Source: a bacterium (GTDB lineage Bacteria > Gemmatimonadota > Gemmatimonadetes > Gemmatimonadales > JACORV01). From it: a stretch of 35,632 bases of DNA. The stretch is from assembly GCA_021787855.1 (NCBI GenBank), contig JAJYLI010000005.1, positions 1 to 35,632 of the forward strand. The letters are read 5' to 3'. Every line of letters starts with the position of its first letter. The stretch's first letter is position 1. The position numbers and the translations under genes were made by a program. Under the pieces are notes generated by a model, which saw only the letters and a list, made by a program, of their open reading frames with translations, made no database searches and had not been told where the DNA came from. Positions 1-35,632 of the stretch are shown here, piece by piece.

Positions 1-768
1 GTCGGCGTCGGGCTCGACGATGACGCCGGCGATGCCGCCCAGCTCCAGCGCGACATGCTTCGTGCCGGCCTCGGCGCGGATCGCCCATCCGACCCGCGCG
101 CTGCCCGTGAACGTGATCATGCGGACCCGCTCGTCCCGGACGAGTTGCCGCGCCACGTCGAGGTCGCAGGGCACGACGTTCACGCCGCCGGCCGGATAGC
201 CCGCGGCAACCACCAGGTCGCCGAGCGCCAGCGGCGAGAGCGGGTCCTGGGGCGGGGGCTTCAGGGTCACCGCGGCGCCGCAGGCGATCGCGGGCGCGAG
301 CTTGTGGGCCGCCAGCAGCACCGGGAAGTTGAACGCGGTGATGGCGGCGATGGGCGAGCGCGGCCAGCGGCGGGTGAGGCCGAGACGGCCGCGGCCGGCG
401 GGGAGCACGTCCAGGGGCAACACCTCGCCGCCGATCCTGGTGGCCTCCTCGGCCCCGTCCCGGAAGACGAACGCCGCGCGCTCGATCTCGAGCCGCGCCT
501 GGCTGATGGGCTTGCCGGCCTCGCGCGCCAGCAGGGTGGCGATGGCGTCACGCCGGGCGTCGAGGCCGTCGGCGATGCGCCGCAGGATCGCGGCGCGCTC
601 GTAGGCCGGGAGGCGGCGGCACGGCTCCGCCGCGGCGAGATTGGCCGCCACCGCGGCGTCCATGTCGGCGGCGGCGGCCAGGGGATGGGTGCCCACGTCG
701 CCGCCGTCCCACGGGGAGCGAATCATGGCGGTGGCGGTCGCGCTGCGGTGCTCGTTGGCGATGATCAC
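1..768 (-). CDS. Aldehyde dehydrogenase family protein (partial, C-terminus beyond window edge)
   Basis: Manual reverse translation gives ...AAFVFRDGAEEATRIGGEVLPLD...RWPRSPIAAITAFNFPVLLAAHKLAPAIACGAAVTLKPPPQDPLSPL...ITFTGSARVGWAIR...KHVALELGGIAGVIVEPDAD, typical ALDH NAD-binding and catalytic-loop motifs. Not in the ORF track because it is open at the edge. Start GTG at 768 or ATG at 726. Confidence 0.9.
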   Translation of the reverse strand, partial: MIIANEHRSATATAMIRSPWDGGDVGTHPLAAAADMDAAVAANLAAAEPCRRLPAYERAAILRRIADGLDARRDAIATLLAREAGKPISQARLEIERAAFVFRDGAEEATRIGGEVLPLDVLPAGRGRLGLTRRWPRSPIAAITAFNFPVLLAAHKLAPAIACGAAVTLKPPPQDPLSPLALGDLVVAAGYPAGGVNVVPCDLDVARQLVRDERVRMITFTGSARVGWAIRAEAGTKHVALELGGIAGVIVEPDAD

Positions 769-820
769 TGGCGTACCATAGGCCCGGAGGCGGGAGCCCG
801 TCAACGCGGGCGGGCCTGGA

Positions 821-1942
821 CTAGTCGCCCAGGGCGTCCAGTGCCGCGGCGACGCGCTCCAGCGCCGCGGCGAGTTGCGCCGCCGGCAGGCCGAACCCGA
901 GCCGGAGGAAGTTGCCCATGGCGAACTGCGCGCCGGGCACGACCAGCACGTCGTGGTCCCGGCGCAACCGCTCCGCCAAAGACCCGGACTCGATGCCCTG
1001 GGGGTACCGGGCGTAGCAGATCGCGCCCGCGTCCGGCGCCCGGAACGCCACGGCGGGGCGGCGGGCCCCCAGCCACCGCTCCAGCAGCGCCCAGTTGTCG
1101 CGCAGGACGGCGCGAGTGCGCTCCAGGACCCTGCCACGGACGCCCGGCTGCAGCACCCTGGTCGCCAGGGCGTCGGAGAGCGCGCCGGGTCCGATGGTCG
1201 TGTAGTCCTTGCGGGCCCACAGCTCCTCGGCCAGCGCGGGCGGCGCCACGCACCAGCCCATCCTGAGCCCCGGCAGCCCGTACGCCTTGGACAGCCCGCC
1301 GGTCACCAGCACGTGCTCCCCGAGACCCCACGCGCTGGGGGTGGGCGCCCCTTCGCGCTCGGCGCCCCGGTACACCTCGTCCACCAGCAGCCAGGCGCCC
1401 ACCTCGTCCGCGCGGCGGGCGAGCGCCGCCATGGTGCCGGCCGCGAGCACGGCGCCCGTCGGGTTGTTGGGATTGGTGACGATCACCAGGGTGGTGCCGG
1501 GCTGGATCGCCGCCGCGGCTTCGGCCTGGTCGGGCTGCCACCCCAGCTCCTCGCGCAGCCAGATGGGGGCGAGTCGCGCCCCGAAGTTCCGGGCCAGCCC
1601 CCACGTCTGCATGTAGGTCGGCAGCACGATCGCCACCCGGTCGCCGGGCTCGATCAGCCGCCAGCAGGCGCAGAAGTTGGCCTCGGCGCTGCCGTTGGTG
1701 ACTACCACGTGCTCGGGGCCCGCGCCGGGGTGCAGCGCGGCGATGGCTTCGCGCAGGGCGGCGCTTCCCCTGGTGTCGGCGTATCCCAGGCGCACCGGCC
1801 CGAGGTCGGCCGGCGTCCCGCCCACCAGCGCCAGCAGCTCCGCGAGACTCAGGGGATGGACCCCGCTCTCGGAGAGGTTGTAGCGCACCCGCGTCTCCCA
1901 GGTGCTCTGCCAGCGCTCCATCGCGAACGGCTCGAACGACAT
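821..1942 (-). CDS. Pyridoxal-phosphate-dependent aminotransferase, class I/II
   Basis: MSFEPFAMERWQSTWETRVRYNLSESGVHPLSLAELL..., VTNPNNPTGA, LVDEVYRG, GGLSKAYGLPGLRMGW (PLP lysine). ATG at 1942 preferred over the longer ORF start. Confidence 0.93.
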   Translation of the reverse strand: MSFEPFAMERWQSTWETRVRYNLSESGVHPLSLAELLALVGGTPADLGPVRLGYADTRGSAALREAIAALHPGAGPEHVVVTNGSAEANFCACWRLIEPGDRVAIVLPTYMQTWGLARNFGARLAPIWLREELGWQPDQAEAAAAIQPGTTLVIVTNPNNPTGAVLAAGTMAALARRADEVGAWLLVDEVYRGAEREGAPTPSAWGLGEHVLVTGGLSKAYGLPGLRMGWCVAPPALAEELWARKDYTTIGPGALSDALATRVLQPGVRGRVLERTRAVLRDNWALLERWLGARRPAVAFRAPDAGAICYARYPQGIESGSLAERLRRDHDVLVVPGAQFAMGNFLRLGFGLPAAQLAAALERVAAALDALGD

Positions 1943-1993
1943 CGCCCCTCCGATCGGAGGGGCGATTGTAGCCGGAGCCCGGCGGGGCGGCAA
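1941..1993 (-). promoter_or_regulatory. Sigma70-like promoter with 26-bp perfect palindrome (candidate operator) overlapping -10/+1 and the start codon
   Basis: Minus strand: TTGCCG (1993-1988) - 17 nt - TACAAT (1970-1965), then ATCGCCCCTCCGATCGGAGGGGCGAT (1966-1941), whose right arm contains the SD-like GGAGGGG and the AT of ATG. Confidence 0.6.
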
Positions 1994-2001
1994 GCGAGCC
2001 G

Positions 2002-2808
2002 CTACAGGGCGCGGATTCGCACCGCGCCGTTCACCGTTGCGATCTTGAGCGGCCGGCCGCCCCGGCCGATGGTGCCCTTCAGGTGGTGCCGGCCGAGCCG
2101 CCCGGTCACGGTGACCGGGAAGTCGGTCTCGATGCTGCCGTTGACCGTCGCCGCGTCGAGGTCCGCGTCGAGGTCCCTGGGCAGCGATACGGTCACGCCG
2201 CCGTTCACGGTTTCGAACGACAGCGGGTTGCTCCCGCCGCCCCGCACGGTGGCCGTGACGCTGCCGTTGACGCTGTGGCCCCGCGCCTCCCCGGCCGAAG
2301 TCTCCACCCGGACGGCGCCGTTGACGGTGCCGACGTCCACCGGGCCCGCCAGGCCGGCCGCCGCCACGGCGCCGTTCACGTTCCGCGCCGTGAACGCGAC
2401 GCCGGCGGGCACCTGGGCGTGAAACCGCACCTGGACATCGTTGTTGCGCGTGTTCATCCGGTAGTCGTCGCCGGAGGCGCAGCGGTTGGAGCTCCCCGGA
2501 TAGACGGCGCAGATCGTCACGTTCCCCGCGGTCTGCACGACCTCGAGCTTCACCTCCGCCGGGTCGCTGTGGTCGGCGGTCTTGGTGGCCGTGACGACCA
2601 CCTCGGAGCCGCTCGCGGGCTCCGCGTCAATCGAGCCGTTGATCCCGCGGATCTCCAAGGTCTTGCCCGCCGCCACGGCACCGTGCCAGGTCCACTCGTT
2701 GCCCTGCCGAGCCTCGGGGGTGGCGGACCGCCGACCGCCGGGCTGCGCGGCCGCGATCGCGGCGGCACACGCCGCGGCGGCCGCCGTGCCTGCCAACAGG
2801 TGCTTCAC
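2002..2808 (-). CDS. Exported DUF4097-like beta-repeat protein (VNGAV/VNGSI repeats)
   Basis: Signal peptide MKHLLAGTAAAAACAAAIAAA; seven NG-turn repeats (INGSI, VNGAV, VNGAV, VNGSV, VNGGV, VNGSI, VNGAV). Confidence 0.75.
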   Translation of the reverse strand: MKHLLAGTAAAAACAAAIAAAQPGGRRSATPEARQGNEWTWHGAVAAGKTLEIRGINGSIDAEPASGSEVVVTATKTADHSDPAEVKLEVVQTAGNVTICAVYPGSSNRCASGDDYRMNTRNNDVQVRFHAQVPAGVAFTARNVNGAVAAAGLAGPVDVGTVNGAVRVETSAGEARGHSVNGSVTATVRGGGSNPLSFETVNGGVTVSLPRDLDADLDAATVNGSIETDFPVTVTGRLGRHHLKGTIGRGGRPLKIATVNGAVRIRAL

Positions 2809-3716
2809 CGGTCACCTCCGGTTGGCGCCGCGGCGCCGCCACGGCGCAGGTAGATCGTGCCACTGAAGGACTCCAGACGCAGGCGGGCGCCGCCCGAACC
2901 GATCGTGAACTCCCACTCCCGCGGTCCCACCGGCCCGCCGCCGGGGTTGATGGTCATCGGCCAATCCGACTCGACGTCGCCGCTGAACGTGCTCACCGAC
3001 ACCAGGGCGTTGAGCGCGCCCTCGGGCCGGACGGTGACGTCCCCCGAGTGCGACCGGAAGGCGTAGCGCCCGCCGTCGTGGATGGGGCCGGAAAAGCCGA
3101 TGTCGCCGTTCACGGTCTCGGCGCGGACGTCGCGTCCGTCCACGCGCGCCAGCGTGATGTCGCCGGAGACGCTCTGCGCGCCGACGTCCCCGCGCACGTC
3201 GCCCACGTCCACGTTGCCGCTGGTCGAGCCGATGTCGAGATGCCCGCCCTGGCCGCGCACGTCGGAGACGGTGACGTCCCCGGAGATGCTGCGGACCTGC
3301 ACGTCACCCGCGCCGCAGCGCAACGACACGTCTCCGGAGATCGAAGTGAGATTGGCTTCGCCGCACACGCCACTCACGGTCACGTCGGCCGAGATGCCGT
3401 GCGCTTCCAGCGGCGTGCCGGCCGGCACCGACACCGTGTAGTCCACGTCGCCCTCGTTCTCCCGCGGCGTGGTGCGCACCACCACGTAGGAGGGGGAGGC
3501 GTCCACATCCACGCGGGCGCCCTCGGTCTGCGCGACGATGCGGATCTGCGGGCGGTCCCAGGCCTGGATCCGGATCGAGCCGGACACGTCGTGCAGCTCG
3601 AACCGGGCGCCGCTCCGCACGGCGACGGTGGTGTCGAGGGACTGGGCGGCCACCGCCCGCGGGGCGGCGGTGAGCGCGGTGGCGGCGAGCGCGACGCTGA
3701 CGATGCTGGGTCTCAT
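2805..3716 (-). CDS. Exported DUF4097-like beta-repeat protein (SGDV repeats)
   Basis: Signal peptide MRPSIVSVALAATALTAAPRAVAAQ; repeated ISGDV/VSGDI rungs. 4-nt overlap with downstream paralogue. Confidence 0.78.
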   Translation of the reverse strand: MRPSIVSVALAATALTAAPRAVAAQSLDTTVAVRSGARFELHDVSGSIRIQAWDRPQIRIVAQTEGARVDVDASPSYVVVRTTPRENEGDVDYTVSVPAGTPLEAHGISADVTVSGVCGEANLTSISGDVSLRCGAGDVQVRSISGDVTVSDVRGQGGHLDIGSTSGNVDVGDVRGDVGAQSVSGDITLARVDGRDVRAETVNGDIGFSGPIHDGGRYAFRSHSGDVTVRPEGALNALVSVSTFSGDVESDWPMTINPGGGPVGPREWEFTIGSGGARLRLESFSGTIYLRRGGAAAPTGGDR

Positions 3717-3723
3717 GGGCTCC

Positions 3724-4404
3724 TCAGCTGGCCGCCACCATGGCGGTGACGCGGCGCAGCAGCTCGAGCTTGCGGTCGAGCGCGTTCTCCAGGTGGTCGT
3801 TCAGGTACAGGCTGTTCGGGTCCTGGGCCAGCGCGGCCTCGGCCTGGCGGATGGCGGCGTCAATCACGGCCAGGCTCTGCTTCACCGCGCGGACCGTCGC
3901 GGTGTCGAGTCGCGGGCTCCCGGCCGCGAGGGCGGTCTCCAGGTCGGCGATCGCCGCGTCGTACGACTCGATCCCCTTGGCCGACGCCGAGGAGGCGAGC
4001 CGGGGCGTCAGGGCCGCCGGGGGACGCGTGAAGCGCAGCGCCGTGACGGCCGAGCGGGGCGGGGGCGCGGTACGGGTGAGCAGCACCGCGCCACCCGCCG
4101 AGATCGCCGCGAGCACGATGGCGGCTGCCGCGAGCTGCGGGAGGGAGAAGCTGAAGCGCCGGCGCGCCGGCCGCGGCGGAAGCGCCACGGCGCCGCCCAG
4201 CCGGGCGGCGATCCCCGGCCACAGGTCGCGCCCGGGCGCGCGGTCGCCGAGCGCGCCGGCCTCGCGCTTCAGCGTGAGCAGCGCGTCGTAGGCGGCGCGG
4301 CATTCGGCGCAGGCCGTGAGGTGCCGCTCGGCCGCCTCCAGCTCCTCGCGCGGAAGCTCGCCGTCCACCAGCGCGCTGAGCCGCTCCCCGAGGTGCGCGT
4401 CCAT
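3724..4404 (-). CDS. Anti-sigma factor with N-terminal zinc-finger (ZAS) domain and one TM helix
   Basis: MDAHLGERLSALVDGELPREELEAAERHLTACAECRAAY (Hx3Cx2C), TM LPQLAAAAIVLAAISAGGAVLL; directly downstream of ECF sigma gene. Confidence 0.85.
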   Translation of the reverse strand: MDAHLGERLSALVDGELPREELEAAERHLTACAECRAAYDALLTLKREAGALGDRAPGRDLWPGIAARLGGAVALPPRPARRRFSFSLPQLAAAAIVLAAISAGGAVLLTRTAPPPRSAVTALRFTRPPAALTPRLASSASAKGIESYDAAIADLETALAAGSPRLDTATVRAVKQSLAVIDAAIRQAEAALAQDPNSLYLNDHLENALDRKLELLRRVTAMVAAS

Positions 4405-4406
4405 GG

Positions 4407-5003
4407 TCACGGCTCCAGGTGCGCGCGGAGCAGCATCCGCGCCCGGTGCAGCTGGGCCTTCGACGTCCCCGGTGTGACTCCCAGCATCTCGGCGATCTCC
4501 CCGTGCTTGAAGCCTTCCACGTCGTGCAGCACGAACACCTGCCGCGCCCCGACGGGCAGCCGGCCGATGGCCTGTTCCAGATCCAGCGCCGCGCCCTCCG
4601 GCGCCCGCGGAGCCCCGATCAGCTCGGCGTCAGCCCCGGGCTCGATCCGCCGCCGCCGTCCCGCCTCGTCCCGCCGCCAGTTCAGCAGCACGTTCACCGC
4701 CAGGCGGTACAGCCAGGTGCCGAACGCCGCCTCGCCGCGATACGTCGCGAGGCGCTGCCAGGCTCGCACGAACACGTCCTGCGTCAGCTCGTCGGGGTCG
4801 CCTTCCGCCCCGGCGAGGCGGCACGCCAGCGTGTGCACGCGCGCCACGTGTCGGCGGTACAGCCGCTCGAAGGCCCGCTGGTCCCCCGCGGCCGCCAGCG
4901 CGACATCCGCCCCCTCCGACAGGTCGGGAGGCGAGGCGGCGCCCCTACCGGGAACCGGCGGGCGGCTCACGCGTCGGCCCAGGCGGCGTAACGCCCCGTC
5001 CAT
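4407..5003 (-). CDS. RNA polymerase sigma factor, ECF (sigma-70) family
   Basis: Region 2: GDQRAFERLYRRHVARVHTLACRL..DPDELTQDVFVRAWQRL..FGTWLYRLAVNVLLNWRR; region 4: LPVGARQVFVLHDVEGFKHGEIAEMLGVTPGTSKAQLHRARMLLR. Confidence 0.95.
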   Translation of the reverse strand: MDGALRRLGRRVSRPPVPGRGAASPPDLSEGADVALAAAGDQRAFERLYRRHVARVHTLACRLAGAEGDPDELTQDVFVRAWQRLATYRGEAAFGTWLYRLAVNVLLNWRRDEAGRRRRIEPGADAELIGAPRAPEGAALDLEQAIGRLPVGARQVFVLHDVEGFKHGEIAEMLGVTPGTSKAQLHRARMLLRAHLEP

Positions 5004-5047
5004 TCACTGGCTTGGACACCCATCGGTCGCGGAGGGTTGAAGCCGTC

Positions 5048-6412
<1,365 letters not shown>

Positions 6413-6522
6413 CGCGTCCCCAGGCAGCGTAGGAGGTTGCATCAGCAAGTGTGGCGAACAACGACAGCGCGGGCAAGAGGTCCCACGGGCATCGGGGCCT
6501 CAAGTTGGTCGCGCGACGGGGC

Positions 6523-7164
6523 TTAGCTCGTCAGCGCGGCGAGCGCCGCGAAAGACTCGACATAGAAGTCGGGCCCCTGCGGAGCGAGGTCCGTCCGCTG
6601 AAAGGGGCCCCAGAGGCAGGCGGCGGTCCGGGTGCCGGCGTCGCGGCCGGCGGCGATGTCGTGTGGGGAGTCGCCCGCGAACAGCGCCTCAGCGGGGGCG
6701 GCGGCGAGTCGCTCGAGCGCGGCACGGACGGGCGCGGGGTCCGGCTTGCTGGCCGCGAGGTCGTCGGAAGTGATGATGGTCTCGAACAGGCCGTCGAAGC
6801 CGCACAGAGCGAGGCCGCGCTCGACGCCCCCGCGATTCTTCGAGGTGACGATGCCCAGCCGGGCGCCGCGGGCCCTGAGGTCGCGCACCGTCTCGACCGC
6901 GCCGGGGAAGGCGCGGACCATGGCGTCATGGTGGTCCAGGTTCCACTCGCGGTAGGTGGCGATCATCCGGTCCAGCTCCGCGGGATCGTCGGTGAAGCGG
7001 CGGAATTGAACCCTGAGCGGGGTTCCCAGGCCCGCGAGCCACTCGGAGTCGGGGAACGTGCGGCCCCGATGGACGCGCATGGTGTGGTGATAGGAATCGA
7101 GGATCAGGCGCGTGGAATCAATCAGAGTGCCGTCGAGATCGAACAGCACGGCGCGGAATTTCAT
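6523..7164 (-). CDS. HAD-superfamily hydrolase, phosphoglycolate phosphatase/PpaX-like
   Basis: MKFRAVLFDLDGTLIDST, GIVTSKNR, FAGDSPHDIAAGRDAGTRTAACLWG. Confidence 0.92.
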   Translation of the reverse strand: MKFRAVLFDLDGTLIDSTRLILDSYHHTMRVHRGRTFPDSEWLAGLGTPLRVQFRRFTDDPAELDRMIATYREWNLDHHDAMVRAFPGAVETVRDLRARGARLGIVTSKNRGGVERGLALCGFDGLFETIITSDDLAASKPDPAPVRAALERLAAAPAEALFAGDSPHDIAAGRDAGTRTAACLWGPFQRTDLAPQGPDFYVESFAALAALTS

Positions 7165-7251
7165 CGGGAAGAAGATAGTGGGCAGCGGCACGGAACGCAG
7201 AAGAGGTGCCGGACTTCAAGGCGGCAGTGGCTGCCGGTTGCGGGCCGCGAC

Positions 7252-9759
7252 CTATCGAGTCACGGATCGGGACGCGAGCGCGATGGCCGCCACCAGCACC
7301 AACCTGGGCGTCCCGTCGAGGGCCGGGCCTCGGGGCGGCAGCGCGGGCGCGATCTGTTCCTGGACTTGGGTGGCCAGCGCGCGGCCGCTCGCTCCGCTCT
7401 GGAGCAGGCGCCCCAGGCGCCGCTCCAGCCCGGCCGGCAGGTCGTGGCGCAGGGCCTCGAGGGCCGCGGCGATGGCGGCCACGGCGGCGGCGTCCCGTGC
7501 CCGGCCTGCCCGGAGGGCCGCCAGGCTCAAACGGGTGAGCGCGGTGCGCCGGTTGGGGCCCGGCGCGTTGCCGCCGCGCCGGGCCGCCGAGAGCGCGAGC
7601 AGGCGGGCGCGGGCGAGCGGCAGCACGGAGGCCAGCGCCGCGGAGAAGTCGGGGGGCGCGCAGGGCAGCGGCGTCGCCCGGAGCGCGCGGGCGGCCAGGG
7701 TGCCCAAAGCCACGGGGTCGGCGCGGATGTCGCCGCCCCCGCTCATGACGTACGCCAGCGGGATGCGCGCGCCGGTCGGCCATTCGAGCGCCAGCAGCAG
7801 TCCGACGGCGGGGGCGCCGTCCTCGGCCAGGCCCGCGGCCACCACCGGCCGGCGGGCCGGGGTCGCGGGCGGCGGTCCGGCGATGGTGCGCCAGCGCTCG
7901 CCGGCCTCGAACGGCTCGATCCGTCGCCAGCTCTCGGTCTCGAGGGCGGCGGGCGTAGGGAGACCCGCGGCGGTCCACCACAGCGCGGCCAGCGGATCCG
8001 GTTCGGCGCCCGGCCCGCCGGAGTTGCGGGCGAGCTTGGCGCGCAGGGTCTCGAGGACGCCGGTGAGCTCCCGCAGCCCGCCGGCGGGCACGAGATGGGC
8101 CACGACCACGTCCCGGCTCAACGCGCCCAGCCGGTCCACGCGGCCGATGCGCTGCATCACCCGCACGGGGTTCCAGGGCAGGTCGTAGTTCACCACGGCC
8201 GAGGCGTCCTGGAGGTTCATGCCCTCGCTGGCCACGTCGGTGGCGATCAGCACTCGCGCCTCCAGGAGCGGATCGGACCGGGCGGCGCGGGAGACGGGGG
8301 CGAACGCGTCGAGCGCGCGGCGCCGGCTCAGGCGTTCCGGCCCGGCCCACGCGTCCCTGCCGGTGACGGCCAGCACGCGGAAGCGCCGGCGCAGCGATCG
8401 CGCCAGATCCAGCGCGGTGTCGCGGTACTCGGTGAAGACGATGGTACGGCGACCGGCCAGCTCGCCGGCCAGCAGCGCCTCGAGGGCCGCGCGCTTGGGG
8501 TCGTCGCCCTCGGTCGGCGCCGCGGCGATCCGCAGGGCGTCGTCGAGGGCCGCGCGGCGCGCGGTGAGGTCCTCGGGCACGGCGGCGCCGGCCTCCCCCA
8601 GCAGCAGCTCCAGCAGGGAGAGCTGTGTCTCGTCGCCGTCGTGTCGCGGAAACAGCGCGGTGAAGTCGCGGCGGGTGAGCCGGCGGCCGGAGGCCGCGGC
8701 GTCGCTCCAGGCGAGCAGGAATTCGTGATGGCGCCGCAGGCTGCGCACCAGCGCCGCGCGGCTGGACTCGAGCCGCCGGAGCAGGGCCAGGTGGAACAGC
8801 GCCGCGCCGCCGGCCAGGTCGGGTGCGCTGGCGGCCAGTTGCCCGAGCGCCCGGAGCAGCGGATCGAGGCGGCCGGCGTACACCCGGAGCAGATCGTAAG
8901 CGACCGGGGCGGCGAGCCGGCGATGCGGGAACGCGGTGTCGAGGTCGGGGAACCGCTCGCGCACCAGCCGCCGGCTGCGGCACACGGAGATGGCGGAGAG
9001 GGCGAGCCCCGCGCCGGCCGGGCCACCGGCTCCGTGGAGGGCCTCGCGAAGGTCGGCCACGCCCAGCTCGCGGAACCGGTCGCGGCCGCAGAACAGCTGC
9101 AGCAGGGCGGCCAGGTCCGCGGGCGAGTTGTTGAACGGCGTGGCCGTCAGCAACACGACCCGGCGGCCGGCGGCGAGATCGGCGAGGGCGGCGTAGCGCC
9201 GCGTCGCCGCGTTGCGGAACGCGTGCGCCTCGTCCACCAGCAACAGGGAAATGCCGGGTGGCAGGGCGGGCGTGGATCGCGCGAGGCGGGTGTGCGTGTA
9301 CAGCGGCAGGCGCAGGCCCACCGCCCGGCACTCCCGCTGCCACTCGAGCTTGAGCGCCGCCGGCACGATCGCGGCGGCGCCGCCGCCCCCGGCCCGTTCC
9401 AGCAGGGCCAGGGCCAGCGCCACGAGCGTCTTGCCCACCCCGACGCCGTCGGCGAGCAGCACCCCGCCGAAGCGGTGCAGGATGGCACGGCAGCGCCGCG
9501 CCGCGTCGGCCTGGTGGGGCAGCAGCCAGGCCGGCAGCGCTTCGCCCGGGTCCGCGAGCTCCAGCGGCTCCAGGAGCCCGTGCAGCGTCGCGCGGGCGGC
9601 CACGGCCGGCGGCGTGGCGTCCGCGAGCGTCAGCGCCGGGAAGAGCGGATCAGCGATCCCGGCCAGCGTCTCGGCGCAGAGTGTCGCCCAGGTAGCGCAG
9701 CTCGGCGGCGGCTTCCGGGGCGAGACCGAGCGCGCGAGCGGCGCACGCATCGAGATCAT
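7252..9759 (-). CDS. SNF2/RapA-type DEAD/DEAH helicase, putative defence-associated (exact start uncertain)
   Basis: LLADGVGVGKTLVALAL (Walker A), LLVDEAHAFRN (Walker B), LLTATPFNNSPADL, VLIATDVASEGMNLQDASAVVNYDLPWNPVRVMQRIGRVDRLG. Adjacent to methylase. Confidence 0.9.
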   Translation of the reverse strand: MISMRAPLARSVSPRKPPPSCATWATLCAETLAGIADPLFPALTLADATPPAVAARATLHGLLEPLELADPGEALPAWLLPHQADAARRCRAILHRFGGVLLADGVGVGKTLVALALALLERAGGGGAAAIVPAALKLEWQRECRAVGLRLPLYTHTRLARSTPALPPGISLLLVDEAHAFRNAATRRYAALADLAAGRRVVLLTATPFNNSPADLAALLQLFCGRDRFRELGVADLREALHGAGGPAGAGLALSAISVCRSRRLVRERFPDLDTAFPHRRLAAPVAYDLLRVYAGRLDPLLRALGQLAASAPDLAGGAALFHLALLRRLESSRAALVRSLRRHHEFLLAWSDAAASGRRLTRRDFTALFPRHDGDETQLSLLELLLGEAGAAVPEDLTARRAALDDALRIAAAPTEGDDPKRAALEALLAGELAGRRTIVFTEYRDTALDLARSLRRRFRVLAVTGRDAWAGPERLSRRRALDAFAPVSRAARSDPLLEARVLIATDVASEGMNLQDASAVVNYDLPWNPVRVMQRIGRVDRLGALSRDVVVAHLVPAGGLRELTGVLETLRAKLARNSGGPGAEPDPLAALWWTAAGLPTPAALETESWRRIEPFEAGERWRTIAGPPPATPARRPVVAAGLAEDGAPAVGLLLALEWPTGARIPLAYVMSGGGDIRADPVALGTLAARALRATPLPCAPPDFSAALASVLPLARARLLALSAARRGGNAPGPNRRTALTRLSLAALRAGRARDAAAVAAIAAALEALRHDLPAGLERRLGRLLQSGASGRALATQVQEQIAPALPPRGPALDGTPRLVLVAAIALASRSVTR

Positions 9760-12733
9760 CGGGATCCCACTGGCCCCCGTTGCTCGCCTCGGCGGCGATG
9801 GCCGCGAGGGAACGGACGGCGGGCGTGGCGCGGTGCTCGGGCAGAGGCAGCGCCGCGATGGTGGAGGCGCCGAAGCGGAACGCGCCGCCGCTGGCGCGCT
9901 CGGCCAGCGCGGCGGCGAGGTTCCGGGCGGGGGCGCTGTTGAGCAGGGCCGCGAGCCAGCAGGCGGTGAACTCGTCCGGGACCGCCACGCCGTAGCAGGT
10001 GTTGAGGGGGACGGGCGCCTGCGGGCCGTCGCGGATCAAGACGGCCGCCTCGAGCCGCGGGGCGATGTCGCGCCACACCACCAGGTGGCGGCTCTTCAGG
10101 AGCTCGGTCCTGAACAGCGCCCACGGCGGCAGGCCCCGGGCGTCGGCGCGGCGCGCCAAGAGCGCCGCGTGGGGCCGCAGGTACGCCGTGACGTCGGCCG
10201 GGGGCCGTGCCAGGGGAGCGCCGTCCTCGGCCACCGCCGCCAGCAGCCACGCGCCGGGCCTGAGCGCGAACGGACCGACATCGCGGCCGAGCACGGCCGG
10301 GCGGCGGCACGAGGCCGGCAGTTCACCTCCCGCCGGCCCGTCGCGCAGGAAGATCGCGTTCGCGCCGGTCTTGACGCCCAGCGTGGGCCGGAAGGCCGTG
10401 CCGAGCCTGGGCCCGGCCCGCAGCACCCGGCGGACGACCCGCACCACGTCTCCGGGCAGGGCCAGCCACGGGGCCCGGGACGGGACCTCGTCCAGCCCGA
10501 GGTCGCGCTGGGCCGCCACGCCGACGACGTGCCGGCCCGAGGCGCCGGCGAGGCTCACCTGCGCGCTCGCGCCGGAGTCCGGCGCGCCCTTCACCAGCAC
10601 CAGGATCAGGGGAAAGACCGTGGCGCCGAAGCCGGTGGCGGCGTCGTGGGCGTGGTCCGCCAGCGCGGTCACGGTCGCGGTACGGCGCAGCAGGGCGCGC
10701 AGGGGACCGGCGTAGCCCGCCCGCAGCAGCTTGCTCGGGACCAGGAAGCCCACGACCCCGCCCGGCCTGGTGAGCTCCAGCGCGCGCTCGACGAACGCCA
10801 CCGCGAGATCGGGCAGGTGGGCGAAGCCGCGCCGCTCCGCCGCCGCGGCGAAGGCGCCGTAGCGGCGCGCCAGGGCGATCCGCGTCGTCAGCGGCAGGCG
10901 CTCGCCGCGCACCCAGGGGGGGTTGCCGAGGACCACGTCGAATCCGCCGTCCGCCAGGACGGGCGCGAAGTGCACCTCGTAGGCGAAGAACGGCAGGGCC
11001 TCCTCCGTGGTGATGCGGCGGCGGGCGGCGACCAGCTCCCGCCGCTCCCGGCGCCAGGCGGCCACGCGGCGCGCGGCGCCGGGCGTGCGGCGCGCTCGCG
11101 CGCCGAACAGGTCGCGGCCGGAGGTGGCCGCGGCGTCGGCCAGGCGCGCGGTGAGCGCGGCGATGCCCGCGTCCGCCACCGCCAGGGCGAGCGTGCGCTC
11201 GTCGGCGCGGATCGCGCGGGCGAGCGCGGTCTTGTCGCGCCCGGTGGCGGTGAAGTAGGCGGCGCGGTGCTCAGCCACGGCGCCCAGGGCGGCGACGGCC
11301 GGGCGGGGCAGCTCGTGAGCCGCCTCCAGGGGCGAGAGCAGGCTGTCCCCCTGGCGGAGGTTCTGGTCGAGATTGGGCAGCGGCGCCACTTCGTCGAGGC
11401 GCGCGTCGTCGTCCACCAGCAGCGCCAGCCACAGCCGCAGCTCGGCCAGCCGCACCGCCATGGGGTCCAGATCCACGCCGAACAGGTTGTCGCGCACGAT
11501 GGCGCGCCGGCGCCCGGCCGGGCGCTCCCCCGGCGCGAGCGGGCCGCGCGCCACCTCCAGCCGGGTGAGGGCTTCCAGCAGGAAAGCGCCGGAGCCCACG
11601 GCCGGGTCGAGCACGCGGATCCGGGCGACCTGGGCCGGAGCGCGGTCCCGCAGCGCCGCGCCCAGCGCCCGGTCCACCACTTCGGCCAGCAGCGCGCGGG
11701 GCGTGAAGTAGGTGCCCTGGCGGCGCCGGCGGTCCCGCGCCATCAGCCCCTCGAACACCCGCCCCAGCATCTCGGGGTCCACGGCGTCGGCGTTGGCGCG
11801 CTCGCGCACGGTGAAGTGGAACCGCTCGAACAGCTCGTCGAACAGGGCCCGCCACGTCTCGTCGGGCAGGATCGCCCGCGGGAACCGGCGCTCGATGCCG
11901 TGGCGCTCGAACAGCCCGCCGTTCAGGAAGGGCAGGTCCCCGAGGGCGCGCGCGGCCGGGCCCCGCCGCTCCGGCGGCGCGTTCAGCGCGCCGAAGCACA
12001 GCGGCTCGAACACGCCGCGGTGGAAGGGGTGGCCGCGACGGAGCGCCGTGTCGAGCAGCGACGGCAGGAAGTCGCTGCGGCCGGCGAGCCACCCCCGGCT
12101 CTGGACGAAGTACAGGAACAGCACCCGCGTCAGCAGCACCAGCGCGAGATCGCGCCGCTCCGCCGCGCTCGCGCCCGCCATCCCGGCCAGCGCCTCGGCG
12201 GCCACGCCGTGGAAACGGGAGAACTCCTGGAAGAAGCGGCGGGTGAGCCCTTCCTCCTCCAGCACCCCGGCCGCGCGCAGCGCCAGCGCCAGCGGCGAAT
12301 CGCCCGCCGCCGGCGCGAGCCCCGCCAGGATCTCGGCCGTCACCGGGCTGGGCGGCCGCAGGGCGACGCGCAGCTGGCGCGCCGCCAGCCCGCCGTCGCG
12401 CGGGACGGCCGCCGCCAGGGCGAGCGTCGTCGCCGCGGAATCCAGCACCACCAGCAGGCCGTGCTCACCCGGGGTGGCCCGCGCCAGTCGCGCCGCCGCC
12501 GCCGCCACTTCACCCGGCGTGGGCGATTCCGCCAGCAGGCCGTACAGGCTGTAGGCGCCGTGCCGGCCCACGATGGCGGCGCGCCGCACCCCGAGCCCGC
12601 CGTCGAGTCCGAGCCGGGCGCGCGCCGCCGCGTTGAGCTCGTCCCCGCCGGGGGCGTAGCCCAGCGCGGCGGCCAGCTCGAGCAGATCGTCGAGGGAACG
12701 AAGGCCCGCGAGCAGTTGTGCGGTGACGGCCAT
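9650..12733 (-). CDS. N6-adenine DNA methyltransferase, Eco57I/type IIG-like with C-terminal TaqI-like specificity region
   Basis: VLDPAVGSGAFLLEAL (motif I), VVLGNPPWVRGE (motif IV), VLFLYFVQSRGWL, FLNGGLFE, and C-terminal FRFGASTIAALPLPE. ATG at 12733 (MAVTAQLLAGLRSLDDL). Confidence 0.92.
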   Translation of the reverse strand: MAVTAQLLAGLRSLDDLLELAAALGYAPGGDELNAAARARLGLDGGLGVRRAAIVGRHGAYSLYGLLAESPTPGEVAAAAARLARATPGEHGLLVVLDSAATTLALAAAVPRDGGLAARQLRVALRPPSPVTAEILAGLAPAAGDSPLALALRAAGVLEEEGLTRRFFQEFSRFHGVAAEALAGMAGASAAERRDLALVLLTRVLFLYFVQSRGWLAGRSDFLPSLLDTALRRGHPFHRGVFEPLCFGALNAPPERRGPAARALGDLPFLNGGLFERHGIERRFPRAILPDETWRALFDELFERFHFTVRERANADAVDPEMLGRVFEGLMARDRRRRQGTYFTPRALLAEVVDRALGAALRDRAPAQVARIRVLDPAVGSGAFLLEALTRLEVARGPLAPGERPAGRRRAIVRDNLFGVDLDPMAVRLAELRLWLALLVDDDARLDEVAPLPNLDQNLRQGDSLLSPLEAAHELPRPAVAALGAVAEHRAAYFTATGRDKTALARAIRADERTLALAVADAGIAALTARLADAAATSGRDLFGARARRTPGAARRVAAWRRERRELVAARRRITTEEALPFFAYEVHFAPVLADGGFDVVLGNPPWVRGERLPLTTRIALARRYGAFAAAAERRGFAHLPDLAVAFVERALELTRPGGVVGFLVPSKLLRAGYAGPLRALLRRTATVTALADHAHDAATGFGATVFPLILVLVKGAPDSGASAQVSLAGASGRHVVGVAAQRDLGLDEVPSRAPWLALPGDVVRVVRRVLRAGPRLGTAFRPTLGVKTGANAIFLRDGPAGGELPASCRRPAVLGRDVGPFALRPGAWLLAAVAEDGAPLARPPADVTAYLRPHAALLARRADARGLPPWALFRTELLKSRHLVVWRDIAPRLEAAVLIRDGPQAPVPLNTCYGVAVPDEFTACWLAALLNSAPARNLAAALAERASGGAFRFGASTIAALPLPEHRATPAVRSLAAIAAEASNGGQWDPDDLDACAARALGLAPEAAAELRYLGDTLRRDAGRDR

Positions 12734-12775
12734 CCGGCGCGCTCCCGGCGGAGTCCGCGCCCACGATGGCAAGAC

Positions 12776-12803
12776 CAACGGCCGGTGAGGTCACCGGCCG
12801 TTG
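12776..12803. other. Strong inverted repeat/hairpin between the MFS and methylase genes (terminator or operator candidate)
   Basis: CAACGGCCGGTGA-GG-TCACCGGCCGTTG, 13-bp perfect arms, 43 bp upstream of the methylase ATG; no strong U-tract on either strand. Confidence 0.6.
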
Positions 12804-12865
12804 CGGCACGTGGCGAATCGTTGCGGGGGCCGGGCGGGCCCGGCGCGCTCCCGGCTAGGAACCCG

Positions 12866-14197
12866 TCACGCGGCCGCCGCGCCGCGCTCCAGCACGCCGG
12901 TCTCGCGCCGGTCGGCCCGGAGCAGCAGCAGCGCGAAGACGAACCCCAGCACGCCGAGCAGGGCGAACATGACCGCGCTCGCCTGCCAGCCCTCCGTGGC
13001 CACCCGGAGCTTGCCGTTGACCCAGGGGAACAGCGCCAGGCCGGCGTTCTGGATCATCGTCATCACGCCGAAGGCCGTGCCGGTGACGTTCTTCTCCACG
13101 ATCAGCGGCACCGACGGCCAGATGGCCGCGGGCACCAGCACGAACGACGCCCCGAGCAGGATCATCGGCAGGTACGGCGGCACCATCGTGAAACCGAGCA
13201 CCAGGTGCGACGGGATCATCAGCAGGGCTCCCAGCGCCATCAGCGACGCCCGCCGCCCGATCCGGTCCACCAGCCCGCCCGCGAACGGCGCGAAGACCAT
13301 CGAGGCCGCGATGATGATGGAGGTCGTCCCGCCGGCCGTCCCGAACGTGTGGCGCAGGAAGTACCACACCGACTGGAGCGCACCCGAGGCGTGGCCGCTC
13401 GCGACGGTGAGTGGCAGCCCCCACTTCTCGTGGAAGAAGTCCGTCGAGAGCGCCGTGAACGGGAAGATCGCGGAGTAGAACGTGGCGCACAGCACCACCG
13501 CGTACCAGTAGGACCGCCCGAACTTCCTGACGTCCGCGAGCGCGATCTTGTCTCCGGCGCCCGCCTCGGCGAGCCCGAGCGCGGCCTCCCCGTGCCGGTC
13601 CATGCCGAAGTACACCAGGTTGCAGAGCAGGCTGAACAGACACAGGCCGGCCGCCACCCACAGCGCCTCGCCCACGCCGAACCGGCCCGCCACCGACGAG
13701 ATCCCGTTGAAGCTGAACAGGGTCCCCAGCCGCATGATCGTGAGGGTGACGCCGAAGGACAGCGCCAGCTCCCTGCCGCGGAACCACCGCGCCAGAATCG
13801 CGCTCTGCGCCACGATCAGCGACTCCGAGCCCGCGCCGAAGATGAACCGCCCGACGGCGGCCACCCCCACCGTGGGCGCGAGCGCCACGACGCACGCCCC
13901 CACGACCACCAACCCCGAGAGGATCAGACTCGCCAGCCGGGTCCCGATCCGGTCAATCATCAGCCCGGCCGGGACCACGAACAGGATCGGCGCGACGCTG
14001 TACCAGGTGTACAGGCTGCCGACCCCGCTCTGATCGGTGTGCCACGCCTTCATCAGCAGCGGCGCCAGCGCCCCGATGCTGTCGTAGGCGAAATAGCTGC
14101 CGAAGGGCAGCAGCCCCACGAACAGCAGCACCGTGTACCGGTACGCCCCGCGTGATGGATGGAACCAGCCCGCTTCGGCCGCGAACTCCTGGCTCAT
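12866..14197 (-). CDS. MFS transporter
   Basis: About 12 hydrophobic segments; YTVLLFVGLLPFGSYFAYDSIGALAPLL, GLMIDRIGTRLASLILSGL, GGLVDRIGRRASLMALG. Confidence 0.88.
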   Translation of the reverse strand: MSQEFAAEAGWFHPSRGAYRYTVLLFVGLLPFGSYFAYDSIGALAPLLMKAWHTDQSGVGSLYTWYSVAPILFVVPAGLMIDRIGTRLASLILSGLVVVGACVVALAPTVGVAAVGRFIFGAGSESLIVAQSAILARWFRGRELALSFGVTLTIMRLGTLFSFNGISSVAGRFGVGEALWVAAGLCLFSLLCNLVYFGMDRHGEAALGLAEAGAGDKIALADVRKFGRSYWYAVVLCATFYSAIFPFTALSTDFFHEKWGLPLTVASGHASGALQSVWYFLRHTFGTAGGTTSIIIAASMVFAPFAGGLVDRIGRRASLMALGALLMIPSHLVLGFTMVPPYLPMILLGASFVLVPAAIWPSVPLIVEKNVTGTAFGVMTMIQNAGLALFPWVNGKLRVATEGWQASAVMFALLGVLGFVFALLLLRADRRETGVLERGAAAA

Positions 14198-14303
14198 GCG
14201 CCCCCCGGACCCGTCCGACAGCGAGACAACATCATGCCGCCACCATACGATCAGAAGCCTTGACCCGCCTGGTCTCTCGCTTCATCCCGTCATCGCCTCC
14301 CCG

Positions 14304-14726
14304 TCACTTCTCGCCCATCACTTTGATCACCACCCGCTTCCTTCGCCGCCCATCCCACTCGCCATAGAAGATCCGCTGCCAGGGCCCCAGGTCCAGCGCG
14401 CCCCTGGTCACGGGCACGATGACCTCGTGGCCCACCGTGAGGCTCCGCAGGTGCGCGGCGGCGTTGTCCTCGCCGGTGTCGTTGTGGCGGTAGCGCTCGG
14501 GTTCCCACGGCGCGACCGTGTGCTCGAGCCAGTGGAGGATGTCCTGCCACAGCCCGGACTCGTGGTCGTTGACGAACACGGAGGCGCTGATGTGCATGGC
14601 GGAAACCAGCGCGAAGCCTTCGGCGACCCCGCTCTTCCCGACCTCTTCGGCGACCTGGTCCGTGATGTCAATGATCTCCTGGCGCTGCTTGGTGTTGAAC
14701 CACAGGTAGTGGGTGTGCGTGGTCAT
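14304..14726 (-). CDS. UPF0047/YjbQ family protein (secondary thiamine-phosphate synthase-like)
   Basis: EIIDITDQVAEEV, ALVSAMHISASVFVNDHESGLWQDILHWLE, YRHNDTGEDNAAAHLRSLTVGHEVIVPVTRGALDLGPWQRIFYGEWDG. Confidence 0.93.
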   Translation of the reverse strand: MTTHTHYLWFNTKQRQEIIDITDQVAEEVGKSGVAEGFALVSAMHISASVFVNDHESGLWQDILHWLEHTVAPWEPERYRHNDTGEDNAAAHLRSLTVGHEVIVPVTRGALDLGPWQRIFYGEWDGRRRKRVVIKVMGEK

Positions 14727-14746
14727 GGCCGTCACCGCCGCGGGAG

Positions 14747-15601
14747 GTGGAGGATTGCTCCGGAGCCGCCTCGAATGCGAGATTCTTCGCACCCCAACCG
14801 GGAGCCATCACGGTGTCGAATGCACGGGGCGCCTCGCCGCGCTGGGCGCTGGTGCTGGGCGTCTCCAGCGGCTTCGGGGCCGAGTGCGGGCTGGCGCTGG
14901 CCCGCGCCGGCTACGAGATCTGCGGGGTCCACCTGGACCGCAAGGCGTCGCTGCCGCAGGTCGAGCAGGTGAAGAGCGCGATCGAGAAGCTGGGGCGCCG
15001 GGCGCTGTTCTTCAACGTCAACGCGGCCGACCCCGAGCGGCGCGCCGAGGTGCTGAGCCGCCTGGAGGCCGAGCACGCGACGGTCGGCGTCCTGCTGCAC
15101 TCCCTGGCCTTCGGGGCCCTGAAGCCGTTCGTGGGCGAGGACGCCATCAACGAGCAGCAGATGGACATGACGCTGACGGTGATGGCGCACAGCCTGGTGT
15201 ACTGGACCCAGGACGCGTTCCGGCGCGGCCTGCTGGCGCGGGGCGCGCGGGTGTTCTCGATGACGTCGTCGGGCTCGACGCGGGCCATCGCCGCCTACGG
15301 CGCGGTCTCGGCGGCCAAGGCGGCGCTGGAGTCGCACACCCGCCAGCTCGCCTACGAGCTGGCGGCGCACGGCATCGCGGTGAACGCGCTCCGGGCCGGC
15401 GTGACGGACACGCCCGCCGCCCGGAAGATCCCGGGGAGCGACAAGCTGTTCGAGGGGGCGGCGAGGAAGAACCCCAGCCGGCGGCTCACCCTGCCGGCGG
15501 ACGTGGCGGGTGCGCTGGTGGCGCTGTGCGACCCGGAGGCCGGGTGGCTCACCGGCAACGTCATCAATGTGGACGGGGGGGAGGAGATCTCAGCCGGCTG
15601 A
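14747..15601 (+). CDS. SDR-family enoyl-[ACP] reductase-like protein (FabI/FabL type)
   Basis: GVSSGFGAECGLALARAGY, LLHSLAFGAL, Y-x6-K (YGAVSAAK), WLTGNVINVDGGE. GTG at 14813 is an alternative start. Confidence 0.82.
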   Translation: MEDCSGAASNARFFAPQPGAITVSNARGASPRWALVLGVSSGFGAECGLALARAGYEICGVHLDRKASLPQVEQVKSAIEKLGRRALFFNVNAADPERRAEVLSRLEAEHATVGVLLHSLAFGALKPFVGEDAINEQQMDMTLTVMAHSLVYWTQDAFRRGLLARGARVFSMTSSGSTRAIAAYGAVSAAKAALESHTRQLAYELAAHGIAVNALRAGVTDTPAARKIPGSDKLFEGAARKNPSRRLTLPADVAGALVALCDPEAGWLTGNVINVDGGEEISAG

Positions 15602-16165
15602 GCGCTGCTCCAGGAGCTTCAGCTCGCCCTCGATGGCGTCGAGCTGGCCCAGCAGCTCCTGGACGTGGTCGGTGGTCGGGACGGGGACGCCCTCGCGGCT
15701 GAACATGGTGGCCACCAGGGCGTCGGTGTATCCCACGACCGCGTTGGCCACCCCGCGATCCAGCACCCGGTTGATGCGCAGCACCGAAGGCAGCTGCTGC
15801 CGGATGGGAAGAGCGACCAGGATGTCCGCCAGATCCTTGGTCAGGAGTTCCCGCAGGTACTGGATTTCCTCCACCACCTCGCCCGCGGCGAGGCCGCGGA
15901 CCGCCGCCAGCCGGCCGTACAGCTCGGTGGCGGCGAACCACGTGCCTTCGGCCTCGCGCCGCAGCGGCCCGCTCATGTGGGCCAGGAGATCTATCATGAG
16001 ATTGAGGAGCCGCGTCGTGGCGGGAACGCCCAGGACGACGGTGCCGGCCTGGCGCGCTTCGAGCTGCCGGGACCACTTGGCGACCAGGTCGTCCCGCATC
16101 GCCATGATGCCGCGCCCCACCGCCACCAGGGACGGGGCGCTCGTCCGAACTGGATTGGTGGCCAC
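15590..16165 (-). CDS. Hypothetical protein, RsbRD N-terminal-domain-like helical protein
   Basis: All-helical pattern (AMRDDLVAKWSRQLEARQAG...EVVEEIQYLRELLTKDLADIL...VNRVLDRGVANAVVGYTDALVA). Family assignment from pattern only. Confidence 0.6.
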   Translation of the reverse strand: MATNPVRTSAPSLVAVGRGIMAMRDDLVAKWSRQLEARQAGTVVLGVPATTRLLNLMIDLLAHMSGPLRREAEGTWFAATELYGRLAAVRGLAAGEVVEEIQYLRELLTKDLADILVALPIRQQLPSVLRINRVLDRGVANAVVGYTDALVATMFSREGVPVPTTDHVQELLGQLDAIEGELKLLEQRSAG

Positions 16166-16185
16166 CGGGCAGGGAAAATAGTCCC

Positions 16186-17016
16186 GTGGGCACCCCCCGG
16201 CTAGCCAGGACCGAACTGGTGGGCTGCGACGGCGGGCCGCTCCGCGTGGACGTGCTGAGCGGCGCCGGGCCGGGCGAGGCCCGGCCCGCCATCGTCATCT
16301 GCCACGGCTTCAAGGGCTTCAAGGACTGGGGCTTCTTCCCCCGCGCGGCCGAGCGGCTGGCCGTGGCCGGCTTCTCGGCCGTGAGCTTCAACTTTTCCGG
16401 CAGCGGCGTCGGCCCCGACGGCCTGAACTTCACCGAGCTGGAGCGTTGGGGCCGCCAGACCGCGAGCGGCGATCTGGCCGACCTGGCCGCCGTGGTGGAC
16501 TTCGTGGCCGCGTCCGGCGCCGCCTGGATCGGCCTGCTGGGCCACAGCCGCGGCGGTGGCACGGCCATCATCCATGCGGCGCGGGACCGGCGGGTGAAGG
16601 CGCTCGCGACCTGGGCGGCGGTGAGCGCCTTCCTGCGCTGGCCCCCCGACGAGGTGGAGCGGTGGAGGCGGGACGGCCGTCTGGACGTGGTCAATCTCAG
16701 AACCGGCCAGGTGCTGCCGCTCCGGCGCGACCTGCTCGACGACCTGGAGAGCCGCCGCGACGCCCTCGACATCCGGGCCGCGGCTTCGCGGCTGGGCATC
16801 CCCTGGCTCATCGTCCATGGCACCGACGACGAGACGGTCCCGGTGGACGACGCGAACCTGCTCGAGCGAATGTCGGGCTCGCGCCGCACCAGGGCGCTGC
16901 GGGTGCCGGGGACGGGACACACCTTCGGCACCAGGCACCCCTGGGAAGGCAGCACCGCGGCGTTCGACCAGGTGCTCGACGCCACCGTGCGCTTCTTCTC
17001 GGAATCGCTGGGCTGA
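16186..17016 (+). CDS. Alpha/beta hydrolase
   Basis: ICHGFKGFKDWGFFPRAAERLAVAGFSAVSFNFSGSG, GLLGHSRGGGTAI (nucleophile elbow), IVHGTDDETVPV, GTGHTFG. Confidence 0.93.
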   Translation: MGTPRLARTELVGCDGGPLRVDVLSGAGPGEARPAIVICHGFKGFKDWGFFPRAAERLAVAGFSAVSFNFSGSGVGPDGLNFTELERWGRQTASGDLADLAAVVDFVAASGAAWIGLLGHSRGGGTAIIHAARDRRVKALATWAAVSAFLRWPPDEVERWRRDGRLDVVNLRTGQVLPLRRDLLDDLESRRDALDIRAAASRLGIPWLIVHGTDDETVPVDDANLLERMSGSRRTRALRVPGTGHTFGTRHPWEGSTAAFDQVLDATVRFFSESLG

Positions 17017-17021
17017 GGCCG

Positions 17022-17063
17022 AAAAACACGGTGGCCCGGGGAGCGAGTCTCCCCGGGCCACCG
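17022..17063 (-). terminator. Rho-independent terminator for the minus-strand small membrane-protein gene
   Basis: Minus strand GGTGGCCCGGGGA-loop-TCCCCGGGCCACC followed by GTGTTTTT (arms 17030-17042 and 17050-17062; T-run complement of 17022-17026). Confidence 0.8.
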
Positions 17064-17085
17064 GCGTCTGTGCACACGCGCGCGG

Positions 17086-17295
17086 CTAGAAGCCGGCCGC
17101 CCTCAGCTCTTCCAGGTCGTCCTCACTGGGCTCGGGGTACGCCACGGCCAGCAACTCCTCGCGGCGCCGCTTCCACAGCAGGCTCGCCGCAGCCAGCGCC
17201 GCGACGGCCAGCAATCCGACTCCGAAGACGCGAATAGGCCCTCCCGGACGGGGTTCACTCCAATCTAAACGTTCGCGCAAGAGCCGAAGTTCCAC
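17086..17295 (-). CDS. Small single-TM hypothetical protein (about 69 aa)
   Basis: GTG at 17295: VELRLLRERLDWSEPRPGGPIRVFGVGLLAVAALAAASLLWKRRREELLAVAYPEPSEDDLEELRAAGF; followed by a good terminator. The 286-aa track ORF is over-extended. Confidence 0.65.
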   Translation of the reverse strand: MELRLLRERLDWSEPRPGGPIRVFGVGLLAVAALAAASLLWKRRREELLAVAYPEPSEDDLEELRAAGF

Positions 17296-17337
17296 GCGCC
17301 TTGTCCGCGGGCGGGTGCCGCGACCATACTGCCGCGC

Positions 17338-17913
17338 GTGGTGACGTTCGTCACACGCCTCGAGGCCGCCCTCGCCTCGCGCACCCCCCGGCGGATTGAC
17401 CGCCCGGGCTCCCGCCGTGCCGCGGTCGCGGTGCTCCTGACGGCGGAGCGGGACCCGGCGATCCTGTTCATCAAGCGCAAGGAGCGCGCGGGTGACCCCT
17501 GGTCGGGCCAGATGGCCCTGCCGGGCGGGTTCGTGGCGGCGACGGATGCCTCCCTGGCCGACGCCGCCCGCCGCGAGACAGCGGAGGAAACGGGAATCGG
17601 GCTGTCGGATCCGCGCTGGTTGCTGGGCGCGCTGGACGACGTCAGCCCCCGGAGCGCCTACCTGCCACCCCTGGTGGTGACGCCGCACGTGTTCCTGGTG
17701 CCGGAGCGGCTCACCGCGACGCCGGGCCCCGAGGTGGATGCCGCGGTCTGGCTGCGGGTGGCGGATCTGTACGATCCAGCCCTGCGCAGCCGGTTCAGCC
17801 TGACGCTCGGCGGCGTGGCGCGGGACTTCGAGGCGATCGTCGTCGGGGGCTATACGATCTGGGGCCTCACCGAACGGGTGCTGCAGCAGCTCGGTGCGCT
17901 CGCGGAGACGTAG
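17338..17913 (+). CDS. NUDIX hydrolase, CoA pyrophosphatase-like
   Basis: AVAVLL...FIKRKERAGDPWSGQMALPGGFVAATDASLADAARRETAEETGI (NUDIX box GX5EX7REUXEE). Confidence 0.93.
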   Translation: MVTFVTRLEAALASRTPRRIDRPGSRRAAVAVLLTAERDPAILFIKRKERAGDPWSGQMALPGGFVAATDASLADAARRETAEETGIGLSDPRWLLGALDDVSPRSAYLPPLVVTPHVFLVPERLTATPGPEVDAAVWLRVADLYDPALRSRFSLTLGGVARDFEAIVVGGYTIWGLTERVLQQLGALAET

Positions 17914-17970
17914 CGGGAGCGCCCGGAGGGCCCCGGGGGGCGGCAAAGGGGGGCGCTCGCCCCTGGGCTT

Positions 17971-18942
17971 TCAGCCCTTCCGGGCGCGATCCAGGGCCTC
18001 GAGGATGGCCGCCAGCCTGCGGTCGCGCGCGTCCCTGATGGTGTCGAGCCGCTGGCCATAGGCGCGCTCGATCTGGCCGGTCAGGGCCTGCACCTGTTCC
18101 GGCTCCAGCCGCGTCCACTGCGCCAGGCTGCCCCACCAGCTCTCGAAGGACTGGAGCAGGTGCTCCACGAAGGCCTTCACGCCCCCGTCGCCCGCTCCCA
18201 GGTGGTACGTCAGGTGCGGGCCGGCGGCCGCCCAGCCGAGTCCGGGCCCCAGCGAGACCGCGCGGTCAATGTCGTCCACGCTGATCACGCCCGCGAGCAC
18301 CAGGTCAATGCACTCCCGCCACACCGCGGCGGCGATGCGCCCGACCGCGTTGCCCGGCACCTCGCGCCGCAGCGTGATGGGGATGCGGCCCAGGGCCCGC
18401 AGCCAGGCCTGCACCGTCTCGAGCGCCGCCGTCCCGGTGAACTTGCCCGGCACGACCTCGACCAGCGGGATCAGCTCGGGCGGGTTCAGCGGATGGGCGA
18501 CGAGGCAGCGCAGGGGATCGCGACACCGGGCGGCGATCTCCGTCATCGGCAGGCCGCTCGAGGACGACGTCAGAATGGTCTCCGACCTCGTCACCTGCTC
18601 GAGGTTCTCGAACAGCCGCTGCTTGGCCGGGAGGTCTTCAGGGATCGCCTCGATGACCCAGTCGGACTGCCCGCAGGCCTGGAGGAGCGAGCGTCCGGCC
18701 GTGAGCCGGCCCAGTCCGCGCTCGACGGTGGCGGCATCCGCGCGCCCCAGCGCGGCGAGGGCGCGCGCGCGCCGGCCGATCTCCTCCAGCGCGCGGTCGG
18801 CCGCCCGCACGTCGGTGTCGAACACGGCGCAGGTCCAGCCCGCCGCCGCCGCCAGCGCGGCCCAGCCGCGGCCGATGTCGCCGGCGCCGACCACGGCGAC
18901 CCGGGGGGGGGGAGGAGGAGCGGCGCCTTGGATGGGTAGCAT
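17971..18942 (-). CDS. 3-hydroxyacyl-CoA dehydrogenase family protein
   Basis: VAVVGAGDIGRGWAALAAAAGW (Rossmann), VIEAIPEDLPAKQRLFENLE, SSSSGLPMTEIA, VAHPLNPPELIPLVEVVPG. Confidence 0.92.
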   Translation of the reverse strand: MLPIQGAAPPPPPRVAVVGAGDIGRGWAALAAAAGWTCAVFDTDVRAADRALEEIGRRARALAALGRADAATVERGLGRLTAGRSLLQACGQSDWVIEAIPEDLPAKQRLFENLEQVTRSETILTSSSSGLPMTEIAARCRDPLRCLVAHPLNPPELIPLVEVVPGKFTGTAALETVQAWLRALGRIPITLRREVPGNAVGRIAAAVWRECIDLVLAGVISVDDIDRAVSLGPGLGWAAAGPHLTYHLGAGDGGVKAFVEHLLQSFESWWGSLAQWTRLEPEQVQALTGQIERAYGQRLDTIRDARDRRLAAILEALDRARKG

Positions 18943-18957
18943 GATGGGGAAGAGAAA

Positions 18958-19911
18958 CTAGGGCAGGAAATCCGACCGCGTAAGCCAGGGCCCGAACAGC
19001 TCGCCGAGGAGCCAGTCGTGCACGGCGCCGAGGTCCACATCGCGATACACCCGCACGCCGGGATCCGACGGGCGCCCCACCCGGGTTTCGCCGCGACCGG
19101 TCGCGGCCGCCCGGTCCACCGCGAGCCGAAGCGCTTCGGCGCGGCCCCACGCCGGCTCGAGGGCCAGTGCCACCGCCAGGGGATCGTTGATCACGGCGCC
19201 GGCGAGGCCTTCCTGGCTCTGGTGGAAACGGACGTAGAAGCCGAGCAGGCGACCGTACCAGCGCGCGTCGGGGTCCGGGTGCCTGGCGAGCTTCTCCACG
19301 GCGGCGGCGGTGATCACCAGCCGGCGCGTCACGTCGAGGCCGACCAGCTCCGTGCCTCCTCCCAGCTCCGCCGCGAAGACTTCGGCCGCCGCCTCGGGAT
19401 CGCACCACACGTTGAACTCGGCCAGGCCTCCGGAGTTGCCCGCCGCCGCGATGTTCCCGCCCATCGCCACGTGCCGCGTCACCCGGGAACGCAACAACGC
19501 GGGATCGTGCCGCAGCGCCAGCGCCAGGTTGGTCAGTGGGCCCAGGGTCACCAGGACCACGGGCTCGCCCGCGACCCGAACGGCCTCGAGCAGCGCGGTG
19601 GCCGTGGCCGTCACCGGCGGCGCCGGCGGCGGCTCGTGATCTCCGAGGCCCTCCGGGCCGTGGGTCTCCTTCGCGGTGACGAGCGGGCGCTGCAGCGGCC
19701 GCTCGGCGCCCGCGAAGACCTGGAGCGGAGCGGCGCTCGACCGGGCGCGCGCCAGCACCAGCCGCGCGTTGCGCACCGCCCGGTCCAGCGTGGTGTTGCC
19801 GTAGGTGACCGAAACCGCGGCCAGGCTCCTGTCCCGCGAGCGGGCGGCCAGGGTCAGCGCGAGGGAATCGTCTATCCCGGGATCGGTGTCTATGACCAGC
19901 GGAAGCGTCAC
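18958..19911 (-). CDS. Inosine/uridine-preferring nucleoside hydrolase family protein
   Basis: LVIDTDPGIDDSLALTLAA, VTLGPLTNLALALR, MGGNIAAAGNSGGLAEFNVWCDPEAAAEVF. Confidence 0.95.
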   Translation of the reverse strand: MTLPLVIDTDPGIDDSLALTLAARSRDRSLAAVSVTYGNTTLDRAVRNARLVLARARSSAAPLQVFAGAERPLQRPLVTAKETHGPEGLGDHEPPPAPPVTATATALLEAVRVAGEPVVLVTLGPLTNLALALRHDPALLRSRVTRHVAMGGNIAAAGNSGGLAEFNVWCDPEAAAEVFAAELGGGTELVGLDVTRRLVITAAAVEKLARHPDPDARWYGRLLGFYVRFHQSQEGLAGAVINDPLAVALALEPAWGRAEALRLAVDRAAATGRGETRVGRPSDPGVRVYRDVDLGAVHDWLLGELFGPWLTRSDFLP

Positions 19912-20570
19912 GTACCGGCCATCAGTACCCGCGCCAGCAGGCCCAGCTCCGGCTGGGGCCCGGGCACCCAGCAGATGTCGTTGATCAGCGCCGCTGGCAG
20001 CCGCGTACCTCCGATCCGGCGCGCGAGGCGCGGGACCTGCGCGGCGTCGAGCACCCAGGTGTCAATGTGCGGGCTCACGATGGCCATCTGGACGGCCAGC
20101 CGGGCCTCGGTGCCGCAGTCGGCGCACGAGGCGCTCACCAGCATGCGCAGCGTGACCGGGTTCCGCAGTTCCGCAAGCACCTTCACGGTTCCGGCCGCGA
20201 GCCCGGTCTCGCCTCGGGACACGTCGAGGATCGCGTTCACCAGAATCGGTACCACGTAGCCCGCCGGCGCGCCCGCGAGGTGCACACCGCCCTGGGCCGC
20301 GCGGGGGCCCCGGAGCGTCAGCGTCACCGGCGCGTCCGCCTCGAGCTCCTGGCTGGGGGGCGCGGGGGCGGTGACCAGGCGGAGCCTGGGCGAGAGCGCG
20401 GCCATCTCCCGGAGCAGCCCCACCGCGCGCTCGGCGGCCCTGAGGCCCTCCTCGTCGCGGGGATGCGGGGGCAGCGACAGCGCGATCTCGACCGCGCCCT
20501 CGAGCTGCTGTTCGAAGGCCCGGGCCAGGCCCAGCCGGTCGAACTCCGGGATCAGGACCGGCGCGTTCAC
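19908..20570 (-). CDS. Thioredoxin-fold protein, protein-disulfide-oxidoreductase (PDO)-like with CADC motif
   Basis: LRMLVSASCADCGTEARLAVQMAIVSPHIDTWVLDAAQVPRLARRIGGTRLPAALIND resembles PDO second domain (CxxC, then cis-Pro region). 4-nt overlap with the nucleoside hydrolase gene. Confidence 0.65.
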   Translation of the reverse strand: MNAPVLIPEFDRLGLARAFEQQLEGAVEIALSLPPHPRDEEGLRAAERAVGLLREMAALSPRLRLVTAPAPPSQELEADAPVTLTLRGPRAAQGGVHLAGAPAGYVVPILVNAILDVSRGETGLAAGTVKVLAELRNPVTLRMLVSASCADCGTEARLAVQMAIVSPHIDTWVLDAAQVPRLARRIGGTRLPAALINDICWVPGPQPELGLLARVLMAGT

Positions 20571-20619
20571 GGTGCGGCCGCCATCCGGAGGGCGCGACGT
20601 GTCATCCCGAGCCCCGGCC

Positions 20620-22239
20620 CTACTTGAGCCCTCCGTGCGCCTTGACGTACTCGTCGCGGCGCGCGTCCGCCGCCGCGAGATAGACCAGGCGGTCGCGCAC
20701 CAGGCGCGCCACCAGGCCGTCGGTGAGCTGGCTGCGGTAGCGCGGCTGGGTCGCCCGGTAGTACAGGTAGCGATCCCACCACCACGTCGTGGCGTCGCGC
20801 ACCCGCGCCAGCCCCAGGCCCTCGATCACGTTGAACGTATCGAGCTGGGCGCGCACCGTGGGGTTCGCCGTGTCGCCGATGTAGCTCCACACCCGCGCGG
20901 CGGGCACCGTGTCGAAGTCCACCGCGACTCCGGTCTTGTGGAGCCGCGACACGCCGAGGCCGCGGATCAGGCGATAGACCTGCGCGCTCTCCTCGAAGCC
21001 GGAATCAATCAGCGTGGCGGCGATGAGGCTGCCGACCGGAGGATACCACGACCGTTGCGCGTTGCGCAGGATCACCGCGTCCAGGACCCGCTTGAACGTC
21101 GGGTCGCCCGCCTTGAGATCCTCGAGCACCATCCGCATGCTGCCCGATATGGAGTCCCGCTGCCCGAGCGAGTCGAAGCGCCAGGCCCGCTCCAGCTCCA
21201 CCTCGAAAAGCGTCTCCGCCAGGGTGTGGTAGTTGGTGAGGATGTCGAGCGCGATCCGGGTCTTGGGCGGGGTCGAGCCCCACAGCCCGAAACCGGTCTT
21301 CAAGCGCCCGAGCCAGTAGTCCCACGTGGCGTCGGTGTAGATCCGCTCGACGCCGGCCTGCGTGGTGTGGATCTGGTTGCCCACGTCGGCGATGTAGTGG
21401 AGCGCGTTGCCGCCGTAGAGGTAGCTCAGCATCTGCGAGCCGGGCAGCCCGGACAGCATCGCCACATACGACAGGTCCGTGTACATCTCGGCGTTCGCTT
21501 CGGCGTACGACTCCACCGAGTCGGTCGGGAAGCCGATCGCCACGGTGAAGTTCCACGGCGCCATCGTCAGCGTGCCGGGGCTGCTGGAGTGTGGCTGGTG
21601 GTTGAGCCCCATGTGCTCCGCGGCCTGGCTCGACAGCCCCGTGAGGTTCCCCCAGTTGAGCGTCATCGGGTCCATCGGCACGGTGTCGCCGTCCGCGGTC
21701 AGCACCACCCGGCCGGACCCGTCGCGGTACAGCCGGTCCTGATTGCGACGGTCGAGGTCGGGATAGACCGAGCCCATTTGCAGCGCGCTGGCGATCGTCA
21801 CGCGCTGCCCGGGAGTGTACGGCTGAGTGGGGTCGGCGGCGGCATCGCCCTGGGAGCGGGCGCGATAGACCGCCTCGAAGGAATCCACGCCGAGCACCTG
21901 CGCCGCGGGGTTCATCATCAGGAACGTCTTGAACGCCGCGGCGTCGAACGCGGCCGCCGTGGGGTAGCGTCGGAGGAAGGCGTTCCGCACGCCCGAGTCG
22001 GGAAGCGCGGCGGCGCGCCGGTACAGCCAGTCGCGGAACTGCGCCGTGTTCGCGTCGGTGGCGCCGGCGACCATCTCGGTGCGGATGTTGGGGACCGTCG
22101 CCGTGGACTTGAAGTCCCGCAGCACGGCCACGGGAATGATGGCGTGGGTCCAGACGCCGTAGGCGAGCGCGGCGGTCGGGGCGGCGAGAAGCGTCGTGAC
22201 GAGGGCGAGGCGCGGGACGCGCCGCGACAGTGGCGGCAT
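20620..22239 (-). CDS. Exported zinc-dependent phospholipase C/S1-P1-nuclease-fold-like protein
   Basis: Signal peptide MPPLSRRVPRLALVTTLLAAPTAALA then YGVWTHAIIPVAV; ...NALHYIADVGNQIHTTQAGVERIY... resembles Zn-PLC H-x3-D metal-binding helix. ATG at 22239. Confidence 0.65.
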   Translation of the reverse strand: MPPLSRRVPRLALVTTLLAAPTAALAYGVWTHAIIPVAVLRDFKSTATVPNIRTEMVAGATDANTAQFRDWLYRRAAALPDSGVRNAFLRRYPTAAAFDAAAFKTFLMMNPAAQVLGVDSFEAVYRARSQGDAAADPTQPYTPGQRVTIASALQMGSVYPDLDRRNQDRLYRDGSGRVVLTADGDTVPMDPMTLNWGNLTGLSSQAAEHMGLNHQPHSSSPGTLTMAPWNFTVAIGFPTDSVESYAEANAEMYTDLSYVAMLSGLPGSQMLSYLYGGNALHYIADVGNQIHTTQAGVERIYTDATWDYWLGRLKTGFGLWGSTPPKTRIALDILTNYHTLAETLFEVELERAWRFDSLGQRDSISGSMRMVLEDLKAGDPTFKRVLDAVILRNAQRSWYPPVGSLIAATLIDSGFEESAQVYRLIRGLGVSRLHKTGVAVDFDTVPAARVWSYIGDTANPTVRAQLDTFNVIEGLGLARVRDATTWWWDRYLYYRATQPRYRSQLTDGLVARLVRDRLVYLAAADARRDEYVKAHGGLK

Positions 22240-22462
22240 GGGCTCCTCCTCAGGCTGAGCCAGCGGTCGGTCAGTGACCGCAGCAAGCGGCGTACCAGCG
22301 AGGCCCCGCGCTCCCTGTCGCTCCGCCCGCGCGGCCGGGACTCCAGCGTCGCGGGGGGCCGGCCGGAACATGCCTCGCCGGGGCCGGGAGCGCCAATCGG
22401 GCGCCGGCGGTGGCAACGATGGCGGTCTGGCGCCGATGGGAGGCCCGCTCTAAGTTGCCCCC

Positions 22463-23140
22463 GTGACCTCCTTGCAGGCGCAGCAGTTCGCCAGCGGCGA
22501 GGGCCGCCGGATCCTCGTCGTGGACGACGACGACGCGGTCCTGAAGGGACTCGGCGAGTACTTCACGCGGCTGGGTTACGAAGTGGTTCGCGCCGCGACC
22601 GGCAAGGCGGGCCTGGCCGGGTTTCAGGCGCAGGACCCCGACGTCACCATCCTCGACTTGCGGCTCCCCGACATTGACGGGATGCAGATCCTCGAGATCA
22701 TGCGCCAGCGGAACGCGCTGGTCATCCTGCTGACGGGCTACGGCGACATCCCGACCGCGGTCCGCGCCATGCAGCTCGGCGCCGAGAACTTCCTCACCAA
22801 GCCGGTGGATCTGCCGCACCTCGTGGCCACCGTCGAGCGGGCCATCGAGAAGCTGGATCTGCGCAGAGAGAACCTGCGGCTGCGGCGGATGATCCCGACC
22901 ACCCGCCGCCGGCTGGTCCAGTTCGGGGGCACGGTGGTGCTGGTGGTGGCCGCGCTGCTGGCGGGCCGCTGGGTCGGCGGCATCGGCAGCAGCCCGCCCG
23001 CGCCGCCCGAGCTCGCGCCCGTGCACACCGTGGCCCCCCCTGTCCAGAGGAGCACCGCCGCCCCCCTGCCCCGCGATACCGCGGCCGGCGGCCACACGGC
23101 CCCGCGGGCGGCGCCGACGCCGCCGTTCCGGGCGCACTGA
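22463..23140 (+). CDS. Response-regulator receiver domain fused to a C-terminal transmembrane helix and Pro-rich tail
   Basis: REC with intact acidic pocket (VVDDDD), phospho-Asp (TILDLRLPDIDG), T (ILLTGYGD) and K (FLTKPVD); then KLDLRRENLRLRRM coiled coil, RRRLVQFGGTVVLVVAALLAGRWV TM, Pro-rich tail. Confidence 0.88.
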   Translation: MTSLQAQQFASGEGRRILVVDDDDAVLKGLGEYFTRLGYEVVRAATGKAGLAGFQAQDPDVTILDLRLPDIDGMQILEIMRQRNALVILLTGYGDIPTAVRAMQLGAENFLTKPVDLPHLVATVERAIEKLDLRRENLRLRRMIPTTRRRLVQFGGTVVLVVAALLAGRWVGGIGSSPPAPPELAPVHTVAPPVQRSTAAPLPRDTAAGGHTAPRAAPTPPFRAH

Positions 23141-23178
23141 AACGCCCGGCGCGCTTCGTGCGTATACCTGGGTGGGAC

Positions 23179-23334
23179 GTCCAAGTGACGTTCCTGTTCC
23201 GCAAGCAGAACGTTCCTCTTGACGATCTGGCCCGCCGCCCGGTGGGCCACGCGGAAGAAGCCCCGGCACCTGTCCGGGGAAACCAAGTGGGGTCCGGGGC
23301 CTCCCAGGCCGCGGGCCCCACGTCGTCTTTGGGC
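23179..23334 (+). ncRNA. Candidate structured RNA (closing helix with several internal hairpins); family unknown
   Basis: Closing helix GTCCAAG-TGACG (23179-23190) with CGTCG-T-CTTTGGGC (23321-23334); hairpins TGGCCC/GGGCCA, CCCCGG/CCGGGG, GTGGGG..GGCCT/AGGCC..CCCCAC; TATACC at 23163 upstream; no convincing CDS. Confidence 0.4.
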
Positions 23335-23360
23335 GGCCGCCCGGCCACGGGGGTGAGCCC

Positions 23361-23855
23361 GTGGGCGTGATGTACCTGGTGAGCGTGACGCTGCACGTGC
23401 TGGCGGCCCTGTTCTGGCTCGGCGGGATGATCTTCCTCGCCGTGGTAGGTGCCCCCGTCCTGCGGCTGGTTGAGCCCCGCCAGCTCCGGGCCCAGCTGTT
23501 CGACGCGCTCGGCCGGCGGTTCCGCACCAGCGGGTGGATCGCGGTGGGCGTGCTGGTCGTAACCGGCATTCTCAACCTGCACTACCGCGGCTTCCTGTCC
23601 TGGCGGGTCCTGGGCGCGGAGGCCTTCTGGCGCACCCGGTTCGGCACCGCGCTGGCCGTGAAGCTGGTGTGCGTCGCGGTGATGATCGCGCTCGAGGCCG
23701 TCCACGACTTCGTCCTGGGGCCCGCCGCATCGCGGGCCGTGCCGGAGTCGGACGCCGCGCTTCGGGCAGGCCGCCGCGCCGCGCTTCTGGCCAGGGTGAA
23801 CGCCGTGGTCGCGCTCGTGCTCGTTGTCGCCGCTGTGCAGTTGCCGAGAACGTGA
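23361..23855 (+). CDS. CopD-like small integral membrane protein
   Basis: About four TM segments: VSVTLHVLAALFWLGGMIFLAVVGAPVL, WIAVGVLVVTGILNL, TALAVKLVCVAVMIALE, VNAVVALVLVVAAVQL. Confidence 0.75.
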   Translation: MGVMYLVSVTLHVLAALFWLGGMIFLAVVGAPVLRLVEPRQLRAQLFDALGRRFRTSGWIAVGVLVVTGILNLHYRGFLSWRVLGAEAFWRTRFGTALAVKLVCVAVMIALEAVHDFVLGPAASRAVPESDAALRAGRRAALLARVNAVVALVLVVAAVQLPRT

Positions 23856-23868
23856 GTATCACGACACA

Positions 23869-24732
23869 ATGCGTACAGTCTCGCGACGGTTGACATATGT
23901 GATGGCGGGCGCCGCGCTCGCTCTGGGCGCTGCGGCGTGCGGCAACCACTCCGCGCAGGCGCCTGCCCCGACGCGGTACGTCTGGCCGGACAGCTTCGCG
24001 TATCGGGTGAGCGAGAGGTGGGAGAGCCGGCGGGCGGATTCGCTGGTCAACTGGCGCGCAATGGCCGCGACGTTGCGCTTCGTGGTGCGCTACGACGGGT
24101 CGTACCTGGTCGGGAACGACAGCGTGGTGAAGACGGGGGGCGGGCCTGGGAGTGGCGCGGCTGGAATACCGGTGAGTGTCGAGGACACGCTGCACTGGTT
24201 CGTGCGGCTGGGGCGGGAGGGGAGGTTCTTCGACATCGAGCGTGGCTGCGATCCGTCGGTCGCGGCGTGCAGTGCGGTGCCGCTCTCGGTCTTCCCGCTG
24301 ATGCTGCGGCGGGTCATTCCCCATCTGCCGGTGTGGTGGCCGCCCCGGGGCGATGCGTGGGCGGACACGGTGGCGTTCGACGACTCCGGCGCGACGGGGG
24401 GGGGCGGGACGCGAGGGTGGCGGCTCACCGTCTATCGGGTGCCGCGCGACACGGTGATCAGCGGCCGCGGCTATTGGGTCCTGACGTTCTACTCGCTCAC
24501 GCGCCGCTGGCGGCGCGGCGAAGGGGACAGCGGGAGCGTGGCCGTGCCGCTGGTCGCCGAGCAGGGCGAGGCGCTGGTGGACCAGTCGCGCTTCCTGCCG
24601 GCGCTGGTGGAATGGTCGGGGAGCGTGGCCGTGCCGCCGGCCGCGCGGGCCGCCGGGGCGCTCGAGACGCGGTACCGCGGCCGGGCGGTGCTGGTGGGAA
24701 GCGGGCTGGACAGCCTCGGCGGGCCTCCGTAG
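23869..24732 (+). CDS. Hypothetical lipoprotein
   Basis: MRTVSRRLTYVMAGAALALGAAACGNHSAQ lipobox-type signal; no recognised family. Confidence 0.75.
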   Translation: MRTVSRRLTYVMAGAALALGAAACGNHSAQAPAPTRYVWPDSFAYRVSERWESRRADSLVNWRAMAATLRFVVRYDGSYLVGNDSVVKTGGGPGSGAAGIPVSVEDTLHWFVRLGREGRFFDIERGCDPSVAACSAVPLSVFPLMLRRVIPHLPVWWPPRGDAWADTVAFDDSGATGGGGTRGWRLTVYRVPRDTVISGRGYWVLTFYSLTRRWRRGEGDSGSVAVPLVAEQGEALVDQSRFLPALVEWSGSVAVPPAARAAGALETRYRGRAVLVGSGLDSLGGPP

Positions 24733-24778
24733 CGCGCCGCCGGCGGCTCACCAGTACGGGAGTGGCCGCCGCCGGCGG

Positions 24779-25969
24779 CTACGCGGCGTGCCGCGCGGCG
24801 GTACTGCGGCGCACCAGGATCAGCACGGGCAGCGCGGCCACCTGGGCGATTACCGAGAACGCCACGAGCGCGCCCAGGGAGCGATCGTACAGCACGCCCA
24901 TCAGCGCGCTCCCGGCGAACCACGCCACGCCGTAGCCGGTGTCGAACAGCCCGTAGGCCGACGCCCGGCGCTCCGGCGGCGCCATCCCCGCGACCACCGC
25001 GCGGAGGGCCGAGTCCTGCACGCCCATTCCGAAGCCCCACACCGCCATGCCGACCGCGGCCAGGGCGGCGCCGCCCAGGAACACCAGTGGCGCGAAGGCC
25101 GCCGTGATCAGCGTGGCCACCATCAGGGCGACCAGCCCCGCGCGGTCCAGCCACCGGCCGATGAGCAGCGCCGATGGCGCGGACACGCCCATGGCCAGCG
25201 CGTAGAGCGCGGGAATCCACGGCGCGGGGACGACGGCGCTCTTCGCCAGGTGGTAGGCGATCAGGGAGAAGTCGGAGTAGCCGGCGGCCACCAGCGCCGC
25301 GGCGGCCAGGTACAGCCAGAACGAGCGCGTCTGTGTCTGCCGCCGCAGGGCGGGAACCGCGACCTCGAGCTCGGCGGGGCGCGGGTACTGCCGCCGCGCC
25401 ACCAGCAGCAGGACGATCGTGCAGATGGCGGGCGCCAGCAGGATGGCGAAGCCGGTGCGATAGCTGCCGTGCGCCGCGAGCACGGCCACCAGGATCAGCG
25501 GGCCGAGCAGCGCTCCGGTCTGGTCCAGCGCCTCGTGCAGGCCGAACGCCCACCCGGCGCCCATCTGCTGGCCGGCGTGGGAGAGCATGGCGTCGCGGGC
25601 CGGCTTGCGCACCGCCTTGCCCGTCCGCTCGAGCATCATGAGGGCGACCGCGGCCTGCCAGCTCCCCGCCAGCGCCAGCGCGGGCACCGCCAGGATGTTC
25701 ACCAGGTAGCCGGCGATGGCCATCTCCCAGTAGCGGTGGCTGCGGTCCGTGAACCAGCCCGACACCAGCCGCAGCCCGTAGCCCAGCAGCTCGCCCAGCC
25801 CCGCGAATATCCCGACCACGGCGCCGCTGGCGCCGAGCAGGGCGAGGAACGGCCCCGTGCTGCTCCGCGCGCCCTCGTAGGTCATGTCCGAGAACAGGCT
25901 CACGGCCCCGAGGAGCACGACGAACCGGAGCGCGGAGGATCGGGTGATGCCGCGGCGCGTGTTCGTCAC
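24779..25969 (-). CDS. MFS transporter (third gene of fluoride-riboswitch operon)
   Basis: SALRFVVLLGAVSLFSDMTYEGARSSTGPFLALLGASG..., repeated TM segments. GTG at 25969 overlaps the DUF190 TGA (GTGA). Confidence 0.9.
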   Translation of the reverse strand: MTNTRRGITRSSALRFVVLLGAVSLFSDMTYEGARSSTGPFLALLGASGAVVGIFAGLGELLGYGLRLVSGWFTDRSHRYWEMAIAGYLVNILAVPALALAGSWQAAVALMMLERTGKAVRKPARDAMLSHAGQQMGAGWAFGLHEALDQTGALLGPLILVAVLAAHGSYRTGFAILLAPAICTIVLLLVARRQYPRPAELEVAVPALRRQTQTRSFWLYLAAAALVAAGYSDFSLIAYHLAKSAVVPAPWIPALYALAMGVSAPSALLIGRWLDRAGLVALMVATLITAAFAPLVFLGGAALAAVGMAVWGFGMGVQDSALRAVVAGMAPPERRASAYGLFDTGYGVAWFAGSALMGVLYDRSLGALVAFSVIAQVAALPVLILVRRSTAARHAA

Positions 25970-26397
25970 GCCCCCTCCTCGTCCCACAGGCCGGTCAGGT
26001 CCATCTGCCAGCTCGCGGTGCGGCGCTCCGGCGGCAGGTTGGCGCGATACATGATCACCTTGGCGCGCTCCAGGGTGATCAGTCCCCCCTCGATCATCCG
26101 GTCAATCTCCGGCAGGATGGCCGCGATGCGCTCTTCGGTCTCGACGCACTCGATCACGATCGGCAGGTCGAGCGAGAGCACTTCGATGCGGTCGGTTCTG
26201 AGGTGGGCCGTCGCGCCGAAGCCCATCACGGCGCGCAGGACCGTGGCGCCGGCGTAGTGCCGGGCGCGGAGCAGCTCGACGATGGCCTCGTACAGGGGTT
26301 TCCCCCGGTGCTTGTCCCGCTCCCCGATGTGGATGCGCATCAGCACGCGCTCGCCCTTGAAGCCGTGCATCGGCCGGTCGGGGGAACCGTGGGTCAT
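25966..26397 (-). CDS. DUF190 domain-containing protein
   Basis: GERVLMRIHIGERDKHRGKPLYEAIVELLRARHYAGATVLRAVMGFGATAHLRTDRIEVLSLDLPIVIECVETEERIAAILPEIDRMI. ATG overlaps crcB stop (ATGA). Confidence 0.95.
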   Translation of the reverse strand: MTHGSPDRPMHGFKGERVLMRIHIGERDKHRGKPLYEAIVELLRARHYAGATVLRAVMGFGATAHLRTDRIEVLSLDLPIVIECVETEERIAAILPEIDRMIEGGLITLERAKVIMYRANLPPERRTASWQMDLTGLWDEEGA

Positions 26398-26795
26398 GGC
26401 TGGAGCCTCCGCCTGAGGTCGAGGACCTGGCGCGCCACGCCGAAGCCGAGGAAGGTGCCGCCCAGCGCCAGCAGGACGCTGAGCGCGACGTACCACGCGG
26501 CACGGTGGTAGTCGCCGTCCTCGATCAGCGTCGCGGTTTCGTAGCTGAAGGTGGAGAAGGTGGTGTACCCGCCGCACACGCCCGCCGTGAGCAGCGCGCG
26601 CACCTCGGCGCTGATGGCCGGGGTGGCCAGCGAGTAGCGCAGCAGCAGGCCGAGCAGGAACGACCCGGAGAGGTTGATGGCCAGGGTACCGATCGGGAAG
26701 GCGGACGCGAGGTGGCGCTGGAGCAGCACGCCGACTCCGTACCGCGCCGCGCCGCCGACCGCGCTGCCGAGGGCGACCCACAGGACGATGGGCAT
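26394..26795 (-). CDS. crcB: Fluoride efflux transporter CrcB (Fluc)
   Basis: VALGSAVGGAARYGV, FPIGTLAINLSGSFLLGLL, LLTAGVCGGYTTFSTFSYET. ATG at 26795. Confidence 0.97.
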   Translation of the reverse strand: MPIVLWVALGSAVGGAARYGVGVLLQRHLASAFPIGTLAINLSGSFLLGLLLRYSLATPAISAEVRALLTAGVCGGYTTFSTFSYETATLIEDGDYHRAAWYVALSVLLALGGTFLGFGVARQVLDLRRRLQP

Positions 26796-26804
26796 ATAAC
26801 GAAA

Positions 26805-26881
26805 GACTCCCACTGACCGCCGGTCAGGTAGGAGTCATCAGCGATGCACCGCGGTTCAGGGTGAACTCCATCACCCCGCGG
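26805..26881 (-). promoter_or_regulatory. Fluoride riboswitch (crcB motif) with expression-platform hairpin
   Basis: Minus strand GGGGTGATGGAGTTCACCCTGAACCGCGGTGCATCGCTGATGACTCCTACC matches crcB motif (GGNGATGGNGTTCNCC..AACCGC..CTGATGRCTCCTAC); GACTCC can alternatively pair with downstream GGGAGTC. Confidence 0.95.
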
Positions 26882-26939
26882 CAGGGCCGCGTCGGATAAC
26901 CGCCTGGAATGTAACCCCCCGGGGCAAGCCCCCCGGCCG

Positions 26940-27209
26940 TCAGTATGCCCGCACGTCCCGGATCTGGTCCAGGCGGACCTTCATCCGCTTGCCGCTGTCC
27001 CGCCGGCGGGCCTCGAGGTACGGCGTCCCGTCCTCCCGGTACCAGGTGCGGGGCAGCACCTCGACCGGGCCCTGGTCCAGGACCAGCCGGACCACGCCCT
27101 TGAGGATCATCGCGGCCTCGAGCTTGTGGTGCAGGTGCGGCGCCAGGAGCGCCCCGGGCGGCGGCGCGGGCCTGGACGCGCTGAAATGAGGCGCGGCATC
27201 GGAATCCAT
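26940..27209 (-). CDS. Small hypothetical protein with WYL-like C-terminal segment
   Basis: MDSDAAPHFSASRPAPPPG...VVRLVLDQGPVEVLPRTWYREDGTPYLEARRRDSGKRMKVRLDQIRDVRAY; spacing and motif resemble a WYL domain half. Confidence 0.6.
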   Translation of the reverse strand: MDSDAAPHFSASRPAPPPGALLAPHLHHKLEAAMILKGVVRLVLDQGPVEVLPRTWYREDGTPYLEARRRDSGKRMKVRLDQIRDVRAY

Positions 27210-27352
27210 GAGGCGGCAGACTCCTTGGCGCGAGCGAATGAGGTGCAATGCGGGAACGATATTTAACAGATACGCGCCACCCGTCGGTGAGGTTGGTCAC
27301 CGTGCCGGTGAGCGCCTCGCGCACCGCCGCCGCCACACTATACTTCCCCACG

Positions 27353-29140
27353 ATGCCGCGCCTCGCCGTCGCCCAGTTCCGCCCCGCCAAGGGGGACTAC
27401 GCGGGGAACATCCGCCGCGTGGGGACGCTGTTCGCGCAGGTGGCCGAGTGGCCGGAGCCGCCGGACGTGCTGCTGCTGCCGGAGGCCGCGGCGACCGGCT
27501 ATCTGGTCGAGGGCGGCGCGCGGGACCTCGCGGTCACGGCCGGCACGCTGCTGGACGACCTCGCCGCTCAGCACCGGCTCGCCGGCGCGAAGCCGTTCGA
27601 CATCGTCCTCGGTTTCTACGAGCGCTGGCGCGGCCGGCTGTACAACTCCGCCCTGTACGCCGAGCTGGGCGCGGCGCCGCGGGTCGTCCACGTGCACCGC
27701 AAGGTGTTCCTGCCCACCTACGGCATGTTCGACGAGGAGCGGTTCGTCAAGGCCGGGCACGAGGTGGGGGTGTTCGACACGCGCTGGGGCAAGGCCGCGA
27801 TCCTGATCTGCGAGGACGCCTGGCACTCGCTCACGGGCACCGTGGCCGCCTTGAGGGGAGCCCAGGTGATCTTCATCCCCTCGGCCTCGCCGGCGCGCGG
27901 CCTGACCCCCTCGGACGGCGCGGCATCGCGGCCCGCCAACCTCGTGCGCTGGGACCGGATCGCCCGCGAGGTCGCGGCGGAGCACGGGGTCTGGGTGGCG
28001 GTCGCGCAGCTCGTGGGGTTCGAGGGGGGCAAGGGCTTCGCCGGCGGCTCCACCGTGGTCTCGCCGCGCGGCGAAGTGGTGGCCTGCGCGCCGCTGTGGG
28101 ACGAGGCGCTGGTGGAGGCCACCGCGGACCTGGGCGAGATCACGCGGGCGCGGGCCGACCTGCCGCTGCTGGCGGACCTGGAGACGCAGCTGCCGCATCT
28201 GCTGCGGTCGCTGGAGCGTCCGGCGGGCACCGGCGCGTCGTTCGAGCCCGGCTCCGCCGGGCCCCGGGCGGCCGCGCCGCCGGAGGCCCCGGCGAGCCTG
28301 GTCCGCGCCACCGCTCCGTCCCGCGATCCGCTGGCCATGGACTGCGCCCTGGCGGAGCGGTGGCTGGTGGAGTTCCTGCGCGAGGAGCTGACCACGCGGC
28401 GGGGGTTCACGCGCGTCGTCGTCGGCCTCTCGGGTGGCGTGGACAGCGCGGTCGCGGCCTATCTGGCGGCGCGGGCGCTGGGGCCCGGGAACGTCACCGC
28501 CTTCATGCTGCCCTACCGCACGTCGAGCCCCGAGAGCGTCGCGCACGCGAAGCTCGTGGTGGAGGCGCTCGGGATCCACAGCCGCGTCATTGACATCACG
28601 CCGGCCGTGGACGGCTACGTCGCGACCGCGGAGCCGGACGCGGACGAGCGCCGCCGCGGCAACGTCATGGCGCGGGTCCGGATGATCGTGCTGTTCGACC
28701 AGGCCTCCAAGCTGGGCGCCCTGCCCATCGGCACCGGCAACAAGACCGAGCGGCTGTTCGGCTACTTCACCTGGCACGCCGACGACTCGCCGCCCATCAA
28801 CCCGCTCGGCGACCTGTTCAAGACCCAGGTGTGGGCGCTGGCCCGCCACCTGGGCGTGCCGCGCGCGATCGTCGAGAAGCCCGCCACCGCGGACCTCGCC
28901 CGCGGGCAGACCGACGAGGGCGACCTGGGCATCTCCTACCTCAAGGCGGACCGGATCCTGTTCGCGCTGTTGCGGGGCCTGAAGCCGGAGGAGATCGTCG
29001 CCACCGGGTTCACCGCGGCGGAGGTGGAGCTGGTGGCCGGCCGGCTGGCCTCGACCCACTGGAAGCGCCGCCTGCCGACCGTGGCGATGCTGAGCCCCAC
29101 GGCGATCGGCGAGTCCTACCTCCGGCCGGTGGACTTCTGA
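27353..29140 (+). CDS. nadE: Glutamine-dependent NAD+ synthase
   Basis: N-terminal CN-hydrolase domain (LAVAQFRPAKGDYAGNIRRV, ILICEDAWHS) and C-terminal NAD synthase (VVGLSGGVDSAVAAYLAA, PIGTGNKTERLFGYFTWHADDSPPINPLGDLFKTQVWALARHLGVP). Confidence 0.97.
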   Translation: MPRLAVAQFRPAKGDYAGNIRRVGTLFAQVAEWPEPPDVLLLPEAAATGYLVEGGARDLAVTAGTLLDDLAAQHRLAGAKPFDIVLGFYERWRGRLYNSALYAELGAAPRVVHVHRKVFLPTYGMFDEERFVKAGHEVGVFDTRWGKAAILICEDAWHSLTGTVAALRGAQVIFIPSASPARGLTPSDGAASRPANLVRWDRIAREVAAEHGVWVAVAQLVGFEGGKGFAGGSTVVSPRGEVVACAPLWDEALVEATADLGEITRARADLPLLADLETQLPHLLRSLERPAGTGASFEPGSAGPRAAAPPEAPASLVRATAPSRDPLAMDCALAERWLVEFLREELTTRRGFTRVVVGLSGGVDSAVAAYLAARALGPGNVTAFMLPYRTSSPESVAHAKLVVEALGIHSRVIDITPAVDGYVATAEPDADERRRGNVMARVRMIVLFDQASKLGALPIGTGNKTERLFGYFTWHADDSPPINPLGDLFKTQVWALARHLGVPRAIVEKPATADLARGQTDEGDLGISYLKADRILFALLRGLKPEEIVATGFTAAEVELVAGRLASTHWKRRLPTVAMLSPTAIGESYLRPVDF

Positions 29141-29143
29141 GCG

Positions 29144-29626
29144 ATGGAGCCCCGCCCGCCCCGCCTGTCGCGCACCACCATCTCCGAGGTGATGATGCCG
29201 CACATGGCCAACCAGCTCGGCAACGTGCACGGCGGCGTGATCCTGGGGATGCTGGACCGCGTGGGCGCGGTGAGCGCCATCCGCCACGCCCAGCGCATCT
29301 GCGTGACCGCGTCGGTGGACCGGGTGGACTTCCGCGAGCCGATCCACCTGGGCGAGCTGGTGACGATGTACGCCAGCGTCAACTACGCGCACCGCACCTC
29401 GATCGAGGTGGGGGTCCGCGTCGAGGCGGAGGATCTCCTCACCGGCGTGAAGCGGCACACCAACTCCTGCTACCTCACCTTCGTGGCGCTGGACGAGCGC
29501 GGGCGGCCCGCGCCGGTGCCGCCGGTCGTGCCGGAGACCGCGGAGGAGCGGCGCCGCTACCAGGCGGCCGAGGCGCGCCGGGCCCAGCGGATGGCGGGGC
29601 TGCCGCGGCCCAGGGAGAGCCCGTGA
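29144..29626 (+). CDS. Acyl-CoA thioesterase, hotdog fold
   Basis: MMPHMANQLGNVHGGVILGMLDRVGAVSAIRHA...VDRVDFREPIHLGELVTMYASVNYAHRTSIEVGVRVEAE. Confidence 0.94.
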   Translation: MEPRPPRLSRTTISEVMMPHMANQLGNVHGGVILGMLDRVGAVSAIRHAQRICVTASVDRVDFREPIHLGELVTMYASVNYAHRTSIEVGVRVEAEDLLTGVKRHTNSCYLTFVALDERGRPAPVPPVVPETAEERRRYQAAEARRAQRMAGLPRPRESP

Positions 29627-30579
29627 CCATCCAGCCGCAGCGGGTGGTGCTGGTGCTCTCGGGCGGCGGCATGAAGGCCATGGCGCAGGTCGGCGTGCTG
29701 CGGGCGCTGGAGGAAGTGGACCTGCGCCCCGCGGAGATCGTGGCGACCTCCGCGGGCGCGCTGATGGGCGCGCTGATCGCCGCCGGCCAGAGCTACACGC
29801 AAATCGTGCCGCGGCTCCTGGGGCTCGGGCACCGCGAGCTGCGGGCGCTGATCCGCCTGTCGGTGCTGGTGCACGGCCTGGGATCGCGCAGCGTGATGAA
29901 GCCCGAGCCGGTGCGGGACCTCCTGGCCGCGCTGCTGCCGGTGCACGAGTTCGACGAGCTGCGCCTGCCGTTGCGGGTCACGGCGGTGGACGCCGACACC
30001 GGCGCCCTGGTGGTCTTCGGGGCCGGCGGGCGCTCGGACTGCTCGCTGGTGGACGCGGTCCTCGCCTCGATGGCGCTGCCGGTCTATCTGCCCCCGATCC
30101 TGATCGGCGGCCACCGCTACGTGGACGGGGGCCTGCTGCAGGTGCTGCCGCTCGACGTGGCGGCCGCCGTGCCGGCGGACCTCGTGGTGGCGGTGGACGT
30201 GGGCCCCGTGGCGGCCTCGCCGCCCGCCGGCCACCGGGGGCCGCCCCTGCTGGCGGCGCACGACCGCGCGCTGGCCATCATGATGGCGGCGCAGCGGCGG
30301 GGCGCGGTGGAGGCGTGGGCGGCCGCGCCGGACCGCGCGCCGCTGATCCTGGTGGAGCCGCAGCTCGATCCCCACGGCACCTTCGCGTTCGATCGCGCGG
30401 ACGAGTTCATCGGCGCCGGCTACCGGGCGGCCCACGCCGCCCTGGCGGCGCACGCCGGCGCGTGGCCCGAGGCGCCGGCCGGCGGGGCCGGGGAGCGCCC
30501 CGGCGAGACGGACTCGCCGCCCGGCCGGCGGGCCGGCGGCCCGCGGGCCCTCGGGGGCGGAGGAGGGGGGGGCCGCTGA
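29623..30579 (+). CDS. Patatin-like phospholipase family protein
   Basis: VVLVLSGGGMKAMAQVGVLRALEE, ATSAGALMGALIAAG, YVDGGLLQVLPLD. GTG at 29623 overlaps thioesterase stop (GTGA). Confidence 0.92.
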   Translation: MTIQPQRVVLVLSGGGMKAMAQVGVLRALEEVDLRPAEIVATSAGALMGALIAAGQSYTQIVPRLLGLGHRELRALIRLSVLVHGLGSRSVMKPEPVRDLLAALLPVHEFDELRLPLRVTAVDADTGALVVFGAGGRSDCSLVDAVLASMALPVYLPPILIGGHRYVDGGLLQVLPLDVAAAVPADLVVAVDVGPVAASPPAGHRGPPLLAAHDRALAIMMAAQRRGAVEAWAAAPDRAPLILVEPQLDPHGTFAFDRADEFIGAGYRAAHAALAAHAGAWPEAPAGGAGERPGETDSPPGRRAGGPRALGGGGGGGR

Positions 30580-30580
30580 C

Positions 30581-31012
30581 ATGGCGGGCATCCGGACCTT
30601 CACCGTGGAGCGCGCCAACAGCGCCCTGCCGCTGGTGCGGCGCATCGTGCAGGACATCGTCGCCGAGCACCCGCGCTGGAAGGACCTCGTGTCGCGCTAC
30701 GAGCTGGCGGCCGCCGGCGCGCGGCCCGAGGCCGGCGAGTCGGCCGAGCAGCTGGCGCTGCGGCGCGAGATCGAGGTTGTGGCCGCGCGCATTGACGCCT
30801 ACGTGGATGAGCTGAGCGAGGTCGGCTGCCTGCTCAAAGGCTTCGAAGACGGGCTGGTGGACTTCTACGGCGTGCACGAGGGGCGGCTGGTGTTCCTGTG
30901 CTGGCGTCTGGGCGAGGACGCCGTGACGCACTGGCACGAGCTGGACGCGGGGGTCGCCGGCCGGCAGCCCATTCCCGCCGACTTCGCCGCGCGCGAGGGG
31001 GCTCCGCGATGA
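30581..31012 (+). CDS. DUF2203 family protein
   Basis: FTVERANSALPLVRRIVQDIV...VGCLLKGFEDGLVDFYGVHEGRLVFLCWRLGEDAVTHWHELDAG. Confidence 0.93.
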   Translation: MAGIRTFTVERANSALPLVRRIVQDIVAEHPRWKDLVSRYELAAAGARPEAGESAEQLALRREIEVVAARIDAYVDELSEVGCLLKGFEDGLVDFYGVHEGRLVFLCWRLGEDAVTHWHELDAGVAGRQPIPADFAAREGAPR

Positions 31013-31049
31013 GCTGGCGCGCCGCCCGCGATCAACGGAGGTAGCGAGC

Positions 31050-31514
31050 ATGCTGCTGTTCCTGCATTGGGTCGGATTCTCGGTGTGGCTGGGGGCCCAG
31101 CTCACCTTCATGGTGTGGGGCCCGCAGACCCGCGCGGCGAGCCTGGAGGCCTGGGCGCACGCCTGGAAGACGCTCGCCAAGGTGCAGGGCTACATCATCG
31201 CGCCCGCCGCGGCCGTGGCGACCATCACCGGCATCGTGCTGACCATGCGGATGGTGAGCGGGCACGCCGACGAGACCACGCCGCTCCTGCTGATGCAGGG
31301 ATTCGGGCTGGTGGCGGGCGTGCTGGCCGTCGCGGTCGTCACGCCCCTGGCCAACCGGGTGGCGATGTACGCGCAGCTCGGCCTGGCGGCCGGCCAGAAG
31401 GACCCGCGCGCCGAGAAGGCGCGGGTGACGCTGGCCTGGGCCGCCTCGCTGACGGGCGTGCTGATCCTGCTGGCGCTGTGGTTCGGGGCCCATACGCCCG
31501 CGATACCGCTGTAG
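31050..31514 (+). CDS. Small integral membrane protein (CopD/DUF2269-like)
   Basis: MLLFLHWVGFSVWLGAQLTFMVWGPQTR... with about four TM segments. Confidence 0.75.
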   Translation: MLLFLHWVGFSVWLGAQLTFMVWGPQTRAASLEAWAHAWKTLAKVQGYIIAPAAAVATITGIVLTMRMVSGHADETTPLLLMQGFGLVAGVLAVAVVTPLANRVAMYAQLGLAAGQKDPRAEKARVTLAWAASLTGVLILLALWFGAHTPAIPL

Positions 31515-31558
31515 CGCCGTGTCGCGGGGCGCGGGATGCGGAAGGGGAATGCCGCGCT

Positions 31559-32218
31559 CTACTTGTTGCCGCCCCCTGACGCGAGATACCAGTCGCAGTA
31601 ACGACTCACCGGACATTCGGGGCACTTCGGGGCTCTGGCCGTGCAGACCAGGGCCCCCAATTCCATCAGGGCTTGGTTGAACGTCCACGCCGTCTTCCCG
31701 CGCCTGGGCTGCAGGAGCTGAACGGTTTCTTCCGCCTTCGCCGGCTCGCAGCTGAAAACGCGGCGCAGCACGCGCCGCACATTGGTGTCCACCGCGGCGA
31801 CCGGCCGCTCGAAGGCGAACGCCGCCACGGCGCCCGCCGTGTAGGGGCCGACCCCCGGCAGCGCGCGCAGGGCCTCCGGGTCGCCGGGCAGCCGGCCGCC
31901 CCGGGTGGCCATGACCTCCCTGGCCAGGCGGTGCAGGTTCGCGGCCCGGCGGTAGTAGCCGAGCCCGTCCCACGCCTCGCGCACCCGGCGGGCCGGCGCG
32001 CGCGCCAGCGCGGCCAGATCGGGATAGCGCTCGAGGAAGCGGGGATAGAACTGCAGCACCCGGGCGACCTGGGTCTGCTGCAGCATGAACTCGGAAACCA
32101 GCACCCGGTACGGGTCGCGGGTGCGGCGCCACGGCAGGTCGCGTCCGGCCCGGCGGAACCACGCCAGCAGGCGGCGCCGGAATTCGGGAGCGCGCTTCGG
32201 GGTGGACTGTGGGAGCAC
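31559..32218 (-). CDS. mutY: A/G-specific adenine glycosylase, short form (HhH-GPD + 4Fe-4S, no C-terminal NUDIX-like domain)
   Basis: VSEFMLQQTQVARVLQFYPRFL, LPGVGPYTAGAVAAFAFERPVAAVDTNVRRVLRR, CTARAPKCPECPVSRYC (Cx6Cx2Cx5C). Likely GTG at 32218. Confidence 0.88.
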   Translation of the reverse strand: MLPQSTPKRAPEFRRRLLAWFRRAGRDLPWRRTRDPYRVLVSEFMLQQTQVARVLQFYPRFLERYPDLAALARAPARRVREAWDGLGYYRRAANLHRLAREVMATRGGRLPGDPEALRALPGVGPYTAGAVAAFAFERPVAAVDTNVRRVLRRVFSCEPAKAEETVQLLQPRRGKTAWTFNQALMELGALVCTARAPKCPECPVSRYCDWYLASGGGNK

Positions 32219-32240
32219 GGAGGGTGACAATATACCCCCT

Positions 32241-33050
32241 ATGGACCCCCAGCTCACCACGACGGCCGAGCTTCCCCTGCCCGTCAACGCGGCGCGGGCG
32301 GTGTCGCGCCCGGTGCTGGGGGCGCTGGGCACCGTGGGGCGGTTCGGGATGCTGCTCCTGGAGCTGGTGCGCGCGCTGCCGGAGTGGCGGGTGTGGGTGC
32401 CGCGGGCCTTGGAGCAGTGCGAGCAGGTGGGCTACGGCAGCCTGCTCATCGTGCTGCTCACCTCGGCCTTCGCCGGCGCCGTGGCCTCGCTCCAGGCGGG
32501 CTACCAGTTCACCGGCAACATCCCGCTGTACGTGGTGGGCGCGATCGTCTCCGAGAGCGTCATCCTGGAGCTGGGCCCGGTGATGACCGGCCTGCTGCTG
32601 GCCGGCCGCATCGGGGCGCGCTACGCGGCCGAGCTGGGGACCATGCGCGTCACCGAGCAGGTGGACGCGCTGGAATCGCTGGGCCGCAACCCCGCCTCGC
32701 ACCTCCTGCTGCCGCGGGTGATCGCGGGGCTGGTCATGCTGCCCGCGCTGGTGGCCCTGGCCGACGCCACCGGCATCCTCTCGGGCTGGGTGGTGGCCAA
32801 GTCGTCCATCCACATCACCAACGCCGACTACGCCTACGGCACGCACCGCTACTTCCGCACCTTCGACCTGTGGTACTCGGTCATCAAGGCGGAGGCCTTC
32901 GGCGCGGTGGTGACCGTGATCCCCTGCTTCGTGGGCTACGAGGCCAAGGAGGGGGCCGAGGGCGTGGGCCGGGCCACCACCACGGCCGTGGTGGCCGCGT
33001 GCGTGGTCATCCTGCTGCTCGACATGCTGCTCGCCAAGCTGCTCCTGTGA
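32241..33050 (+). CDS. mlaE: MlaE-family ABC transporter permease
   Basis: VGYGSLLIVLLTSAFAGAVASLQAGYQF, ELGPVMTGLLLAGRIGARYAAELGTMRVTEQVDALESLGRNP. ATG at 32241. Confidence 0.96.
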   Translation: MDPQLTTTAELPLPVNAARAVSRPVLGALGTVGRFGMLLLELVRALPEWRVWVPRALEQCEQVGYGSLLIVLLTSAFAGAVASLQAGYQFTGNIPLYVVGAIVSESVILELGPVMTGLLLAGRIGARYAAELGTMRVTEQVDALESLGRNPASHLLLPRVIAGLVMLPALVALADATGILSGWVVAKSSIHITNADYAYGTHRYFRTFDLWYSVIKAEAFGAVVTVIPCFVGYEAKEGAEGVGRATTTAVVAACVVILLLDMLLAKLLL

Positions 33051-33054
33051 CGGC

Positions 33055-33804
33055 GTGATCGAGCTCAAGAACGTCCACAAGCGCTTCGGCCACCACGTGG
33101 TCCTGGACGGGGTGGACTTCACCGTGGCCGACGGCGAGACGGTGGCCCTGCTGGGCCCCTCCGGCACGGGGAAGAGCGTCCTCCTCAAGCACATCATCGG
33201 TCTGCTGCGGCCGGACGTGGGCGACGTGCTGGTGGACGGCGAGTCGGTGCCGGGCCTCAAGCGCCGGGCGCTGACGAAGCTCCGGACCCGGATCGGCTAC
33301 GCGTTCCAGACCGGGGCGCTGTTCGACTCGATGACCGTGTACGAGAACATCCGGCTCGGCATCACCGACGAGACGTGCTACGGCGACCGGGACTTCTGCC
33401 GCGCCCGGGTCAAGGAGTGCCTGCGGCTGGTGAACCTGAGCGAGGACGTCGGCCGGCTGATGCCGGCGGAGTTGTCGGGCGGGATGCGCAAGCGCGTCGG
33501 CATCGCGCGGGCGATCGCCGGGCGCCCGACGTATCTTCTGTACGACGAGCCGACCTCCGGGCTCGATCCGGTCAACGCCGACGCGATGGACGCGCTGATC
33601 GAGCGATTCCAGAAGGAGCTGCACGTCACCAGCGTGGTGGTGAGCCACGACGTGCGGGGCTCGTTCAAGATCGCCGACCGCATCGCGCTGCTGCACAACG
33701 GGCGGATCCGCGCCGTGGGAACGGCGGAGGAGTTCATGGCGGCCAAGGACTCGGTGGTGCGCGCGTTCCTGGAGCGCGACCTCGAGGTCGCGGCGGAGGG
33801 CTGA
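33055..33804 (+). CDS. mlaF: ABC transporter ATP-binding protein, MlaF family
   Basis: LLGPSGTGKSVLLKHIIGLLRPD, ELSGGMRKRVGIARAIAGRPTYLLYDEPTSGLDPVNAD. Confidence 0.96.
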   Translation: MIELKNVHKRFGHHVVLDGVDFTVADGETVALLGPSGTGKSVLLKHIIGLLRPDVGDVLVDGESVPGLKRRALTKLRTRIGYAFQTGALFDSMTVYENIRLGITDETCYGDRDFCRARVKECLRLVNLSEDVGRLMPAELSGGMRKRVGIARAIAGRPTYLLYDEPTSGLDPVNADAMDALIERFQKELHVTSVVVSHDVRGSFKIADRIALLHNGRIRAVGTAEEFMAAKDSVVRAFLERDLEVAAEG

Positions 33805-34685
33805 TGGAGCTGCGCTACCGGCGGGAAGCCACGGTCGGGCTGTTGCTCATCATCGCTTCCGTGGTCTTCGTCCTGGGGCTGATCTGGCTGCAGGGCCGCA
33901 CCCTGGAGCGCGGCACCCGGGTCGAGATCGCCTTCACCGACGTCTCCGGGCTCAAGGTCGGGGATCCGGTGCGCACCTCGGGCGTGAGCGTCGGGGAGGT
34001 CGCCGACATCCGGCTGGTGGCGCCCGGCCGGGTCATCGTGACGCTGAACCTCGGCCACGGCCGGCGACCGCGGCGGGACGCCCAGGCGGTGGTGCGGGCC
34101 GCGGACTTCTTCGGCGCGCGCTACGTGGACTACGACCCGGGCACGCCGGGCCAGCCGCCCTTGAGCGGCGACTCGATCGCCGGCCAGCGCGAGGTGGGCA
34201 TTGACCAGATGATGGCGGGGATCGCCGATCCCGGCCGCCAGGCGCTGGTCAACGCGGCGCAGTTTCTCTCGCCGCAGAACGCGGCGGCCCTGCGCTCGCT
34301 CCTCACCGAGGCGCGGGCGGCCGTCGCCAAGCTCGGCGACGCCGCCACCGCGCCGTCCCAGCAGGCGGCGCGGGCCATGGCGTCGCTGACCGAGCTGCTG
34401 CAGCAGCTCGACCAGGTGGTGGGCGGTGAGGCGGCCAGCCAGACGATCGCCAACATGCGCGACGCGAGCCGCAACCTGGCGGCGGTCACCGCCACCCTGC
34501 GGCACACCACCGCCTCGCTGGACTCGGTGCTCACCAAGGTGAACACCGGTCGCGGCTCGCTGGGGCGGCTGGTCAACGACACCACCATGACGAGCGACCT
34601 GCACCACGCCAGCGTGGCGCTGACCGAGCTGCTGACCGATCTGAAGGCGCACCCGGGGCGCTACGTTCACGTGAGCGTGTTCTAA
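33804..34685 (+). CDS. mlaD: MlaD/MCE-family substrate-binding protein
   Basis: ATVGLLLIIASVVFVLGLIWLQG TM, VEIAFTDVSGLKVGDPVRTSGVSVGEVADIRL (MCE domain). TGATG overlap with MlaF gene. Confidence 0.94.
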   Translation: MELRYRREATVGLLLIIASVVFVLGLIWLQGRTLERGTRVEIAFTDVSGLKVGDPVRTSGVSVGEVADIRLVAPGRVIVTLNLGHGRRPRRDAQAVVRAADFFGARYVDYDPGTPGQPPLSGDSIAGQREVGIDQMMAGIADPGRQALVNAAQFLSPQNAAALRSLLTEARAAVAKLGDAATAPSQQAARAMASLTELLQQLDQVVGGEAASQTIANMRDASRNLAAVTATLRHTTASLDSVLTKVNTGRGSLGRLVNDTTMTSDLHHASVALTELLTDLKAHPGRYVHVSVF

Positions 34686-34686
34686 G

Positions 34687-35601
34687 CTGCTCAAGCTCCA
34701 GTTCCTCGGCACCTCGGCCGCGCGGCCCACGGCCGAGCGCAACGTGTCCGCGCTGGTGGTGACGCGCGAGAGCGACACGCTGCTGTTCGAGTGCGGCGAG
34801 GGCACCCAGCGCCAGATGCTGCGCTACGGCGTGGGCTTCGCGCTCGACGAGATCGTCTTCACCCACTTCCACGCCGACCACTTCCTCGGCGTCACCGGCC
34901 TGGTGCGGACGCTGGGGCTCCAGGGCCGGACCGAGCCGCTGCGGCTGGTGGGTCCGCGGGGCGCCAAACGGCTGCTGGGGCAGGCGCTCTCGCTGGGGGT
35001 GGAGCGGGAGGCGTTCGAGGTGGAGGTCGTGGAGGTCGCGCCGAACGACGTGCTGGAACGGGACGGCTACGCGCTCAAGGTGTTCGCGGTGGAGCACGGC
35101 GGGAGCGCGGTGGGCTACGCGCTCCAGGAGAAGCGGCGGCTGGGGCGCTTCAACCCCGACCGCGCGCGCGAGCTGGGCGTGCCGGAAGGGCCGCTGTGGG
35201 GCCTGCTGCAGCGGGGGCAGGCGGTGCGTCTGCCGGACGGGCGCGAGGTGACGCCCGAAACCATCGTGGGCGTCCCGCGGCCGGGCCGGACGCTCGTCTA
35301 CACCGGCGACACCCGGCCGTGCGCGGCGACGGTGGAGGCGGCCCGGGGCGCGGACCTGCTGGTGCACGAGGCCACCTTCGGCGAGGAGGAGCGGGACCGG
35401 GCGAAGGAGACCGCGCACGCCACGGCCAGGGAGGCGGCGGAGGTGGCGCGGGTGGCCGGCGTGCGCCGGCTGGTCCTGACGCACCTGTCGGCGCGGTATT
35501 CCCGGGACCCCTCCGCCCTGCTCGAGGAGGCCCGGGCCGTCTTCCCGGAGACGGTGGTGGCGAAGGACGGTATGGAGATCGAGGTGCCGCTGCAGGACTA
35601 G
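34687..35601 (+). CDS. rnz: Ribonuclease Z (tRNase Z), probable CTG start
   Basis: From CTG 34687: (M)LKLQFLGTSAARPTAERNVSALVV...FECGEGTQRQML...VFTHFHADHFLGVTGL...YTGDTRP...VHEATF...LTHLSARYS. Track ORF start at 34744 would remove the conserved FLGTSA..PT..RN segment. Confidence 0.9.
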   Translation: MLKLQFLGTSAARPTAERNVSALVVTRESDTLLFECGEGTQRQMLRYGVGFALDEIVFTHFHADHFLGVTGLVRTLGLQGRTEPLRLVGPRGAKRLLGQALSLGVEREAFEVEVVEVAPNDVLERDGYALKVFAVEHGGSAVGYALQEKRRLGRFNPDRARELGVPEGPLWGLLQRGQAVRLPDGREVTPETIVGVPRPGRTLVYTGDTRPCAATVEAARGADLLVHEATFGEEERDRAKETAHATAREAAEVARVAGVRRLVLTHLSARYSRDPSALLEEARAVFPETVVAKDGMEIEVPLQD

Positions 35602-35632
35602 TTGAGGGAACGGACTGGCCCGGCTAGGTTTC

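Follow-up and report, generated by a model that had tools for sequence, protein, structure and literature searches.

A DNA methylase and SNF2-type translocase gene pair, without a recognisable nuclease, inherited vertically across nearly the whole order Gemmatimonadales

Pairs of a DNA methylase and an SNF2 helicase are known from mobile defence systems and are usually mobile anti-virus genes, and adenine methylases of bacterial core genomes are known one by one. Here, we asked what such a pair is doing on a Gemmatimonadales chromosome when neither of its proteins carries a visible nuclease, and whether it more probably guards the cell or serves the chromosome on which it lies. The DNA analysed (hereafter the window, 35,632 nucleotides) is the entire contig C60 of a genome of 2.82 Mb that is 95.7% complete. 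The pair and its neighbours are arranged as follows:

9650..12733, minus strand: N6-adenine DNA methylase of 1027 aa, in gamma-class order (motif I, then NPPW), with a C-terminal TaqI/CamA-like recognition region
7252..9759, minus strand: SNF2/RapA-type DNA translocase (helicase) of 835 aa, identified by Pfam, conservation and structure matches
9650..9759, minus strand: overlap of the methylase and helicase reading frames (a bicistron), about 110 nt
12866..14197, minus strand: MFS transporter upstream of the pair, not among the recurrent neighbours
6523..7191, minus strand: HAD-family hydrolase directly downstream of the pair, a conserved neighbour
5048..6448, minus strand: NtrC-type sigma-54 response regulator
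2002..5003, minus strand: ECF sigma factor, zf-HC2 (anti-sigma-like) gene and two DUF4097 genes

Both genes are real, as indicated by open reading frames and Pfam matches, which bears out the methylase and SNF2/RapA-type helicase named in a preliminary description of this DNA, as well as the MFS and HAD genes that it placed at the flanks. The methylase starts with an ATG at 12733, with GGGAG upstream, and matches Eco57I (3.9e-21), N6_Mtase (8.7e-11) and, weakly, MmeI domains. The helicase matches Helicase_C (1.2e-17) and SNF2-rel_dom (6.9e-11), and its true start may lie slightly downstream of 9759. The overlap of the two reading frames suggests translational coupling, and overlap or near-abutment of the two genes was seen repeatedly across loci. 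No Pfam, NCBIfam or PADLOC model covers the full length of either protein, and Pfam, PADLOC and curated profile searches matched no nuclease family in the methylase or the helicase, in agreement with the preliminary description, which had seen no nuclease in the pair. The view that the two genes form a unit of their own, with no visible nuclease, is supported. Within the two proteins, the following parts were located:

12359..12733, minus strand: methylase N-terminal alpha/beta domain in the AF2 model, residues 1-125, fast-evolving and without conserved catalytic residues
11819..12295, minus strand: methylase helical spacer, residues about 147-305, weakly MmeI-spacer-like and strongly conserved
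11582..11608, minus strand: methylase motif I DPAVGSGAF, residues 376-384, listed columns 96-100% conserved
10913..10924, minus strand: methylase motif IV NPPW, residues 604-607, 100% conserved
9839..10612, minus strand: methylase target-recognition region, residues about 708-965, vertically inherited, with no swapping seen
9430..9441, minus strand: helicase Walker A GxGK, residues 107-110, with G107, G109 and K110 100% conserved
9223..9234, minus strand: helicase DEAH box, residues 176-179, with D, E and H 100% conserved
8131..8154, minus strand: helicase motif VI QRxGRxxR (arginine finger), residues 536-543, 99% conserved

The motifs on which the preliminary description had relied (DPAVGSGAF, NPPW and the helicase core motifs) are present and essentially invariant across about 115 homologues, a set in which conservation of the active-site motifs of both proteins was far above chance. 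In a gamma-class N6-adenine methylase, motif I precedes NPPY/W and the recognition region is C-terminal, and the protein has this order; the intact Walker A, DExH and arginine-finger motif VI (99-100% conserved) are those of an SNF2 translocase. Sequence and fold searches returned CamA and M.BseCI, followed by BrxX, as the best solved structures for the methylase, whose AF2 model had a mean pLDDT of 78 and a well-predicted recognition region. In the helicase model, both RecA lobes were good and residues 1-71 and 576-732 were poor; the best matches were SNF2 remodellers by fold of the model and RapA by sequence (PDB, helicase profile), with a score of 65 bits against a RapA cut-off of 576.

The preliminary description had raised the question of whether the pair recurs as a two-gene unit, and it does. 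The methylase occurs in 136 of the 151 related genomes, representing 58 of 60 genera, and the helicase lay directly downstream of it on the same strand in 99 of the 101 loci read (100 fetched loci plus the window). The helicase query matched 148/151 related genomes, some of these being generic helicase matches. A survey of the phylum gave a strong methylase match in 84 of 90 in-order genomes that were at least 90% complete; outside the order, strong full-length methylase matches were restricted to family f4, and the matches in other families were mostly weak, generic methylase matches. Many of the genomes are metagenome assemblies. As a control, the N-domain of the type I restriction protein HsdR was patchy in the same genomes (34/151 genomes, 20/60 genera).

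With genus and family codes from assigned taxonomy in place of a species tree, the three families were each monophyletic in the methylase tree, which required 49 genus-label changes for 50 genera, the minimum possible. Separate trees of the N-terminus, spacer, catalytic domain, recognition domain and helicase core were each at the minimum number of genus-label changes, and the tree of the helicase C-terminus was one above it (46 changes for 46 genera). Shuffled labels on the recognition-domain tree gave 84-90 changes. Restriction recognition domains usually recombine; here, all domain trees were at or near the minimum, which indicates vertical inheritance, with no swapping of recognition domains seen. 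Patchy distribution, transfer between lineages and defence neighbours, the marks of a mobile defence cassette, were not found for the pair, and what we observed was the taxon-wide vertical descent without a cognate nuclease that characterises core or orphan adenine methylases. The pair is an old, vertically inherited core chromosomal unit in nearly the whole of this order, whose members live in soil and water.

The surroundings of the pair are also shared within the order. The HAD gene was present within the fetched locus, usually adjoining the pair, in 68 of 101 genomes from three families, and in all three families the ECF sigma/DUF4097 module lay close to the pair in many genomes, in some of them just upstream of the methylase. 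No defence, mobile or BREX genes were seen among the neighbours scanned in the window.

In an order of Acidobacteriota, the pair occupies another core locus that is likewise fixed, and the methylase was found in 18/18 genomes. The helicase is only about 500-600 aa long there, and the pair is flanked by genes for NAD kinase, ClpX, HHH_3, a pilin-like product and a phosphodiesterase to one side and by genes for NtrC, a rhomboid-like product, an ECF sigma factor and Ham1 to the other. In six Acidobacteriota loci (L041, L045, L046, L055, L059 and L077) and in the window, the pair has an NtrC-type sigma-54 regulator downstream of it (about 40% identical), and this arrangement, common to the two phyla, is possibly a trace of an old shared neighbourhood. 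The one close match on a viral contig (L002) is probably host DNA, as it groups within the Acidobacteriota clade and has the same flank as the Acidobacteriota loci.

Both genes are under purifying selection, with dN/dS of 0.11-0.35 in close pairs, and methylase and helicase distances are correlated at 0.92 (partial correlation 0.78 given HAD). Fifteen of the 151 genomes had no methylase, and given that helicase matches there were only weak (best 1.7e-10), both genes were lost together. In G068, compared to G030 of the same genus, the flanking genes are about 170 bp apart at the site of the pair, a clean joint deletion. Losses were repeated inside several genera and were commoner in small genomes (median 2.65 vs 3.6 Mb, p = 1e-4, with relatedness ignored). 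No genome with the helicase and without the methylase occurred among those examined; two genomes, G021 (locus L224) and G063 (L230), kept a methylase with a shortened 3' end and had no helicase, and so represent natural methylase-only derivatives. The pair is dispensable, and the translocase is coupled to the methylase both genetically and evolutionarily. Separately, G056 (L249) carried a decaying copy, a methylase fragment whose match was confined to residues 5-365, and no helicase.

Our preferred explanation, to which we assign a near-even probability of about 0.48, is that the pair is a core, nuclease-less unit of writer and translocase acting on the cell's own chromosome. The methylase would mark the chromosome with N6-methyladenine, and the methylated motif is probably fixed within lineages, given the inherited recognition domain. 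Its SNF2/RapA-type partner would be an ATP-driven translocase on double-stranded DNA, without a recognisable nuclease part, that probably responds to the methylation state of the DNA. Together, they may clear or remodel complexes of protein or RNA polymerase where the DNA is methylated or hemimethylated, during transcription or replication, presumably on the chromosome. This would resemble the part played in gene regulation by CamA and other methylases of core genomes, and that of RapA in polymerase recycling. Conserved core methylases have been discussed previously (PMC8407109). The stronger claim that this is the first order-wide bacterial operon of writer and remodeller, a housekeeping epigenetic machine fixed separately in the Acidobacteriota order, is one that we put forward tentatively, as quite possible but somewhat short of an even chance.

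The strongest competing explanation is a fixed, nuclease-less barrier resembling DISARM or BREX, in which the methylase would mark self and the translocase would load on unmarked incoming DNA and stop its replication or transcription without cutting. Both proteins are remotely similar to the corresponding components, DrmMI/PglX and DrmD, and a distant pair of the same architecture adjoins PD-Lambda-5 and anti-phage 6A-MBL genes. That no genome was seen to have the helicase alone, together with the methylase-only derivatives in G021 and G063, resembles dependence on self-marking, and dispensability with loss in small genomes would also suit a barrier. A fixed defence would likewise be inherited vertically if it were costly to swap. 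Furthermore, the core ATPase of DISARM shows lower activity when the DNA is methylated (PMC9142583), which we count in favour of this explanation. However, order-wide fixation, monophyly of the recognition domain by genus and a core neighbourhood are atypical of defence, including the stand-alone anti-phage system that the preliminary description had considered, and the restriction control was patchy in the same genomes. Moreover, the genome of the window held no match to drmB or drmC: drmB (DUF1998/MZB, PF09369) was unmatched in this genome (G000) in a search that was positive in 8/14 control genomes, and drmC (PLD; one DrmC model, PDLC02587) was unmatched in a search that was positive in 7 controls. 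The preliminary description had named drmA/B/C elsewhere in the genome as a finding that would count against it; its drmB and drmC parts were followed genome-wide and neither gene was found, and none of drmA/B/C was found near the pair. Given the order-wide fixation, the lack of recognition-domain swapping and the core synteny, we modestly favour chromosome housekeeping over a fixed self/non-self DNA barrier, which is possible but the less probable of the two.

It is unlikely that the pair is a true restriction system whose nuclease escaped recognition in the N-terminal domain of the methylase or the C-terminus of the helicase. The methylase is partly covered by its best PADLOC model, that of a type IIG enzyme, and the mixed alpha/beta order of the N-terminus sits where type IIG enzymes carry their nuclease; based on the AF2 model, this domain is possibly a degenerate nuclease-like fold. 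However, conservation within the methylase is lowest in residues 1-150, G25 is the only near-invariant position there, and conservation among about 115 homologues together with the AF2 model revealed no conserved catalytic D/E/K set in this stretch. These observations speak against the effector that the preliminary description had proposed for the methylase N-terminus, and a hidden nuclease in this domain was rejected as a candidate on the same two grounds. A type IIG nuclease motif in the methylase, which the preliminary description would have taken as evidence against its own reading, was absent from about 115 homologues and from family searches. The C-terminus of the helicase (residues 600-835) is poorly conserved and missing from the Acidobacteriota version, which argues against a nuclease at that end, and no nuclease family matched either protein.

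Control of DNA uptake, with the pair marking or processing transforming DNA, is suggested by the conserved HHH_3 (ComEA-like) and pilin-like neighbours in Acidobacteriota, but such genes were absent among the neighbours scanned around the pair of the window, and we consider this explanation very improbable. Least credible is the decaying remnant of class 1 DISARM that the preliminary description had entertained on a methylase-SNF2 gene order resembling drmMI-drmD, a reading already contradicted by distribution and conservation, given that the pair is intact, under purifying selection, vertically inherited and nearly universal in the order, scores far under the DrmD cut-off and has no drmB or drmC match genome-wide.

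That such a pair should be an old unit of the chromosome, inherited clonally in two phyla, is unexpected. If the housekeeping explanation is true, bacteria have a methylation-linked SNF2 remodeller, which is unexpected; if the barrier explanation is true, a nuclease-less defence has become fixed in a whole order, which is also unexpected. In the open-licence papers searched, we found no described methylase-helicase pair of Gemmatimonadota, no Gemmatimonas methylome and no order-wide SNF2-linked methylases.

Among known systems, class 1 DISARM (DrmMI and DrmD with DrmA, DrmB and DrmC) has in common with the pair an adenine methylase and an SNF2 helicase in one operon. In contrast, the helicase of the pair, at 148.8 bits, falls far short of the curated DrmD threshold (610), DrmB and DrmC were not found in the genome, and inheritance is vertical and core; membership in class 1 DISARM was rejected on this score and on the unmatched drmB and drmC. 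PglX/BrxX of BREX is an adenine methylase of similar size, without a nuclease and with a remote fold match, but the methylase scored 54.2 bits against the best BREX model (PglX), whose cut-off is 400.

A longer methylase-SNF2 pair was observed in L050 (L050:5271-20668; 1334 + 1090 aa) and also in L044 and L063. In L050 and L063, it matched PADLOC PDLC03620, a type IIG model, and was C3a139-like, and in L050 PD-Lambda-5 A and B came immediately after it, with an anti-phage 6A-MBL/E1-E2 gene next; similar pairs occurred in contigs of Actinomycetota and Chloroflexota. The L050/L063 pair shares the two-gene layout and a remote homology with the pair studied here, but forms a separate tree branch, has longer proteins and, in L050, anti-phage neighbours. 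As canonical DISARM, L050 was rejected (DrmD 165 bits vs 610; no DrmA/B among the genes scanned), and the pairs of L044, L050 and L063 therefore serve only as a cousin in a defence context. In L256 (family f7) and L257 (f5), of the same class, the helicase precedes the methylase and helicase frames exceed 1100 aa; these are apparently a different methylase-helicase family.

The type IIG enzymes MmeI and BpuSI have the same order of N-terminal domain, helical spacer, methylase and recognition region, but the methylase of the pair lacks conserved nuclease residues and its SNF2 partner is separate. RapA and the SNF2 remodellers resemble the helicase in sequence and fold, and differ in that the helicase described here is encoded with a methylase. 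Finally, CamA of Clostridioides difficile and other core or orphan methylases share the gamma class, the C-terminal recognition region, taxon-wide conservation and the lack of a nuclease. CamA, at about 577 aa, has no N-terminal and spacer part of such size, and its sequence match spans the methylase core and part of the recognition region; compared to CamA, the pair adds an SNF2 translocase and conservation at the level of an order.
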